DNA of 61,390 bases from an uncultured Fibrobacter sp. GTDB lineage: Bacteria; Fibrobacterota; Fibrobacteria; Fibrobacterales; Fibrobacteraceae. The DNA is taken from positions 1-61,390 of the forward strand of contig NZ_CAMVDO010000019.1 in NCBI RefSeq assembly GCF_947166265.1. The letters are read 5' to 3'. The translations under genes and the position numbers were made by a program. Positions 1-61,390 of this stretch are shown here, piece by piece. Under the pieces are notes generated by a model, which did not search any database, was not told where the DNA came from, and saw only the letters and a list, made by a program, of their open reading frames with translations. Position 1 is the first letter of the stretch, and every line of letters begins with the position of its first letter.

Positions 1-165
1 TCCATTGGAAAACCCGTCGCGACATTGCGACGGGCTATCCCATTATAGAGTTTTTCTTGACCGTTTGTGGGATGGCTCTGTTCGACCGGAACGGTGGCTC
101 CGCATTTTCCGGAAGGGTGGCTCTCTAGCACCGGACTCGTGGCTCAAAGTACGCCGGAATAATCA
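1..165. mobile_element. End of an IS21-type insertion sequence, running off the left edge
   Basis: Four direct repeats of about 22-23 bp carry TGGCTC (73-78, 95-100, 118-123, 140-145) each followed by CCGGA (86-90, 109-113, 131-135, 154-158). Tandem transposase-binding repeats of this TGG..CCGGAAT kind are typical of IS21-family ends. A strong hairpin (CCCGTCGC 13-20 with GCGACGGG 27-34) further inside could be the transcription stop of the transposase operon. A terminal CA at 164-165 is a plausible element boundary. The transposase genes lie outside the window, so the family call rests on the end structure alone. Confidence 0.6.
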
Positions 166-662
166 CGTTTCCATTCTTTGTTGTTTTTCGCTATTAAATC
201 ATCTAAAGCATCTTTTTTATTTTGCTTATCTTCAAGTAATTTTTTCTTTTTCGCATTTTCTTTTTTGTATTCAGCATTCAAAGATTTATCATATCTTTTT
301 CTCTTATGTAAATCACTAATTATTTTGTTTTGCTGACGCCATTCTTCTAGAACCAATTCGTATGCATCTCGTTCCTTCTTTACAGATTGTTCACTATACA
401 CAAATTTTGATTCAGACTTGTATCTTTGTAGTTGATCATAATCCGCCTTAATAATTAATTCCAATTCATCATATAAAGGCCCAAGCATTTTTCGTAAAGC
501 TGTATTAATTTTTATAGCGTTACCTAATTCTTCTTTTTCTTCATCTGATAATTTCGACTCCTCTTTATCGTAGGCTATACGATTTGCAAACCATTCCCAA
601 TGTTTTTGAGCAAGAGTATCAAGTTTCGTGTCGAAATCATCTTTTTTCCCAATATAAATCAT
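144..662 (-). CDS. Small charged coiled-coil protein, 3' end apparently cut by the IS
   Basis: 172 residues, very rich in Lys and Glu, with a long predicted coiled coil over the C-terminal two thirds. No known family was recognised. Its ATG overlaps the TGA of the upstream ATPase (ATGA), with AGAGG as ribosome binding site, so the two are translationally coupled and probably act together. The last six residues (DYSGVL) and the stop codon are encoded by the IS21-type terminal repeat. The native reading frame therefore probably ends at about residue 166 (NKEWKR), and an unknown C-terminal part, possibly a catalytic domain, is missing. In comparable ATPase-partner defence pairs such as Septu the partner is an HNH nuclease, but no HNH motif is visible in what remains. 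Confidence 0.6.
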   Translation of the reverse strand: MIYIGKKDDFDTKLDTLAQKHWEWFANRIAYDKEESKLSDEEKEELGNAIKINTALRKMLGPLYDELELIIKADYDQLQRYKSESKFVYSEQSVKKERDAYELVLEEWRQQNKIISDLHKRKRYDKSLNAEYKKENAKKKKLLEDKQNKKDALDDLIAKNNKEWKRDYSGVL

Positions 663-2308
663 TTATTCCTCTCAGCAGATTTTATTTTTTGCAAAAGCAA
701 TGATTTCAATATAGGATTGCCAATTCGATTTACAAAGGAATAATCTATAGAAAGCGGACGATTTTCTTCTTTACACTTTTTCATGTCATTAATAATCTTA
801 GTAATTTGATTCTCTACAAATCCACCTATAGAACTTTCTAAGAAAAAACCATCCTTCATAATATCGTAAATATTTCCACCAAAACATCTTGTCGGATTAT
901 AGTCACATTTCACATTTGAGAAGAAACCTGATTTTTCTTGTATTCTTTTCATTTTTAGAATGCTTTCGTCTGCAAAATCAGATAACATAAATGGAGAATG
1001 AGTCGCTATAAAAAGCTGAAGATTCAATTTTATTCCAAAAGAATCACTCATAGCATCAAGACTTTCTAAAAACTTTGTAAACCATATTCTCTGCCATTCA
1101 GGATGTAAGCCTCTATCAACTTCATCTAAAATCAATAAATAATTAGACACTTCTGTTGGATTTTTACTTTTCTTTATCACATTCCAAAAACGGGAAAAGA
1201 ACTGCATATATTCATATTCTCCGGCACTCATTGGAAAATCTATCGTAACAGGCATAAATATAAAATACGGATTTATCCTTCTTAAATATTCACGAAATTT
1301 AAAAACTTGTTCATAATTATTTTCCAAATTATACATAACAGCATCTACTTGTACATCATTTTCAAAATAAACTTTTCCTAAATTGGCTACTTCCATTAAT
1401 TTCGCAACATTTTCATAAACTGTTGGGTACGTTTTTTGCATATATTCAGCAATAGATCCTGCAAAAATATCTTTAGTATCATTGCATTCCTTTTCACAAA
1501 CGCCTAGCCACGCAACTAACAACATTTTTTCAAAAAAATTTTTAACTCTATTTCTTAATACAGTTAAAGAAAGGGAATTGAAATATTCTTTCCCTTCAAA
1601 CTTCTTGTTTTCTAACAACTGTTCAATCTTTCTGCCAATTGAAGTATCATCAAATGTAAAAATCAATCTTGGAGGAATATTTATCATTTTCCACAAAAAA
1701 GAATCACCTATATCATCTTTTATTTTGGAAAAATCAATTAAAAAATCAATAAGAACATTTTCTTCTTCTAAGCAAAATCGATTAATAGAATCATTATGTC
1801 GTGTACGCATAAGATAGTTTTTTCGCATATTAATGAGATTGCCTGTTCTAACAAGTTCATCGTGATATCTTGAAAAGTCAGATGAATATATAATTGTTTT
1901 AAAAAAAGGAAGATTTTTAATTTGCTTATAATTGCAAAGGCATTCGCATCCTTTTGCATAATAAAAAAGTTCATCTTTTTCCTCCCAAACAACAACATAA
2001 GATGAAATCATATTGAGATTATTGCCAGAAACTATATTTCCAATTAATTTCAACAACGAAGATTTACCAGTTCCATTTTTACCAACAAATACTTTCAAAT
2101 CTTGAATTTTATCTGAATATTCTATAAGATCTTTATTCAGAAATACATTCAAATCATAAAGTTTTCTTCCATCTGAATCCCACTTGTATTCAAAATGATA
2201 CTTCGATGACAAATCAACTCCTAAATTTTCAAACAGAAATCTATTTTCATGATTCATGAAATCTATTTCTTTATATTTTTCAACCCAGAAAAAAACCAAT
2301 CTTTTCAT
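659..2308 (-). CDS. ABC/AAA ATPase of defence-system type
   Basis: About 549 residues from the ATG at 2308, which has GGAGA six bases upstream; a GTG at 2320 is an alternative start. Walker A is GKNGTGKSS at residues 76-84. An SAGE signature-like motif lies near residue 360, Walker B reads LLILDEVD near 390 followed by RGLHPEW, and an H-loop-like ATHSP lies near 435. This layout is that of SMC/OLD-like ABC ATPases (AAA_15/AAA_21) that power phage-defence modules such as Septu or Gabija. It sits 63 bp downstream of the STAND-like gene and is coupled to the small coiled-coil gene at 144-662. DNA is clearly more AT-rich than the housekeeping genes of the window, suggesting acquisition. If the partner is truncated, the module may be inactive. 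Confidence 0.75.
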   Translation of the reverse strand: MKRLVFFWVEKYKEIDFMNHENRFLFENLGVDLSSKYHFEYKWDSDGRKLYDLNVFLNKDLIEYSDKIQDLKVFVGKNGTGKSSLLKLIGNIVSGNNLNMISSYVVVWEEKDELFYYAKGCECLCNYKQIKNLPFFKTIIYSSDFSRYHDELVRTGNLINMRKNYLMRTRHNDSINRFCLEEENVLIDFLIDFSKIKDDIGDSFLWKMINIPPRLIFTFDDTSIGRKIEQLLENKKFEGKEYFNSLSLTVLRNRVKNFFEKMLLVAWLGVCEKECNDTKDIFAGSIAEYMQKTYPTVYENVAKLMEVANLGKVYFENDVQVDAVMYNLENNYEQVFKFREYLRRINPYFIFMPVTIDFPMSAGEYEYMQFFSRFWNVIKKSKNPTEVSNYLLILDEVDRGLHPEWQRIWFTKFLESLDAMSDSFGIKLNLQLFIATHSPFMLSDFADESILKMKRIQEKSGFFSNVKCDYNPTRCFGGNIYDIMKDGFFLESSIGGFVENQITKIINDMKKCKEENRPLSIDYSFVNRIGNPILKSLLLQKIKSAERNK

Positions 2309-2371
2309 TTCATTCTCCACATTTAATTGTTATTCAATTCCATAATAATCTTCAATAAGAACACATCCCAT

Positions 2372-5300
2372 TCAATGCAGCCTAAATTCATCCAAAAGCC
2401 ATGCGGCCTGTTCATCACCTGCATCTACCAAAGTCTCTAAAATTCTTTCATATGCATCTGTTAAATTCTTGTCTTTCTTTATTTCGTCCGAATATTTAAC
2501 AAAAGCAGCCGTTATAATAACATTTGCAATCTGCATTGTCTCTTTCAGCGGACCTGAAATAGAAGCTGCTTCTTTAGCCTCTTTCAAAGACACATCTATC
2601 GCATCAAGAATCTCCGGCAACAACTCTTCTTCATTCAAATTACATATGCCATAAAATATTTCTTCTATAGCGTACTTACCATACTTCTTTAACTGTTCAT
2701 TAATAAAATATTTGTCTTGGTACGAATATTTAACTTTAAATTGCTTTGGATTTTGAACATAAGAACTTCTTAAGCAGAAGCAGAGAGCCTTATAGAAGAA
2801 TCGTTTTAACGATTCATTTGAAAGGTTCTCCACCTTTTGCCCGATATATAGCATCTTCTTCTTTATATCATTTCTTTTTTCAGGATGGTCGCTGTTATCA
2901 AAATATGCACATTGCATATACTTAAAAATATCCGAATAAAGACGCTCTGTTTCATTTAATAAAATAGGATAATCAATATCGTCAAACAAAAGATTTATTG
3001 CGGCATAATCGTCTGTATTTTTTTCCACAATCTCACGACGCAATAATTCTTCAACTTCATCCCTTTGGCGGAACTGTAATAATTCTTCCGCTCCATTGCG
3101 ATTTTGAATTTGTCCCCAAATGCGGATCATGCATTTCAAAATTTCTTTAACAACTTTAGCAAAAAGAGAATCCTTAAAATCTAAGCCGCAATTAGCAACA
3201 AAACACAAAGTGCTAATATCATAATCATCTATATTGAAATCTGTAATTTCAAGAGGATCTTCCTCATATAAATATCTGCGAATGATTTCATCCTTTTGGC
3301 TATTATAAGCAGGCAGAGACTTTTCTCGGAAAATCCTATCAGCATACCATAATAAACGATGCATATTAGGCGAATATACAAAATCACCTTTTTCTTTTTT
3401 TAAATATTCAGCATTATATTTTTGATGATTCATCTCATCTTTAGCAAGCATTAAAATGGTATTAAAGAATGGTCTCGCAATATCTCTACAGCCCTCATAG
3501 CACAGAATTCTTTTTATAGTCTTTGATAATTCAAGTATTATTCCATTGTTTTCTTGGAATGTAAGAATGTCCAACATGAGTTTTTTTATTTCATTCTTTA
3601 CCTGTATTGAAATATCCATTCTTAATTGCACCCATAGGGCACCAACAAGATTATTGTCACTTACAAACGATTCTCTTTTTAAATATTTTCGTATTCCATC
3701 AATCCATATACGGCAAAGATAATCTCTTCGATTTTGATTTAATTTTATGTCCGCTAATGCACAAAATATGAGTTGTATGGTTTTATTTTCAGTTTGCAAT
3801 TTGAAATAAGCATCTTTTTTAGACTGTTCAATAGCGTAATCAATTGTTGCATTTATCAATTGGTTGTTTATATTATCCTTGTCTTTTATCGCCTCTGTAT
3901 AATTGGTTAAAAATTTTCTAATAGGACCATCACACTCTTTATATTGCTCTACTAATTTCTTCGCAGCTCCTTTAATTTGATGCTTAGATCCCTTTGCAAC
4001 ATCGCTCTTTTCTTCAGTATAAGCACACCCTTCCATAATTTGAATTTGAAGATATCGGTCTGCTTCTTCTGCATTATTATTTGTAATAGAATAGAGATAA
4101 TCACAAATTTTTTTACATTTTCCTTCAACCATATCTTTATGTATTTGCCTAGAGATTCGAACATAGTCTCTCAAGCAAATATCGCATTTTTCATCAAGTT
4201 CATACCTATTCTTTAATAAGGGAACACCCATAATTGCCTGTGAGATTTGTCTTTCTAATATTTTTTGCGGTTCATCTTTGTGGTGCAACGAACTGCGGCT
4301 AATATCCCACCATATCAAATCCATATTCGTCGCTAAATCAACTGCATAACCAGGCAATTCTTTTAAGAAATGAAGCCCTATATAATTGATTATAGACAAC
4401 AATGCAACATTATTTGAATTTTTGTATATTTCAAAACGAATTTTATCTGCAAATCTATAGAAAGAATCATCCTTTCCATCATTTACTATTTCTAATAATT
4501 TTATTATTGTTTTCTTTAACAAATAAATAACATCACTCAGGAGCAAAGGAATTTCATATTCATGAGTAGCGCAAATCCATAATTTTGGATGTCCCCAATA
4601 AACTTTTTTTGAACCAGAATCAACAAAAGTAAGCTTTATCTTTTTTACTTCATTCGGTTGAACCGATGCAAAATATGATACCGAAGAATTAACAAAATCA
4701 ACAGTCCAATAAAAAGCTTTCCAAAAATCACATTTTAGAAGAAATGCAAAAAAGAGATTCTTCATCTCAATTGGGTCCTCATCAGAAAAACCCGATGAAA
4801 AGTTATAATCCCTGGCACAATGGCTCAAGCCAAATTGTTTTTCTTTTTCGCGACCATAAAAATCGTCCTGAGGATTATAATCGAATGACAACCACAATTT
4901 TTTCGCTAATCGGCCCATTTCGTCAGGCAAAACCTTAACTAAAGTAAATTCACATTCTTTTATAGTCCATTCAGCTATATTTTCTGAAAAACGCTGTCCA
5001 CTACGATCTTCGCTTTGTTTTTTTTCAATTATTTCGGTAATAAAGGCTTTTATCCAATCCTTAGATGCATCCGCCATTCTATAGATTGCACGTAATAAAG
5101 GCTTTATCGCTCTAGGGATGTCCATGCCCCAATATTCAGATTTGTCATTTCTCTTTTCAGCTACATAATGTTCTAAAATTTTGCAAGCCGCTTTTGATGT
5201 TTCCAAATCTCTATTTTCAGATTTTGAGTAATCATCGCAAAGTTTGACAACAGATTCTCGATCAGCATCATATGATTGATTCTCAGAAATTAAACGAATT

Positions 5301-7051
5301 AAGCATTCTCTCGCCTTGCCTGTAGGAATCAACTGTAAGAAATGGTAACCTGACGCCGACACAAACGGTTTAGCATCAAAAGCGTATAGATTTATAATTC
5401 GTATGAATTCTAATAAAAAACCAGAACTCAAAAGTTTTGTATAATAATCATAAAAGAAATCTTGGCAGTATTCAGATTTAACGATTCCTATTATTGTTTG
5501 ACCACGCCAATTATCATCGCCATCTAGCTTGAAGACTAATTGATAAATAAATTTTTCTCTAGAATCTTTAGCAAAGATTTTATTAGAGATCCATATTTGA
5601 TATCTTCTATATGCACACCGACCAAAATCCTTTATCGCATTGAAAAAAGTGGCATATTCTCCATTACATTCATCAAACAATCGATCAAACTTTATTTCAA
5701 AACATATATCCTCAAATAAATCATGCTTTAGCCGAACTAAATCTCCGTTAACAGCAACAATACATTCTGATTCTAGTTTTTTCAAGATTTCTTCATCTAA
5801 ATCATTTTTATTGACGCCCAGCCGAAATTCCTTAGCTCTATCAAAAACGATTTTCTCAATTGTTTCCCTAATCTTCGACAAATTTAAGCCACTGTCTCTT
5901 GCTTTATTCCCCAAACAAATAATGTCATTCCAAATTTTATTTCTTAAATCACACTCATTATTTACATCTGAAATTGAATTAAAATTTGAAAGAATAAGAC
6001 TGATGTAAAGAGGATTTTTTAACAGGGCCGAATATTTATCCGATTTAGACAATTCTTTAATAAGCGGATATTTACTACATATTCCTTCAATTTCTTCTCT
6101 AGAAAGTTCTTCAACTTTATATGGTTGGACTTCATAATTCGCAAATAATTTTGCAAATGCCCCCATGTCAGAAGTTCGACAACTTGTCACAATATGAACA
6201 TTTTCATTTTTTCTTGCAAGTTCAAATAATTCCTGCAAAAGTTCAATTCTTACAATCGAATTTTGAACATCGGCAATAAATTCTAGTGCATCGATGAAAA
6301 TATATAATTTATCGTTCGTAATACTTTTTATGCATTTTTCAACATTACAATGCCAAAGATCATCAATTCGTGATGCAGAATTAAGTTGTTCCGCCCTAGT
6401 GTATAATACGTATTTTTCGGCACTTATCAGTTTCTTGCACAAAGCAGATTTACCCACACCAGCACTTCCGCTAATGCAAATAATTTGAGCGTTATCTTGC
6501 TTTATTTTCTCAATAATCTCACTACGATCTATTTCGTATTCATTTTTAATTTTATCATCAATGTTAATAAGCCCTATATTTTTACTTCTTTCAATAGCCT
6601 TTTCAAATTTACAACTATTTTCTTTAGAATCTTTTTCTGCAATATCGTTTAATTGTTTTTGAATTTTATTAAAACTGCTTTCTTGATTATCCAATAAAAC
6701 TTGTGCATCGTGATTTAGTGACTTTCTAATAGATTCATTATAGACTTCAAATGCTCTATAAACATACTCCTTAACATAATTCCGTTCTTTTTCATTTATT
6801 TTCACAAATTTGCTATCTATTAGAACCAATGCTTGTATTTGAGAAATCTCTTCTAAAGAGAAAATATGATTCCCATATGCGGACTTCATATTTTTCTGGA
6901 ATGTTTCTAAGATATTCCTAACCCTAGAATTCTTAGAGTTTATCTTTGGAAAAACAAAATGCTTTCCAAAAAGACGCATCAAAAGGCCTTTTAATCCCGT
7001 GGCTATCGTAATTAAAGCACTAGCAAAATTTGCGGCATTAATAGGATCCAT
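2372..7051 (-). CDS. Giant STAND-like NTPase with helical-repeat C-terminus
   Basis: 1559 residues from the ATG at 7051, chosen because GGGGGTG sits just upstream; a GTG at 7072 overlapping the preceding stop is the alternative. The N-terminal ~180 residues contain an amphipathic stretch (11-34) and a coiled coil. A P-loop NTPase follows: Walker A GSAGVGKSAL at 195-204, Walker B IFIDALE at 251-257, a sensor-like VTSCR at 288-292, then a winged-helix-like region ending in NPLYISLIL. The remaining ~1100 residues appear all-helical, without a recognised family. This three-part plan is that of STAND/NACHT signal-transduction NTPases, which in Avs-type systems recognise a phage protein through the repeats. 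It lies 17 bp after a small membrane protein, suggesting a sensor/effector pair. Function is inferred. Confidence 0.7.
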   Translation of the reverse strand: MDPINAANFASALITIATGLKGLLMRLFGKHFVFPKINSKNSRVRNILETFQKNMKSAYGNHIFSLEEISQIQALVLIDSKFVKINEKERNYVKEYVYRAFEVYNESIRKSLNHDAQVLLDNQESSFNKIQKQLNDIAEKDSKENSCKFEKAIERSKNIGLINIDDKIKNEYEIDRSEIIEKIKQDNAQIICISGSAGVGKSALCKKLISAEKYVLYTRAEQLNSASRIDDLWHCNVEKCIKSITNDKLYIFIDALEFIADVQNSIVRIELLQELFELARKNENVHIVTSCRTSDMGAFAKLFANYEVQPYKVEELSREEIEGICSKYPLIKELSKSDKYSALLKNPLYISLILSNFNSISDVNNECDLRNKIWNDIICLGNKARDSGLNLSKIRETIEKIVFDRAKEFRLGVNKNDLDEEILKKLESECIVAVNGDLVRLKHDLFEDICFEIKFDRLFDECNGEYATFFNAIKDFGRCAYRRYQIWISNKIFAKDSREKFIYQLVFKLDGDDNWRGQTIIGIVKSEYCQDFFYDYYTKLLSSGFLLEFIRIINLYAFDAKPFVSASGYHFLQLIPTGKARECLIRLISENQSYDADRESVVKLCDDYSKSENRDLETSKAACKILEHYVAEKRNDKSEYWGMDIPRAIKPLLRAIYRMADASKDWIKAFITEIIEKKQSEDRSGQRFSENIAEWTIKECEFTLVKVLPDEMGRLAKKLWLSFDYNPQDDFYGREKEKQFGLSHCARDYNFSSGFSDEDPIEMKNLFFAFLLKCDFWKAFYWTVDFVNSSVSYFASVQPNEVKKIKLTFVDSGSKKVYWGHPKLWICATHEYEIPLLLSDVIYLLKKTIIKLLEIVNDGKDDSFYRFADKIRFEIYKNSNNVALLSIINYIGLHFLKELPGYAVDLATNMDLIWWDISRSSLHHKDEPQKILERQISQAIMGVPLLKNRYELDEKCDICLRDYVRISRQIHKDMVEGKCKKICDYLYSITNNNAEEADRYLQIQIMEGCAYTEEKSDVAKGSKHQIKGAAKKLVEQYKECDGPIRKFLTNYTEAIKDKDNINNQLINATIDYAIEQSKKDAYFKLQTENKTIQLIFCALADIKLNQNRRDYLCRIWIDGIRKYLKRESFVSDNNLVGALWVQLRMDISIQVKNEIKKLMLDILTFQENNGIILELSKTIKRILCYEGCRDIARPFFNTILMLAKDEMNHQKYNAEYLKKEKGDFVYSPNMHRLLWYADRIFREKSLPAYNSQKDEIIRRYLYEEDPLEITDFNIDDYDISTLCFVANCGLDFKDSLFAKVVKEILKCMIRIWGQIQNRNGAEELLQFRQRDEVEELLRREIVEKNTDDYAAINLLFDDIDYPILLNETERLYSDIFKYMQCAYFDNSDHPEKRNDIKKKMLYIGQKVENLSNESLKRFFYKALCFCLRSSYVQNPKQFKVKYSYQDKYFINEQLKKYGKYAIEEIFYGICNLNEEELLPEILDAIDVSLKEAKEAASISGPLKETMQIANVIITAAFVKYSDEIKKDKNLTDAYERILETLVDAGDEQAAWLLDEFRLH

Positions 7052-7068
7052 CGTCACCCCCAAAAAAA

Positions 7069-7812
7069 TCACACAACTTCAGCGTTTTGCACAACGTGGT
7101 TCACAGCACTTGCAATTATAGAATCGATTTTTCGTCTTTCATTTTCAGTCAATTCAATAGACTCAATGCCTTTAATTGCTTTTTTTCCAGCACAACGGTT
7201 ATGCCAAGTTGTTTTGCGAAGTAATACCAGCAACTCAGATTTCAATTCATCTTTATACTCGTTTATCAAATCCGCTATTAACTCGGGTTGCATCTGATTG
7301 ATTGCCTCATTGATAAATGTCGCATTATTTTCATCAGGAATTTTTATATCTTCAAAATATTTAGATGCCGTTTGCAGCAAAATCTCCAAGTTATTTTTTC
7401 CTCTTAAATAGTAAGCCGTTACAGGCAAAATTGTAGCTAAGTTCGCAACCATTTCTTCATATTGTGTTCCCATTTTTTTCAATTCTTCAAAAGTCTGCTT
7501 TTGCAAAGCGGGAATAAGAGAATTTTTTATTATCGGACTATATTGCTTTTTTGACGCTTCTATCATTTTTTCATCTAAAATTGGAATAAGCTTTTTTACT
7601 CTTTGAAAGTAATAATCAAAGTAAGCATTCGTCATTTTTTCAGAATTGAGACGACTTATTAAAAAGAATACTTCTAACAAATAGTGAATAGATTTGTTTA
7701 TTACTTTAATCTCTTCCGATTTATGATTTTTATAATGAAGAAAATGTGTTGAAAAAACGCCTATCAAGACTCCCAAAAGTCCGGCTAGCGCTGAAATTAT
7801 GGTGCTCAACAT
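7069..7812 (-). CDS. Membrane-anchored helical protein paired with the STAND-like NTPase
   Basis: 247 residues from the ATG at 7812, with AAAGGAG seven bases upstream; the GTG two codons earlier is too close to that site. A single strongly hydrophobic segment at residues 1-25 should anchor the protein in the membrane; the rest is a soluble, helix-rich domain of no recognised family. It is the gene immediately before the STAND-like NTPase, separated by 17 bp, and follows hsdS by 12 bp. Position and topology fit a membrane effector or membrane tether for the NTPase. It could equally be a regulator; nothing catalytic can be seen. Confidence 0.7.
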   Translation of the reverse strand: MLSTIISALAGLLGVLIGVFSTHFLHYKNHKSEEIKVINKSIHYLLEVFFLISRLNSEKMTNAYFDYYFQRVKKLIPILDEKMIEASKKQYSPIIKNSLIPALQKQTFEELKKMGTQYEEMVANLATILPVTAYYLRGKNNLEILLQTASKYFEDIKIPDENNATFINEAINQMQPELIADLINEYKDELKSELLVLLRKTTWHNRCAGKKAIKGIESIELTENERRKIDSIIASAVNHVVQNAEVV

Positions 7813-7824
7813 ATTCACACTCCT

Positions 7825-9099
7825 TTACCCTACCACTACTTGGCCGTTCATGAGGAGTGGGAGGAGTTTGTCGCGGAGAGCGGTGAGTTTAGCAATTTCA
7901 ACGGTATTGCTTTTTATCCTTTCGAATATAGATTTCACTTTTTTGCAGTAGAGATCTATAATTTCGTTGGGAGCAATAGACAAGAAAGATTGTTCGATAT
8001 CCAATGTGTTAATGGATTTGAAAACAGAACCGGAGCCTTTCTTTTTGAGTTGCTCAATCAGTTGTTTTGTCAAATAGAATAGGTATTCGTATTTTTCCAA
8101 ATCAAATGGTTTTAAAGCATAGCAAGATTGGTTCATCGCCATCGGCTTTCCACAGACAATAAGTTTCCCTACAGAGCCTCTTGCTGTAATAAAAATTGTT
8201 TTTGGCGGATATAGTGCCGATGCGCAATTGTTTAAACCGTTTTCAGTGATGTATTCTTCCGTTGACAACTGGAAAACATCTCCGCAATAATCCGTTGGGC
8301 CGAAAAACGGGATGTCGCCATTCCAATATTCCGGTTTGGCTTTACTTGGAGTTCCGCCAGGAAGGATTTCCATCAGCGGACAAATGTTGCTCACTTTCCA
8401 CCCTACAGGAATTTCCCTTTTGAGGGTGGGGTTGTAGGTCATGGGGCCGCCGGTGGTTTTGTAGGGGTGGCCGTTTTTGTCGGGGAAGTCGTATTGGACG
8501 AACCAGTAGTCGTATAGGCGTTTTGCCATTGCTTCGAGTTTCTGGTTCATCTTTTTGTTCAGGGCGATTTTGTCGTCTAATGCGGAAAGGACGGAGGCGA
8601 TTTTCTTTTGCTCCGGCAAAGAAAGCAATGGAATCCGCAAAGACTTTAAGTCTGGGATATTTAAATTACTAACAATAGAGCCTGTTTGATCAATAATCTG
8701 TATCTGCTTTTGAACAAATTGACTTTGAATAGCGAACAATATATAGTTTGGATCTGCAACATCTTTATTAATCTTTAGAAGAACCAGTCTTTGTCCCAAG
8801 CAACATTTTAGATTTTTTGGAATCATACAAACAGCTCCCATTGGGGCTTCTCTTGATATCACTAAATCTTCAAATTCAGGACATGCTCTTTGTGTTCTTT
8901 TTTCAAAAGTTTCTTCATCAACAAAGAATCCGTTTGAAAAATCCAAAGAACCATTAACAATATTGAAATTTCTAATTACACGAATTCCTTCGTTTTTCCA
9001 TTCTGGTGTGGAATGAGGGCAATCAATAACATCACTGCACAAGTCTCCTAACTTGTACATTTTCATGTCACAAATTCGTTCATCTAAAGTCATTTCCAT
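7825..9099 (-). CDS. hsdS: Type I restriction-modification specificity subunit
   Basis: 424 residues. The ATG at 9099 has AAGGA five bases upstream; the frame is open to 9138, but those extra codons lie in a dispersed repeat (9100-9180). HsdS holds two target recognition domains that read the two halves of the bipartite DNA site. The first covers about residues 10-160, followed by the conserved helix SLPEQKKIASVLSALDDKI. A second begins at EIPVGWK and is followed by the second helix ending at TALRDKLLPLLMNGQV. Together with HsdM it forms the methylase and with HsdR the restriction complex. The gene is separated from hsdM by a small ORF, which is unusual. The first target domain is AT-rich and may have been exchanged by recombination, as is common in hsdS. 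Confidence 0.93.
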   Translation of the reverse strand: MEMTLDERICDMKMYKLGDLCSDVIDCPHSTPEWKNEGIRVIRNFNIVNGSLDFSNGFFVDEETFEKRTQRACPEFEDLVISREAPMGAVCMIPKNLKCCLGQRLVLLKINKDVADPNYILFAIQSQFVQKQIQIIDQTGSIVSNLNIPDLKSLRIPLLSLPEQKKIASVLSALDDKIALNKKMNQKLEAMAKRLYDYWFVQYDFPDKNGHPYKTTGGPMTYNPTLKREIPVGWKVSNICPLMEILPGGTPSKAKPEYWNGDIPFFGPTDYCGDVFQLSTEEYITENGLNNCASALYPPKTIFITARGSVGKLIVCGKPMAMNQSCYALKPFDLEKYEYLFYLTKQLIEQLKKKGSGSVFKSINTLDIEQSFLSIAPNEIIDLYCKKVKSIFERIKSNTVEIAKLTALRDKLLPLLMNGQVVVG

Positions 9100-9182
9100 A
9101 TTCGTCCTTATCACACCTTCACTTAGATTGCTTCTCATTCGCTACGCTCAGGGCAGGCCTGCTATAGTTCCTCAAAATGACG

Positions 9183-9479
9183 CTATCTTTTACCTAATTG
9201 CTTATCCAAGAAAATACTTTCTTCAAGTTCTTTGGTTTTACCAGCAAGTCTTGCCAACGAAGAAGCATTTGCCATTTGCTTTGCATCTTTTCGATTCTTT
9301 AGTTCTTGGCGTTTTTCGCTATCACGCTTTTCTTCTGCTAATTCCTCTTTTTCTTCTCTTCTTTTTTCTGCCTTTTCCTCATATTCCAATTGCATCTTAG
9401 CAATATCTTTAGAAACTCTAATAGCCCTTATTGACACAATAAGAGACGCTAAACTAATGACTATTGCAACTATTTCCAT
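9183..9479 (-). CDS. Small membrane/coiled-coil protein inside the hsd operon
   Basis: 98 residues. AGGAAAGG lies seven bases before the ATG, a strong sign that this is a real gene. Residues 1-17 form one hydrophobic helix (MEIVAIVISLASLIVSI), followed by a long Glu/Lys/Arg-rich coiled coil and a short tail. No family recognised. It lies between hsdM and hsdS on the same strand, flanked on both sides by dispersed intergenic repeats, so it may be a passenger brought in by recombination rather than a restriction subunit. A structural role at the membrane, or a link to the membrane protein and NTPase further down the operon, is possible. Confidence 0.6.
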   Translation of the reverse strand: MEIVAIVISLASLIVSIRAIRVSKDIAKMQLEYEEKAEKRREEKEELAEEKRDSEKRQELKNRKDAKQMANASSLARLAGKTKELEESIFLDKQLGKR

Positions 9480-9493
9480 AATAAACCTTTCCT

Positions 9494-9572
9494 AGATTCT
9501 TCGACTTCACTTCGTTTCGCTCAGGATGACACCGTTGCTAAAGGTGATTCCCGCCTTCGCGGGAATGACAGC
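9494..9572. repeat. Dispersed intergenic palindromic repeat
   Basis: Two motifs lie between hsdM and the small ORF: CTTCACTTCGTTTCGCTCAGGATGAC (about 9504-9530) and TTCCCGC-cttc-GCGGGAA followed by TGAC (9548-9569). Related copies appear before hsdS (9130-9180, CGCTCAGGGCAGGC) and before lysC (59901-59974), and part of the family lies inside the binding-protein gene at 32.7-32.9 kb. They are short, non-coding, partly palindromic and repeated, like REP or MITE elements. Confidence 0.6.
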
Positions 9573-9591
9573 ATAATCCGAGCATCATCAA

Positions 9592-11244
9592 CTAACCTCC
9601 GAATGACAGCGAAGCAAGTTGTTTCTGGATTTCCTTTTCGAGTTTGTGGCTTTCGGCGAACATGGCGGTGAGTTCTTCGGTGTCGGCTTTCATCTGGGCG
9701 TTGAATTCGTCGGCAGTAATATCGACGTAGTCTATCTTGATGTCGAAATACTGGCCGGCGCTCAGGCTGTAACCTTTTTCCTTGACTTCGCTGTAGGTCA
9801 CGACTACGCTGAAGTCTTCGACGGCTTTGGCCTTGCGGAAGGTGGTCACGATTTTCTCGATTTCGTCGTCTTCGAGGCGGACTTTCTTGAGGCCGTTCGC
9901 GTCCTTGTATTCCTTGCCGAGTTTGCTTGCGTCAACGAGGGTGACTTTGTCGTTGTCGGTCTTTTTGCGGGTCTTGTCGAAGAAGAGCACGCTCACGTTG
10001 GTGCCGGTGTTCGCGAACACGTTGCTCGGCATGCTCACCACGCCATAGACGATGTGTTCGTCAACGATGCGTTCGAGGATTTTGTGCTCGATGCCGGATT
10101 TCGCGGTGATGAATCCGGTGGGGATAACGATGGCGCCCTTGCCGCCTGCCTTGATGCTGTTCACCGCGTGCTGGATAAAGCAGGTGTAGATGGCCATGCT
10201 CTCCTTTTTCTTGTTCGGGACTTTCGGCACGCCTGCCCAAAAGCGGGCATTCCATTTCTTTTCGATGTCGTCGCGGGTGTCGCTGAAGTCCATCTTGAAG
10301 GGCGGATTGCTTACAACGTAATCGAACTGCTTGAGGCTCTTGCCATCGTCGCTCTTGTGGTAGGGTTCCAGAAGGGTGTCGCCCTGCACGGCGTGATCGA
10401 GACTAGATACGAGTCCGTTCAACAGCAGGTTCAGCTTGAGCATTTTGTTACTACGCTGCGAGATATCTTGCGCAAAGATGGTGCAGCGGTCTTCGCCAAT
10501 CTGGTGGCTGAGCGCCATGAGCAAGGTGCCGGTGCCTGCGCTGGGGTCGTAGCATTCTACGTTGTGCAGGTCGGCATTGTCGCCCACCAAGAGGCGGGCC
10601 ATGATTTTTGCGATGGCCTTGGGGGTGTAATATTCGGCGTACTTGCCGCCGCCTGCGGTGTTGTAGTCCTTGAGTAGGTATTCGAAGATATCCGAGAAAA
10701 AGTCGTAATGTTCAGCGAAGGCATCTTCGAAGCTGAAGTTCACCAGCTTATCGACAAGAGCGCGGGCAAAGTTTGCACGCTGGGCGTCGTCGGTCACGAA
10801 GATGGTGAGCTTTTCGAAGATGGGGATTTTCGTTTCTTGCGCGGTCTTGGTGTAGAATACGTCCAGGTTGTCCTTCGCGATGGCGACCATGGTCTCATCA
10901 AAGATGACGTCGAAATCGCCCTTGGCCTGCTTGTTCCAGAGGTTTGCAATCAGGTAGTCGGGCTTGAACACCGGGACTTCGGGCGGCAAGAAGAGGCTCA
11001 CCTTTTCGCGGTCGGCCTTGGAGAGTTTCGCGTATTCCTCTTCCCACTTGTCAGATTTTTTGAGGGCCTTCAGGCAAGGGTCATTAATTTTCTTGAGTTC
11101 GTAGCCGAACTTGTCGGCCATAAACTTGTACAGAAACACCTGGGTGATAATCTTGTATTCGTTGCCGTCATTGCCCATGCCGTACGTTTGGCAAGTAGCC
11201 TTGAGAGAGTCGATAAGGGCAATGGTCTTGTCTTTGATGTTCAT
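9592..11244 (-). CDS. hsdM: Type I restriction-modification N6-adenine methyltransferase subunit
   Basis: 550 residues. AGGAAAG lies five bases before the ATG, which overlaps the stop of the YhcG-like gene by four bases. HsdM transfers a methyl group from S-adenosylmethionine to adenine in the HsdS-specified site. An N-terminal helical domain (about 1-170, with the family sequence YGMGNDGNEYKIITQVFLYK) precedes the methylase domain. Motif I is DPSAGTGTLL at 233-242 and the catalytic motif IV is NPPF at 313-316. The length is normal. GC content is clearly higher than in the distal genes of the island, so the restriction core and its accessory genes may have different histories. Confidence 0.95.
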   Translation of the reverse strand: MNIKDKTIALIDSLKATCQTYGMGNDGNEYKIITQVFLYKFMADKFGYELKKINDPCLKALKKSDKWEEEYAKLSKADREKVSLFLPPEVPVFKPDYLIANLWNKQAKGDFDVIFDETMVAIAKDNLDVFYTKTAQETKIPIFEKLTIFVTDDAQRANFARALVDKLVNFSFEDAFAEHYDFFSDIFEYLLKDYNTAGGGKYAEYYTPKAIAKIMARLLVGDNADLHNVECYDPSAGTGTLLMALSHQIGEDRCTIFAQDISQRSNKMLKLNLLLNGLVSSLDHAVQGDTLLEPYHKSDDGKSLKQFDYVVSNPPFKMDFSDTRDDIEKKWNARFWAGVPKVPNKKKESMAIYTCFIQHAVNSIKAGGKGAIVIPTGFITAKSGIEHKILERIVDEHIVYGVVSMPSNVFANTGTNVSVLFFDKTRKKTDNDKVTLVDASKLGKEYKDANGLKKVRLEDDEIEKIVTTFRKAKAVEDFSVVVTYSEVKEKGYSLSAGQYFDIKIDYVDITADEFNAQMKADTEELTAMFAESHKLEKEIQKQLASLSFGG

Positions 11245-12356
11245 TTATTCTTTCCTAAAAATTCACAGTATTCCTGCAATGATTTTTTCATCACATCAAC
11301 AGGAATCAATTTTTGTTTATATTCAGCAATCATTGTCGGGCTAAGAGAGCGACTCAAAGTGTATTCAACCATTGACTTGTCCGCAGAAGGACACAGGATT
11401 ATTCCAATGCTTGGATTTTCATTTTCTCTTTTCACATCACGGTCTAGAGCCTCTAAATACATATCCATTTTGCTGACAAATTCGGGTTCAAAATCGATCA
11501 CTTTAAGTTCTATCGCCACCAAGCACTGCAAAGCCCTATGGAAAAAGAGCATATCTATTCTTTTTATGGAGCCACCAACCTGAACAGGGTATTCATTTTC
11601 CATAAAAATAAAATCCTTACCCAATTCAAGAATAAACTCTTTCATGTGCTCCAACAAACCGGCATGCAAATGATGTTCATTATGTTTTTGAGGCAACTTC
11701 AAAAAATCAAGAAATGCCTTATCTTTAAGCATAAATTCAGCAGCAGGATAAGCTTTTAACATCGCAGGAGAAAGTTTCTTTTCCTTGCTTAATAGTGTTT
11801 CGAATGTCTGCGTTACAATGCACCTTCTCAATTCTTCAGTCTTCAAATGCTGCTGTGCCGAATATAAGATATAAAAGAGCCTTTCTTCGTATGTTCCGCA
11901 ACGATTCAGTATTTCTACATGGTTCGTAAATGTAGTAACCGTCAAAATAGATGGGACGACATGTAATTGTGCAGTTTCGAACTGCACAATTGGATTCGCC
12001 GTAATTTGTGCAGTTGACAACTGCACAAATTCAGACTTTTCGAATGAAGTGGCGATTTTTTGAAATTCTTGTGCATGGTAAACTTCATAAAACTTGACCA
12101 TATTATACAAGTTTCGCTTACCGAATCCCCTCAATTTAGGATTATGCAGCTTGAGATAGTCTGCCAATTCCTTTACAACTTTATCACCCCATCCAGCATC
12201 GTGTATTTTTGCCGAAATATAGGCTCCAACATTCCAATAGCACATTAACAGATTCGTGTTAATGCCGCGAATAGTCGCTGCCCGGAATTTCTCTACCAAC
12301 GAGAAGATATAACCGAAATCGTCTGAAACCAAATTCTTTTTTTTCTGCGAAGCCAC
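11241..12356 (-). CDS. YhcG/DUF1016-family PD-(D/E)XK nuclease-like protein
   Basis: 371 residues from a GTG start with TAGGT upstream, six bases after hsdR and overlapping hsdM by four bases (ATGA), so it belongs to the restriction operon. The N-terminal domain (about 10-95) has the DUF1016 pattern, including YWNVGAYIS. The C-terminal domain (about 225-360) is nuclease-like with D268 and E283-L-K285 as the PD-(D/E)XK core. Between them (residues 105-135) two near-identical peptides, VQLSTAQI and VQFETAQL, are encoded by two perfect DNA palindromes (see separate entry). Proteins of this family are common in type I loci and defence islands, but their exact role there is not settled. Confidence 0.85.
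   Translation of the reverse strand: MASQKKKNLVSDDFGYIFSLVEKFRAATIRGINTNLLMCYWNVGAYISAKIHDAGWGDKVVKELADYLKLHNPKLRGFGKRNLYNMVKFYEVYHAQEFQKIATSFEKSEFVQLSTAQITANPIVQFETAQLHVVPSILTVTTFTNHVEILNRCGTYEERLFYILYSAQQHLKTEELRRCIVTQTFETLLSKEKKLSPAMLKAYPAAEFMLKDKAFLDFLKLPQKHNEHHLHAGLLEHMKEFILELGKDFIFMENEYPVQVGGSIKRIDMLFFHRALQCLVAIELKVIDFEPEFVSKMDMYLEALDRDVKRENENPSIGIILCPSADKSMVEYTLSRSLSPTMIAEYKQKLIPVDVMKKSLQEYCEFLGKNK
11966..12031. repeat. Two palindromes inside the YhcG-like coding region
   Basis: ATTGTGCAGTT-TCG-AACTGCACAAT (11966-11990) and AATTTGTGCAGTTG-A-CAACTGCACAAATT (12003-12031) are perfect inverted repeats sharing the core TGTGCAGTT, 12 bp apart. They keep the reading frame and encode a linker between two domains. 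Confidence 0.8.
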
Positions 12357-12362
12357 GTTTAC

Positions 12363-15300
12363 CTACACTTTATAAAAGGCGTTATACTGGTTAATATACT
12401 GCTTGGCGACGCGCTGCTGGATAAACAGGTAATCGGGCATTTCGGGCTTGATTTGCGGGAAGTGCGCGAGTCCGTCTGCAATTTCTTTCATCACGGTCTT
12501 GCCAAAGTAGGCGTCCTGTTTGAGGATGTCGTTGCGGTCGAAAACCTTCGCGTCAATCGTTCCCTTGATAGTCAAGAGAGCCTGCACTATTTCTTCATCG
12601 AACTTCGAGATAATCGGTGCCTGGTGCTTGGGCTCACGCGCTTTGTTCTCTTCGCGGATGCGCTTGTGAACATAGGCAAATTTCGTGTCGCCGTTGTACT
12701 TGCGCAAAAGGGCTTCGTTTGATTTGCGGAGTTCTTCGAGGCGTTTCAGGATGTCGTTCATCGCTCTAGTTTCTTCATTGTATTCCGCCACATCTGCAGG
12801 AGTAAACCCGTGCTTCTTGAAAATTTCGTCAATCGCCTCGACAATGCTTATGTATTCAGGGTCATCGTGGTCAAAGTTGTCCGACATTGCACGCGCAATT
12901 CGCTTGCGCGTTTCACGGAGTTCCGAGCCGTTGTCGATAATTTTCAATTCTTCGCGACCGATACAGTTGAAGTTGAATTCAATATTCAACAAGGCGTCAA
13001 TTAAGGCCGCATGGGTCGCATCGCTGTTTTCCAGAGACTCTTTCAGGTTTATTATAGAAATACGGCGGTTTACTTCTGAAAGCATTTCCGGAAGTTTTTT
13101 AATCTGGAGCTTTTTGAATTCTTCTTTCAGTTCATCATCGCCAAAAGTGCGCACCAAGTTGAATGCGTCTTTCGCAAGTTCCAGAGCCTTGCGCAGCTGT
13201 ATCAGCAACTTTTTATCTTCGAGGCTCGAAATTTCTTGAGAAAATTCTTCGGCATTGTCGATTGGATACTTGAATAACGCTTGACGCGTTTCGCGGACCT
13301 GTTGAATCAACTCGTCCTTGTCTTCCATGACCTGGCGATACATGTCGGGAATTTTTTCTCCCGACTCGTCATTTCCGTTTTGATCGGAATTGTAACGGTT
13401 CAGTTCCCGGAGGTAAGCCTCGTTTGTCTCGTCAAAATTCGCCTTGATATCTGCAAAGTCAATCAAGAAACCACGCTTCATGTCTTTGTAGGGGCGGTTC
13501 ACGCGGGTAATCGCCTGCAGCAAGTTATGGTCCTTGATTTTGCGACCGAAATAGAGACGCTTGAGGCGAGGGGCGTCAAAACCCGTCAAAAGCATATTGA
13601 AAACAATCAGGATATCAATCTTGAAATTTTTCTTGAAATCAAGAATCGTCTGGCGAATCGTATCCTTGTCGGCGCTATCGTATAGAATCAGTCCTGCTTT
13701 AAGGTTCGCTTTTTTGAAACGAGTCGAGTTTATTTCTTCAAGAATTTTATCGAAGGATTCGTAAAGTTTGCGCGCCTGCCCCGAACTTTCGCAAATGATC
13801 ATGCCACCCAACGATTCATCCCCTTGCATTTCTCGGAACGAAATCAAGTCATTCACAATATAGCGAAGCAAGGATTCAACATAAGTCGGGTGCTCAATAA
13901 TGGCATCCTTAGAAACGGAGCCTTTTTCTACCAATTTCTGGAGGCTTTCGAATGCTTCGGTAATCTTTTTGCGGTAGCTGGTCTCGATTTCTTCGCGAAT
14001 GATTTTCAGCGTGTAGCCGTCCTGGATAGATCGGTCATAATAATAGGTGTGGAAGTAATCGCCAAAGACCTTGCAGCTCGCCTTTTCATCTCCAATGAGC
14101 GGAGTTCCTGTCAATGCCATTTTGACCGAATTTTTGTCGGCATTGAACAGATTAGAAAGAAAACATCCTTGCGGCTTATAACCACGGTGCGCTTCGTCCA
14201 TTATGAAAATGCGTTGCAGATTCGTGGCATAATCAGGAAGTTCAACCTTGTCCTTGTCGTCCTTAAATTTCTGGATGTTTATGACAGTAATTTCATCTTC
14301 GCCGGAATTCCCCTGCAACGACTGATTTTCACGGAACTGTTTCATCAGTTCGTCGCGGGAATTTGCCGTAGTCACCTTCAAGCCACGAGCTGCAAATTCA
14401 TCACTTGCCTGCTGTAACAAGTCAAGACGGTCCACAATAAAGTAGAACTTGGCAACGACATCTTTCTTTGCATAAAAATCTTTCAGGACTTTTGTCAAGT
14501 GATACGAGAGTGCTGTTTTTCCTGAACCTTGTGTATGCCATACCACGCCAGACTTAACACCTGCTTTCAATTTTTCACGGATGGCGAGAGCGGCAAACAT
14601 CTGCTGGTAACGCATGATGTGTTTTTCATCTCTGGTGATGATGTTTCCATCATCGTCCTGCTTTTCTTCGTGCAAGTACACAATGCCGTATTTCAACAAG
14701 AACATTAAGCGTTCTGGGCAAACCATCGATGTCAATACACGATTCGTAGGAGTATTGATACCAAGGTTTGTCTTGTATTCGGCATTCTCTTTCAATACGG
14801 GCACATTGAAATCCAACAAGACGCGTTCTTCTGTCTTTGGATCTATCGGGGCGTATGCAAAATTCTTGTTAAACGGCGCAACCTGGGCACGTGCAGGATT
14901 TTCTTCACGAAAACAGTTGAACTTTGCCCTGTCTCGAGCCGCCGTACAATAAAAGACCCCTTCAATCGGCACAACACCGCCCTTGGCGTCATACTCCATG
15001 TTGTTGGAGAAGAGCATTAGCTGCGTAATGTTGATAAAACGGCGGAATTTCTTGTTCGGAAAGCGCTCATTGTTCATCCGCTTACTTTCGGCAATCATAC
15101 CGCCCGCATTATTGGGCTTTTTGACTTCGATAAAAACAAGAGGCAGGCCGTTTATAAACAGCGTTATGTCCGGGCGGAATTCATCATCACCGTTCTTGCA
15201 AGTAAATTCCGCGGTGCACTGATAAGAATTATTTTCAGGATGTTCAAAATCCACCAAGCGATAAGGCGAAACCGAAACCAAGCGCTTGTAGAATTGACGA

Positions 15301-15545
15301 CCCAAATCGTCATCGTCCAGTTCCTTGCGAATATCGGCGAGAACGTTTTCAGCAGAATATTTCGTGCCTGGATTTAATTGTTTAAATTGACGTTCAAAGG
15401 TGCTTTTCAAAATGTTGGTATCCGGATCGTAATAGCCCGCGGCACCCTTTGGAATCTTCCCTATGTATGTATAGCCGAGGCGCGTCAAATGCAACAGCGC
15501 AGTCAGCTGCACTCGAGTCGCTTCGTTAAAATCGTTCCTTGCCAT
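12363..15545 (-). CDS. hsdR: Type I restriction endonuclease and translocase subunit
   Basis: 1060 residues, normal for the family, with AAAGGA before the ATG. HsdR cuts unmethylated DNA after ATP-driven translocation. The N-terminal PD-(D/E)XK nuclease shows PD at 125-126 and EVK at 140-142. The SF2 motor follows: Walker A QGSGKT at 339-344, DEAH at 450-453, and motif VI-like QAITRVNRPY further on. The C-terminal ~350 residues are helical and bind the methylase core. It is the first gene of the minus-strand operon, with a promoter and a 31-bp palindrome upstream (15598-15664). The next gene begins six bases after its stop. Confidence 0.96.
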   Translation of the reverse strand: MARNDFNEATRVQLTALLHLTRLGYTYIGKIPKGAAGYYDPDTNILKSTFERQFKQLNPGTKYSAENVLADIRKELDDDDLGRQFYKRLVSVSPYRLVDFEHPENNSYQCTAEFTCKNGDDEFRPDITLFINGLPLVFIEVKKPNNAGGMIAESKRMNNERFPNKKFRRFINITQLMLFSNNMEYDAKGGVVPIEGVFYCTAARDRAKFNCFREENPARAQVAPFNKNFAYAPIDPKTEERVLLDFNVPVLKENAEYKTNLGINTPTNRVLTSMVCPERLMFLLKYGIVYLHEEKQDDDGNIITRDEKHIMRYQQMFAALAIREKLKAGVKSGVVWHTQGSGKTALSYHLTKVLKDFYAKKDVVAKFYFIVDRLDLLQQASDEFAARGLKVTTANSRDELMKQFRENQSLQGNSGEDEITVINIQKFKDDKDKVELPDYATNLQRIFIMDEAHRGYKPQGCFLSNLFNADKNSVKMALTGTPLIGDEKASCKVFGDYFHTYYYDRSIQDGYTLKIIREEIETSYRKKITEAFESLQKLVEKGSVSKDAIIEHPTYVESLLRYIVNDLISFREMQGDESLGGMIICESSGQARKLYESFDKILEEINSTRFKKANLKAGLILYDSADKDTIRQTILDFKKNFKIDILIVFNMLLTGFDAPRLKRLYFGRKIKDHNLLQAITRVNRPYKDMKRGFLIDFADIKANFDETNEAYLRELNRYNSDQNGNDESGEKIPDMYRQVMEDKDELIQQVRETRQALFKYPIDNAEEFSQEISSLEDKKLLIQLRKALELAKDAFNLVRTFGDDELKEEFKKLQIKKLPEMLSEVNRRISIINLKESLENSDATHAALIDALLNIEFNFNCIGREELKIIDNGSELRETRKRIARAMSDNFDHDDPEYISIVEAIDEIFKKHGFTPADVAEYNEETRAMNDILKRLEELRKSNEALLRKYNGDTKFAYVHKRIREENKAREPKHQAPIISKFDEEIVQALLTIKGTIDAKVFDRNDILKQDAYFGKTVMKEIADGLAHFPQIKPEMPDYLFIQQRVAKQYINQYNAFYKV

Positions 15546-15597
15546 ACTGATTCCTTTATACCAACAAAACCCCCGTTCAAGGGAACGGACTATTCAC

Positions 15598-15632
15598 AAA
15601 TATATATTTCATTTTCGGCAATAAACTGTCAA
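15598..15632 (-). promoter_or_regulatory. Probable promoter of the hsd operon
   Basis: On the minus strand TTGACA (15627-15632) is followed by an AT-rich ATATATATTT block (15598-15607), about 50-60 bp upstream of the hsdR start. The spacing is slightly long for a standard sigma-70 promoter, so the exact -10 is uncertain. A small hairpin (CCGTTC-aagg-GAACGG, 15572-15587) lies in the presumed leader. Confidence 0.45.
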
Positions 15633-15633
15633 A

Positions 15634-15664
15634 TTTCAAGAAAAATAGAGACTTTTTCTTGAAA
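15634..15664. promoter_or_regulatory. 31-bp palindrome abutting the hsd promoter
   Basis: TTTCAAGAAAAA (15634-15645) and TTTTTCTTGAAA (15653-15664) form a perfect 12-bp inverted repeat around seven central bases, one base upstream of the minus-strand TTGACA. Position suggests an operator; it could also act as a terminator for either direction. Confidence 0.5.
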
Positions 15665-15790
15665 AAAATATTTTCATCTACCCCTTGACAAGTAGTGCTC
15701 AAAAGTGTAGTTTTATAGTGGAGTTTTAACAAAGTATTCTGCGTCTCGGCTTAAATGCCATATCTGCTTGTACGCAGAAAGGAGCACAAA

Positions 15791-15955
15791 ATGTACAGTA
15801 CTGCCAATGGCACAGTTACCGACGCCGAAGCCGCCGAAATTGATTCCCTCAACAACGAAATCTGGAAAAACTTCTGGAGCATCCCCCGCGAAAAGCGAAC
15901 CAAGGCCGACTGGGAAAAGCTGCTCGATATACAAATATTGGTGAAAAAACAATAA
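15791..15955 (+). CDS. Small hypothetical protein, 54 residues
   Basis: The ATG at 15791 has AAAGGAG at good spacing, so this start is preferred over an upstream one at 15755. The protein is acidic and helical with several Trp residues (WKNFWSIPREKRTKADW) and no signal peptide or membrane segment. No family was recognised. It lies alone between the divergent hsd operon and the DUF4143 ATPase, starting about 100 bp after TTGACA at 15685-15690. The three phased repeats at 16000-16079 begin 45 bp after its stop. A small regulator or antitoxin-like role is conceivable, with no direct support. Confidence 0.55.
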   Translation: MYSTANGTVTDAEAAEIDSLNNEIWKNFWSIPREKRTKADWEKLLDIQILVKKQ

Positions 15956-15999
15956 AATGCTGTTTTTAGCGAAATTTTGCCAAATACGCATAAAACATC

Positions 16000-16079
16000 G
16001 TCAAATTCGTAGCATTTTTTAGAAAAAGATTGTCAAATTCGTGGCATTTTTGTATATTGATATCGTCAAATTCGTGGCA
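16000..16079 (+). promoter_or_regulatory. Three phased 15-bp direct repeats before the DUF4143 ATPase
   Basis: GTCAAATTCGTRGCA occurs at 16000-16014, 16032-16046 and 16065-16079, with start-to-start spacing of 32 and 33 bp, close to three helical turns. The last copy ends 15 bp before the ATG of the ATPase. TATATTGAT (16052-16060) between copies two and three resembles a -10 box. This looks like a tandem operator or an upstream activating array. Confidence 0.6.
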
Positions 16080-16094
16080 AAATGAGGTCAAAAC

Positions 16095-17414
16095 ATGCTG
16101 AAGCGAAAGTTCACAGAGACCCTAAAACAGTGGAAAAACACCAAAAAAAGGGAATGTTTGCTCGTAAATGGGGCTCGCCAGGTCGGCAAGACCTTTATTA
16201 TAGATGTTTTTGGCCGCGAAAATTACAAAAGCTACATCTATCTAAACCTATTCAAGAACCCCGAATACAAGCAGATTTTCGAAGGGGAGCTTGAGCCCGC
16301 CGAGATATACAAGCGCATATCGCTGCTCGTCAAGAATGTCAAGTTCATCGAGGGCAACACACTCATCTTTATCGACGAAATCCAGGCCTGCAGCAAGGCG
16401 CGAACGGCACTCAAGTTCCTCGCCATGGACGACAAGTACGACATTATCGCATCTGGGTCATTGCTTGGGCTGCATTACAACAAACTGAGCCAAGAGAAAG
16501 CGGACGAGATTTCCATTCCTGTCGGTTTCGAGCACGAAGTCGAAATGCACTCTCTTGATTTCGAGGAATTCCTTTGGGCGACAGGCGTAAGTGAGGGGAC
16601 CATCGAAAACCTTAAGGAATATTACGAACAAAAAAAAGCCCTGCCCGACACCATCAAGGATTTATACCAAAACAAACTCCGCGAATACCTAGTGGTGGGA
16701 GGCATGCCCGCCGTAGTAAACGCTTTCGTTGAAACGTCAAATTTTCAGGAAGCGTTCAAGGTACAACAGAAAATTTTCAAGGCCTACGAAGACGACATCC
16801 AGCACTACGCGACCAACACGGAAAGGCCTAAAATTCGTGCCTGCTATTATTCGATTCCCCGTCAGCTAGCAAAGGAATATTCAAAATTCCAATACAAGAC
16901 GGTCGAAAAAAACGGCAGCGCTAAAAAATACGGCAACGCTTTGGATTGGTTGGTCGATGCGGGCTTGATTAAGCTGGTACACAATGTAAGCCTGCCCGAA
17001 ATGCCGCTCAAGGCTTATGAGCAGCCGGAAAATTTCAAGGTTTATGTCACCGACATCGGCCTTGCGACACACCAGTTCGGTTTCGAGACACAGTCGGCTC
17101 TTTTGCGTAAGGACCTGAAGGGCCATGCCAAGGGCGGCATTTACGAAAATCTGATTTTCGACATTCTACACAAGCGCGGGCTTGCACTAAACTATTACAA
17201 GAACGGCGAGAACACGCAAGAAATAGAATTCGTATTTGAAAATTCTGGCAAAGTCATCCCTGTGGAAGTCAAATCAAAAAACGGGCAAACTACATCGATG
17301 AACGAATTTGTCAAAAAATACAATCCAACGCTTGCAATAAAGCTTATTGATGGGAATGTCGGTGTAGACGGCAACAAAGTAAGCCTGCCGCAGTTCATGG
17401 CTATGTTTTTGTAG
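16095..17414 (+). CDS. AAA ATPase with DUF4143 (archaeal-type ATPase family)
   Basis: 439 residues; TGAGGTC precedes the ATG. An N-terminal P-loop domain has Walker A GARQVGKT near residue 30 and Walker B LIFIDEIQ near 95, followed by the DUF4143 region with the family signature LREYLVVGGMP and a C-terminal nuclease-like fold (PVEVKSKNG). This family is widespread as single genes in gut and rumen bacteria and archaea. Its physiological role is unknown, and the PD-(D/E)XK-like tail hints at nucleic-acid processing. It stands alone behind a repeated operator-like array. Length is normal and all key motifs are present. Confidence 0.88.
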   Translation: MLKRKFTETLKQWKNTKKRECLLVNGARQVGKTFIIDVFGRENYKSYIYLNLFKNPEYKQIFEGELEPAEIYKRISLLVKNVKFIEGNTLIFIDEIQACSKARTALKFLAMDDKYDIIASGSLLGLHYNKLSQEKADEISIPVGFEHEVEMHSLDFEEFLWATGVSEGTIENLKEYYEQKKALPDTIKDLYQNKLREYLVVGGMPAVVNAFVETSNFQEAFKVQQKIFKAYEDDIQHYATNTERPKIRACYYSIPRQLAKEYSKFQYKTVEKNGSAKKYGNALDWLVDAGLIKLVHNVSLPEMPLKAYEQPENFKVYVTDIGLATHQFGFETQSALLRKDLKGHAKGGIYENLIFDILHKRGLALNYYKNGENTQEIEFVFENSGKVIPVEVKSKNGQTTSMNEFVKKYNPTLAIKLIDGNVGVDGNKVSLPQFMAMFL

Positions 17415-17640
17415 CAACCAACCTCTGTGCAGAGAAACAGACTTACTCCGGGTGGTACGCCAGCCTTCTAGAGGGCGCCCGACGTGTCGCAAAAAGACGT
17501 GGACCACATAGGGACTCTGCAACTCAAGCCCCTGTATATGCTACCGTTTGCATTAGAAGATCTGTAGCCCCCCCCCCTCACCCAAGCACTTTTGTAAAAT
17601 TCATCACGTGTTTACGCGTGTAACATTATTCCTTGCTTAC
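17415..17640. other. Gene-free stretch with stem-forming complementarity and a C tract
   Basis: No convincing ORF. TGCAGAG (17428-17434) can pair with CTCTGCA (17515-17521), and inside that GTGGT (17452-17456) with ACCAC (17503-17507), giving one long interrupted hairpin of about 94 nt. A run of ten C lies at 17568-17577. The stem could belong to a small RNA read in either direction, or to a terminator-like structure after the ATPase gene; no U-rich tail is present. Confidence 0.3.
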
Positions 17641-17679
17641 ATTGTAGCTTTTGCGGTTCCATAAATGTATTTTAGGGGC

Positions 17680-17763
17680 ATGGGTTCAAATGAAGTACGT
17701 ATCATCAAGCAAATTGTGCTGCTGATTGCCGTTGCGGTAACGCTCGGATTTATTTACGGTTAG
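17680..17763 (+). CDS. Possible 27-residue single-pass membrane peptide or gene remnant
   Basis: The ORF runs from ATG 17680 to TAG 17761-17763. The product has a short polar head and one hydrophobic helix (IVLLIAVAVTLGFIYG). TATTTTAGGGG lies directly upstream, giving an AGGGG site that is too close to the ATG for normal initiation. It may be the surviving N-terminal anchor of a lost membrane protein rather than a functional gene. It ends 20 bp before the SGNH hydrolase start. Confidence 0.25.
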   Translation: MGSNEVRIIKQIVLLIAVAVTLGFIYG

Positions 17764-17783
17764 CAATTGCTATAATTGGACGC

Positions 17784-19061
17784 ATGTCCGAGAAATTTTC
17801 GAAATGGGTGGCTTGCTGGGGCAACGCCACCTCTATTACAGACCGCAAAGAAGCCACTTACGCCAAAGATTTGACGCTGCGTTACCCGATTCGCGCGTGT
17901 TTTTCGGGGAACAAGCTGCGGTTCCACTTTTCGAATCTCACCGGCACGGAAGCCGTCACCATCAGCAAGGCGTATGTCGCGCATTCCATGCCGCGCCCAT
18001 CTGATTCCTCCGCGCATCCCTCGGTACAGCCCGCCGCACTTGCTACTGGCGCCGCGCAGTCCTCGCAGAATTCAGCAGCTTGTGAGCAGTCCCCGCAGCA
18101 TCCCGCCGATGCATCGAGCTGCGTTACATACTCGCCGATTCCCATCACGTTCGGCGGCCGCACTTCCGCTGCAATCCCCGCGGGTGAAGAAATCCTGAGC
18201 GACGAAATCGCATTCGATGTTGTCGCAGGCGAAACGTTCGATGTCAGCCTCTACTTCGCAGATTTCACACAAATGAACGCGGGTACGGCTATCACGGGGC
18301 CGCTTTCGGGCGGCAAGTACAGCTACGGGAATTTCGCGAAGTCTGCAACCCTCCCCGACGACTTAACGCGCAACACGAACTGGATTTATTTTCTCAACAC
18401 CATCGACATTTTCACCGAAGAAAAGAACTTCGCGCTGGTGTGTTTCGGCGATTCCATCACGGCGCAGGACTGGCCGGATTACCTCACGCTGCGTTGTGCA
18501 CGCGAAGGGTTCAACAATGTCGCCATCATCCGCCGCGCGGTTAGCGGCACACGCATTCTCCGCGAATACAGTTGCATCACCTACGCAGCCTACGGTCTCA
18601 AGGGAGCTACCCGCTTCCCCATCGAAATGAATGTCGCAGGCGCCCGGAGCGTCATCGTGCAGCACGGCATCAACGACATCATCCATCCGGTCGGTGTCGA
18701 GGTCAACAAGTTCCGCCCCTGGAGCGACATGCCCACTGCAGACGACCTCATCAACGGCGTACGTTCCCTCTATATCACGCATGTGCGCAAGCTCGGCCTC
18801 AAGGTTTATAGCGGCACACTGCTGCCGATTTACGGCTGGCGCACCTACAACGAAAACCGCGACATCATCCGCGTGGCATTCAACGAATGGCTCCGCAGCG
18901 CTCCCGATTTCGACGGTTGCGTAGATTTTGACAAGGCAGTCCGCGGCCATGACAATCCGAAGGCGTTTGCCGCCGGATTCGACTCGGGCGATCACTTGCA
19001 CCCAAGCGCCAAGGCGTACGAGGCCATGGCCGAATGTGTTCCCGAAGAACTGCTCCGCTAG
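17784..19061 (+). CDS. SGNH/GDSL-type hydrolase (esterase)
   Basis: 425 residues. The hydrolase domain begins near residue 210: block I with the nucleophile is CFGDSITAQDW, block III reads QHGINDI and block V carries the catalytic Asp/His as DHLHPS near the C-terminus. Such enzymes remove acyl groups from carbohydrates or lipids. The N-terminal ~200 residues form a beta-rich domain interrupted by a Ser/Ala/Gln-rich segment (about residues 70-114, 17991-18125) that looks like an insertion. No signal peptide is visible, so the enzyme is probably cytoplasmic. A perfect TATAAT (17771-17776) ends seven bases before the ATG, suggesting a leaderless message. A weak hairpin (19074-19089) separates it from the convergent helicase gene. 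Confidence 0.85.
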   Translation: MSEKFSKWVACWGNATSITDRKEATYAKDLTLRYPIRACFSGNKLRFHFSNLTGTEAVTISKAYVAHSMPRPSDSSAHPSVQPAALATGAAQSSQNSAACEQSPQHPADASSCVTYSPIPITFGGRTSAAIPAGEEILSDEIAFDVVAGETFDVSLYFADFTQMNAGTAITGPLSGGKYSYGNFAKSATLPDDLTRNTNWIYFLNTIDIFTEEKNFALVCFGDSITAQDWPDYLTLRCAREGFNNVAIIRRAVSGTRILREYSCITYAAYGLKGATRFPIEMNVAGARSVIVQHGINDIIHPVGVEVNKFRPWSDMPTADDLINGVRSLYITHVRKLGLKVYSGTLLPIYGWRTYNENRDIIRVAFNEWLRSAPDFDGCVDFDKAVRGHDNPKAFAAGFDSGDHLHPSAKAYEAMAECVPEELLR

Positions 19062-19107
19062 ATTCCTAAATCAGGCGGCATTTTCCGCCGCTACTCGTTT
19101 CCTGTCG

Positions 19108-20868
19108 CTACTTTTTGCGAATGACCGTCAGCAGGCGCTTCGCTCGGGTCGCCCCTACGAGCAAGAGGCGCTTCCAGTCTTCGCGGCGGCTTGTCTCGGT
19201 GGGTTCTTCCACGTCGACCAAAATAACCGCCATCGCGTCGAGGCCCTTGATTCTATAGGCGCTCACGATATTTACTTTGTCCTTAATCAGCTTCTTGCCA
19301 CCGACCTTGTTCCAGGCGAAACGGGCATCAGCGATATCCTTGAGTCCCGAATTCCTTTCGCTGCGCATCGACACCACAAGCACATCCGATTCCTTCAGTT
19401 CGTACTTGCGTACAAGTTCCTCGTAGCATTTCACCAAAAGACTTTCCTGCTCCGAGGCGTCCCTGTAGCGGACTTCCTTCACAGAATACCCCTGGAGCGT
19501 ATTCTCGTAGCATTGCAGCCTTATATTCGTGTTCTTGTAGATCCATTCGAGAATTCGCTTGGTGTTGCGGAAACCGCGTTTCAAGACCATCACGGGCATC
19601 GCCTTCACCTGGGCATTCTCGATACCGTCCCGGCTTGCATAAAGTCGCTGCGCCGGATCGTAAAAGACGCGCACAAAGCCATGGTCCTTGTCGCGCAACA
19701 GGTCGATTAGCGTATCCACCCAATCGCTCGCAAAGTCCTGCGCCTCGTCAATAATCACCGCGTCGTAGAACATCTTTTCGCGGAGCTTCTTGTCCTTACG
19801 CATTTTCGCCTGCGCCTCGCTAAACGCCTGCGGCAGTTCCTTGTCGTAATACAGGGACTTGTCGGCGCCCATTTTCGGCAGATTCTTTACCGCCTTCGCA
19901 TATTTCTTACACCAGTCGGCATACACAAAGACCTCTATCCGGCCAAAACCTACGCCACCGTCGCGCCCGTATTTTGCGATAACCGCCTCGCGTTCCTTCG
20001 CAAGCGCCGTCTCCACGTCTTCACGGAGTTCTTCGGCAAGCAGGTCGTTATAGCAGGCAATGGCGACGTTCTTTCCGACTCTCGAAAGGCCCAGGGCCTC
20101 CCACACGACCATACGCGACTTTCCGGAACCTGCCACGCCTTCTATACGCACACGGGCGTTACGGGATATGGAATCCATCATCATCTGCTGCATCTCGGTG
20201 GCCTGTTCGGCGTAGTAGTTTTCTTCGCGCAAAAGGTCCGCGGCACTCATCATCTCGCCCACGCCGTCAAAGAAATTGTACAGCGAAAAAAGCGCATCGC
20301 TATCGAGCGTGTCGTTCGCGTAAGGGGCTCCGTTATACGCCTCGGCCCCCGACATCAGAATCTCGATCAGGCGGCTTTCGAACTTTTTCACATTCTGCAT
20401 GTCGGTTTTCAAAAGGGCACGCTTTCTCGGAATTTCAGACAACGGAATCCCTTCCATATTTTCCATATCGCTAAAGCATACGGCCCACTGCACACGCACC
20501 CTGTAAAAGTCCTTGTTCAAGGGCACCTTAAGCAGCACTTTGAAATACTCGTGCAACGGCGAAATCAGCGTCGCCACCTGTTCATGCGGCCCCCTTATAA
20601 CATTACCATTCTGTAGCCACACGCATCCACCGTCTTTATGTCGACGCGCTTCGATCTTCCCGGACTTGCATTCCACAATGAGCATACCGTATTCACGGTG
20701 ATACACGACAGCGTCGGCTTCGCGAAGGACACCGCCATTGTCCGTTTCGAAGGTCCACTTCCTGTTCATCCATACCTGCCAATCGTCCCCCAGCAACTTG
20801 GCAATACGCGAAAAATCGACTTCGGCGCGCGAACGATTCCCCGGAACGACATCTACACGAACGGTCAT
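19108..20868 (-). CDS. NERD-domain UvrD-like (SF1) helicase
   Basis: 586 residues. The N-terminal NERD domain (about 15-120) has the nuclease-like pattern E50/D52 and E66-C-K68. The SF1 helicase domain follows: Walker A GVAGSGKS at 243-250, Walker B/motif II IIDEAQD at 371-377, a motif IV-like LKRGFRNT and a C-terminal VGATRAKRLL. Such proteins are predicted DNA-processing enzymes and are frequent in defence neighbourhoods. It stands alone, convergent with the SGNH gene and upstream of the esterase terminator. No start ambiguity: AAAGGAG-like sequence precedes the ATG. Confidence 0.88.
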   Translation of the reverse strand: MTVRVDVVPGNRSRAEVDFSRIAKLLGDDWQVWMNRKWTFETDNGGVLREADAVVYHREYGMLIVECKSGKIEARRHKDGGCVWLQNGNVIRGPHEQVATLISPLHEYFKVLLKVPLNKDFYRVRVQWAVCFSDMENMEGIPLSEIPRKRALLKTDMQNVKKFESRLIEILMSGAEAYNGAPYANDTLDSDALFSLYNFFDGVGEMMSAADLLREENYYAEQATEMQQMMMDSISRNARVRIEGVAGSGKSRMVVWEALGLSRVGKNVAIACYNDLLAEELREDVETALAKEREAVIAKYGRDGGVGFGRIEVFVYADWCKKYAKAVKNLPKMGADKSLYYDKELPQAFSEAQAKMRKDKKLREKMFYDAVIIDEAQDFASDWVDTLIDLLRDKDHGFVRVFYDPAQRLYASRDGIENAQVKAMPVMVLKRGFRNTKRILEWIYKNTNIRLQCYENTLQGYSVKEVRYRDASEQESLLVKCYEELVRKYELKESDVLVVSMRSERNSGLKDIADARFAWNKVGGKKLIKDKVNIVSAYRIKGLDAMAVILVDVEEPTETSRREDWKRLLLVGATRAKRLLTVIRKK

Positions 20869-20894
20869 AAAAACTCCTTTTTAGTACAATATAT

Positions 20895-20920
20895 AAAACC
20901 CCGCGAAATAGTTCGCGGGG
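20895..20920 (-). terminator. Rho-independent terminator of the esterase gene
   Basis: CCCCGCGAA-atag-TTCGCGGGG (20899-20920) is a perfect 9-bp stem followed on the minus strand by TTTTATATAT. It lies 25 bp after the esterase stop codon. Confidence 0.85.
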
Positions 20921-20944
20921 CTCAGTTTCTTTTTAAAGCCTACG

Positions 20945-22423
20945 TTACTTCCGCACGACTATCCGGCGGGCAGCTTCGCCCTGCACACGCAGGTAGTAAA
21001 CGCCGCTGTTCATGCCGTCGAAGGCAACGGTCTCACCCATGGAGGCACGGCCCGAAAGCATACGGTTACCCTTCAGGTCAAACACGGCATACCCCAGGTT
21101 ATCGCCACTGACAACGGTAAAGCTCAGGTTGCCTTCACCCATCGTGATCTTGGAAGGATTAACCATAGCGAGCATCGGGATCGAAGTAGGATCTTTTCCC
21201 GGCGCCACAAGGGAATCGATCGCAAGCTTGTACAAGAAATCAAACACCCTATTCTGTACGGAATCCGCGAATACGATTTCCTTCTTGTCCTTACCGGTAC
21301 GTGTACTATTGTAGAACTCGTGTTTCAGATCATAGCCCAGCGGGCTGTAGAATTCATGATAGACTTCCTGCTCTGTCAGGATGGAATCAATGATATAGCT
21401 TCCGTAAAGTGTCGGGGTATGAATTGCGAAATGGAGGGCATCTGCAATCATGCTGTACTGTTCGGGAACCTTCTCGCGAACAATGGCATCCGCATCTTCC
21501 ATCGCAAAACCCACCTTATAGGGCAGCACGTCGTCGGCTTCGCCATGGGCAAGGAACACGGGAACCTTGGAGTTCTTCACGATTTCTGTGTCATGGATGG
21601 CACCCCAAAGGGCAACCACTCCGTTTGCAACACCGCTCACCCCCTGCTCACCGAATTCATCGACAGCACCAAGCGAAAGCGTATCATAGATAAACGTCGT
21701 TTCTTCTTCGCTCCAAGTTCTGGTGTACATCTCAAAGTTCGAGTCGTCAAGATAGCTAGGGTAATCCTTCCTTTCGATTCCATAGATGTTTTCAAGTCCA
21801 AGCATGGCACCGGCGCTGTTTCCAAGCACGTAAATCTTGTCGGGGTCGATTTTCAGCGTCTTCGCGTTTGTACGCAAGTAGCGGATGGCAGCACTCAAAT
21901 CCTGCACGCTCCTATAGACGGTACGGGCAAAGTCCACGCTGTCAATCGTATAGACAGTCTGGTCATTCTCCTCGTCCCTGATGTTCTGCAGAACAGCACC
22001 CTGGCGGTATTCCAGCGAGGCCGTCACGAATCCTCGGGCGGCAAGCGAATCCGCGTAGGTCACGGATTTCTGGTCCCTGTCACTCTTATGGCCCGCAACA
22101 AACGCACCACCGTGGCATATCAGTACCACCGGCCTCTTTTTCGCTTTGTCGCTCTTCGGCTGGTAAATATCCATCAGCAACGGTTCGTAAGCGATTTTTT
22201 CATCCTGATAGAAATACATCATCGGTTCGACGCCCGCCATTTGCATCATCGAGCTAAGGACGTGAAAGTTCGTCGTATCCAGGAACGGCACACTGTCGAC
22301 GACTGTCACCGTCGTAGGTTCGCCCACCTTGAACATGCGGTCCTTGTAACGTACGCCATCCGCGAAAGCAGAAACAGCACAGGCGGCACCTAAAAGCGCC
22401 AGTAGGTATTTTTTGGTATTCAT
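20945..22423 (-). CDS. Secreted alpha/beta-hydrolase esterase with C-terminal sorting tail
   Basis: 492 residues from ATG 22423, with GAGGTG nine bases upstream; a GTG two codons earlier overlaps that site. Residues 1-21 are a Sec signal peptide. The catalytic domain is of the carboxylesterase/lipase (HSL-like) type: oxyanion motif HGGAF at 104-108, nucleophile elbow GNSAG with S203, an Asp in HGEADDVLPY and a candidate His in ADALHFAIH. The last ~75 residues form a beta-rich domain ending in GVYYLRVQGEAARRIVVRK, resembling type IX secretion sorting tails. The enzyme is therefore probably exported to the surface and may deacetylate or deferuloylate plant polysaccharide; the substrate is inferred. 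A promoter (22463-22491) and terminator (20895-20920) bracket it as a single gene. Confidence 0.85.
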   Translation of the reverse strand: MNTKKYLLALLGAACAVSAFADGVRYKDRMFKVGEPTTVTVVDSVPFLDTTNFHVLSSMMQMAGVEPMMYFYQDEKIAYEPLLMDIYQPKSDKAKKRPVVLICHGGAFVAGHKSDRDQKSVTYADSLAARGFVTASLEYRQGAVLQNIRDEENDQTVYTIDSVDFARTVYRSVQDLSAAIRYLRTNAKTLKIDPDKIYVLGNSAGAMLGLENIYGIERKDYPSYLDDSNFEMYTRTWSEEETTFIYDTLSLGAVDEFGEQGVSGVANGVVALWGAIHDTEIVKNSKVPVFLAHGEADDVLPYKVGFAMEDADAIVREKVPEQYSMIADALHFAIHTPTLYGSYIIDSILTEQEVYHEFYSPLGYDLKHEFYNSTRTGKDKKEIVFADSVQNRVFDFLYKLAIDSLVAPGKDPTSIPMLAMVNPSKITMGEGNLSFTVVSGDNLGYAVFDLKGNRMLSGRASMGETVAFDGMNSGVYYLRVQGEAARRIVVRK

Positions 22424-22462
22424 AGACACCTCGGATTGAATTTCCTCATTCTTTGTAAACTA

Positions 22463-22491
22463 AATTTAACTTGTTTGTATCAAAAAGTCAA
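22463..22491 (-). promoter_or_regulatory. Sigma-70-like promoter of the esterase gene
   Basis: On the minus strand TTGACT (22486-22491) and TAAATT (22463-22468) are separated by exactly 17 bp. The esterase ATG follows 39 bp downstream. Confidence 0.6.
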
Positions 22492-22500
22492 GCACCCCAC

Positions 22501-22530
22501 AAAAAAATGTCCCCGCGAATTGCGGGAACA
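22501..22530 (-). terminator. Rho-independent terminator of the GH45 gene
   Basis: On the minus strand TGTTCCCGC and GCGGGGACA (22508-22530) pair over nine positions with one G-T pair and are followed by seven T (22501-22507). It lies 30 bp after the GH45 stop. Confidence 0.85.
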
Positions 22531-22559
22531 TTCACAGTTTATCCAAGAAATTCTATCGA

Positions 22560-24155
22560 CTAGCGCTTGCAGGCGCCCTTGGCAGCCATTTCTTCCGTGC
22601 AGTCACAGCCCTTTTCGGTGCAATCGAGAGTTTCCAGTTCATCGCCGGCCTTGTACGTGGACCAGTCGGTGTGCCATGCATAGTTGTTGCTCTTGGTCGT
22701 GTTGATTCTTGTCAGGTAGTGGTCAAGCAGGTACTGCGGGCATTCCACTTCTTCCCAGTGGTAGGTCGGGTTGTCCGCCGCCATGTACCAGTCCGCAAAC
22801 CAGTGGCAACCGCGCAGCAAGTTGGGGAACCCTGCGCTGCCGAATGCGGCATCGCACATGTCCCTCACGCATTCCTGATACTTTTCAAGCGTATTGTCGT
22901 AACCGAGCTTGCTCTGGCATTCGGTAAGGAATCCGCCAAAACCCGCGCCCCAGTTGATACTCGCTCCATTCACCTGGGTCGAGAGGGCATCGAAGGCGCC
23001 CACGCCACCACCCGGAACCATCAGGTCGAACTGGCCGTTTTCCACGTCGTGACCGATGTTTGATGTCATCACGACAATGTGCTTGCCCTTGAGCGCCTTA
23101 TGCGTTGCCTTCGGAGCATTGTTACCGCTAGCGTCCTTGAAGCTTCCGTCATACTGCAGGTGGAAGCACTTACCGCAAGTCGTCTGGGAACCGGGGCCTG
23201 CCACGTAGGCGTAAGAGAGCGAATCGTTCACGGCGATAGGCGCCATGTCCGTACAAGTGAATACGCCCTTTTCCTTGGCTTCGCCACAAGCACTGTTCGT
23301 GCCTTCGTAACCAAACCAGTACTGCTGAACGGCGTGACCGAGCGTAAACGTCGGAACTTCGACATCGTGAATGTTGCAGTTACGGGCAGTCGTCATGCCC
23401 TTCTCGTAAGATTCCTGCGTCGTGGTATCGGTCTTGCCTTCTTCACCGTTGCTAATCCAGGAGCAGTGCGGCTTACAGGCATCCCAGTAGCGGCTGTTCC
23501 AGCCCTTGTTGCCGTTGCTCAGAATATCCTTGGTGTATTCCGGAGAAGGTGCTCCGTAAGATTCGAGAGTCGGGAAACCGTCGGGACCGAGTTCAGGGTC
23601 CGGGTTGCTCGCGCTGCTTTCCGCCGGATTCGAATCTGCGCTGGAGTTCGGATCGACTGGGCCCTCGCCAGCCGAAGAAGTCGGATTGTTCGGATCTTCC
23701 GGATTGGTGGAAGCAGAACTCATGACAATCACCTCGCCCGTACCGGGATCGACCGTGGCATTCGCCTTACAGGCGGTAAGGGCGTTCAGATCCACACCGT
23801 TGAACACAGGCGTGCCATCCGCCGTCATAATGACGCCTTCGGCAAAGGTTGCAACCTGATTTCCTGCGGCATCGGTAACGTTTCCATCGGCATAAATCAC
23901 CCAGTAGCCGTTTCCAGTATCAAAGAGATGCGCATCCGCAGTCGTCAAAACTTCGCCGCAAGGCCCCGCTTCCGGAGCCGTACCCGCAGACGAGCCTGCA
24001 TTGGAATCCGAACTTGCCGTATCAACGCCAGGTTCGACACTGGCAGAGGATTCCCCCTGGTCATTCGTCGAATTCGATGCGGAATCGTCGCCGCATGCGC
24101 AGATCATCGCAAACGCACCCACGGCAACCATCGTCTTGAACAGTCTATTTTTCAT
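22560..24155 (-). CDS. Lipoprotein GH45 endoglucanase
   Basis: 531 residues from ATG 24155, with AGAGG upstream; the frame is open further but only with weak starts. Residues 1-20 are a lipoprotein signal with Cys21 (ICAC) as lipidation site. A Ser/Asn/Asp-rich linker containing one small domain (about 65-130) precedes the catalytic domain (about 215-495). The GH45 signature SRYWDACKPHCSW gives catalytic Asp225; the second catalytic Asp is D455 in HWFADWYMAADNP; FDLMVPGGGVGAFD is the family's conserved glycine loop. GH45 enzymes cleave beta-1,4-glucan by inversion, fitting a plant-fibre-degrading bacterium. Many Cys residues suggest disulfides. It is a monocistronic gene with its own terminator. 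Confidence 0.93.
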   Translation of the reverse strand: MKNRLFKTMVAVGAFAMICACGDDSASNSTNDQGESSASVEPGVDTASSDSNAGSSAGTAPEAGPCGEVLTTADAHLFDTGNGYWVIYADGNVTDAAGNQVATFAEGVIMTADGTPVFNGVDLNALTACKANATVDPGTGEVIVMSSASTNPEDPNNPTSSAGEGPVDPNSSADSNPAESSASNPDPELGPDGFPTLESYGAPSPEYTKDILSNGNKGWNSRYWDACKPHCSWISNGEEGKTDTTTQESYEKGMTTARNCNIHDVEVPTFTLGHAVQQYWFGYEGTNSACGEAKEKGVFTCTDMAPIAVNDSLSYAYVAGPGSQTTCGKCFHLQYDGSFKDASGNNAPKATHKALKGKHIVVMTSNIGHDVENGQFDLMVPGGGVGAFDALSTQVNGASINWGAGFGGFLTECQSKLGYDNTLEKYQECVRDMCDAAFGSAGFPNLLRGCHWFADWYMAADNPTYHWEEVECPQYLLDHYLTRINTTKSNNYAWHTDWSTYKAGDELETLDCTEKGCDCTEEMAAKGACKR

Positions 24156-24354
24156 AAAGCCTCTTTTTTTGCGCCAACCCAAACCTTGGCAATTTACAAC
24201 TTAAAAATAAATTCTCTCGCGTGAATTTCAAAGTAAAAACAGGTTACAAATTCATTAAATGTTCTCTAGATGTACACAAGCAGAATGTTACAATAAAATT
24301 ACACACTCAAAAATCGTTTTTATGCTAAATTACTTGTCAATAAAGGTGCATTAT

Positions 24355-24810
24355 ATGAAAAACATCATTTTCTTCATTTTCGTTTTTTTGGGGACTTCCC
24401 TTGCGGGCGAATTCTATTGTAACGATGGCAAAACAGATAAATATGGAATTCCAGAGACATCCTGCAAGGCTATTTCCAGTAATTTTAATTTTGGCTTGTT
24501 GCAATCCGTCGATGGTCACACGAATTACTATTTCATTGATTTTGCCGACATCTTTTTCACAATAGGAAATGAACACAGCGTTCAGCTAAGGTATATCATA
24601 AACTCAAACGAGCTAAACTATAATGCTATCCAGGCTTTAACACAAACCGCCTTCGCAACAAACGCGAGCTTGTCCGTTATCTTCAAGAGCCCTTACCTCT
24701 CTCAAAACCTTACAACACCAGGTCCATACGGAAGAAATCTGTGCTACCGTTATGCGGGGGAAGGTTCGAGTATGGTCTGCCATATTGATGCAATGACTAT
24801 ATTGCGCTAA
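24355..24810 (+). CDS. Small secreted protein of unknown function
   Basis: 151 residues from ATG 24355, with AAAGGTG upstream; the open frame reaches further back but without a ribosome site. A Sec signal peptide (about 1-17, ending SLAGEF) is followed by a small domain with several Cys (CNDGKTDKYG..SC near the N-terminus, and two near the C-terminus) that may form disulfides. No family recognised. The gene lies 15 bp before the 1306-residue secreted protein and probably shares its message, so the two products may act together at the cell surface. Confidence 0.65.
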   Translation: MKNIIFFIFVFLGTSLAGEFYCNDGKTDKYGIPETSCKAISSNFNFGLLQSVDGHTNYYFIDFADIFFTIGNEHSVQLRYIINSNELNYNAIQALTQTAFATNASLSVIFKSPYLSQNLTTPGPYGRNLCYRYAGEGSSMVCHIDAMTILR

Positions 24811-24825
24811 TATGTAGGGGCAAAG

Positions 24826-27800
24826 ATGAAAAAAATTATATGGGCTGTTTTCATCTTCGCGATTTTGGTCAATGCAAAGTCTCTTTTGCTGCCATTCAAC
24901 GAACCTGTCTACACGAAACTAGAACCAGGGGATGTCGTTCAGATAGAAGATTTTCCCTCGCAGTGGGGGTACAATCGTGTAGTTCTCGGAATACAGTCTT
25001 CCGGGGGCGAGTTTCTTGAAGGCTTTCTTGTCAAAGAAAACTGCTTGCATACATTGGTGGGATACTATCAACAGGTTGATTTTTACTATGATGGTGAGAA
25101 TATATTTCTAAGATATTTGGGGAATTCCGCTAAATATGTAACATTGCAGTGGTGGCTAGACTATTCTGTTGTAACAAGCCAATGCCGAGAGCTCTCCATT
25201 TACACGTCAACAATCTTTGGTAGTAATGGCGATGTTGAAACTGCGTATGCGGCTTATTCGGATTTGGGAGCGATAAACAGCGAATCCATTTTTGAGTCCG
25301 CAAACCAAAATGTAAGGATATCCGATTATCCCAGCTGGAAACACAATACCCTTTTTGTGCAGATAGAGTCGAAAGATGGTAAACCTCTGGATGGATATGT
25401 CTATATCGGTAGGGAGTCGCTAAAAATCAATGGGTTTTCTCTGGCGCTTCCTTTAAGTCGCCGCTCCTTTTTACCGGCGACCTTTCAGGTATCGTTTCCG
25501 TCAGTACGCAAGTTTTCCATAAAATGGTGGGCAGAATACAGGGAACCGCAAGATTTTACTGTCACCAGGCAAATATCCTACAATCAGGGGCAGGATTCTG
25601 TTTATTGCGAGTACGGTTTCACTGGGGCAAGACGGGGAACAGTACGGTTAAAGTATTCCACTGACGATTTTATTGATGGAGAACCGCCCGTTTATATCGC
25701 AAAATCGACATTGAACGGCCCCGCGCTTGAACAGACTAAAAGTCTCCATCATGTCGGGCGCATATATGACATTCATGCAAACCTTTCGAGCAACAAGAAG
25801 GTAACCGTAGTTCTCCCGTTGGAGATTAATCGAGTCAAACTAAATGAGATTACCATATACCATGAGCAAAATGGCTTTGTTGAACAGATTCGACCGGATA
25901 GTGTCGTAAATGGCTTTATCTATTTTCAGACAAACTCTTTTTGTGATTTTTGGGATGCAGTTGCCAAAATTGGCAAAAAATATCTTGATGGACCATTCGA
26001 TTCTGGCGAGGCCGTGGTAGACGGAGTGGCTTCCATCGGTGAAACAATTGTTGACGGCATACAGTATGTAAATGACAAGTTGGAAAGCGCCTACAGATGG
26101 CTAGAAGACGTCGGCTGTAACGTATTCGATCCCGCAGTATGGAACAAACTTTTCAATGATGACCTAGGAGGCTTTTCGACAGATAACTGGGACCTTCCGG
26201 AAGGTATAATGCCTGATGGCAATTACAAAAGTTTCAATCCGGCCTTGTTTGACGTTCTTAAAATTACCTCAACGCAACCCCTGAACATCATTGACGACGA
26301 TATGTCCGATATGACACGGCTAGATTACACACGGAAAAATCTAGACATTATGCTATCCGAATTGGTGAATCGAAAGATGAATGCCGATGTAGAGAACCGT
26401 TTTTACGCGGACGGAAGGATCTATCTGGGCGATAAGAACCTAGACAGTTCCTATTATATAATGAACCTGATGGCAGTCTCTACGGCATTGACAAAATACG
26501 CCTTCGACATGGTGAGAATGGTAAACGACTGTTATGGAGCAATAAACTCGAACACCTTGGCAACATTTTACAATGAAACAAAGGCTTTGTTTACGGGGCA
26601 TTCTTCGGCCGAACGGATGTGCCGAAATATTTTCGAAGGTTTCGGAATAGTTGAAAATAAGCAGGACAACCTAAACTGCCGTCTGGACTTACTCAAGATG
26701 CTTACGCAGTGTGTTCAAGAAGACGATGCGTACCTATCTGCATTCAAGAAAAATCGAGATGAACTCATTCTAAAAACGACAGATGTACTAGCTCGTGTAG
26801 CATTACTCGCCTACTATGACAAAACCTTACGGGAAAATTTGAAGACATGGTTTAACCAAACATATAAAAGCTTGTCCGTAATGATGGAAATGATGGGGCC
26901 GCTGATGCTTTACAATAATATCGCAATCAAGGCCGAGGCAGCTATGGCACTGTATGAATATGTCTATTGGGGAACATCAACCCACCTTGAACGGATGAAG
27001 ATTGGGATGGAAACCCATTATGGCGATAAGGGCGGCTTTTCCGAAGGCATGGGTTATTTGCAGTATATAAACGAGGATGTTCCCTATCTGATGGTAGCGT
27101 TGAAAAAGGCTCATGCGCAAAAGAGGGAATCTTTTAAACTCCCAACCAAGTTTAAAAGGTCTGGGTATCATCTGATGAAAATGGCCCGCAACATCCGCGC
27201 CAAGAAAGAGGAAAAATACATTATTCGGGTCCCCGTAGAAATAGATGACGGATGTACCTACACCCCCGAATATGCGGTATGGGGAACACTGACAAACGAT
27301 GTGAAATTTTTCCAGATGGCTCGGAAATATCTAATGGAAGACACGACATCGTATTTGGGGTATCGAAACGATTTAGTTCAAAACTATCAAAGCCAAAATA
27401 AACCTATTCCTTCTGAAATGGAAATCCAGGATATGTATTATCGAGTTTTCATAGAAAACTCAAAAAAATATGGAAATCCCCTGGCCGGATCTCCTCTGGT
27501 TGCTTTAGGCTATTCAGAATGGAATTATAAAGCCTTGGACGACTTGAATGAAGCCGACGGTGTTTCAGGAGCGTATGAGGACGATGCGGCTATTATAAAC
27601 TACCGGGATCAAGAGGGCAAAGACTATTCCATTACCCTTGTTGCCGAAAATGGAGACCTGTGGAAAAATGGCCAGGCTCATGATCAGCAGGACAACGTAA
27701 GTTTTACTCTGTCCTCTACGAGGGATGGGCATATCGTCCGCGATATGGGGTATGCCGGGTTTGGTGTAGATGGCAATACCCATGGATACAAGGACCATAA

Positions 27801-28746
27801 CGTACTGATGCGGCCAAATTACTCGGAATATAGCGATGGGGCTGGCAATCAATCCCTTAATTATTCAACCCTGGCCAGTCGTGCAGAAAATTACACAGGG
27901 CATTATACCGGATTCAATACATACGGTCTTTTGGGATTAGTTTCGAATAAACTTGCTGATTATGGCGTGATGGGGGCTGGCGGTTCTGAAGCCAAGTTAG
28001 TCGACTCGTTAAGAGAAGATGGTTTGCTAGGGTATACCGTATACCAAAAGACTTTAGGGAGTGAATTCAGTGATCCTCTAACTCATGAGAACGTACGGGT
28101 TGAACCCTTTGAGAATTACCGAACCATCGTCTATTTCGGGAAGACACTCTGGCTTTTTGACCAACCCTCGGACAACAATCTTCTATGGGTAATAAATGGA
28201 AGTAACGAAATTGGAAAAATTCAGGGAAGCTATTTTGATGACAAGGCAGATCTCTGGATTGGGAATCAACCAATTCATCGTCTAGGTAGTTGGACAGAGG
28301 TTGGAGCCAATCAGAATGGAAAGCGTGCCGACTATTCAGTTAAATCGATATGGGTCAATAGGCAAACTGTCAATCTAAAAAAAATTCAGAACTCAGATTC
28401 CAATTCATATGTCCTTCCCATATCAATGCGTTACTCCATTGATTTAAGGCATGAATTTGTATGGGTAATTACAAATCTCAAAGATGTTCAATGCTTTGAA
28501 AGAACGGATGGCGACTTGAAACAGCGGGTCATCGTCCCTGCAAGGGGTGTATACTACAGTATTCAGGATGTCTTACCGGACATATCGGAATCGAACAGGA
28601 GTACCTATAACGGAATAATGTTTGCAGAGCGCAAGGGAAAGGGGGAGTGGACTGTGTTGGGTGTATTAAATAATGGTGAAAGAATCAATAAGACTACTAT
28701 CAAGTCGAAATATTTACCGTCAAATTTGATTTTGAGGGCGAGGTAA
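24826..28746 (+). CDS. Large secreted protein with heparinase II/III-like features
   Basis: 1306 residues with a Sec signal peptide (1-17). Residues about 20-350 are beta-rich and contain two similar repeats (VQIEDFPSQWGYNRV.. and VRISDYPSWKHNTL..). A linker with repeated DG-A-V-I motifs (about 390-430) precedes a helical region (about 480-830) containing GGFSEGMGYLQYI near 736. A C-terminal beta-rich region (about 930-1300) contains DHNVLMRPNYSEYSDGAGN near 990. Helical toroid plus beta sandwich with these motifs is the layout of heparinase II/III-type polysaccharide lyases, but the similarity is weak and no catalytic Tyr/His set is assigned. The last ~20 codons were copied twice downstream during the tandem triplication. 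An alternative reading as a large surface or toxin-like protein remains open. Confidence 0.6.
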   Translation: MKKIIWAVFIFAILVNAKSLLLPFNEPVYTKLEPGDVVQIEDFPSQWGYNRVVLGIQSSGGEFLEGFLVKENCLHTLVGYYQQVDFYYDGENIFLRYLGNSAKYVTLQWWLDYSVVTSQCRELSIYTSTIFGSNGDVETAYAAYSDLGAINSESIFESANQNVRISDYPSWKHNTLFVQIESKDGKPLDGYVYIGRESLKINGFSLALPLSRRSFLPATFQVSFPSVRKFSIKWWAEYREPQDFTVTRQISYNQGQDSVYCEYGFTGARRGTVRLKYSTDDFIDGEPPVYIAKSTLNGPALEQTKSLHHVGRIYDIHANLSSNKKVTVVLPLEINRVKLNEITIYHEQNGFVEQIRPDSVVNGFIYFQTNSFCDFWDAVAKIGKKYLDGPFDSGEAVVDGVASIGETIVDGIQYVNDKLESAYRWLEDVGCNVFDPAVWNKLFNDDLGGFSTDNWDLPEGIMPDGNYKSFNPALFDVLKITSTQPLNIIDDDMSDMTRLDYTRKNLDIMLSELVNRKMNADVENRFYADGRIYLGDKNLDSSYYIMNLMAVSTALTKYAFDMVRMVNDCYGAINSNTLATFYNETKALFTGHSSAERMCRNIFEGFGIVENKQDNLNCRLDLLKMLTQCVQEDDAYLSAFKKNRDELILKTTDVLARVALLAYYDKTLRENLKTWFNQTYKSLSVMMEMMGPLMLYNNIAIKAEAAMALYEYVYWGTSTHLERMKIGMETHYGDKGGFSEGMGYLQYINEDVPYLMVALKKAHAQKRESFKLPTKFKRSGYHLMKMARNIRAKKEEKYIIRVPVEIDDGCTYTPEYAVWGTLTNDVKFFQMARKYLMEDTTSYLGYRNDLVQNYQSQNKPIPSEMEIQDMYYRVFIENSKKYGNPLAGSPLVALGYSEWNYKALDDLNEADGVSGAYEDDAAIINYRDQEGKDYSITLVAENGDLWKNGQAHDQQDNVSFTLSSTRDGHIVRDMGYAGFGVDGNTHGYKDHNVLMRPNYSEYSDGAGNQSLNYSTLASRAENYTGHYTGFNTYGLLGLVSNKLADYGVMGAGGSEAKLVDSLREDGLLGYTVYQKTLGSEFSDPLTHENVRVEPFENYRTIVYFGKTLWLFDQPSDNNLLWVINGSNEIGKIQGSYFDDKADLWIGNQPIHRLGSWTEVGANQNGKRADYSVKSIWVNRQTVNLKKIQNSDSNSYVLPISMRYSIDLRHEFVWVITNLKDVQCFERTDGDLKQRVIVPARGVYYSIQDVLPDISESNRSTYNGIMFAERKGKGEWTVLGVLNNGERINKTTIKSKYLPSNLILRAR

Positions 28747-28747
28747 T

Positions 28748-29275
28748 ATGTCATTTATTCGGTATGTTTTCTGTGCTTTTTTGATTGTCTTGATGGCATG
28801 CTCTGACGAACCGATCCGAACGGGCCCATTTCATGAGGTGTATCATTGCGACTTAATTGGATATGATTTCATGAATCGTGCTGATTATGATCATTTTTGC
28901 ACAGAGGATGTTGCTGAATCAAGAAGAATATTAGATTCTATTAGTAAAATTATTGCAAATGAAACATATATAGAAAAAGATTGTAAAATAGATGAAACTC
29001 GTTTTTTAAGTAAATTTTGGAAAACATTTGAAACCTTTCAAATTGAAATTTTTAAAACTTCATATTCTATTACAGTAACAGGAGCGAATCATGGTGATTC
29101 TTATGTAAAGTGGTATTCCATAGATGTGTTTTCAACATACGAATGCACTGGTTCGCTTGATTCAGAGATAATACAGGTGTTGAAAGAACCTGATTGTAAC
29201 GATACCATGACAATAAAATTTATCATTGATTTTTTTGACAAGCAGTCAGATGAAAAGTGTATTCAGAGAAAATAG
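28748..29275 (+). CDS. Lipoprotein, copy 1 of a tandem family
   Basis: 175 residues. A short lipoprotein signal ends in LMAC (Cys18). The mature part has Cys residues and motifs shared with copy 2, such as RTGPFHEVYHCDL near the N-terminus and SITVTGANHGDSYVK in the middle. No known family. GAGG lies close to the ATG, which is one base after the stop of the 1306-residue gene. Translational coupling and the copied 3' fragment of that gene suggest the lipoprotein partners or protects against the large protein; this is inference. Confidence 0.8.
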   Translation: MSFIRYVFCAFLIVLMACSDEPIRTGPFHEVYHCDLIGYDFMNRADYDHFCTEDVAESRRILDSISKIIANETYIEKDCKIDETRFLSKFWKTFETFQIEIFKTSYSITVTGANHGDSYVKWYSIDVFSTYECTGSLDSEIIQVLKEPDCNDTMTIKFIIDFFDKQSDEKCIQRK

Positions 29276-29381
29276 AGGTGTTTGTAGGTAGTTTATTTAT
29301 AAATGATGGTTGATTGCATCAATAAGGCTACTATCAAGTCAAAATATTTACCGTCGAATTTAGTTTTGAGGGCGAGGTAAT

Positions 29382-29909
29382 ATGCCTTTTATTCGGTATG
29401 TTTTCTGTGTTTTTTTTATTGTCTTGATGGCTTGCTCCGACGAACCGATCCGAACGGGACCATTTCATGAGGTGTATCATTGCGACTTAACTGGGGATGA
29501 TTATACGAATCCTGGAGATTATGATTATTTATGCACGGAGGAATTTGCAGAATTATTAAGAGAATATGATTCTATTCAAAAAAATGTTATAGATGAAACA
29601 TATATAGAAAAAGATTGTAAAATAGATGAAACTCGTTTTTTGAGTAAATTTTGGGAAACGTTTGGAACCTTTCAAATTGAAATTTTTAAAACTTCATATT
29701 CTATTACCGTAACAGGAGCGAATCATGGTGATTCTTATGTAAAGGCGTATTCCATAGATGTATTTTCAGCATACGAATGCTCTGGTTCGCTTGATTCAGA
29801 GAAAATAGAGGTGTTGAAAGAACCTGATTGTAACGATACCATGACAATAAAATTTATCATTGATTTTTTTGACAAGCAGTCAGATGAAAAGTGTATTCAG
29901 AGAAAATAG
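29382..29909 (+). CDS. Lipoprotein, copy 2 of a tandem family
   Basis: 175 residues, colinear with copy 1. Differences cluster around residues 35-70 (for example GDDYTNPGDYDYL against GYDFMNRADYDHF), while the C-terminal half is almost unchanged. The same LMAC lipobox is present. It is preceded by a copied fragment of the large gene's 3' end that retains a GAGG ribosome site, so the fragment supplies the translation start signals. Clustered substitutions in one segment may reflect selection for a different binding partner or recombination. Confidence 0.8.
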   Translation: MPFIRYVFCVFFIVLMACSDEPIRTGPFHEVYHCDLTGDDYTNPGDYDYLCTEEFAELLREYDSIQKNVIDETYIEKDCKIDETRFLSKFWETFGTFQIEIFKTSYSITVTGANHGDSYVKAYSIDVFSAYECSGSLDSEKIEVLKEPDCNDTMTIKFIIDFFDKQSDEKCIQRK

Positions 29910-30015
29910 AGGTGTTTGTAGGTAGTTTATTTATAAATGATGGTTGATTGCATCAATAAGACTACTATCAAGTCGAAATATTTACCGTCAAATTTAGTTT
30001 TGAGGGCGAGGTAGA

Positions 30016-30330
30016 ATGTCTTTTATTCGCATTGTTTTCTGTGCTTTTTTTATTGTCTTGATGGCTTGTTCTAAGAGCCTACCAAACAGGACCAGTCGAC
30101 TCCATTGGCTTTTTTTTATAATATCCGGTGCGAATATTTATAAGTCATATCACATTGAGCATTGTATGGATGGTGATTGTAAGAAATATGAATGCACACA
30201 TTCACTTGATAAAAATATAGCAGTATTAAAAGAACCTGGTTGTAACGATTCGTTAGCATGCCGTGATGGCTTATTCCAATTCTCTATATGTACACAAAAA
30301 GGCCGCGGAGCGGCCTTTTTTAGTTACTAG
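30016..30330 (+). pseudogene. Lipoprotein, degraded copy 3 of the tandem family
   Basis: 104 codons. The signal and LMAC lipobox are kept, but a large internal deletion joins the N-terminus to a variant of the SGAN..Y motif. KYECTHSLDKNIAVLKEP still aligns with the C-terminal part of copies 1 and 2. The frame then runs through the transcription terminator, so its last residues (GRGAAFFSY) are encoded by the terminator hairpin. The native stop was lost, so this is probably a decaying gene. Confidence 0.65.
30296..30321. terminator. Bidirectional Rho-independent terminator
   Basis: AAAAAGGCCGC-gga-GCGGCCTTTTTT: a 6-bp GC stem extended by A/T pairs, with T runs for both strands. It ends the lipoprotein cluster and may also serve purM transcription from the right. 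Confidence 0.85.
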
Positions 30331-30408
30331 TTTAAAGTTACTAGTATAAGTTTAATCTAATCACGCCAAAGGCGCCCTAGTAACTAATAACTAGTATCTA
30401 GTAACTCC
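30321..30408. repeat. Cluster of GTTACTAG / CTAGTAAC intergenic repeats
   Basis: TAGTTACTAG (30321-30330), AGTTACTAGT (30336-30345), CTAGTAACTA (30377-30386) and AACTAGTATCTAGTAACT (30389-30406) surround CGCCAAAGGCGCC. The copies point both ways, so the segment can fold into a large hairpin. A related CTAGG/CCTAG with GGCGCC block lies at 58620-58662. Confidence 0.65.
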
Positions 30409-30419
30409 TAATTGCGCAA

Positions 30420-31445
30420 TTAGTCGCGGAACTTCACCTGCTTGGTGCCCTTCACGACTTCGCCGATCTGCACCCACTTTTCGCCCTTGGCTTCGAGGTG
30501 AGCGGTGACTTCGGCCTTGTCAGCCGGGTCGATGAAGATAAGCATGCCCATGCCCATGTTGAAGGTCGAGTACATTTCGTCCTTTTCCACGGAGCCGGCC
30601 TGCTGGATGAGCTTGAAGATCATCGGAGGATCCCACGTGGTGCGGTCGATAATCACGTCGACATCGTCCGGCAAGATACGCGGAATGTTGCCCTGGTAGC
30701 CCGAACCCGTGATGTGGGCGAGGCCCTGGATAATCTTCTTGTTGCAGAGATCGATAAGGCTCGGGTAGTAGCTGCGGTGCGGAGTGGCGAGAGCTTCGCC
30801 AATGGACTTGTCCATGCCGTCGACAACGGTGTCGACCTTGTAGCCGGCCACGTCAAAGAGCACCTTACGGGCGAGCGAATAACCGTTTGTATGCAAACCG
30901 GTAGACGGGAGACCGAGAATGATGGTACCCGGCTTGATCTTCTTGCCGTCGATGATGTTTTCGCGTTCCACGACACCCACGATGGTACCGGAAATGTCGT
31001 AGTCACCCGGACCGTAGAAGCCCGGCATTTCAGCGGTTTCGCCACCGATCAGAACGAGGTCGTTTTCGCGGCAGGCCTTGGCCATACCGGCAACGAGCTT
31101 GTCCATCACACCCGGTTCCAGGCGGCCGGTAGCCACGTAGTCCAGGAAGAACAGCGGACGTGCGCCCTGAACGAGAATGTCATCGCAGCAGTGGTTCACA
31201 ATGTCCTGACCCGGGAGTTCGTGCGTGCCCATTTCGATGTCGACCTTGAGCTTGGTGCCCACGCCGTCAACGGAGCTCACGAGGACAGGGTCCTTCATGC
31301 CGAGGTGGTTCAGCGTAAAGAGGCCACCGAAGTTGCCCACGTCGCCCAGAACGCCCTGGTTGAATGTAGTACGTACGGATTTCTTGACACCGACCATCGC
31401 CTCGTCGGCGCGTGCCAAGGACACTCCTGCGTCTGCGTAATTCAT
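30420..31445 (-). CDS. purM: Phosphoribosylformylglycinamidine cyclo-ligase
   Basis: 341 residues, normal length. PurM (AIR synthetase) closes the imidazole ring in step five of de novo purine synthesis using ATP. Family sequences are present: NYADAGVSL at the start, the SSVDGVGTKLKV active-site strand near residue 60, LIGGETAEMPGFY near 140 and GLPSTGLHTNGYSLAR near 190. It is the last gene of a minus-strand group after the cyclic-nucleotide-binding protein (36 bp gap), with no other purine gene nearby. Confidence 0.97.
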   Translation of the reverse strand: MNYADAGVSLARADEAMVGVKKSVRTTFNQGVLGDVGNFGGLFTLNHLGMKDPVLVSSVDGVGTKLKVDIEMGTHELPGQDIVNHCCDDILVQGARPLFFLDYVATGRLEPGVMDKLVAGMAKACRENDLVLIGGETAEMPGFYGPGDYDISGTIVGVVERENIIDGKKIKPGTIILGLPSTGLHTNGYSLARKVLFDVAGYKVDTVVDGMDKSIGEALATPHRSYYPSLIDLCNKKIIQGLAHITGSGYQGNIPRILPDDVDVIIDRTTWDPPMIFKLIQQAGSVEKDEMYSTFNMGMGMLIFIDPADKAEVTAHLEAKGEKWVQIGEVVKGTKQVKFRD

Positions 31446-31481
31446 CTTTTATCCTTTGCCCTAGCGGGCATCTATTCGCCC

Positions 31482-32279
31482 TTAACGGGCATTTTGTTTT
31501 TCATCAATATTTCTGAGCGCATCCAGAATCAGGCTCGTGGTGTCAGACATCTGGTTGATGTTCACAATGTCCGGCATCAGGTGCGTGTCGAGCTTGAAGA
31601 GCGTCTCGTCGCCCCACGACAGCATCTTTTCGAGAGCGTCCGGCCCTGCCAGTTTGCCACACTTGGCACAGCAGATTCGGCCTTCCTGGAATGCGATAAA
31701 TCCCTTTTCGCCGCTGCACTCGAACATGACCGTTCCGGTGATGCGGCTCTTTTCCATCGTCTGCGCAAAGTCGATAAACGGAAGCACCTTGGCAGAGGCC
31801 AAAAGCGACAGGCGTTCGAATTCGTCGAAAGCCTTGTTCTTTGCGCGCAGGCGGTCGGCAACCACCTTGTAGAGGTACACCATGATATTCGGGTTCTTGT
31901 CCAGGAACTTCACGAATTCCTCGTGCGGAATGTGAAGCACCGTGGCACCGTCTTCGCCCGCGATCACGGTATTGCTCGTCGGCTCGTTACAGATAATGGA
32001 CATTTCGCCAAAACAGGTGCCTGCATCCAGATTCGCAAGCGTATTGTAGTGACCGTCAGCCAGAAGTTCGCCGCAAATAAGGGCGCGTCCGCTCTGCAAC
32101 ACGCAGAACGAATCACCGATAGAACCGCCATTGATAATGACTTCACCCGGCTCGTACTCACGAATCTGGGCATTCAACAGCAAATAGTCGGCACATTCCC
32201 TCGGGACCTGCTGTAAAAAAGGAACCCCGATTTCATAGTTGGCTGCAATCCAATCACCAATACCTGTATGAGTCTTCAT
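31482..32279 (-). CDS. Cyclic-nucleotide-binding protein with DUF4388-like domain
   Basis: 265 residues. The N-terminal CRP-type cNMP fold (about 20-150) has YEPGEVIINGG, SGRALICGEL and the phosphate-binding cassette FGEMSIICNEPTSNTVIA. There is no helix-turn-helix; instead the C-terminal part (about 155-260) resembles the DUF4388/PATAN domain (ITGTVMFECSGEKGFIAFQEGRI with CCAKCG). That domain occurs in signalling proteins of gliding and motile bacteria. This suggests a cytoplasmic sensor that relays cyclic nucleotide or redox state by protein contact. It lies four bases before the next minus-strand gene's stop (32283) and 36 bp from purM. Confidence 0.8.
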   Translation of the reverse strand: MKTHTGIGDWIAANYEIGVPFLQQVPRECADYLLLNAQIREYEPGEVIINGGSIGDSFCVLQSGRALICGELLADGHYNTLANLDAGTCFGEMSIICNEPTSNTVIAGEDGATVLHIPHEEFVKFLDKNPNIMVYLYKVVADRLRAKNKAFDEFERLSLLASAKVLPFIDFAQTMEKSRITGTVMFECSGEKGFIAFQEGRICCAKCGKLAGPDALEKMLSWGDETLFKLDTHLMPDIVNINQMSDTTSLILDALRNIDEKQNAR

Positions 32280-32282
32280 ATC

Positions 32283-33686
32283 CTAAAAGATAAAAATATT
32301 GTGGTACCAGTCAAATTCCTTCTGGACAGAATCGGCCCCATTTGTTGCATCCTGTATACAGGAACGCAGATTCTGGAGCAATTCGGCAGGGAAGGCGACC
32401 GCCGATTCGAAAAAGTCGTTTCCGCCGCCCGGCCCCTTGCGACCGTCGTTCTGGTACACGCGCTTTTCCCTGAACGCCCGGATATACTTGATGCGCGGTT
32501 CGGCCATCAGCAATTCCTCTGGAGTCGAGAACATCCCCGGATTCACCCACAGATCGGCGCTATCGGCAATCGCTATGATTTCTTCGAGCGTAAAACGGAG
32601 TTCGCGGCTCGTATCCGAAGCCCACAAGTAGCAGCCCCCCGCATCCCTGATGAGTGTCGCCGTCAAGCTGTTGCCGCCCGGAGCATGCCACACCCCACCG
32701 TAGCTCATGCCCGCAAGAACGCGAGGACAAGGTTTAGACGAAAGACGAGAGGCGAGAGACGAGAGAGAGTCATCTTGAGCCGAAGCAATCTCTACTTCTG
32801 GTTTGTTGGGGGAAGAGTCCCCCTCGCTTTCCTTCGTTGGCTCCGTGACAAAGGTCCCTGAGCCTGCCGAAGGGCCGCTACCCTCTCTAGCGGGGGACAC
32901 CCCCGCAACGCCCCCGTTAGACGCCTTCAAATACGCATCCTTACTTTGTTCAAAAATCGAGTCGGCAAGCGCTTCCACGCCGAAAAGTTTTCCATACAAC
33001 TTAATCCATTCGGCCTTCGCGAGTGGCGTCTGTTCCTGCCACTCCGACGTAAGCATCAGCGGAAGTCCCAAGGCGTTCACCCGTTCGTAGTCGTCCAGAC
33101 CGCCCCCCGTGGCAAAGTCCATCACAAGGCCGGGCGAAAGCGCCACAATCTTTTCGAGCGAAAGCGAGGGGCCGTTCCCGACTTCCGCGACAAGTCCCGA
33201 CGCGACCTGCGCATAAAGGGCGCTATCCACGAGGTATTTTCCTTCGCCCACCCCGACGATGCGGTCCCGCAGTCCAAGTCGCAACATGTAGCCCACCTGC
33301 GCCGACGAAAGCGCCACCACGCGCTCAAGCGGCACCCGCAGCACCGTCGAACCGCGCAAAGCCTCGGGAAGAGCCCCTTCCGTAGCCTTTTTCGAGGAAT
33401 CCCCAAGCACGGCGCCACGCGGACGCAGCACAAAACGCTTGATCAGGGTGTCGCGCCCCACTATGGAACGGATTTCTACGACGGACTCGCCAAAACGCTT
33501 CCCCAGCCACAGGTTCCTACAAAATTCCGTCTCGGAAGATTCCGACTGAACCTCCAAGACCGCCGCTTTTTCGCCCTGTCTTTTGCCCCCGGAATCCCCG
33601 CCACAGGCCCAGAAGACCATGGCGCCCAAAAGACCGACGACCGACAAGGAGCACCGAACGACCCTATTTCCACAAAAAATCCACAT
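32283..33686 (-). CDS. ABC-type substrate-binding lipoprotein (BtuF/FepB-like) with inserted repeat
   Basis: 467 residues. An N-terminal lipoprotein signal ends at FWAC near residue 28. Two class-III binding-protein lobes are visible: DRIVGVGEGKYLVDS..LEKIVALSPGLVMDF in the first and a C-terminal lobe with MSYGGVWHAPGGNSLTATLIRDAGG and EEIIAIADSADLWVNPG. These bind cobalamin, haem or iron-siderophore and deliver it to an ABC permease; no permease genes are next to it. Between the lobes, residues about 250-322 (32720-32930) are Ser/Gly/Pro-rich and encoded by dispersed palindromic repeat sequence, an in-frame insertion that lengthens the usual linker. The gene ends four bases from the cNMP-protein start, so they may be cotranscribed. 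Confidence 0.82.
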   Translation of the reverse strand: MWIFCGNRVVRCSLSVVGLLGAMVFWACGGDSGGKRQGEKAAVLEVQSESSETEFCRNLWLGKRFGESVVEIRSIVGRDTLIKRFVLRPRGAVLGDSSKKATEGALPEALRGSTVLRVPLERVVALSSAQVGYMLRLGLRDRIVGVGEGKYLVDSALYAQVASGLVAEVGNGPSLSLEKIVALSPGLVMDFATGGGLDDYERVNALGLPLMLTSEWQEQTPLAKAEWIKLYGKLFGVEALADSIFEQSKDAYLKASNGGVAGVSPAREGSGPSAGSGTFVTEPTKESEGDSSPNKPEVEIASAQDDSLSSLASRLSSKPCPRVLAGMSYGGVWHAPGGNSLTATLIRDAGGCYLWASDTSRELRFTLEEIIAIADSADLWVNPGMFSTPEELLMAEPRIKYIRAFREKRVYQNDGRKGPGGGNDFFESAVAFPAELLQNLRSCIQDATNGADSVQKEFDWYHNIFIF

Positions 33687-33804
33687 TCTAGAAACCTAAA
33701 AAAGCACGTAAATCGTTGATTTTTAACATCTTATAAAATTTTTTTTGCCAAATTCCCAAAACATAATGTATTTTATATGCCGAATACAAGCAATGGAATC
33801 TTTT

Positions 33805-34710
33805 ATGAAAACAAAGATAGCCTCTTTTTTGAGCATCGTGGCTCTTAGCCTGCTCACACTCACCACCGGTGCATTCGCCGACAGCGAAGACGGGTTCTAC
33901 GAAAAGGACCACGTCCGCGGGTTCATCTCCATTGGCGCGGACTACCGCGGCATGAGCAAGGAATTCAGCAAGTACGTCAACAAGGAAGCCTTCAGGAATT
34001 TCGGCCACAAGCACGAAGCCATCGTTCCTAACGCCACCGATCCGACAGCAGAACCGGATACCGTAGACACCTGGTACAAGGGTAACTACAGCTACAGCAA
34101 GTTCAACGACTACTACCTCGGGATGATCGTCAACATCGGTGCCCAGTACAAGCAGTTCCTGACCTGGTTCGAACTCAACTTCATGCCGGTGCAGACCTCC
34201 GAGCGTAAGGCTTCCAGCTACACGGTGTACAACATCGAAAACGACGGAACGCCTACATCCCTGAACTACCCCCTCTACGACGTGAAATGGTTCTCCTGCG
34301 GCGCCGACTGGATGTTCGGCTGGAAAATCTTCGGTGAAAATTCCTTCATCAACCTGATTCCCGCCGTGGGCTTCGGCTTCAGCCTCATCAACTTCCATTT
34401 CGCATCCGAATTCACGCTTGAAGAAAGGGGTAACGAAGAACACACGGAACTCGTGCGCGACCGTTACTACAGCAACCTCGCATCGACCATCACGACCGAA
34501 CTGGAATTCCGCATCGAAGTCGGAAGGCTCGCCCTTGGCGCCTACGGCGGATTCCGCTTCGTACGCTACAACGACCTTTACACGGAAAGCTTCAACATCC
34601 ACTACGGCGAAGACCAAACCGACAATCCGGGCGACGTCTGGTACCTGGGTGCCCGTGCCACGTGGTACTTCCTCTCCAAGTGGGACAAGAAACAAGCAGA
34701 CAAACTATAA
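33805..34710 (+). CDS. Secreted protein, probable outer-membrane beta-barrel
   Basis: 301 residues from ATG 33805 with a clear Sec signal peptide (about 1-25, ending GAFADSED). Alternating hydrophobic and aromatic strands run to the end (for example FISIGADYRG, YYLGMIVNIGAQYKQF, LALGAYGGFRFVRYND, VWYLGARATWYFLSKW), typical of an outer-membrane beta-barrel or porin-like protein. The last strand is followed by a charged tail, DKKQADKL. No named family. It is a single gene with TATTTTATAT about 30 bp before the start and a terminator at 34766. Confidence 0.72.
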   Translation: MKTKIASFLSIVALSLLTLTTGAFADSEDGFYEKDHVRGFISIGADYRGMSKEFSKYVNKEAFRNFGHKHEAIVPNATDPTAEPDTVDTWYKGNYSYSKFNDYYLGMIVNIGAQYKQFLTWFELNFMPVQTSERKASSYTVYNIENDGTPTSLNYPLYDVKWFSCGADWMFGWKIFGENSFINLIPAVGFGFSLINFHFASEFTLEERGNEEHTELVRDRYYSNLASTITTELEFRIEVGRLALGAYGGFRFVRYNDLYTESFNIHYGEDQTDNPGDVWYLGARATWYFLSKWDKKQADKL

Positions 34711-34765
34711 CGACCGTTCGTGCTCATAGCCGCAAGGCAATACGAACGCACTCACTCTCGCAAAC

Positions 34766-34789
34766 ACGCCTCGTTAATACGAGGCGTTT
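34766..34789 (+). terminator. Terminator after the beta-barrel gene
   Basis: ACGCCTCG-ttaata-CGAGGCGT is an 8-bp perfect stem followed by TTTATT. The remaining stretch to 34925 is GC-rich, without a convincing gene. Confidence 0.6.
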
Positions 34790-34925
34790 ATTGCTCACGG
34801 ACGACCGCTCGCGTCTAATCTACGGGGTTCGCCCCGAATCTCGCAACCGCCCTTAACGAACAACGGCAGGCAGTCCGTTTGAGGCCGGACCGCCCACCGT
34901 CGCCTGTGGTCGAGGATCATCGGGC

Positions 34926-34944
34926 AAAAGGCCTATCGGGCCTT
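34926..34944 (-). terminator. Terminator of the NYN-like gene
   Basis: On the minus strand AAGGCC-cgata-GGCCTT is followed by TTTT. It lies 25 bp after the stop of the gene at 34969. Confidence 0.65.
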
Positions 34945-34968
34945 CGCCAAAATCAATTGCATTTTACG

Positions 34969-35631
34969 CTACGTGCCGCCATGCCACTTGGCCGGCCGCC
35001 CCCGCGAAAACGGGTGCTCACACTGAAAGAAAAAGCCACGCGGTCCCTTGTTCGCATTCGGATTCTTATCGACAACCTTTTCCATCGCCACGTAATGGGC
35101 GCAAGTCTCCCTGAGGCAGGAATCCGTTTTCCAGTGCACCATGGTTTTTGCCCTGGGGTACTCCAGCTCCCAGCCAAGGAGAAGCGTCGGGACGCCCATC
35201 ATCCGAAGCCTATCGGGAAGCGGCGCAAACTGCCCCTGCGTACTGAACAGCACCACGCCGTCGAGCTTTCGGTATATCGCAAACAGGAGCGCATCCTCCA
35301 TCAGCGACATGTTCGGCGAAACGCCGCGTTCGTCGGGAGCCACGCGGTTAAAGTGAACGCGATACCCCGCCGATTCCAGTTCATGTTCAAAGCGGATAGC
35401 GCCTTCGTGCTTCTGGATATGGGGGTTCGTGAAGGGGTGGTAGTAATGGGACTCCAGCTCCAGGTCGCGCTCCACCCCGTTCTGAAAATACCGGAGCGCC
35501 TGCATCTGCACCCAGGACTTCAGCCCCCTAAAGTCGAGCCTCGAGTGAAACCGGTGATGCACCCGGTAATACTCGTTCACCTTTCTCAGCGTATAGCCGT
35601 CCAGGAAAAAGCCTATGCGCAAAGGCTCCAT
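34969..35631 (-). CDS. NYN/LabA-like protein with an altered active site
   Basis: 220 residues from ATG 35631, with GGAGG seven bases upstream. The NYN (PIN-like RNase) fold is recognisable: an N-terminal IGFFLDGYTL strand with D11, a central strand LDGVVLFST, and PTLLLGWE. The second acidic cluster normally written SGDSDF is here STQGQF, so a metal-binding Asp is missing. A regulatory or RNA-binding role may therefore be more likely than nuclease activity. It is a single gene with its own terminator. Confidence 0.65.
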   Translation of the reverse strand: MEPLRIGFFLDGYTLRKVNEYYRVHHRFHSRLDFRGLKSWVQMQALRYFQNGVERDLELESHYYHPFTNPHIQKHEGAIRFEHELESAGYRVHFNRVAPDERGVSPNMSLMEDALLFAIYRKLDGVVLFSTQGQFAPLPDRLRMMGVPTLLLGWELEYPRAKTMVHWKTDSCLRETCAHYVAMEKVVDKNPNANKGPRGFFFQCEHPFSRGRPAKWHGGT

Positions 35632-35742
35632 GAATGTACCTCCACAAAAAAAAGACGTGCATATTATTAACACGCTTTTTTCAGGGAGCCACGAGCCTTT
35701 TTTGATGTAAAATTTTCAATACAAAGAAAAAGGATGCAAAAA

Positions 35743-36681
35743 CTAGAGCAAATCCCTTTTCTTCAGGTCGTCCATCAGGGATCCCGGCATCCAGCCCCTG
35801 AGCGCCTCGTATTTCGGGTCGTCAAGCTTCTTGCGCCACGCCGCGGCCCTTTCCTTGTCGCCCTTGTCGTTGTAGATACGGATCAGGTTCAGCACGGAAC
35901 ACCAGTAGCGGATACTCTTGCCGGTGCGCTCCAGGTAGGAGGCGGCACTCTTCTCGTAAATCTTCGCGGACTCGTCGTAGCGCTTTAAGCGGTAGAGCAT
36001 ATCCGCCTTTATCTGCAACATCACAGGGTGCCCCGGTGCGCGCGAAAGCCCGCGCTCGGCAAGCTTAAGACCCGTCGAAAAGTCTTCCTTGTCGTAGTGC
36101 ATCCAAATAAGCGGCGTGAGAAACAGCGGCCAGAAACGCTCGGACTTTTTCGAAGCGCTGTCGAGCGTGGCAAGGTAAAGTTCGCGGTTGTCGGACTTGA
36201 ACGGAACCCAGCTGAAGCTCTTGTCGATGTAGTAGGCGTATATGGCAAAGAAAGCGCGCGCCTCGAGTTCCTCGGATTCCTCGAAAGCCTTCGCCGCAGA
36301 ACGCGTCGTCATGGCACCCTTCACGGAATGTCCGGTTTCCCCCTGCACAAAGCCGATTTCAAACCGACGCAGGGCATCCCACAGGCCCTCGGTCTCGCAT
36401 TTCTCGAGTAGCTGGCCCGCCTTCTGCAAGGCCGCCGTATCGCCCTTGTCGTCATAGACGCTGATACGTACAACATTTTCGAGAACACAGCCCGCCGCCT
36501 CGTTTACGGAACGCAGCTTCTTCGCATGCTCCAGGGCATCTCCATAGCGAAGCGCCATCGTCGCAGACGTCGCCTTCACCCACAAATCGTTCTGTTCCGC
36601 CGGCAGCTTGAGCGAAAGATTCTCGCCCGCCCACAAGACGGAAACCGCAACAGAAAAAATCAAAAATACGCGCAAAAACAT
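35743..36681 (-). CDS. Exported TPR-like protein
   Basis: 312 residues with a Sec signal peptide (1-18, ending LWAGEN). The rest is helical with repeating patterns that look like tetratricopeptide repeats, clearest at LKLAERGLSRAPGHPVMLQIKADMLYRLKRYDESAKIYEKS (split over about residues 208-252). TPR proteins scaffold protein complexes in the periplasm. No enzyme domain was seen. It is divergent from the small gene at 37143 across the DnaA-box region. Confidence 0.75.
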   Translation of the reverse strand: MFLRVFLIFSVAVSVLWAGENLSLKLPAEQNDLWVKATSATMALRYGDALEHAKKLRSVNEAAGCVLENVVRISVYDDKGDTAALQKAGQLLEKCETEGLWDALRRFEIGFVQGETGHSVKGAMTTRSAAKAFEESEELEARAFFAIYAYYIDKSFSWVPFKSDNRELYLATLDSASKKSERFWPLFLTPLIWMHYDKEDFSTGLKLAERGLSRAPGHPVMLQIKADMLYRLKRYDESAKIYEKSAASYLERTGKSIRYWCSVLNLIRIYNDKGDKERAAAWRKKLDDPKYEALRGWMPGSLMDDLKKRDLL

Positions 36682-36723
36682 CGGGCTAAAGATAGAAAAA
36701 ATAGCCTCCGCGAAAGCCCCTTA

Positions 36724-36795
36724 TGTTGATAAGTTTTGGATAAATGTCCCCCATAAACACATTATCCACATCGCCAAATGAATCCCCGTGGATAA
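36724..36795. promoter_or_regulatory. Cluster of four DnaA-box-like sites
   Basis: A perfect TTATCCACA lies at 36762-36770 (+). Near matches on the minus strand lie at 36724-36732 (TTATCAACA), 36735-36743 (TTATCCAAA) and 36787-36795 (TTATCCACG). All four fall within 72 bp of a 461-bp intergenic region that continues into AT-rich DNA to 37130, with ATCAACA repeated at 37070-37091. Confidence 0.55.
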
Positions 36796-36832
36796 AAAAT
36801 TGAACCTACAGGGGGGCAGGGCCTCAACTTTT

Positions 36833-36851
36833 TTATTCCAAGTTGGAATAA
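36833..36851. promoter_or_regulatory. 19-bp perfect palindrome, possible operator
   Basis: TTATTCCAA-g-TTGGAATAA lies between the DnaA-box cluster and the AT-rich stretch before the small gene at 37143. Symmetry and length fit a dimeric repressor site. Confidence 0.45.
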
Positions 36852-37142
36852 TCGGCAGCGACCGTTTCAAGGGCATTTTTTCGTACGCACCGTTTTCGTA
36901 ACTCGTTGACATTCAAAACGATACCGTTTCAAAATTCAGGATAACGTTGAAAAACGCCCAAAAAACGCAAAATTACGGAATTATGTTTTTTTCGAAACCT
37001 TTTGCGAACCATATTGCATGAGCACAAAAAAAATTCTATAACTACAACAGGTAATAAACAATATTTCAACAAATCAACAACTAATCAACATGTAAAAGAA
37101 CATTTCACCAGTCATAGCGCGAGTTCTCGCAACGGAGGCCCT

Positions 37143-37361
37143 ATGAAGCTCTTCCACAAAACATCAGCCCTGTCATTCTACATGATCCATTCCGGATTCA
37201 AGGCTTTCAAGGCCCGGGTCAAGGAGGAACTGGACAGCACGGGTGGCGGAAACCTGGACGACCTTCTGGACGACGAGAAACTCCACGCCTACTACAGGAA
37301 CGGCGACTCGCCCGACTACGTCGCGGCAAGCCTCTGGAATCCCGCCCTCGAAGAAGACTGA
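37143..37361 (+). CDS. Small hypothetical protein, 72 residues
   Basis: The ATG at 37143 follows GGAGG at good spacing; codons upstream of it in the same frame are AT-rich and unlike coding sequence. The product starts with a short amphipathic helix (MKLFHKTSALSFYMIHSGFKAFKARVKEEL), then an acidic stretch (DDLLDDEK) and ends SLWNPALEED. No family recognised and no signal peptide assigned. The long AT-rich region with DnaA boxes lies directly upstream. It ends at a bidirectional terminator. Confidence 0.6.
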   Translation: MKLFHKTSALSFYMIHSGFKAFKARVKEELDSTGGGNLDDLLDDEKLHAYYRNGDSPDYVAASLWNPALEED

Positions 37362-37395
37362 ATTTTTAAAAACTCTCTCCTCCTAGAAACAAAAA

Positions 37396-37428
37396 AATTC
37401 CGCAGCGGTGTGCTGCGGAATTTTTTTT
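37396..37428. terminator. Bidirectional terminator between convergent genes
   Basis: ATTCCGCAGC-ggtgt-GCTGCGGAAT has a perfect stem with seven A on the left and eight T on the right, serving both the small gene (+) and the binding-protein gene (-). Confidence 0.9.
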
Positions 37429-37447
37429 AAACCCTTTCGAATAAGCT

Positions 37448-39241
37448 CTACTTCGCAGGGCAGCCTTCGACAGTTTCGAACTTGCCCTTGTTCACGGTCA
37501 CGATCTTCGTGTTCGTGTTCATGCCGCGCTTGAACTTGATTTCGCCGTACACGCCCTGGAAATTCGCCGTATTGTTGATGGCGTTCGTCAGGCTGTTCGG
37601 CTTTTTAGCAAGCGAACTGAAAACGATATTTGCCGCATCGTAGCTGAGGCCACTTACCTTGTCTTCACCGGGTTCATCGCCCCAGCGTTCCTTGAAGTCA
37701 CCCACGAACTTCTTCAGGTTCTCGTTGCCTCCGTCCATGTCCATGGCAGGTACGCTGAAATACGAGCTGTCCACCTGGCGCTTGCCCTGAATCAGAAGTT
37801 CGCGGCCGTACCAGCCCGAAGCACCGAGCAGGACGCCCGATATCTTGTTGAACGCCACCTGGCCCGCCATAAGGCCCGCATCGCCCGGATTGGTCGCCGG
37901 AATAAAGATGCCCGGAATCTCGAACGTGGAATCCTGCATATAGAACTTGCGTTCCTTCGCGTTCACCGCATCGAGGTCGGAGGCGCCCTTGGCGATGTTC
38001 CTGCGGCGGTTCAGCTGCTTAAAGCGCACGTCGCGGAGCAGGCTAAATTCGGTCTTGTAGTCGGGGCGGCCTTCTTCGTAGTTGCGGAAAGCGATAACGC
38101 TTCCGCCACGGCGTTCCACCGCCGAGGTAAAGCTCTGCGACATCGAGGCGCCGTAACCGCCCAACGGGCTGAGCACCGCGAACTCGCGGATAGAAAGGCA
38201 CTTGGTTGCAAAGTCGGCAATGCTTTTCGCGAGGTTGTCCATGGTGATGTTCACCTGGAAAATGTTCGGTCCCATCTTGGCGATACCGTCGTCGGTCGCT
38301 GTCGGGGTAAGCATCGGGATATTCTGGAAATTGCTGCCAAGCCATGCGGCAACGGTTGCGGCAGGCGCACTCATGATGGGGCCCACAACGGCAACCACGC
38401 TATCCTGGTTGATTGCCTGCTGGGTACGGAGAAGCGCCTGGGCGGCATCGGCACGGGTATCGGCCACGCGCAGGTTCACCTTGCCCTTCAGTCCAGCCTT
38501 TTCATGGGCGAGAATCACCCCCTGAATGGCTGCGGCACCGAATTCGGCAAAGTCACCCGACAAGGGCGCAAGCACCAGCACCGTAGGCATACCAGCACCC
38601 TGGCCCTCCAGGGATTCCAGTCCCTTTTCGGCCGTACTCGAAAGATTTTCGGCAACGCCTCCGGCAATCACCTTCTTGTACCAGTAGCGGGCGGCACGGT
38701 AACGCTTGGAGTTCTGGCATTCGCGGCCAATCTGTAGCTGCAGCCAACCAATGATATCCTTGTCGACCGGGTACTTTTCCAACAGCGCCTGCAACTGGTC
38801 CGCCGTCATGAGCGAAGCCGCTATCGTCTGGATAGCCACGTCCTTGGTACGGTTTTTAGCGGCGGGGTTCTTGGTGTAGGCCAGAATGCGGAGCATGGCC
38901 TCTACACCTTCGTAAACGTTCCCCTGTTCGACCGTCACAATGGCATTCGCAAGCTCCATGCGTTCGCGGTAGGCCGAATTCACGTAGTATTCCAGGAAAC
39001 GCGACGAAAGCTTAAGGGCGTCGTCACGCTTGTGTTCGCGCAGGTAGCATTCCGTGAGCATGACCGCGGCCTTTTCGCCTGCGGGCTTGCGGAAATTGGA
39101 CTTGTAGACCTTCGAGAGCGGAGCCACCGCCTCGGCGCACTTGCCGTTCTGGATTAGGGACTTCGCCTGGGCAACTTCATCCTGGGCGAACAAGGCGGTC
39201 GCAAGACCCGCGACCAGTACAAGGGGTAAAAGACTTTTCAT
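37448..39241 (-). CDS. Periplasmic binding protein, LivJ/LpoA type with helical N-terminus
   Basis: 597 residues from ATG 39241; the stop of the nucleotidyltransferase-like gene ends one base upstream, so a longer frame is unlikely. Sec signal peptide 1-20 (ATALFAQDE). An N-terminal helical, TPR-like domain (about 20-215) precedes a type I periplasmic binding fold beginning at VLVLAPLSGDFAEFGAAAIQG, with VVGPIMSAPA and SGLSYDAANIVFSS typical of the leucine-binding family. TPR plus this fold is the plan of LpoA, the activator of penicillin-binding protein 1A. An alternative is a solute receptor. No permease is nearby, which favours the cell-wall role. Confidence 0.72.
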   Translation of the reverse strand: MKSLLPLVLVAGLATALFAQDEVAQAKSLIQNGKCAEAVAPLSKVYKSNFRKPAGEKAAVMLTECYLREHKRDDALKLSSRFLEYYVNSAYRERMELANAIVTVEQGNVYEGVEAMLRILAYTKNPAAKNRTKDVAIQTIAASLMTADQLQALLEKYPVDKDIIGWLQLQIGRECQNSKRYRAARYWYKKVIAGGVAENLSSTAEKGLESLEGQGAGMPTVLVLAPLSGDFAEFGAAAIQGVILAHEKAGLKGKVNLRVADTRADAAQALLRTQQAINQDSVVAVVGPIMSAPAATVAAWLGSNFQNIPMLTPTATDDGIAKMGPNIFQVNITMDNLAKSIADFATKCLSIREFAVLSPLGGYGASMSQSFTSAVERRGGSVIAFRNYEEGRPDYKTEFSLLRDVRFKQLNRRRNIAKGASDLDAVNAKERKFYMQDSTFEIPGIFIPATNPGDAGLMAGQVAFNKISGVLLGASGWYGRELLIQGKRQVDSSYFSVPAMDMDGGNENLKKFVGDFKERWGDEPGEDKVSGLSYDAANIVFSSLAKKPNSLTNAINNTANFQGVYGEIKFKRGMNTNTKIVTVNKGKFETVEGCPAK

Positions 39242-39242
39242 A

Positions 39243-39557
39243 CTAGGATTCCGCAGCGGACTGAACCACTTCGTGTTCTTTCTTGATTTGCTTCTGGAGG
39301 GATTCAGGGAGCTTGGCCCAGTCAATGATATCTACGCGGAAAGGAAGTCCGCTATCGACAAAGGCCTTTTCAATGGCCGTCATGACCTCGAAAGAAAGAG
39401 GCTTTTCGGAAATCACCACCAGTTCCAGTTCCGTATCGGGGGTAAGATCCACACCCGAAACACGAGCACCATGGGCCCAGACTTCCATCCCCTCGAAATG
39501 GAGGGCAAGGATCCGTTGGACCTTTTCCAAATGATCAGATTCTATGCATAAAGCCAT
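39243..39557 (-). CDS. Minimal nucleotidyltransferase-like (MNT) protein, degenerate
   Basis: 104 residues. The pattern WAHGARVSGVDLTPDTELELVV corresponds to the MNT signature GSRARG..SDIDLVV, and FRVDIIDWAKLPESLQKQI matches the family's C-terminal strand and helix. The usual catalytic Asp pair (SDxD) is replaced by DTEL, so nucleotide transfer is doubtful. MNT proteins usually pair with HEPN toxins; here the neighbour is a binding protein one base downstream. A TATATT box (39566-39571 on the minus strand) ends eight bases before the ATG, so translation may start without a leader. Confidence 0.65.
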   Translation of the reverse strand: MALCIESDHLEKVQRILALHFEGMEVWAHGARVSGVDLTPDTELELVVISEKPLSFEVMTAIEKAFVDSGLPFRVDIIDWAKLPESLQKQIKKEHEVVQSAAES

Positions 39558-39668
39558 ATACGTAAAATATAGTTAAATGGGGACTTTCGTAAAAACGGCG
39601 GCGCCCCCTGTTTCCTAAACGAACCAAAAATATGCGCCATTTTAGGGCTGAAACCCCTCCCTTTGTTG

Positions 39669-39674
39669 TATATT
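39669..39674 (+). promoter_or_regulatory. -10 box of the DXS-type gene
   Basis: TATATT, followed by TAGAGAAAA and the AAGGCGG ribosome site of the gene at 39697. No clear -35 was found. Confidence 0.45.
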
Positions 39675-39696
39675 TAGAGAAAAAAGGCGGTACCTT

Positions 39697-41442
39697 ATGC
39701 TGATGGAAAAGATTGCATCCCCTGCTGATGTGAAAAAGATGGACATGGAAACCCTGAGGGCGCTCGCGGCCGAAATCCGCACGGCCTTGATCAACAAGAT
39801 TTCACATTGTGGTGGACACTTGGGACCGAACCTCGGCTTCGTAGATGCCACCATCGCATTGCATTACGTCTTTGAATCGCCCAAGGACAAGATTGTCTAC
39901 GATGTATCTCACCAGAGTTACACGCACAAAATTTTGACCGGACGCGCCGAGGCGTTCCTGAATCCAGACAAATATTGGAGCGTTACGGGCTATACCGAAC
40001 CCTGCGAAAGCGAACACGACCAATTTATGATTGGCCATACTTCGACTTCGGTGAGCTTGGCACTCGGACTTGCAACCGCCCGCGATGTCCTGGGTGAAAA
40101 GGGCAACGTCATCGCCGTCATCGGTGACGGTTCACTCAGCGGCGGCGAAGCATTCGAAGGCCTCGACAACGCTGGCGAATACGCGACGAACTTTATCGTG
40201 GTGGTAAACGATAACGAGATGTCCATCGCCGAAAACCACGGCGGTCTTTACGGAAGCCTCGCGGAACTCCGCGCCACGCAGGGCAAGAGTGAAAACAATT
40301 ACTTCAAGAGCCTCGGCTTTGACTACCTGTATGTAGAACAAGGTAACGACATCGAATCGCTCATCGCCGCGTTCAAGCAAGTGAAAGATTCCACGAAGCC
40401 TGTGGTGGTGCACATCCACACGCTCAAGGGCAAGGGCTACAGCTTTGCCGAAAATTCCAAGGAAGGTTTCCACTGGACAGCGCCTTTTGATATCCCAAGT
40501 GGCGTAGTGGACTGGGGCAGCGGAGAATCTTATGGCGGCATTCTCGGCGAATACCTGATGAAAAAAATCAAGGCGGACCCGAAGGTGGTCGTGATTCACT
40601 CTGCGGTGCCCGCAGGTATCGGGTTCTTTGCAGACCAGCGTAAGGAAGCAGGCAAGCAGTTCATTGATGTAGGCATCGCTGAAGAGCATGCCGTTGCACT
40701 CGCCTCGGGCCTTGCCAAGGGCGGCGCGAAACCCATCTACAGCACTCACGGCACGTTTATCCAACGCACCTATGACCAGCTTTCGCAGGACCTTTGCGCG
40801 AACAACAACCCGGCCACATTGCTCATTACCATGTCCGGTGCCGATGGCATGAACGATACGACGCACCTCTGCATTTTCGACATCCCGATGATGAGCAATA
40901 TTCCAAATCTGGTGTACCTCTGCCCGACATGCGTGGAAGAGGCCATCGCCATGATGGATTACGCCATCGAACAGACGGAACATCCAATGGCTATCCGCAT
41001 TCCAAACGGAGTCGCACACCGGAGTGTAGCATTCGACAAGGATTACTCCAAGCTGAACACGTACAAAGTAGATAAACGCGGAAGCAAGGTCGCCTTGATC
41101 GGTCTCGGCAGCTACTACGCCCTCGCCGAAGAAGCCACAGCGGAACTTGCGAAACAGGGAATCGATGCGACCATCATCAACCCGCGTTTTGCAACGGGCA
41201 TCGATGCCGAAACGCTCACGGAACTATGCACCGACCATCAGGTGATCGTGACACTCGAAAACGGCGTAGTCGATGGCGGCTTCGGCGAAAAAATCGCCCG
41301 ATTCTACGGCAACAGCAACATGCGCGTACTCGTAAAGGGCCTCAAGAAGGAATTCTACGACAAGGTCCCCTACGGGCAGCTCATGGAACGTAACCGCCTC
41401 ACGCCCAAGCAGATTGTGGAAGATATTTTAAATAGACTCTAA
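39697..41442 (+). CDS. dxs: 1-Deoxy-D-xylulose-5-phosphate synthase-type transketolase
   Basis: 581 residues with AAGGCGG before the ATG. DXS joins pyruvate and glyceraldehyde 3-phosphate with thiamine diphosphate in the first step of the MEP isoprenoid pathway. Seen here: GGHLGPNLG near 40, DVSHQSYTHKILTGR near 70, the thiamine motif GDGSLSGGEAFEGLDNAG..VVVNDNEMS near 150, the proton-relay Glu in IAEEHAVALASGLA near 325, and the C-terminal transketolase domain. It is about 40 residues shorter than E. coli Dxs, as in a short group seen in Bacteroidota relatives. It could instead be a related transketolase-like enzyme. Single gene. Confidence 0.75.
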   Translation: MLMEKIASPADVKKMDMETLRALAAEIRTALINKISHCGGHLGPNLGFVDATIALHYVFESPKDKIVYDVSHQSYTHKILTGRAEAFLNPDKYWSVTGYTEPCESEHDQFMIGHTSTSVSLALGLATARDVLGEKGNVIAVIGDGSLSGGEAFEGLDNAGEYATNFIVVVNDNEMSIAENHGGLYGSLAELRATQGKSENNYFKSLGFDYLYVEQGNDIESLIAAFKQVKDSTKPVVVHIHTLKGKGYSFAENSKEGFHWTAPFDIPSGVVDWGSGESYGGILGEYLMKKIKADPKVVVIHSAVPAGIGFFADQRKEAGKQFIDVGIAEEHAVALASGLAKGGAKPIYSTHGTFIQRTYDQLSQDLCANNNPATLLITMSGADGMNDTTHLCIFDIPMMSNIPNLVYLCPTCVEEAIAMMDYAIEQTEHPMAIRIPNGVAHRSVAFDKDYSKLNTYKVDKRGSKVALIGLGSYYALAEEATAELAKQGIDATIINPRFATGIDAETLTELCTDHQVIVTLENGVVDGGFGEKIARFYGNSNMRVLVKGLKKEFYDKVPYGQLMERNRLTPKQIVEDILNRL

Positions 41443-41443
41443 A

Positions 41444-41491
41444 TTGGGTTTTAAAACTACAATTTCTGAATTAAAAACCCATTATAGGGTT
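41444..41491. promoter_or_regulatory. Operator-like sites upstream of hipBA
   Basis: AACCC-attata-GGGTT (41476-41491) is a palindrome 53 bp before hipB, and TAAATTGGGTTTTAAAA (41442-41458) is a related half-site block. Similar sequences recur after hipA. HipB-type repressors bind such sites to autoregulate the operon. Confidence 0.6.
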
Positions 41492-41543
41492 GTTTTATAG
41501 ACAGAAATTTAGTATATTTAAGATAGATATCTAGGAGGTCGAC

Positions 41544-41897
41544 ATGTACAGGGCAACACCGCTTACAGAACAAACCGCTCTCAAAGAGCTTGGCGAACGC
41601 ATCCGTGCGCACCGCGTCGCCCTGGACCTCTCGCGCGAAGCCCTCGCCGAAAAGGCGGGCGTCGGCAAGAATACATTAGTGCGACTCGAAATGGGCCAGA
41701 GCGTAAGCCTCTCGCACCTTGTCAAGGTTCTGTTGCAATTTGGATTTGCAGAATCGCTTGTTAACATTGTTCCCGATTATAGCCGTAGCCCCATGATGCT
41801 CCTCCGCGAATCGCAAAAACTGCCCCAGCGCAAACGTGCCGGTCGCAAGAAGAAGGCTGCCGCCAATGCGCCCTGGGTATGGGGAGAGGATAAATGA
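41544..41897 (+). CDS. hipB: HipB-like XRE antitoxin and repressor
   Basis: 117 residues with a near-perfect GGAGG site. A helix-turn-helix of XRE type spans about residues 12-65 (LGERIRAHRVALDLSREALAEKAGVGKNTLVRLE). The tail after residue 85 is Lys/Arg-rich (QRKRAGRKKKAAANAPW) and probably contacts HipA or DNA. It overlaps hipA by four bases (ATGA). HipB neutralises the HipA kinase and represses the operon through the palindromes around it. Confidence 0.9.
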   Translation: MYRATPLTEQTALKELGERIRAHRVALDLSREALAEKAGVGKNTLVRLEMGQSVSLSHLVKVLLQFGFAESLVNIVPDYSRSPMMLLRESQKLPQRKRAGRKKKAAANAPWVWGEDK

Positions 41898-43183
41898 CCT
41901 CCGTCGAGGTGCAGCTCTGGGGAACGACTGTCGGGGCGCTCTACCAAAAAGAGGGCGACGAATTCGCCTCGTTCGAATACGCTCCAGACTTCGCCCGCAG
42001 TGGCATAGAACCCGCGCCGGTCGCCATGCCCGTACGCAGCGGCGCCATTTACCGTTTTCCGGACCTTTCTCCCGCCACCTTCCATAGGCTGCCGGGGCTT
42101 TTCGTCGATTCCATTCCCGACAAGTTCGGCAACAAGATTATCGACCAGTGGCTTGTCCAGAACGGCAGGGACCCTAAAAGCTTTACCGCGCTCGAACGGC
42201 TCTGCTACACCGGCTCGCGCGGCATGGGCGCACTCGAGTTTTACCCCGTCATCGGTCCCGCCCCCGTCAAGAGCGAACCGCTCGAAATCGAAAGACTTCG
42301 CACCCTTGCGGCAAACATCCTGGACCAGCGCAAAAAAGTGAAGGTCAGGCTCCGCGAAAAAGACGCGTTCGAACAGATTGTCCGTGTCGGGACATCTGCC
42401 GGAGGCGCCCGCGCAAAGGTGCTCATCGCCTATGACGATTCGACGGGGACCGTGCTCTCGGGGCAAGTCCGCGCCCCCGAAGGATACGGCTACTGGCTTC
42501 TAAAATTCGACGACATCGAGAACAACCGCGACAAGGAAAACGCCGACCCGGCAGGTTTCGGGGCACTTGAATACACCTACAGCCAAATCGCAAAAGAAGC
42601 GGAAATCGAAATGACGGAATGCCGCCTGCTGGAAGACGGCGACCATAGGCACTTCATGACGCGCCGCTTCGACCGCACCGAGAACGGCGGCAAACTGCAC
42701 TACCAGTCGCTTACGGCCATCGCGCACTACGACTTCAACATTGCAGGGGCGTACAGCTACGAGCAGGCTTTCGCCATCGCAAGGCAAATCGGGCTTTCCA
42801 CCGCCGACATCGAACAGATGTACCGCAGGGCCGTATTCAACATTTGCGCGAGAAACCAGGACGACCACACGAAAAACATCGGCTTCTTGATGGACAAGCG
42901 CGGCAACTGGTCGCTCGCCCCCGCCTTCGATGTCACCTACGCCTACAACCCCGTCGGCCGCTGGACCGGAACGCACCAGATGACCTTCAACGGCAAACGC
43001 GAAAAATTCACCCTCGACGACTTCAAGGCGGTGGCAAAAAGCGCCGGCCTCGTACAGGGGCGCCACAAGCGCATCCTCGAGCAAGTGCAAGATGCTCTCG
43101 CAGGCTTCAAGAAGCTAGCCAAGGCAAATGACGTCCCCAAGAAACTCGTTCAGGAAGTTGCGAATAATTTAATTAAATTTTAA
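41894..43183 (+). CDS. hipA: HipA-family serine/threonine kinase toxin
   Basis: 429 residues. HipA kinases phosphorylate an aminoacyl-tRNA synthetase, halting translation and inducing dormancy. An N-terminal subdomain (HipA_N, about 1-115) precedes the kinase core. The ATP-binding strand area includes GTSAGGARAK near 165, MTRRFDR near 255, the catalytic loop ICARNQDDHTKN near 318 and the metal-binding APAFDVTYAY near 345, all as in active family members. The operon with hipB lies between dxs and sfsA, two ordinary genes, and is flanked on both sides by similar operator-like sequence, suggesting a movable cassette. Confidence 0.92.
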   Translation: MTSVEVQLWGTTVGALYQKEGDEFASFEYAPDFARSGIEPAPVAMPVRSGAIYRFPDLSPATFHRLPGLFVDSIPDKFGNKIIDQWLVQNGRDPKSFTALERLCYTGSRGMGALEFYPVIGPAPVKSEPLEIERLRTLAANILDQRKKVKVRLREKDAFEQIVRVGTSAGGARAKVLIAYDDSTGTVLSGQVRAPEGYGYWLLKFDDIENNRDKENADPAGFGALEYTYSQIAKEAEIEMTECRLLEDGDHRHFMTRRFDRTENGGKLHYQSLTAIAHYDFNIAGAYSYEQAFAIARQIGLSTADIEQMYRRAVFNICARNQDDHTKNIGFLMDKRGNWSLAPAFDVTYAYNPVGRWTGTHQMTFNGKREKFTLDDFKAVAKSAGLVQGRHKRILEQVQDALAGFKKLAKANDVPKKLVQEVANNLIKF

Positions 43184-43185
43184 AG

Positions 43186-43243
43186 ACCCTAAATTAGGTT
43201 TTTAATGTAAATATTTTAATATAAAGACCTAGATTTGGGTTTT
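43186..43243. promoter_or_regulatory. Operator-like sites downstream of hipA
   Basis: AAAGACCCTAAATTAGGTTTTTAA (43184-43207) and AAAGACCTAGATTTGGGTTTTAAA (about 43222-43245) are near-copies of the upstream hipBA operator blocks. They lie between the convergent ends of hipA and sfsA, where no promoter is expected. Confidence 0.55.
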
Positions 43244-43252
43244 AAATAGACT

Positions 43253-43972
43253 TTACAAAATCAGCGTAATAGGCTTGTCGGCTACGAGACTGTCCGGTGC
43301 AACCTTGCAGTCAATCACAAAAATTTCCACACCCGCCTTTTGGGCATTTCGAAGCGCCTTGCCGAATTCAGGATGGATATTGTCGTCGGGGCCAAAACGC
43401 TTGCATCCCTTCATTTGAATGAGAAACAGAACGCCGCATTCGTAGGAAGTGCCATCTTCGGCGGCCAAACGTTCCGATTTTATGCGGGTCAATTCTGTCA
43501 GGTGCTTAATTCCTCTTTCCGTAGGGGCGTCGGGAAAGGTGGCAAAGCCGTCGTGCTCCAGGGTGACGCCCTTCACTTCCAAAAACATCTTGCGGCCCGC
43601 GAATTCGATGTAGAAATCGAACCGAGAGTTCCCGAAGGTGTATTCAGGGCGAACCAGCTGCAATTTTGGGAAACGCCGCTTGTTTGCTCTAATCCATTCT
43701 GCTGCCACCTTGTTGGGGGCCTGACTGTCCATGTTTACGAGAACAGTGCCTCTAGGCGTAACCTTCTCTACCGCAATCAGGTCATAAGGAGTCTTGCGAG
43801 CGAGATTCGTGGACTGTTCAAGGTAAACAACCGCACCGGGTAACAAAAGTTCCCGGCATCGGCCCGTATTTTTCACATGAACCACGGTCTTTTGCCCCTC
43901 GATGTTCACGTGGGCTATAAAGCGGTTTGGCCGAGAAACGAATGTCGCCTTTACAATTTTTCCGTACTGCAT
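43253..43972 (-). CDS. sfsA: SfsA-family DNA/RNA nuclease-like protein
   Basis: 239 residues from ATG 43972. The frame is open to 44053, but a strong terminator of the next operon occupies 44034-44064, and TATATT lies eleven bases before 43972, so the shorter start is preferred. Family sequences: an OB-fold N-terminus with FIAHVNIEGQ and HVKNTGRCRELLLPG, and a PD-(D/E)XK-like C-terminal domain with RFDFYIE, KMFLEVKGVTL and FPDAPTERGIKHL. SfsA was named for effects on sugar fermentation genes; the fold suggests nuclease activity. Single gene. Confidence 0.93.
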   Translation of the reverse strand: MQYGKIVKATFVSRPNRFIAHVNIEGQKTVVHVKNTGRCRELLLPGAVVYLEQSTNLARKTPYDLIAVEKVTPRGTVLVNMDSQAPNKVAAEWIRANKRRFPKLQLVRPEYTFGNSRFDFYIEFAGRKMFLEVKGVTLEHDGFATFPDAPTERGIKHLTELTRIKSERLAAEDGTSYECGVLFLIQMKGCKRFGPDDNIHPEFGKALRNAQKAGVEIFVIDCKVAPDSLVADKPITLIL

Positions 43973-44033
43973 TGCTTTTAGGGAATATACATCTTTTTCA
44001 GGGATGTTAGGCGAATTTAAATATTCGTCCGAG

Positions 44034-44064
44034 AAAAAACTCCCCGAACGCAAGGGCCGGGGAG
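44034..44064 (-). terminator. Terminator of the radical-SAM operon
   Basis: On the minus strand CTCCCCG (44058-44064) and CGGGGAG (44040-44046) form a 7-bp stem followed by six T. It lies 32 bp after the stop of the B12-radical SAM gene. Confidence 0.8.
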
Positions 44065-44095
44065 AGGTTTACTTGGTCATTAGGAAAATATCTTT

Positions 44096-45352
44096 CTAGA
44101 TGGTTTCCGCAAGCCTCCGCATCTTCTCGAAATCGTGCGAAGGATTGTCAACAACTTCGGGAATACCGAAGGCGTCCTCTTTCAGGGTAAGGCCATATTG
44201 CCCGATATCTTCGGCAAGTTTCGTCCCTTCGTAAACCTGCAAGGGGAACGCTCCCACCTTCCCGACACCATAGCTTTTGACAATCCCAATATCGCGGGCA
44301 AAAGAATCATAAGTCTGCAGCGGAAGCCCGTAAATCAAGGTGACCATCGTCGCGATCCCAAGCTCCCTGCAACGATCCAGCTTTTCGCGAAGTTGCGCCT
44401 CGGTCTTGTTACCGCCACGCTGAATAGTTTTCAATACAGCCGGATCAAGACTCTGCACGCCAATCTCGAAACTCACATTCGGATTCAGCGAAGCCTCTTC
44501 CATGAAGCGTTCCGTCAGCAGTTCCGGGCGAATCTGCAGCGTGACTTTTCCTGCGAAATCGACTTTGCGAATCAACTTTAGGTACTGTTCCCCGTGGCCT
44601 TCGTAATCATTGAAGAGCGGATCCAGAACGTTCAGCTTTTTCACCCCGCGATCCTTGAACAACTTGAGTTCATCGAGATGACGCTCGTAATTATCGATGC
44701 GATACACCTTGCCCGAGAGCGTATCACGATGCTTGCAGAAGGAACAGCGGAAAGAGCAACCGCGGCGAGTTTCAGCCCGCACGGTATCAACACCACCGCC
44801 AAGGGAGATGACGCCCGAAAGATACGGAGATTCAAGTTCTCCAAACTTGGGCAAATCCATCATACGTGAAACACCTTGGTTGATATAGTGGCGTAAATTC
44901 GCGAATATCTTTTCGCCGTAGCTGAGCGTAAACATATCCGCGAACGGAAAACGCCTGCGAAGTTCCTCTTCACTCCCAAAAATGGAGGCTCCCCCCAGCA
45001 TAATGAAGATGTCCGGAATGCGTCGGCGAAGTTCCGCGCCAGCGAGTGCAACCATCTTCTCGCACCAGCCAAACACGCTGAACGCGACCACATTGTACCC
45101 ACCAATGAGCACCCTGGTAACAACCTCGCTTGCAACGAGATTCCAGTCAATATTGAAATCGCCGTTCATCTTCTGAAAGCGATTCAAATCGCTAGTGAAC
45201 ACATCAAGCGTATCGCCTGCATTGGCAGGACTGTTCCAGAACGCGCCGGCAAGGCAGCTGGCCCCGTAAGCATCGCGAGGTTCGTTCTTGCGGCAGAAAT
45301 TACTACTCACAAGCAGCACGTGAAGCGGATTGTAGATGAAGGAGTTTTTCAT
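44096..45352 (-). CDS. B12-binding-domain radical SAM protein
   Basis: 418 residues from ATG 45352, with GGAGG five bases upstream. An N-terminal cobalamin-binding-like Rossmann domain (about 10-150; VVAFSVFGWCEKMVALAGAELRRR, IFIMLGGASIFG) precedes a radical SAM barrel with the [4Fe-4S] cysteines C199, C203, C206 (RRGCSFRCSFCKH), FEIGVQSLDPAVLKTIQRGG and MVTLIYGLPLQT. Such enzymes methylate or rearrange unreactive carbons or modify RNA, peptides or lipids. It is the third gene of an operon after the HicA-like and cysteine-less radical-SAM-like genes, 36 bp from the latter. The substrate is unknown. Confidence 0.85.
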   Translation of the reverse strand: MKNSFIYNPLHVLLVSSNFCRKNEPRDAYGASCLAGAFWNSPANAGDTLDVFTSDLNRFQKMNGDFNIDWNLVASEVVTRVLIGGYNVVAFSVFGWCEKMVALAGAELRRRIPDIFIMLGGASIFGSEEELRRRFPFADMFTLSYGEKIFANLRHYINQGVSRMMDLPKFGELESPYLSGVISLGGGVDTVRAETRRGCSFRCSFCKHRDTLSGKVYRIDNYERHLDELKLFKDRGVKKLNVLDPLFNDYEGHGEQYLKLIRKVDFAGKVTLQIRPELLTERFMEEASLNPNVSFEIGVQSLDPAVLKTIQRGGNKTEAQLREKLDRCRELGIATMVTLIYGLPLQTYDSFARDIGIVKSYGVGKVGAFPLQVYEGTKLAEDIGQYGLTLKEDAFGIPEVVDNPSHDFEKMRRLAETI

Positions 45353-45388
45353 GAGAGCCTCCATTATAGGTAGCTATGGAATCATATC

Positions 45389-46288
45389 CTACCCATTAAG
45401 GATGGAATTAATCCACATTTCATCAGAAGCATCAGCATCCGTGAAGAGGCCAAACATCTTCTTCATCGAGAATACAAGTTGAGTTGTTTCGCAGTCTTGT
45501 ACCTTGTCTTCAGAAGAAAACTCTAACCAACTACACAAATCATCCATCGAGACTTCGGCATGCCCCTTCAAAGGCATACATTCAACATTTTCAGTCTGCT
45601 TGATACTCCCGTTGGAAGACACGACCAAGCTGCGTTCTTTCGTGGAATTCTTGACCTGTACAGAGAGCGTCGTATCCATAACGTTATTACGGAGAAACGA
45701 GAAAAACTTGAAGTCAGAGGCTTTTTGCATTCCGGAAGCATCCTGTCGTAAAATTTTCCACTGGCAGTTCTTGAATCTTTGAAGAGAATCCGCCAAGATT
45801 TCGGTGTAGTTGTTTTCGCTCACTACCGTCCTGAATTTGACGCTCAACTTCTCGTTAACTTGACGCAGTGATTCAATCTTGCGGTAAAGACCTTCAAACG
45901 AAATATTCTGAGCAAAGGCGTCGCGATTCTTTTTCTCGACAAATTCGGGAACAAGGAAATCAACGGGGACCTCCACCTCTGTAATCAGATGCGCCATAGG
46001 ACGCAGAATGCCGAGTTGCGAATAATCAACTAATACCGAGATGCCAACGCCATTTTCTTTGGCAATTTTCGAGACCCTTAGAATCTCTTCCGGATCGAAA
46101 GAGCCCCTTGTAGTAGGAATACGCAAACGAATACCGACATCCTTGAGGCTATCTCGTATTTTCTTGGCAGTTTGCACTGCGCAAGCACCGTCACCATAAG
46201 TTTCTTCTTCGAAATAACAGAGTGAGAACCCCAACGAATTTTTGGAATTATTCTGTGGTATTATTGTGATTGGAATGAACTTGGACAT
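45389..46288 (-). CDS. Cysteine-less radical-SAM-fold protein, viperin-like C-terminal half
   Basis: 299 residues; AAAGGAG lies six bases before the ATG. The region 15-185 follows the order of a radical SAM barrel: ...CYFEEETYGDG, a helix AKKIRDSLKDVGIRLRIP, the loop TTRGSFDPEEI where such enzymes have GGEP, a strand GVGISVLVDYSQL, then KFRTVVSENNYTEIL and QWKILRQDA near 151-184. The last two match the viperin/QueE-type strands usually written KINTVVN..N and RWKVFQ. The CxxxCxxC cluster motif is absent; only C24 remains at the expected place, so an iron-sulfur cluster cannot form. It is probably a pseudoenzyme. It sits 22 bp after a HicA-like gene and 36 bp before an intact B12-radical SAM gene. 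Viperin kinship is my inference from motif order. Confidence 0.6.
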   Translation of the reverse strand: MSKFIPITIIPQNNSKNSLGFSLCYFEEETYGDGACAVQTAKKIRDSLKDVGIRLRIPTTRGSFDPEEILRVSKIAKENGVGISVLVDYSQLGILRPMAHLITEVEVPVDFLVPEFVEKKNRDAFAQNISFEGLYRKIESLRQVNEKLSVKFRTVVSENNYTEILADSLQRFKNCQWKILRQDASGMQKASDFKFFSFLRNNVMDTTLSVQVKNSTKERSLVVSSNGSIKQTENVECMPLKGHAEVSMDDLCSWLEFSSEDKVQDCETTQLVFSMKKMFGLFTDADASDEMWINSILNG

Positions 46289-46310
46289 ATTAATCTCCTT
46301 TTGTTAAGGT

Positions 46311-46553
46311 TTAGGCGATGATTACGCCGGTCTGGATGAGATATGCACGGATGTAATGGTTGTATTCGCGTTCGAGCATCTTGAAGGCGTTACCTTTACT
46401 CGGTGTTACCGCGACAACCAACGCCTTGCGGCTAGTCGGGGCTTTGTGCTTCAGGATGGAGTGTTTGCCGCCCCGATAGAAGTTCCAACGACCGCTCCGA
46501 AGGAGGGCGTTACAGAAATCGTTGATTCGCTTGTCGGCTGAGATGTAAATCAT
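46311..46553 (-). CDS. HicA-like small protein
   Basis: 80 residues from ATG 46553, with GAGGT upstream; a longer frame to 46604 lacks a ribosome site. The sequence FCNALLRSGRWNFYRGGKHSILKHKAP and VVAVTPSKGNAFKMLEREYNHYIRAY has the order and spacing of the HicA dsRBD-like mRNA interferase fold; the catalytic His of HicA would be H31 (GGKHSILKH). No HicB antitoxin gene follows; instead a radical-SAM-fold gene begins 22 bp downstream. It may be a toxin with an unusual partner or an RNA-binding subunit. Confidence 0.6.
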   Translation of the reverse strand: MIYISADKRINDFCNALLRSGRWNFYRGGKHSILKHKAPTSRKALVVAVTPSKGNAFKMLEREYNHYIRAYLIQTGVIIA

Positions 46554-46588
46554 GGTATACCTCGCTTGGTTAAAATTTTGCAGTAACG

Positions 46589-46822
46589 ATGTGTTTGGAA
46601 ACATCCCGCTCGGTTGGAACGGAATTCCAGGCTTTTGATGCAGCGAAAAACTGCCGCAGACAAAACGCCAAAAACCACCTATTGATTCAACAGGTGACTA
46701 CTAATAAATGTCAATGGATTGCTGTCATAGAACCTCCCCTTTTGACTCCAGCGATTGTCAAAAGGCTCAAGCGACTTGCTGGATTCGGGATCGTCAACTA
46801 TGACACTTATAATATACAATAA
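46589..46822 (+). pseudogene. Possible C-terminal fragment of a lost gene
   Basis: A 77-codon open frame, overlapping the upstream end of the HicA-like frame head to head, without a ribosome binding site at its ATG. The last 40 residues (QWIAVIEPPLLTPAIVKRLKRLAGFGIVNYDTYNIQ, about 46712-46819) look like real protein, while the start does not. This fits a gene remnant left by recombination. No family assigned. Confidence 0.3.
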
Positions 46823-46851
46823 AAACGAAGAAAAAGCAATAGGGGAAATGA

Positions 46852-46880
46852 GAAAAATCCGACTCGCACAATGTGAGTCG
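46852..46880 (-). terminator. Terminator of the 1208-residue gene
   Basis: On the minus strand CGACTCAC and GTGCGAGTCG (46860-46880) pair with one bulged G and are followed by GATTTTT. It lies 24 bp after the stop codon. Confidence 0.75.
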
Positions 46881-46903
46881 AATTTTACTTTTCCATATAA
46901 TGC

Positions 46904-49900
46904 TTAGGTAGCTTTTTTCGAGTTATTCTTTAGTTGAGACATTTCGAATGTGACTCTTACTAGATACAAGAAGAATCGATTGTCGTAAAGTTCTAAAAGT
47001 TTTTTTTCTATTTCATATCCTTCATCATCCCTCTGGTAATGTCCAATAATTCCGAATATGAAATTCAGAAATTTCTGAAGATCCTCGCGTAAGGGATTTT
47101 CGTATTTTTTTGAAGCGAGAGACTCCTTTAAACCCTTTATTTTGTTGTTTCTGTCGCCTAAAAAATCTTCCTTAGAGAAAATGATATTGCCATTATGATC
47201 TAATAAAGGTTCAGAATTTAATTTATCTTTAATTTCTTCCAAGGAGGTCAAATAACAAATGGTTCGCTGCAAAAGCGATTTCGCAATTTCTAACAAATGA
47301 ATGTCGTATGTGGAATCGTTTTCAAACACATCAATGCTTTTGGGATCAATTTCCTTTTGTGCTTCAGTCAGCTTCTCCCGCGCCTTTTCAGAAACCTTCC
47401 TTGAGATGGCTATCAGATCGGGGGCTATAAAATTCGATTCTATTAGGGAATCAATGTCGGTTAAGAACTCGATAAAGTCAATTTTGTATTTGGGGCTGTT
47501 GGGATAATAGTATTCGTTGTTGAGAACTTCATAATCAATGAATTCAAGGTATTTCTTCATTTCTGACACATCTTTTTCTTTGGCAATTTCATTGATATCA
47601 TTTTGATACCATTTATAATGCCACAACTCGTTGTCGTTGTTGAATAACGAAAAGTCATAATTTTCGCATATACCGAATTCATTTCTACAACTATAAATAT
47701 TCTTGAACAAGATGAATGTCGGCAATTGTTTGGCTATTTCTTGTACTTCTTTTTCGAATAAATTGTAATCACCTAACTTAGAAAAATTATCCAAGGTATC
47801 AAAGTTTACAATTTGCGCTATTCCATTCCTTAAATAGTCCAACTTTTCAAGAGCCATTTTTGCCGTCTTTAAATCTTTTAGAACATTTTTCCATTCAAAG
47901 AAGGATTCCCAAGATTCTATTTTGTAGTAAGTTTGCCAATGCAATTTTTTATCTTCAGGCGTTGGTGTTTCAGATGAAAGGGCTGCCCAATATACAGAGT
48001 TATAACTTTGTTTAAGGCAATCTAAAGAGGTAATAATTTCCCTGTAATTTTGTTTTTCCCATTCAGAGAAGATGTATTCCATAAATGATTTTTGTTGGTC
48101 TTTTAGGATGGCAAAACAAGTGGGAATTTCTTTTAGTCTGTCCTTGTATCTGTTAATATTCCTTGTTTTTTCATGGATGGATTTGAAGACACAGTCTTTT
48201 GCTTTAGCTGCACAGTTCATTATATCAAAAGGAATAGGGTCAATGACATCCTTTTGCTTTTTCTTAGAAATTTTTTGAATATATACTGATTCGGAATTTA
48301 TAATATGAGCAAAAATTTCTTGCAGCAATTTATGGAGAGAATCTTGTTCGCCATCAACAGAGAAAGCACCTTTGCGACGGAATGAAAATTTTTTATGGGT
48401 GTCGGCGACAGAATATAAGGTGGATTCATTTTCAATTCGGTTCTTTACGTCATATAAAATTCCTAGCAGATCATTGAAATTGCGTACCTCCAATAACTTT
48501 TCAGTGGGGCTGAATGGAGAATAGTGTTCATGCATGTTCCTTGCGGGTTTTATATATATTGTCGACAGCATACAGCGATACTGATGTTGAAAGGGAGCGT
48601 ATTCTTCCATTTTAGGTGGAGGAACGCAAGATACGTCCGTTTCTAAAAACAATTTACACTTAAAATCGCGAACACAGATGTCATTAAGATTTGTCAAATG
48701 ATTTTGAGTAACTTTATTGATATTAAATCCTGTATCAATTGATTGCATTTCTTTGTATTCTTTTTCGAATTTAGGACGTTTCTGTTTTCCAATTCTATCA
48801 TTCCAGAATGTATTCCATGAATCTATTCTCTGCGTATGGTACTTAAAAGTTTTGTCCCGTAATTCATCTAGATGGTTGACTTGCTGGACTATCCCATTTT
48901 CAGGATTAATCGAGGTGAATGAAACGATATTGTAAATTAGGTTAATTGCACTTTCGGTTTGCGAAAATCCATTGCCATCTATCATTCCGTCAAACAAACG
49001 AAAATCAACATTTTTCGTCACGATCGGCAAATCATTGTTTTTTAGCAGCTCATTTAGCAATTCGTACTGCTTTTGGGGTGTTTGCCAAATTGAATTTGGA
49101 GCCAATAACGCGTTTTTGAACTTTCCTATGAGTTCTTTATTTGGAGTAGAAATAATACTGTATCGTTCAAGTTTAGGAATAGCGACAAGATCTAGCAGGG
49201 CAAAAAAGACTAGATACTGCAATATCGAGGCCGCGTTATTTTTTTCATTTTCTTTGGGAATGGCAATAAAGTCGTTTTTGACGAATTTTTTATACTCACT
49301 AGCTTTTATGTGGAGACGCTTACTATCATCTACTTGATAAGCTTCAGGTTTGTTGGCATTCTCTAAAAACAAAGACTTAAATTCATTGTACTTGAGAAAA
49401 CTGATTGACCAATAAATAAAGAAAACGATTGAGGGAAATCTTTTAATAGCAACCGGAGAAATAGCAAGAACTGTTCGCAAGCAAATTATTACCTGTTCTT
49501 GAGATTCCGTTTCTGAACCATAATCCCAGAAACTTTTTCCAAAACATCTTTTTATCAATGAAATAATGCTTCTCTCTTGTTGGACAAAGACCAAACGGGG
49601 ACTTTCTTTTTCTTTGTCACTAAAAGTCTCATATTGAACTTTTGTTGTCCTGATCCTGCAATCTATGTTTAAAACAGCTATAATATCATCGAGATTCCAA
49701 AAGAAAGAATTAGATTTTTCTAAACCATAATATTGATCAAAACATGTGTTTTTTTCTATTATTAATTTGAAGTTGTCTGGAGAACGAGCGGCTTTATTCT
49801 TGTATTCGATTAATTTTTCAAGAAAAAAAACATTAGCATTCCTATAAATAAGATTTTCCTTTGTGTGATAGGCGCAGAATAACGAAACTCTGTATAGTTC

Positions 49901-50530
49901 CCTTTTTATTATAGGTGATTCATCATAGCTAAAGAATTTAGTGCAGTAGGAAAATAACACATAGGAAAAGTCTTCATCCGAAACCTTAAATATTTTGACA
50001 AATTTTTTTAGAATTTCAGCCTTCTTTTTATGCCAGGAATCTTTATAAGAATCATAGTGTGATACAAAAAAGTCTATGTTTTTATCATCATAGAGTTCTT
50101 TATACTCCTGCGTAAGCATTTTAAGGCATTGAATCAATTTATTCTTTATTTTGTCCATCTTTTTCTTACCATCGCCAGTGCCGCAAAAAGCGGATATGTA
50201 GAACTGGTAGTATATGGCGCACAACGCCGCAAAGAAAATGGAAAATTCATCGCAATTAAATCTTGCATTCTTTTTGTTTAATTCAGGTATATCGTGTTCA
50301 ACTAGAAAAATGCATTCCTGCATTAATTGGTCGTCAATGTGTGGACGCCCTTCTCCCAAATCCGAGATATTGTGCCTGAAAATTATTTCAATATTTGTAT
50401 TGATAGAATTCGTATTACCCGATTCTTTAGAGGCGATATTCGAGACTGCTTTATCGGAATCTAAGGTATCATCGCCAAATAGGCTTTCAAAAGCTTCGTC
50501 CATATCAAAATCGTCTGTATTCTTATTCAT
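46904..50530 (-). CDS. 1208-residue orphan protein with a HEPN-like RNxxxH motif
   Basis: The ATG at 50530 has GAGG upstream. No signal peptide, membrane segment, P-loop or known family was recognised. The protein is mostly helical, rich in Lys, Asn, Phe and Tyr, and encoded in AT-rich DNA unlike sfsA or dxs. Its first 45 residues are acidic and disordered-looking. ARNMHEHY at 663-670 fits the RNxxxH signature of HEPN ribonucleases (R664, H669), and RDKTFKYH (R558, H565) fits the looser Rx6H form. LRNGIAQ near 900 looks like the same motif with the His lost. A single-gene abortive-infection RNase or a large RNA-binding protein are both possible. It is a single gene between the HicA-like operon and a hairpin-rich leader. 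Confidence is for a real gene, not for the HEPN call. Confidence 0.8.
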   Translation of the reverse strand: MNKNTDDFDMDEAFESLFGDDTLDSDKAVSNIASKESGNTNSINTNIEIIFRHNISDLGEGRPHIDDQLMQECIFLVEHDIPELNKKNARFNCDEFSIFFAALCAIYYQFYISAFCGTGDGKKKMDKIKNKLIQCLKMLTQEYKELYDDKNIDFFVSHYDSYKDSWHKKKAEILKKFVKIFKVSDEDFSYVLFSYCTKFFSYDESPIIKRELYRVSLFCAYHTKENLIYRNANVFFLEKLIEYKNKAARSPDNFKLIIEKNTCFDQYYGLEKSNSFFWNLDDIIAVLNIDCRIRTTKVQYETFSDKEKESPRLVFVQQERSIISLIKRCFGKSFWDYGSETESQEQVIICLRTVLAISPVAIKRFPSIVFFIYWSISFLKYNEFKSLFLENANKPEAYQVDDSKRLHIKASEYKKFVKNDFIAIPKENEKNNAASILQYLVFFALLDLVAIPKLERYSIISTPNKELIGKFKNALLAPNSIWQTPQKQYELLNELLKNNDLPIVTKNVDFRLFDGMIDGNGFSQTESAINLIYNIVSFTSINPENGIVQQVNHLDELRDKTFKYHTQRIDSWNTFWNDRIGKQKRPKFEKEYKEMQSIDTGFNINKVTQNHLTNLNDICVRDFKCKLFLETDVSCVPPPKMEEYAPFQHQYRCMLSTIYIKPARNMHEHYSPFSPTEKLLEVRNFNDLLGILYDVKNRIENESTLYSVADTHKKFSFRRKGAFSVDGEQDSLHKLLQEIFAHIINSESVYIQKISKKKQKDVIDPIPFDIMNCAAKAKDCVFKSIHEKTRNINRYKDRLKEIPTCFAILKDQQKSFMEYIFSEWEKQNYREIITSLDCLKQSYNSVYWAALSSETPTPEDKKLHWQTYYKIESWESFFEWKNVLKDLKTAKMALEKLDYLRNGIAQIVNFDTLDNFSKLGDYNLFEKEVQEIAKQLPTFILFKNIYSCRNEFGICENYDFSLFNNDNELWHYKWYQNDINEIAKEKDVSEMKKYLEFIDYEVLNNEYYYPNSPKYKIDFIEFLTDIDSLIESNFIAPDLIAISRKVSEKAREKLTEAQKEIDPKSIDVFENDSTYDIHLLEIAKSLLQRTICYLTSLEEIKDKLNSEPLLDHNGNIIFSKEDFLGDRNNKIKGLKESLASKKYENPLREDLQKFLNFIFGIIGHYQRDDEGYEIEKKLLELYDNRFFLYLVRVTFEMSQLKNNSKKAT

Positions 50531-50559
50531 ATTTTCCTCAAAAAAGATGCGTTTTTTTC

Positions 50560-50870
50560 ACCGCAGACCTACACTTGTAAATCTACTCTTTAATTTTGCA
50601 TCGCGCTTACGGGTGCGCGAAAAACTATACCGACTAGGTGTCGGTGCCGTTGCGTTAGTGATTTAATGGAAGTTCATTTGCGACTCCTAGTTAAGCGTTT
50701 GTACTTCTATTCTTCTTATCTCCCGGCGAGCCTAAAACGCTACAAAGCCCTAATTTACTAGGGGCGTAAGCTGTTTCAGACCCTACACCGAAGAAAAAAG
50801 CACAATATCGATATGGAGTCTTAAAGATTGTGCTATGAATATATAAACAAAAATTCTTCTAGTCAAGTCC
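50560..50870. other. Hairpin-rich gene-free region, candidate structured RNA or leader
   Basis: About 310 bp with no ORF between two divergent genes. Four stems: TCGCGC/GCGCGA (50601-50620), ACCGAC/GTCGGT (50629-50645), GCCCTA/TAGGGGC (50747-50765, inside GCTAC...GTAAGC) and AGCACAAT/ATTGTGCT (50799-50834), the last with the palindrome ATATCGATAT in its loop. On the minus strand this would be a 5' leader of the 1208-residue gene. On the plus strand it ends before a separate TATATT box of the NYN gene. Confidence 0.45.
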
Positions 50871-50887
50871 CTGAGTGAAAAAAATTA

Positions 50888-50893
50888 TATATT
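50888..50893 (+). promoter_or_regulatory. -10 box of the NYN/OST-HTH gene
   Basis: TATATT ends seven bases before the ATG at 50901, so the message should start at or next to the start codon (leaderless). No clear -35. Confidence 0.5.
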
Positions 50894-50900
50894 CCCTACT

Positions 50901-51617
50901 ATGGACACGGAAAAGAAAATAGCCCTGATTATCGACTGCGACAATGCCAAGGCGGACGCCATCTACGGCATTATGGAAGAACTCTCCAAGTTCGGGGAGA
51001 CGAGCATTCGCAGGGCATACGGCAACTGGAAAGGGAGCAACCCTTGGGAAGAAGTCCTGCATCCGTTCGCAATTCAGCCGATACAGCAGTTCCCCTACAC
51101 GAAGGGGAAGAACGCGACCGACCTCGCGATGACCATCGACGTGATGGAACTCCTGTTCACGGAGAGCATCGACATTTTCGCTATCGTGAGCAGTGATTCG
51201 GATTTCACTCCGCTTGCCATGAAACTCCGTGCCAAGTCGAAACAGGTAATCGGGTTCGGCGAAGAAAAGACGCCGCAGCCGTTCATCGACTCGTGTAATT
51301 CTTTTATCTATATCGACAAGTTCAAGAAGCCGACCGAATCGGACGAGGCGACAAACAACATTGAACCGCTTGACCGCAATAAGCTGCGCGGTAATGCGAA
51401 AATCATGAACGCCATTCGCAAGGCAATCAGCGAAGAGGCAGACGAAGCGGGCTGGGCAATCGCATCGAAGATTTCGCAGCAAATCAACCGTCAGATTTCG
51501 CTGAGTCCCAAGAATTTCGGCTACGCCAAGTGGCCGGCCCTTATCCATGCCACGGAGTATTTCGAAGAGGGCAAGAATTCCAAGGGGCAGCAGGTATTCC
51601 GCATCAAGAAGAAATAG
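50901..51617 (+). CDS. NYN-domain ribonuclease-like protein with OST-HTH/LOTUS domain
   Basis: 238 residues. The N-terminal NYN domain (LabA/MARF1-type PIN fold, about 5-135) has IDCDNAKAD with D12 and D14, NATDLAM with D74, and SSDSDFTPL with D99 and D101, a complete acidic set for metal-dependent RNA cleavage. A C-terminal OST-HTH (LOTUS) domain (about 155-236; LSPKNFGYAKWPALIHATEYFE) should bind RNA or a protein partner. The pairing is the standard bacterial DUF88 architecture. It is divergent from the 1208-residue gene, across the hairpin-rich region. The TATATT box (50888-50893) predicts a leaderless message. Confidence 0.92.
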   Translation: MDTEKKIALIIDCDNAKADAIYGIMEELSKFGETSIRRAYGNWKGSNPWEEVLHPFAIQPIQQFPYTKGKNATDLAMTIDVMELLFTESIDIFAIVSSDSDFTPLAMKLRAKSKQVIGFGEEKTPQPFIDSCNSFIYIDKFKKPTESDEATNNIEPLDRNKLRGNAKIMNAIRKAISEEADEAGWAIASKISQQINRQISLSPKNFGYAKWPALIHATEYFEEGKNSKGQQVFRIKKK

Positions 51618-51646
51618 TATCTCATTTCTTATTCCGTACGCTCAGC

Positions 51647-51740
51647 ATTGCTAAAACGGCCACTTTTTATGTCGTTTTAGCAATAAAATGAATAAAAAGT
51701 GCTAAACTGACACAATTTTTAATCGTTTTAGCACTTTTTT
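51647..51740. repeat. Paired inverted repeats of GCTAAAACG type, terminator-like
   Basis: ATTGCTAAAACG / CGTTTTAGCAAT (51647-51658 and 51673-51684) is a 12-bp perfect stem. AAAAAGTGCTAAA / TTTAGCACTTTTT (51694-51706 and 51727-51739) is a 13-bp perfect stem ending in a T run. The two share TGCTAAA, and the loop of the first contains CACTTTTTAT, complementary to ATAAAAAGTG of the second, so alternative pairing is possible. The region to 51910 has no other gene. Confidence 0.55.
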
Positions 51741-51913
51741 AACGAAAAAATGCTATTTCAACAATCAGCTACGCTTGGCGCAGTAAAAGTTCTACACCAG
51801 GAGCGCCATTCACCTTGGATTACAATGGAAATTATTTAACCTAAAATAGGCAACCTATTTAAGGTAATTTTTATGAAGAGCAGTTTTCAATATTGCAGAA
51901 TATTGAATAAATC

Positions 51914-52123
51914 TCAGAGTTCGCAAATTTCTTTTTCTGAAAGCTTCGTAACAACAGAGATCTCGGCTACAGAAAGTTTTCCCTGTTCAAGCAGCATTTT
52001 CGCGATTTCGCAGGCTGTTCTATGCTTCAGCCAAGCTTCATCAAAGTCTTTCATCAATTCGCAACGCATATATCTGGCACTAAAATCACTCAATTTCACT
52101 TCGTTTTGCAAGACCTTGAACAC
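51914..52123 (-). pseudogene. C-terminal remnant of an Rpn/PD-(D/E)XK transposase-like protein
   Basis: 69 codons. RTACEIAKMLLEQGKLSVAEISVVTKLSEKEICEL matches the conserved tail (EIA..LL..G..I..IA..TGLS..EI) of the Rpn/PD-(D/E)XK nuclease family. The nuclease domain is absent upstream, where only 34 bp separate the fragment from the FISUMP gene's end. It is a relic of a mobile or duplicated nuclease gene. Confidence 0.65.
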
Positions 52124-52157
52124 GGGGGCAGGTTTGTCTATAACAACAAAGTTAATG

Positions 52158-52745
52158 TTACTTCACACACCTAACCGATCTAGCTTCGTCCTTGCCGAAG
52201 GCGCTAATCTTGGCGGCCTTGGTGCTGAAATCGAGCAGTAGGTAGTAGGCGAGGCCGTCAGGAGTTTCCGAGGCACTCCAGAAGTGGGCATAGCCACCGA
52301 TGCCGTCGAACTTGCCGTCCGTGGCGTTGTTTCCGGCGAGGCGGTAACCGGCGGGGAGTGCGTTAAAGCCGAAATCGTCCGAGCCGTTGCCTTTCTTGAA
52401 CCAGCCGCTTGTTGACTTGAGTGCATTGCCTGCGACTTCTGTGCCGCCCGCTGCTGAAATAAGTTGTTCGAAGTCGGCGCTGTCGGGCAGGTGCCAGCCT
52501 TCGGGGCAAACGGTGCGGGCCATGTCCCAAGTGTAGAGCCGTCCGTACTTGGAGCAGTTGCGCTTGTCGCCATCGGGGCAGGCGCTTCCTTCGATTTCAT
52601 AATTCAAGTTTTCAGCCATCCAGGTTCGCGAACCGATTTGCACAATGTCGTAGCTTTGACCGTCACGCGGATCGGTGAACGACTCGGAGCAGGCGGAAAG
52701 CAGGGCGGTCAGAAGAATCGAAATGTATAGAACAGGCTGGCGCAT
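52158..52745 (-). CDS. FISUMP-domain lipoprotein, 195 residues
   Basis: A lipoprotein signal ends at LLSAC (Cys19). The Fibrobacter major paralogous domain fills the rest: DPRDGQSYDIVQIGSRTWMAENLNY at the start, CPEGWHLPDSADFEQLI in the middle and ARSVRCVK at the end. The domain is found in large families in Fibrobacter and Bacteroidota surface proteins; its function is not established, though adhesion or carbohydrate contact is often suspected. It is the last gene of a five-gene minus-strand operon, seven bases after the HAD gene. Confidence 0.93.
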   Translation of the reverse strand: MRQPVLYISILLTALLSACSESFTDPRDGQSYDIVQIGSRTWMAENLNYEIEGSACPDGDKRNCSKYGRLYTWDMARTVCPEGWHLPDSADFEQLISAAGGTEVAGNALKSTSGWFKKGNGSDDFGFNALPAGYRLAGNNATDGKFDGIGGYAHFWSASETPDGLAYYLLLDFSTKAAKISAFGKDEARSVRCVK

Positions 52746-52752
52746 CAGATTT

Positions 52753-53364
52753 TCAGAGGTTAAGTGATTCTACCCAATCGATGTCGGGAGTGGCATGGAG
52801 TGTCTGCAATCCGCAAGATGAGGCGGTTGCGATGTTTTCGGCATTGTCGTCAATGAAAATCGTTTCACTCGGGTTCGCGTTCAGTGTGCGAATCGCCGTC
52901 CTGAAAATTTCTGGGTCGGGCTTTTGCAAATGGAGCTCCTGACTCAAGAAAATATGGCCGAAGAAATCAGCCTGATTGTTGCCGTTTGCGTTGAACCATT
53001 TTCGGCAACAGCATTCCCAGTGCAGATCGTTAGTGTTACTCAGGAGCGAAACAGTGACATCTTCTCTTTGGCGTAGGCGGCGGAGCGCATCCAGCTTGCG
53101 TTCGGCAATATCGAGGCAGATGGAATTCCACGCCTGTTCTATATCGCGTGGAGTTGTCGTCGAAAAACATTTGTCTGCAATCTGCTGACAGAATTCCTGC
53201 GTGTTCAATAGGCCGAGCTGGTAATCTTCCATCCACTTGTAAACGGAACCGCCCTTTTCGAGTTCCGCAGCGGGGAGCCCCAGGGCCATGAATTGTTCGT
53301 ACGCATTCTGCATCCGGATATCGAGAACAACCCCGCCCAAGTCGAAGATGTAATTTTTGAGCAT
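52753..53364 (-). CDS. HAD-superfamily phosphatase, YihX-like
   Basis: 203 residues from ATG 53364, which leaves 26 bp after the upstream gene; a longer frame would overlap it. HAD motif I is IFDLGGVVLDI with D8 (the second Asp of DxD is replaced by Gly, as in the YihX branch), motif II SLLSNTND, motif III QKPDPEIF and motif IV FIDDNAEN. YihX-type enzymes release phosphate from sugar phosphates such as glucose 1-phosphate. Its place between two surface lipoprotein genes is odd for a cytoplasmic enzyme; cotranscription by chance or a sugar-handling link are both possible. Confidence 0.9.
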   Translation of the reverse strand: MLKNYIFDLGGVVLDIRMQNAYEQFMALGLPAAELEKGGSVYKWMEDYQLGLLNTQEFCQQIADKCFSTTTPRDIEQAWNSICLDIAERKLDALRRLRQREDVTVSLLSNTNDLHWECCCRKWFNANGNNQADFFGHIFLSQELHLQKPDPEIFRTAIRTLNANPSETIFIDDNAENIATASSCGLQTLHATPDIDWVESLNL

Positions 53365-53390
53365 ATGCGAAAAATAGAAAAACACATCAT

Positions 53391-54242
53391 CTACTTCACG
53401 CACCGAACAGATAGTGCGGCGCGTTTTGTGAACTCGCCCCATTCGCTTGTTCTGAAGTCATCGTTTTGTAGTCCGTGCAAAAAGAAATAGAGGGCGTGCT
53501 CGGAGGAATTTCGGTAGTCCGTTAGTTCTGTCGATGTCCAGAAGAAGGCTTCTTCGCCGACACCGCAATAAATGTCGTCATCGTATCCTGTATGGTAATT
53601 GCAGTCCGATTTTCTCATCTCTTTTTCGGCCCTCGCTCCGGCGGCAAGCCCCGCAAAGCCGAACCTGTCGATATACTTGATGTCGTATTTTTCATTCGGA
53701 TTCCAGCTGTATTTAGCCCTCATGCTTGCGCTTGCACCTTCGTTACCATTGTGCGAGTCGGCGTAGTCAATCATTTCCTTCCATTCTTTTTCACTGGGGA
53801 TGTGCCAGCCGCTGGGGCATATTCCCCTGTGCTTGCTCTTGATTTTTTCGGCATAGACAGCATTTAGTTTGTTATAAACGGTATCGAGCTGCATGGCGAC
53901 TGTCCACGGATAAAGCCTACCGTAAATGGCACAGGAATCGGGTTCGCCGTTGTAGCAGTAGCTTGAATCTGCGGCGTAGTTCAGGTTTTCCGCAAGCCAC
54001 CAGCGATCGCCGATTTTTACGGTTCTGTATGTTTTTCCGTCACGGACATCTACGATAGAATCGTATTCGATGCTTGCAGGGTCAAATATATCTTCGGATT
54101 CTTCTTCGGTGCCGGTGCTTGGCCGGTAATAGTCGTTATTGTCGCAACCGCACAAGGCCGCAAGGGCAAAAGCTACGGCAAATACAGCGGGGAATGCGGA
54201 AACGACCTTATTTGCGACATATCTCATAGTGCAAGGTCTCAT
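53391..54242 (-). CDS. FISUMP-domain lipoprotein, 283 residues
   Basis: A signal peptide ends in LCGC, with Cys32 probably lipidated. A short Asp/Glu/Thr-rich linker leads to a FISUMP domain: VRDGKTYRTVKIGDRWWLAENLNYA, YGRLYPWTVAM, CPSGWHIPSEKEWKEMID, and the end RAALSVRCVK. The ATG overlaps the previous stop (ATGA) with AGGGGG upstream, giving translational coupling. A later ATG at 54227 lacks a ribosome site. It is the third gene in the operon. Confidence 0.92.
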   Translation of the reverse strand: MRPCTMRYVANKVVSAFPAVFAVAFALAALCGCDNNDYYRPSTGTEEESEDIFDPASIEYDSIVDVRDGKTYRTVKIGDRWWLAENLNYAADSSYCYNGEPDSCAIYGRLYPWTVAMQLDTVYNKLNAVYAEKIKSKHRGICPSGWHIPSEKEWKEMIDYADSHNGNEGASASMRAKYSWNPNEKYDIKYIDRFGFAGLAAGARAEKEMRKSDCNYHTGYDDDIYCGVGEEAFFWTSTELTDYRNSSEHALYFFLHGLQNDDFRTSEWGEFTKRAALSVRCVK

Positions 54243-54913
54243 GGTTCCCCCTCGTAATATAGCGAATCGCCGCGCTGGTTTACGACAATGACCGCGCTGC
54301 CCACATCCTTTATCCTGTAGGCCGGCAATTGCGATTTCAGCATACCGCCACGTATCGCGTAAAAGTTCTCCGCAATCTTGAGGTAGTGCGCCACAAAGGA
54401 GATATCCCTGTGCAAGTCAAAAGTACAGTTTTCAAGTTCCAGGGTATCCAGGTCCCGTTTTTCACCGTTCACAATGGCAAGGGCGCAGTCGTTTGAAAAC
54501 TGGTCGAGCCGCAACGCGCTTACGCAGTAAAATTTTCCGTCGATAGAATCCATGGCAAGGCAGCTTTCGGTCCAGCGGGGGAGTCCCTTAAAAGACAATT
54601 CCTCCGGCAAAAGGTCTTCGGGCGCCGAGCTTTCATCACCGACTTTCTGGGAGCGTAAATCGGCAGAATAGTAGTAGGTCGAGAGAGTGTTGCTGAAAGA
54701 TTCTCCATCTTCGTAAGCCATAAAATGGTTGCAGTGGATGGTTCCTTGTTCCCAATGCTGGACCTCGACAACCATGGTCGTGTCGTCTATCAGGCCCCTG
54801 TAGCGCCACGTGTAGCCCTTGTCGGTCACCTCGTAGGTGTCGATACCGCAGCCGACTAGCACTACACAAAATATTGCGCCTATCATCGTAAGAATGTACC
54901 GCCAAAATCTCAT
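54239..54913 (-). CDS. Lipoprotein of unknown family in the FISUMP operon
   Basis: 224 residues. The lipoprotein signal ends at VVLVGC (Cys22). The mature part starts GIDTYEVTDKGYTWRYRG and is beta-rich with several Cys residues (for example ENCTFDLHRD), ending RGDSLYYEGEP. No FISUMP motif was found. It starts nine bases after the 946-residue gene and overlaps the next gene by four bases, so it is translated together with the surface proteins around it. Confidence 0.8.
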   Translation of the reverse strand: MRFWRYILTMIGAIFCVVLVGCGIDTYEVTDKGYTWRYRGLIDDTTMVVEVQHWEQGTIHCNHFMAYEDGESFSNTLSTYYYSADLRSQKVGDESSAPEDLLPEELSFKGLPRWTESCLAMDSIDGKFYCVSALRLDQFSNDCALAIVNGEKRDLDTLELENCTFDLHRDISFVAHYLKIAENFYAIRGGMLKSQLPAYRIKDVGSAVIVVNQRGDSLYYEGEP

Positions 54914-54922
54914 CGGTTCCTC

Positions 54923-57763
54923 CTAGTCCCTTACGCACATCGCCTGGCCCATGGGCATAAGGTCCTTGGGGCATTCGATTACAGCCTTGATGTTGGTGTG
55001 CAGTATCATGCTCGAAATCTCGTAGGTAAAGCAGTATTGCGTACTGTCGTCCTTTGAGGTACTCGACCAGAGCAGTATCAAGTTTCTTTTGAAGGAGCCA
55101 TCCGAATCCAACTCGTCCATTCCCTGAATGACATTTGAAATGCGGTTCATCTCGTCGCTATCGATGGTACGTTTCCATTCGTTGACACCCGACTTTTTCC
55201 ACTCGGTAGTATCGGGAATGTGGAATCCCGCAGGGCAAAAAGTTTCCGCCTCATCCCAGGTCGTAAACGTATTTTCGCCATGATAGACAAACTTGATGGA
55301 ACCATTTACGCCCGCCCAGCGGCTCCACCTTTGATAGAAGCCGTCGAACGATTCGCTTCTTGTCTCAAAATCGGACAGATAGACACTCTTGTTCCCGTAG
55401 GGGGCGCGGACATACATCTTGCCGTTGATCATTCTCGCATCGTATTCAACGTCTCCGATGGTCGCCTTTTCAAGCCGCAAGCGAACGTAGTCTTTCCATT
55501 GCTTATCGTTCCAGAAAAATCTGTCGAACACATAGTGGCTGCCACTAACGTCGCACTGGTAAACCCCTTCTTTTTCGAATGTCCCGTTTGCAAAATTCTT
55601 CTGTTCCAGCGAATCCATGTCGCTAATCTTGATGCGTGCCCACTGATAGGTTTCACCGTCGACGCTCTTGACGCAACCGAAAAGCCCGCCCGCCTTTTTG
55701 TCCCATTCAAGGGTGGTACCCGCTTGTCCCGCGGCACAGTAGTCGCCACGATTCCTGTTACGGTCATAGATGGCTATCTGATCCTTGGTGGCAGTAGACC
55801 AATGGCTACTGATATGCTGCCCATACGGATTGTAACCGGCCACGCACACAAAATACTCATCACCGTATTTCCGAACTTCGGCCTTGTTGTCGGTGCTACA
55901 GGAATCGCCTGCCAACACCGGCGCGATAACATTTTCTTTAGAGACGTAAAGCCATCTACTGTCGCGGCAAAGGTAATACTCACCGTCGTAAACGACATAG
56001 GTAGAATCATTCGTTTCGCCGCATCCATCTTCGTGAATGACTGGAGGAATGGCACTTTCATTAGGGAGTACTTCCCACTCGCCATTCTTGAAAATGTAGT
56101 AGGTACCGTCGTACTTCACCACATGTCCGTCCTTGCGCGTGTCATGATTCAATACGGGCGGAATCTGCTTGTCGGCAGGAATCCTTTCCCATCTCCAACG
56201 CCATCCGTCACGGAAAACGCACCAGTGATAAGCGATGCCGTCGTGCAGCACCTCGTACTGGTTTTCTTCGCTACAGACAATGTTGTAGTAGTCAAAGTAA
56301 CTGATGGGATTCCAGTTGTTGTTTTTATCGCAGCGGTAATAGCTCGATGGCGGAAGCATGATGGTGTCACCCGCGCTGCAGGAATCGTCGGTCACATAGC
56401 CGAGCGGCGTGATGCTTTCCCACTTGCCGTTATGGCAACGGAAATACTCCTCATTGAAAGCGGCTTTTTCATTTTCGCGATTCACGGTGCAGTCACCGTA
56501 TTTGTTGTAGAAATACGCTTCGAATTCGGCCTTCTCCCTGTCGAAACCAGAAATGGTGTCAGTCCATCTAATTGAAAAACCGTAACCGTCACAAATGAAT
56601 ACGTGATCGTGATAGGCGCGATACTTGCCCTTATTGCCGTAATCGCATGGGCCGAACAGATACTCGATGGCGGCCTTGGGGCTCGCAACAACCCAGGACA
56701 TTGCGGCATCTGAACAGGCGTAAACCGTGTCGTTATGTTGGATATTGTCGGTAACGCCATGGTAGCAGGGGATATATTTCAAATCGAGCGAGTCAAGGGG
56801 TTTCCAGAAGAACACGGAATCCTTGCGCATCTCACATACAAACAAATTCTGGCTGAATGTACTTTTTTTGTTGCTGACCTCGGCGGTTTTCCCGATGCTG
56901 TCGCACTCTGAAAGGCCATAAGCCTGTTCCCATAAAGTCGAATAAAACAAGAGGCTTGTAGTGTCTGTCTTAGCAAAATCCAAATTGCGTTTATCCGTGC
57001 GCACGATGAGTCCGTCGGCAATCTTGAGCGTATCGAAAATGTCGCTCCTGAATGTAGCGTTTTCGGAGTCGCCGTTTCCAATAGCCTGCGACATCTTCTT
57101 AAATGTCGCGACAAACGCCGAATCGGAATTATCGGAACCTGCGAGCAGATAAGGCATCAGGCGCAATGCCTCGAACTTGATGCTATCGGATTCAAAATCG
57201 ACACCCTCTTGCCACTCCATGCCGAACATCCTGAAAATCTCTCGCGAGGCCTTTTTCTTCGCGTTACCCAGGTAAAAACCGTCCTCCTGAACCAGGTACC
57301 TGACGCGGTTACTTTCCAGCGCACCGAACAGGTTGACGGCGGGAGCGGGGTAGCGGCCAAAGTCAACATATTCCTCGAAAGAGAGTTCCTTTGCATCGGG
57401 CGAATCCCCACGCGTACAGGTGAAGGTAAGCTTTGCGAAGGTGGTGGGGTAGTCACTGGAATCGGAGGTGAAGGTGTAGCCGAGAGAATCGTTCACGCCG
57501 ATGGTCGCCTCTATGACATCGACTTCTTCGAGGTTTGCCGTGAGCGCGGTAATGGTGAGCGATTTCGGGATGAGCGGCGCCTCTAGCGAAAATTTTCCCG
57601 ACAGGGCGGCCAAAACGCCCGATGAATCGTAGAGAACGCTTCCCCTGCTGGAATCATGATCCTCGTAATCGGAATAATCGTAGGTATGGTCGCAGCAGCC
57701 CGCAGCGAACAGAGTGGCCAAAATAAAAGGCACCGCAAACCATTTACGACTAAAATGCACCAT
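54923..57763 (-). CDS. Large lipoprotein with internal repeats and a FISUMP-like end
   Basis: 946 residues; AAGGG lies five bases before the ATG. The signal ends at AAGC (about residue 22). Several ~40-residue repeats of the form PPV....D......VVKYDGTYYIF..GEW are seen at about 530-650, each with a Cys pair variant. The C-terminal ~120 residues resemble a FISUMP domain (FCPAGFHIPDTTEWKK, MGQAMCVRD), though less canonical than in the two smaller proteins. The gene heads the operon and is probably a surface adhesin or scaffold. Divergent transcription from the DUF975 gene places promoters in 57764-57943. Confidence 0.82.
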   Translation of the reverse strand: MVHFSRKWFAVPFILATLFAAGCCDHTYDYSDYEDHDSSRGSVLYDSSGVLAALSGKFSLEAPLIPKSLTITALTANLEEVDVIEATIGVNDSLGYTFTSDSSDYPTTFAKLTFTCTRGDSPDAKELSFEEYVDFGRYPAPAVNLFGALESNRVRYLVQEDGFYLGNAKKKASREIFRMFGMEWQEGVDFESDSIKFEALRLMPYLLAGSDNSDSAFVATFKKMSQAIGNGDSENATFRSDIFDTLKIADGLIVRTDKRNLDFAKTDTTSLLFYSTLWEQAYGLSECDSIGKTAEVSNKKSTFSQNLFVCEMRKDSVFFWKPLDSLDLKYIPCYHGVTDNIQHNDTVYACSDAAMSWVVASPKAAIEYLFGPCDYGNKGKYRAYHDHVFICDGYGFSIRWTDTISGFDREKAEFEAYFYNKYGDCTVNRENEKAAFNEEYFRCHNGKWESITPLGYVTDDSCSAGDTIMLPPSSYYRCDKNNNWNPISYFDYYNIVCSEENQYEVLHDGIAYHWCVFRDGWRWRWERIPADKQIPPVLNHDTRKDGHVVKYDGTYYIFKNGEWEVLPNESAIPPVIHEDGCGETNDSTYVVYDGEYYLCRDSRWLYVSKENVIAPVLAGDSCSTDNKAEVRKYGDEYFVCVAGYNPYGQHISSHWSTATKDQIAIYDRNRNRGDYCAAGQAGTTLEWDKKAGGLFGCVKSVDGETYQWARIKISDMDSLEQKNFANGTFEKEGVYQCDVSGSHYVFDRFFWNDKQWKDYVRLRLEKATIGDVEYDARMINGKMYVRAPYGNKSVYLSDFETRSESFDGFYQRWSRWAGVNGSIKFVYHGENTFTTWDEAETFCPAGFHIPDTTEWKKSGVNEWKRTIDSDEMNRISNVIQGMDELDSDGSFKRNLILLWSSTSKDDSTQYCFTYEISSMILHTNIKAVIECPKDLMPMGQAMCVRD

Positions 57764-57943
57764 CCTAACCCTTTTTTGTGACTCCGTTAATCTTTGCAGA
57801 ATAAGATAATTTATTTACCCTGTTCAAACAACATAAAAATGGAAATAGATGATGAAGCGCCTATTTTGGAAGATAATCTGAAATTTTTACGGAATCTAAT
57901 TTATTATGTTTTTGCCGTAATGACTCAATAAGAAGGAGTTTCT

Positions 57944-58621
57944 ATGGAAAACGAAGAAAATCAATGGGATGTCGAACTGAACCGCATTCGCTCCATGAAC
58001 AACAGGGAAATCCAGGAATTTGCCTGGAACGCGATGAGCGGCCGCTGGCTTTACGGGGCTCTGACCTTGATATTATTCCTGGCAGTCATTATGGGGCTTT
58101 CTAGTCCGCAATTCCTTATGGAAGAAGACTCCGTGCTTTACAATGCCTGGGAAGTCATCTGCACGCCATTTACATGGGTTTTGTGGATTGGCCTTGTCGC
58201 CTGCTATTTGGATTTGGCGCTGAAAGCCAAGCCTTCTTACGCACGGCTTTTTTTAGGGTACCGCGGCATAGAATATTTCCTGAAGATCGTGATTACAGAA
58301 GTTCTTCAATACATCATGCTCGTGCTATGGTTCCTGCTCTTGATTGTTCCGGGCATCATGAAATCGTATTCCTATACGATGACGGAACTGATTCTCGTCG
58401 AACATCCCGAATACACTCCGCTGCAGGCCATTACCGCTAGCAAGGAAATGATGTACGGTCACCGTTGGGAGTTTTTCTGCCTGCAGGCCCGTTTCTGGGC
58501 ATGGTGGCTGCTGTGTTCCTTTACGTTCGGCATTGCGGCCCTGTGGGTGTATCCGTACTACATGACCGCCAAAAGCAAGTTCTACCTGAAGCTTAAGGAA
58601 CGTGCGGAAGCAGGCGCCTAA
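57944..58621 (+). CDS. DUF975-type integral membrane protein
   Basis: 225 residues; AAGGAG lies seven bases before the ATG. About four to five hydrophobic helices: WLYGALTLILFLAVIMGLSS, FTWVLWIGLVACYLDLAL, VLQYIMLVLWFLLLIVPG and WWLLCSFTFGIAALWVYPYY. DUF975 hallmarks are visible: LFLGYRG after the second helix, IVPGIMKSYSYTMTELIL, and ASKEMMYGHRWEFF near residue 165. The function of the family is unknown. It is a single gene with a weak terminator after it. Confidence 0.88.
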   Translation: MENEENQWDVELNRIRSMNNREIQEFAWNAMSGRWLYGALTLILFLAVIMGLSSPQFLMEEDSVLYNAWEVICTPFTWVLWIGLVACYLDLALKAKPSYARLFLGYRGIEYFLKIVITEVLQYIMLVLWFLLLIVPGIMKSYSYTMTELILVEHPEYTPLQAITASKEMMYGHRWEFFCLQARFWAWWLLCSFTFGIAALWVYPYYMTAKSKFYLKLKERAEAGA

Positions 58622-58647
58622 AAGCGCCAAAGGGCGTCTAAGGGCGC

Positions 58648-58668
58648 CTAGGGATTCCTAGATTTTTT
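58648..58668 (+). terminator. Weak terminator after the DUF975 gene
   Basis: CTAGG-gatt-CCTAG is followed by ATTTTTT. The stem is only 5 bp. The preceding AGGGCGTCTAAGGGCGCC is a repeat-like sequence also seen near purM. Confidence 0.4.
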
Positions 58669-58684
58669 GGGGAGTATATTCATC

Positions 58685-59806
58685 TTGCAATCCATATTTC
58701 GCACAGTATTCTCCGCGCTGTTATGGGGAGTTATCGGCGCAAACGCCGCAGGAATCGCGGGCGTGTTCGATGCGGGCTGGACAACTGCCTACCAGTCGCA
58801 AGATTCCATTACGCACATGCACCAGAGACTGCACGCACTCGGCATGGACCATGTCGTGTTGCAGTATGCCGCAGTCGAGGCGACACACTTGTATTATCCT
58901 TCGCAGCTGGATTTCTTGCAGGAAACGCAGTACAGGAATAACCAGCTTTTCCCCAAAAGCATCGAAGCCGCGAAGGAGACCGGCACCAGACTCTGGCTCG
59001 GGCTTTATTACAATGGCGAAAACTGGTACACTCCGCCGACCGCCGAGCAGCTCGACACCCTGTCCGCTCGAACCCTGAAAGTTTTGGACGAAATCCATTC
59101 GCTTTACGGGAACGAAACCGTTGTCGAGGGCGTCTACATTCCGCAAGAAATCGCGCGTTACTACTGGGATAATCTGCGCAGTGACGCGACTCCGGAAATG
59201 CTCACGGAACATTTTTTGAAACCGCTCACGGACGCCGCACAGGCGAAGGGCTGGAAGGTGATGGCGGCACCCTTCTACAACCAGAACCTGGAAACTCCCG
59301 AAAAGCTGCAAACGTTTTTCGAGAAGCTCTTTGCCGCAGGATTCAAGCCCGACATCATCGCCGTGCAGGATGGCGTAGGAGCAAGCGACGCAGGCAAGCA
59401 TCACGCCGAAACCGCGACCGTGGGCGGCTACGAACGCGCTGTGGCGCAGGCCTGCAAAAAGTACGGCATCGATTTCTGGGTAGACATGGAACTTTTCCGC
59501 ACCGATGATTCGCACGCACTTGCCGACAGCGCAAGAATCTCGGCGCAGCTCGACACCGCTTACGCTGCAGGGGCAAAGAAAGTCATCGGTTACGATCTTG
59601 CCGTCCTCGGGAACGCAGGGCTAGACTCCCTCGAAAAGTGGAAACTGGAATCGAGCGTGGAACCGCAAACGCAGTCCATCGGCTTACGTGCCATCGAAAA
59701 AATCCATAACCCTAAAGCACGTCATGAAAGCAGTCCGCACAAACGCGTACTGTTCACAAAAGAAAATTCGCTGTACTACAAGGCAAACGGCGCAAGGGTC
59801 AAATAA
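58685..59806 (+). CDS. Secreted TIM-barrel protein, DUF4434-like
   Basis: About 373 residues if translation starts at the TTG at 58685; TTG at 58667 is the alternative, and no ATG precedes the signal peptide. A TATATT box ends four bases before 58685, so the start is uncertain. Signal peptide about 1-22 (LLWGVIGANAAGIAG). The mature part resembles DUF4434-type glycoside-hydrolase TIM barrels: IAGVFDAGW, LGMDHVVLQYAA, RLWLGLYYNGENW, EGVYIPQEI, KPDIIAVQDGVG, and FWVDMELF with possible catalytic Asp/Glu. It may act on plant or envelope polysaccharide. The final ~35 residues look like a linker without a sorting tail. Confidence 0.75.
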   Translation: MQSIFRTVFSALLWGVIGANAAGIAGVFDAGWTTAYQSQDSITHMHQRLHALGMDHVVLQYAAVEATHLYYPSQLDFLQETQYRNNQLFPKSIEAAKETGTRLWLGLYYNGENWYTPPTAEQLDTLSARTLKVLDEIHSLYGNETVVEGVYIPQEIARYYWDNLRSDATPEMLTEHFLKPLTDAAQAKGWKVMAAPFYNQNLETPEKLQTFFEKLFAAGFKPDIIAVQDGVGASDAGKHHAETATVGGYERAVAQACKKYGIDFWVDMELFRTDDSHALADSARISAQLDTAYAAGAKKVIGYDLAVLGNAGLDSLEKWKLESSVEPQTQSIGLRAIEKIHNPKARHESSPHKRVLFTKENSLYYKANGARVK

Positions 59807-59811
59807 TTCCT

Positions 59812-59848
59812 AGTGCAAATTGTTAGTGTCGCTCAAGAGCGAAACGGA
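59812..59848 (-). pseudogene. Tiny relic of a HAD motif II region
   Basis: Read on the minus strand the segment encodes VSLLSDTNNLH and then a stop, closely matching VSLLSNTNDLHW of the HAD gene at 52753. The DNA matches 53024-53058 at roughly 29 of 36 positions. It is a short fragment without a gene around it. Confidence 0.45.
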
Positions 59849-59853
59849 AATAG

Positions 59854-59887
59854 AAAAACGGCCCGGATTTTATTCCGGGTCGTTTTT
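59854..59887. terminator. Terminator between the TIM-barrel gene and lysC
   Basis: AAAAACGGCCCGGA-ttttat-TCCGGGTCGTTTTT has a 10-bp stem with one G-T pair and is A-rich before and T-rich after, so it can work in both directions. Confidence 0.8.
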
Positions 59888-59897
59888 CAATATTGAT

Positions 59898-59976
59898 TAA
59901 GATCCCCGCCGGAGCCTGTCCTCACGAAGGTGAGGGCGGGAATGACGTAGAACGTGCATTCGCGCGGGGATGACAA
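59898..59976. repeat. Dispersed intergenic palindromic repeat
   Basis: GATCCCCGCC...GGCGGGAATGAC (59901-59946) and GCGCGGGGATGAC (59962-59974) belong to the same CCCGC/GCGGG..ATGAC family as the repeat at 9548-9569. The segment separates the terminator from the lysC stop. Confidence 0.55.
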
Positions 59977-59983
59977 TCGCGGA

Positions 59984-61306
59984 TTACTTCACGAACGCAC
60001 CGTAGATGGCCTTGATGGCCTTCTCGGTATCGGCTTCGTCAACACCGGTGATGATGTTGATCTGCGAAGAACCCTGGTCGATGATGCGGACGTTGACCTT
60101 GTTCTCGGCGAGAGCGGTGAAGAGCTTTGCAGCCACACCGATCTTGTTCGTCATGCCATGACCGACAGTCGCAATCAGCGAGATGCCCGGGAACACCTTG
60201 ATACGGTCGGGGCGCATCTGCTGCGTGATGTCTTCGAGAACCACGTCCTGCACGGCATCAAGAGCCTTGCTATCCACCACGATGCTCATGGAGTCGATGG
60301 CGCTCGGGCACAGTTCGTAGGAGAGGCCTTCGCTTTCGAGCACGGCGAGCACGCGGCGACCGAAACCGACTTCCTTGTTCATCATGGACTTTTCGATGTA
60401 GATCATCGAGAAGCCCTTGCGGCCTGCAACGCCCGTAATCGGGAGCTTCGCTTCTTCCGGAGTGGGGCCGATGATGGTACCCGGATCCTGCGGACGGTTC
60501 GTGTTGCGGATGTTGATAGGAATCTTCTTGGCGCGGCACGGAGCGATAGATTCGTCGTGGAGCACAGAAGCGCCGGAGTAGGCGAGTTCGCGGATTTCGC
60601 GGTAGCTCACGTATTCGATCGGCAGCGGATTTTCGACGATGCGCGGGTCAGCCATGAGCATGCCCGAAACGTCGGTCCAGTTTTCGTACTTGGCGGCATC
60701 GATGCCGTTGGCAAGGATAGCGCCCGTGATGTCGGAACCGCCACGGCTGAAGGTCTTGACTTCGCCACGGAGGTTGCTACCATAGAAGCCCGGCAGCACG
60801 TAAAGCTGGTTTTCGTCAGACAAGGTCTTCGCGATGTCTTCGTAGGTCTTCGGCGTAATGCGGTACTTGTCGTCGAAGGTGATCAGCGGGAAGGTGTCGA
60901 CGAAGTTTGCACCCAGGTACTTGGCCATGAGGCGTGCGCACAGGAATTCGCCACGGCTTACCAAGAAGTCGGTGCTGACGGATTCGGGGTGATTCTTGAG
61001 CTTGTCTTCGAGGCTGTCCAAGTCTTCGGTGAGCTTGTCACCGAGGCCGAGATCGTTGCAGATTTCGTCGTAGCGCTGACGGATCAGGTTCCACGGGGTC
61101 GAAAAGTCGAGGCCCTTGGAGGCGAGGTCGTAGGTGCTGTAGAGGAGGTCGGTAAGCTTGGTTTCCTTAGGATTGCGCTTGCCGGGGGCGGAAACGACGA
61201 TGACCTTGCGGTTCTTGTCGGATTCAACGATGGCCTTGATCTTCTTGAACTGGCCTGCATCGGCGACAGAGCTGCCGCCGAACTTACATACGATTCTTTG
61301 ACTCAT
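59984..61306 (-). CDS. lysC: Aspartate kinase
   Basis: 440 residues from ATG 61306, with AAAGGA upstream; the open frame reaches 61348 without a site. Aspartate kinase phosphorylates aspartate, the first step toward lysine, threonine, methionine and diaminopimelate. The kinase domain (about 1-280) shows VCKFGGSSVAD at the start, a PGK motif in VVSAPGKRN, FLVSRGEFLCARL and FSRGGSDITGA. Two C-terminal ACT domains follow (about 300-440; ISLIATVGHGMTNKIGVAAKLF and INIITGVDE), indicating feedback control by an end-product amino acid. It is single-domain, without a fused homoserine dehydrogenase. The 84 bp to the right edge hold part of the upstream region; nothing else was identified. Confidence 0.95.
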   Translation of the reverse strand: MSQRIVCKFGGSSVADAGQFKKIKAIVESDKNRKVIVVSAPGKRNPKETKLTDLLYSTYDLASKGLDFSTPWNLIRQRYDEICNDLGLGDKLTEDLDSLEDKLKNHPESVSTDFLVSRGEFLCARLMAKYLGANFVDTFPLITFDDKYRITPKTYEDIAKTLSDENQLYVLPGFYGSNLRGEVKTFSRGGSDITGAILANGIDAAKYENWTDVSGMLMADPRIVENPLPIEYVSYREIRELAYSGASVLHDESIAPCRAKKIPINIRNTNRPQDPGTIIGPTPEEAKLPITGVAGRKGFSMIYIEKSMMNKEVGFGRRVLAVLESEGLSYELCPSAIDSMSIVVDSKALDAVQDVVLEDITQQMRPDRIKVFPGISLIATVGHGMTNKIGVAAKLFTALAENKVNVRIIDQGSSQINIITGVDEADTEKAIKAIYGAFVK

Positions 61307-61390
61307 TTTTTCCTTTCGGGCCACCAAACCTCTCGGCTTCGAGCGCAACCGCTTTCCTCGCGATTGTCGTGCCCAAGCCTACCCATCTGG

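Follow-up and report, generated by a model that had tools for sequence, protein, structure and literature searches.

What might an operon do that encodes, one after the other, a HicA-like protein, a radical SAM protein without the cysteines of its class and an intact B12-dependent radical SAM enzyme? The question is raised by the window analyzed here, the 61,390 nucleotides of contig NZ_CAMVDO010000019.1 from an uncultured Fibrobacter sp. (GCF_947166265.1), for which an initial annotation had suggested a defence or nucleotide-modifying module. Among GTDB genomes, its close relatives are Fibrobacter succinogenes and Fibrobacter sp. MAGs. We refer to the three genes as hicA-like (or hicA), vip* and rSAM. 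The locus contains the following features:

46904..50530, minus strand: gene for a 1208-aa protein, 5' of hicA, with homologues upstream of hicA elsewhere.
46311..46553, minus strand: hicA-like gene, 80 aa (PADLOC PDLC02910, weak match to Pfam HicA_toxin, invariant His48).
45389..46288, minus strand: vip*, 299 aa, predicted cysteine-less viperin pseudoenzyme (NF038283, PADLOC pVip, fold, residues, dN/dS).
44096..45352, minus strand: rSAM, B12-radical SAM gene, PADLOC candidate PDC-M51A, 418 aa (PDC-M51A and Pfam Radical_SAM profiles, Foldseek, intact CxxxCxxC).
44042..44055, minus strand: terminator-like hairpin with T run, 3' of the operon (sequence and terminator scan).

The open reading frames and the sequence bear out the operon as it was initially described: three minus-strand genes separated by 22 bp (hicA-like to vip*) and 36 bp (vip* to rSAM), with a hairpin and T run at the end. 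An AGGAG ribosome site precedes vip* and a GGAGG precedes rSAM. The hicA-like gene has a longer alternative ATG at 46604, and we placed its start at 46553 because homologues begin at M18. The rSAM frame opens at 45364; the ATG at 45352, which gives 418 aa, is preferred because the GGAGG falls inside the longer version. A GC hairpin followed by TTTTTT (44055-44042) closes the operon; since shuffled sequences yielded 6.0 terminator-like sites against the 9 observed, the hairpin alone is weak evidence for a terminator. The search for the trio in other genomes recovered hicA, vip* and rSAM in the same order in two other Fibrobacter species (G059 and G021). Because this order is kept in two further species and vip* is under purifying selection, the trio is not a chance assembly. 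Elsewhere in the window, a gene for an NYN RNase and OST-HTH/LOTUS protein (50901-51617), divergent to the 1208-aa gene, may belong to the same defence island, and HipB-like and HipA genes (41544-43183) lie by sfsA at the dxs-side island edge; the latter pair is also found in L058 and is absent there in L059-L061 and L063.

To which family does the middle protein belong? The vip* sequence matched the NCBIfam viperin model NF038283 (E=2.1e-12) with 46.8 bits, below the 180-bit membership cut-off, which makes it a relative but no member by sequence, and it matched PADLOC pVip with E=2.3e-14. An AF2 model built from 13 relatives (pLDDT 68, pTM 0.71) is predicted to consist of beta/alpha repeats, and when it was compared with solved structures, the top 11 entries were all viperins (Z 13.6-14.5, the nearest from mouse, Trichoderma and Nematostella), followed by NifB at 12.1. 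The predicted model therefore has the viperin fold, and the barrel order noted in the initial annotation was right. Model confidence is middling and the alignment contained true viperins, so the fold and profile evidence are not fully independent. A search of solved-structure sequences with vip* alone returned chance matches only; the family profile was required. By profile and predicted fold, vip* is a degenerate prokaryotic viperin, which narrows the original description of a cysteine-less radical SAM protein to a specifically viperin-derived one. No vip* relatives were found on viral contigs, and a search of plasmids and phages gave only genuine Moraxella viperins on plasmids (E=4e-4) and nothing in phages.

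We compared the residues of the three vip* with those of ten Fibrobacterota pVips. Motif inspection agreed with the annotation that CxxxCxxC and GGEP are both missing: the cluster cysteine positions hold Asn13, Asn/Asp17 and Gly20 in all three vip*, GGEP is replaced by TTRG, TTRS or TKRG, the TNG SAM-binding motif reads VDY, and the catalytic tyrosine (Tyr258, SYL motif) has become Ser/Ala220. Hence, vip* lacks the [4Fe-4S] motif, the GGEP/TNG SAM motifs and the catalytic tyrosine of viperins, and because these residues are lost, vip* is very unlikely to carry out ordinary radical SAM chemistry by itself. Retained are Asp110, Arg122, Lys151, Asn160 and the KILRQ strand with Lys178. Arginine and lysine residues at the places equivalent to Arg122, Lys151 and Lys178 presumably hold the triphosphate in viperin-CTP structures, a role that is putative in vip*. 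At 75 positions, nine or all ten of the pVips agree; of these, vip* kept 4 of 22 in the cluster/SAM part, 17 of 29 in the middle of the barrel and 4 of 24 in the C-terminal part. The regions were picked after viewing the alignment; a Fisher test of the cluster/SAM part against the middle of the barrel gave p=0.005.

The vip* orthologues in G059 (96% identical) and G021 (87%) each lie between hicA and the same rSAM. The reading frames are intact in the three species, with dN/dS values of 0.13, 0.30 and 0.24, and a simple binomial test rejected neutrality (p 2e-5 to 8e-9). Intact frames and these ratios rule out a plain pseudogene, and since the putative phosphate-binding arginine and lysines are also kept, vip* is a selected pseudoenzyme rather than a decaying gene. 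Its fastest-changing part is the former cluster region; its most constrained part is the last 39 residues, which show no amino-acid change across the three vip*. A similar C-terminal tail occurs in all five hicA-linked pVips and is absent or short in five other pVips. The tail, the gene order and the top BLAST matches suggest that vip* arose from a hicA-linked pVip. In the tree, the branch of vip* is so long (2.63) that the tree neither identified its exact parent among the pVips nor rooted it inside the hicA-linked ones.

The third gene proved to be the intact B12-radical SAM gene that had been claimed. Its product matched PADLOC PDC-M51A over nearly its whole length (E=1.2e-68, residues 15-421 of 422) and Pfam Radical_SAM with E=5.6e-16; the Pfam match for B12 binding was weak (E=0.014). 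The model is predicted to combine an N-terminal Rossmann B12-binding domain with a core that carries an intact cluster motif (C203xxxC207xxC210), and its top Foldseek matches were CysS, TokK, MgmA, TsrM and OxsB, with MiaB/RimO-type enzymes also nearby. Component A of PDC-M51 is thus present at the locus; component B, a VakA-like kinase, is not adjacent, and the PDC-M51B matches of this genome lie on other contigs. B12-radical SAM enzymes act on many substrates besides nucleotides. Sub-threshold NCBIfam matches raised the reading of rSAM as a RiPP maturase, which we rejected, as an unsystematic look noticed no precursor peptide adjoining. Relatives of rSAM were absent from viral contigs, and plasmids held distant radical SAMs only.

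Close copies of rSAM occur in ten Fibrobacter genomes. In nine of them hicA lies no more than 1.6 kb away; the tenth is a 65% complete MAG. The gene between hicA and rSAM is vip* in three genomes, a 208-aa protein of unknown family in two, a small cysteine-rich protein in two and none in two. As seven of the ten copies have a different middle gene or lack one, rSAM is independent of vip*, and because rSAM occurs at those other loci without vip*, vip* is dispensable there. The linkage of the three genes thus held in one direction: vip* always stands with both neighbours (3 of 3), whereas hicA and rSAM occur without vip*. Since eight of the ten loci lie at a single chromosomal site upstream of dxs, the linkage to hicA does not represent ten independent events; hicA-rSAM is found at other chromosomal sites in G028 and G037. 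The 208-aa protein occupies the vip* position between hicA and the B12 enzyme at L058:7279-7905 and L059:7169-7795, and the small cysteine-rich (zinc-ribbon-like) protein lies just 5' of the B12 enzyme at L060:9749-10105 and L064:9898-10335. In L024, the gene for a similar-looking 119-aa protein lies upstream of a pVip that is linked to a kinase.

Five genomes of the family have a genuine pVip with CxxxCxxC beside hicA, and at four of these five loci it follows hicA directly, as vip* does here. Locus L020, which carries a pVip, and loci L058/L059, which carry rSAM, are ~87% identical in DNA from two divergent genes through hicA, up to the hicA stop codon, where the match abruptly ends. Likewise, L021 (ankyrin-hicA-pVip) and L062 (hicA-rSAM) occupy the same chromosomal site, with flanks 93% and 97.6% identical and the effector swapped; in L062 and L063, hicA is followed directly by rSAM with no viperin between. 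The large upstream proteins are homologous across pVip and rSAM loci (E to 9e-81): the ankyrin proteins of L019/L021 (pVip) are homologous to that of L060 (rSAM; E to 1e-30), and that of L172 to those of L061/L063 (29% over ~829 aa, E to 9e-81). Judged by these comparisons, PDC-M51A in Fibrobacter stands where genuine viperin does, after the same hicA/ankyrin/ATPase modules.

Outside Fibrobacter, a scan of GTDB contigs yielded 22 PDC-M51A loci, and even samples of two classes contained PDC-M51A in 3 of 369 and 3 of 395 genomes; its distribution is patchy, like that of a defence gene. Directly upstream of it in L088 and L186 lies a thymidylate-kinase-like gene that matched PDC-M51B (1e-29 and 2e-28) and VakA, the kinase associated with viperin (2e-16 and 3e-18). 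This VakA-like kinase lies 5' of rSAM at L186:4151-5958, with a 4-bp overlap, and at L088:4663-6199, the two loci coming from Bacteroidia and Gammaproteobacteria. A kinase association of viperin was reportedly described by Bernheim in 2021 and also appears in PADLOC model descriptions. A viperin-associated NERD protein adjoins PDC-M51A in L085 (2e-18), and an ankyrin protein of type PDLC02908 in L078 (1e-18); an ankyrin protein also lies beside rSAM in L061/L063. From their names and neighbouring accession numbers we take PDLC02908, VakA and HicA-like to be PADLOC models of viperin partners, the PADLOC descriptions stating the viperin link for the NERD and kinase-linked pVip models only. Every recognisable type of viperin partner thus appears to pair with PDC-M51A as well, in an uncontrolled tally with few loci per type.

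Defence genes are also found beside PDC-M51A: Hachiman HamA/HamB (L083), a SIR2 candidate (L084), PDC-M46 (L092), a PDC-S26 nuclease with MazG (L091) and a DUF262-type protein (L185). In L083:7794-12494, from a member of the Flavobacteriaceae, the PDC-M51A gene stands directly 5' of hamA-hamB, as if it were an added effector. At L086:6933-10351, an oligonucleotide cyclase, the B12-radical SAM enzyme and a CARF-PDDEXK nuclease are encoded consecutively, which might connect the B12 enzyme with cyclic-nucleotide signalling.

What, then, might the operon do? We put at about even odds (roughly 0.5) that it is a viperin-type anti-phage operon with an exchanged catalyst, in which the B12 enzyme would perform the nucleotide chemistry and vip* would act as a nucleotide-binding or scaffold subunit. 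The suggestion of a defence or nucleotide-modifying module stands as the best reading, given the partners and the exchange with pVip, and the role in phage defence rests on association, namely the defence genes beside PDC-M51A. A wider generalization is more tentative: PDC-M51A may be a B12-dependent viperin analogue, interchangeable with pVip behind HicA, ankyrin, kinase and NERD modules, and in some Fibrobacter it may act as one complex together with a dead viperin whose nucleotide site is kept and which presents the substrate. The nucleotide substrate, its product, the contact between vip* and the enzyme, the activity of HicA and phage defence itself are all proposed here.

In the proposed scheme, the ancestral Fibrobacter locus would have consisted of a sensor (an ankyrin or large protein, or an ATPase), hicA and pVip. 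PDC-M51A would have taken over the pVip position at a set of loci, and here the old viperin would have been kept, as the non-catalytic vip*, between hicA and the B12 enzyme. Upon infection, the B12 enzyme would alter a nucleotide, by C-methylation, ring contraction or dehydration of the sugar. Viperin produces ddh-nucleotides that block phage nucleic-acid synthesis, and the altered nucleotide might act in the same way. The vip* protein would bind or present the nucleotide through the putative triphosphate-binding Arg122/Lys151/Lys178, tether HicA, or both, and HicA would bind or cleave RNA. There is a precedent for a B12-radical SAM enzyme that acts on a deoxynucleotide together with a second protein: in oxetanocin A and albucidin biosynthesis, OxsB, which converts dATP toward an antiviral nucleoside, requires OxsA, and AlsB requires a second radical SAM protein, AlsA (PMC13331322). 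However, these pairs belong to secondary metabolism and not to defence, the second protein is either a phosphohydrolase or a radical SAM enzyme that is itself active, rather than a dead viperin, and OxsB is only a moderate fold match to the rSAM of the window.

The front gene is HicA-like, as first annotated, by its match to PADLOC PDLC02910 (E=4.9e-11). Like the HicA toxins of PF07927, it encodes a small HicA-like domain and retains the histidine region (G-K/S-H), here as G-K-H with His48 invariant in 15 homologues. Unlike them, it scores 12.9 bits against Pfam HicA_toxin, under the 27-bit gathering cut-off, and no HicB antitoxin gene adjoins it in the operon, so that it has neither the curated profile score nor the HicB of a HicA toxin. 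The family has many such genes (36 matches, in 31 of 111 genomes); at least 18 of the matches lie next to no viperin and no B12 enzyme gene, and hicA-like genes are found with further partners too. One genome carries two different hicA-like genes ~5.5 kb apart, with an 853-aa protein encoded after one of them (L168:4446-10601). The 1208-aa gene lies ~350 bp upstream of hicA on the same strand. Its product matched no Pfam, PADLOC or NCBIfam profile; it belongs to a different family from the ankyrin proteins, with homologues (E to 1.7e-40) encoded upstream of hicA in L064, L156 and L161 and, in L157, close to a hicA, and it is probably a sensor or regulator.

The lack of a HicB neighbour raises the main rival, in which vip* would be an antitoxin or adaptor that controls or tethers HicA, hicA and vip* would form a toxin-regulator pair, and the B12 enzyme would be a separate effector. 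It would suit the position of vip* directly 3' of hicA, shared with pVip at four of five hicA-linked loci, and the tail, the most constrained part of vip*, which the hicA-linked pVips share and other pVips lack. Yet L062 and L063, where rSAM follows hicA directly, indicate that HicA needs no viperin, and identity to the two sister loci is only ~55% for the HicA of the window, compared with 96% and 87% for vip*, which argues against tight co-adaptation. We consider this rival rather unlikely.

Less probable still is a macromolecular substrate, such that the B12 enzyme would modify a macromolecule or HicA-bound RNA or tRNA, with HicA delivering the RNA and vip* serving as an RNA- or nucleotide-binding spacer. 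HicA domains bind double-stranded RNA (PMC10865869), and the Foldseek proximity of MiaB/RimO-type enzymes would fit, but this likeness to methylthiotransferases may reflect the shared core fold only, and the VakA-like kinase in L088 and L186, together with the exchange with pVip, points to free nucleotides. Finally, that a dxs-side defence hotspot merely gathers unrelated genes, with vip* a viperin being lost, is improbable: eight rSAM loci at that site, the variable middle gene and the commonness of hicA-like genes fit it, but vip* has dN/dS well below 1 and intact frames in three species, hicA-rSAM lies at other sites in G028 and G037, and viperin partners adjoin PDC-M51A in other phyla too.

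Parts of this arrangement are already known, namely hicA-viperin loci and PDC-M51 as a bare candidate system. The initial annotation, which knew of no described system with this arrangement, therefore needs amending for hicA next to viperin, described as classes 9/10 by Gerdes 2024 (PMC10865869). Our literature search, which reached few subscription papers and preprints, turned up no account of PDC-M51A standing in for viperin or of a conserved viperin without its cysteines, and no mention of the name PDC-M51. Compared with hicA-linked pVip (NF038283, PADLOC PDLC02903/02904), vip* shares operon position, predicted fold, tail and upstream modules but lacks the cluster cysteines, GGEP and the catalytic tyrosine and is followed by a B12-radical SAM gene. 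Compared with PDC-M51 (PDC-M51A plus the VakA-like kinase PDC-M51B), the window has the PDC-M51A enzyme but, in place of the kinase, a HicA-like protein and a dead viperin.

Viperin is a nucleotide-modifying antiviral enzyme common to humans and bacteria. If PDC-M51A replaces it, a second radical chemistry would exist for making antiviral nucleotide analogues, and with it new candidate chain terminators. With a dead viperin that selection maintains, the roles that viperin plays without catalysis could be tested directly, and from the shared HicA partner one might learn what HicA does in viperin loci, a question posed by Gerdes 2024.
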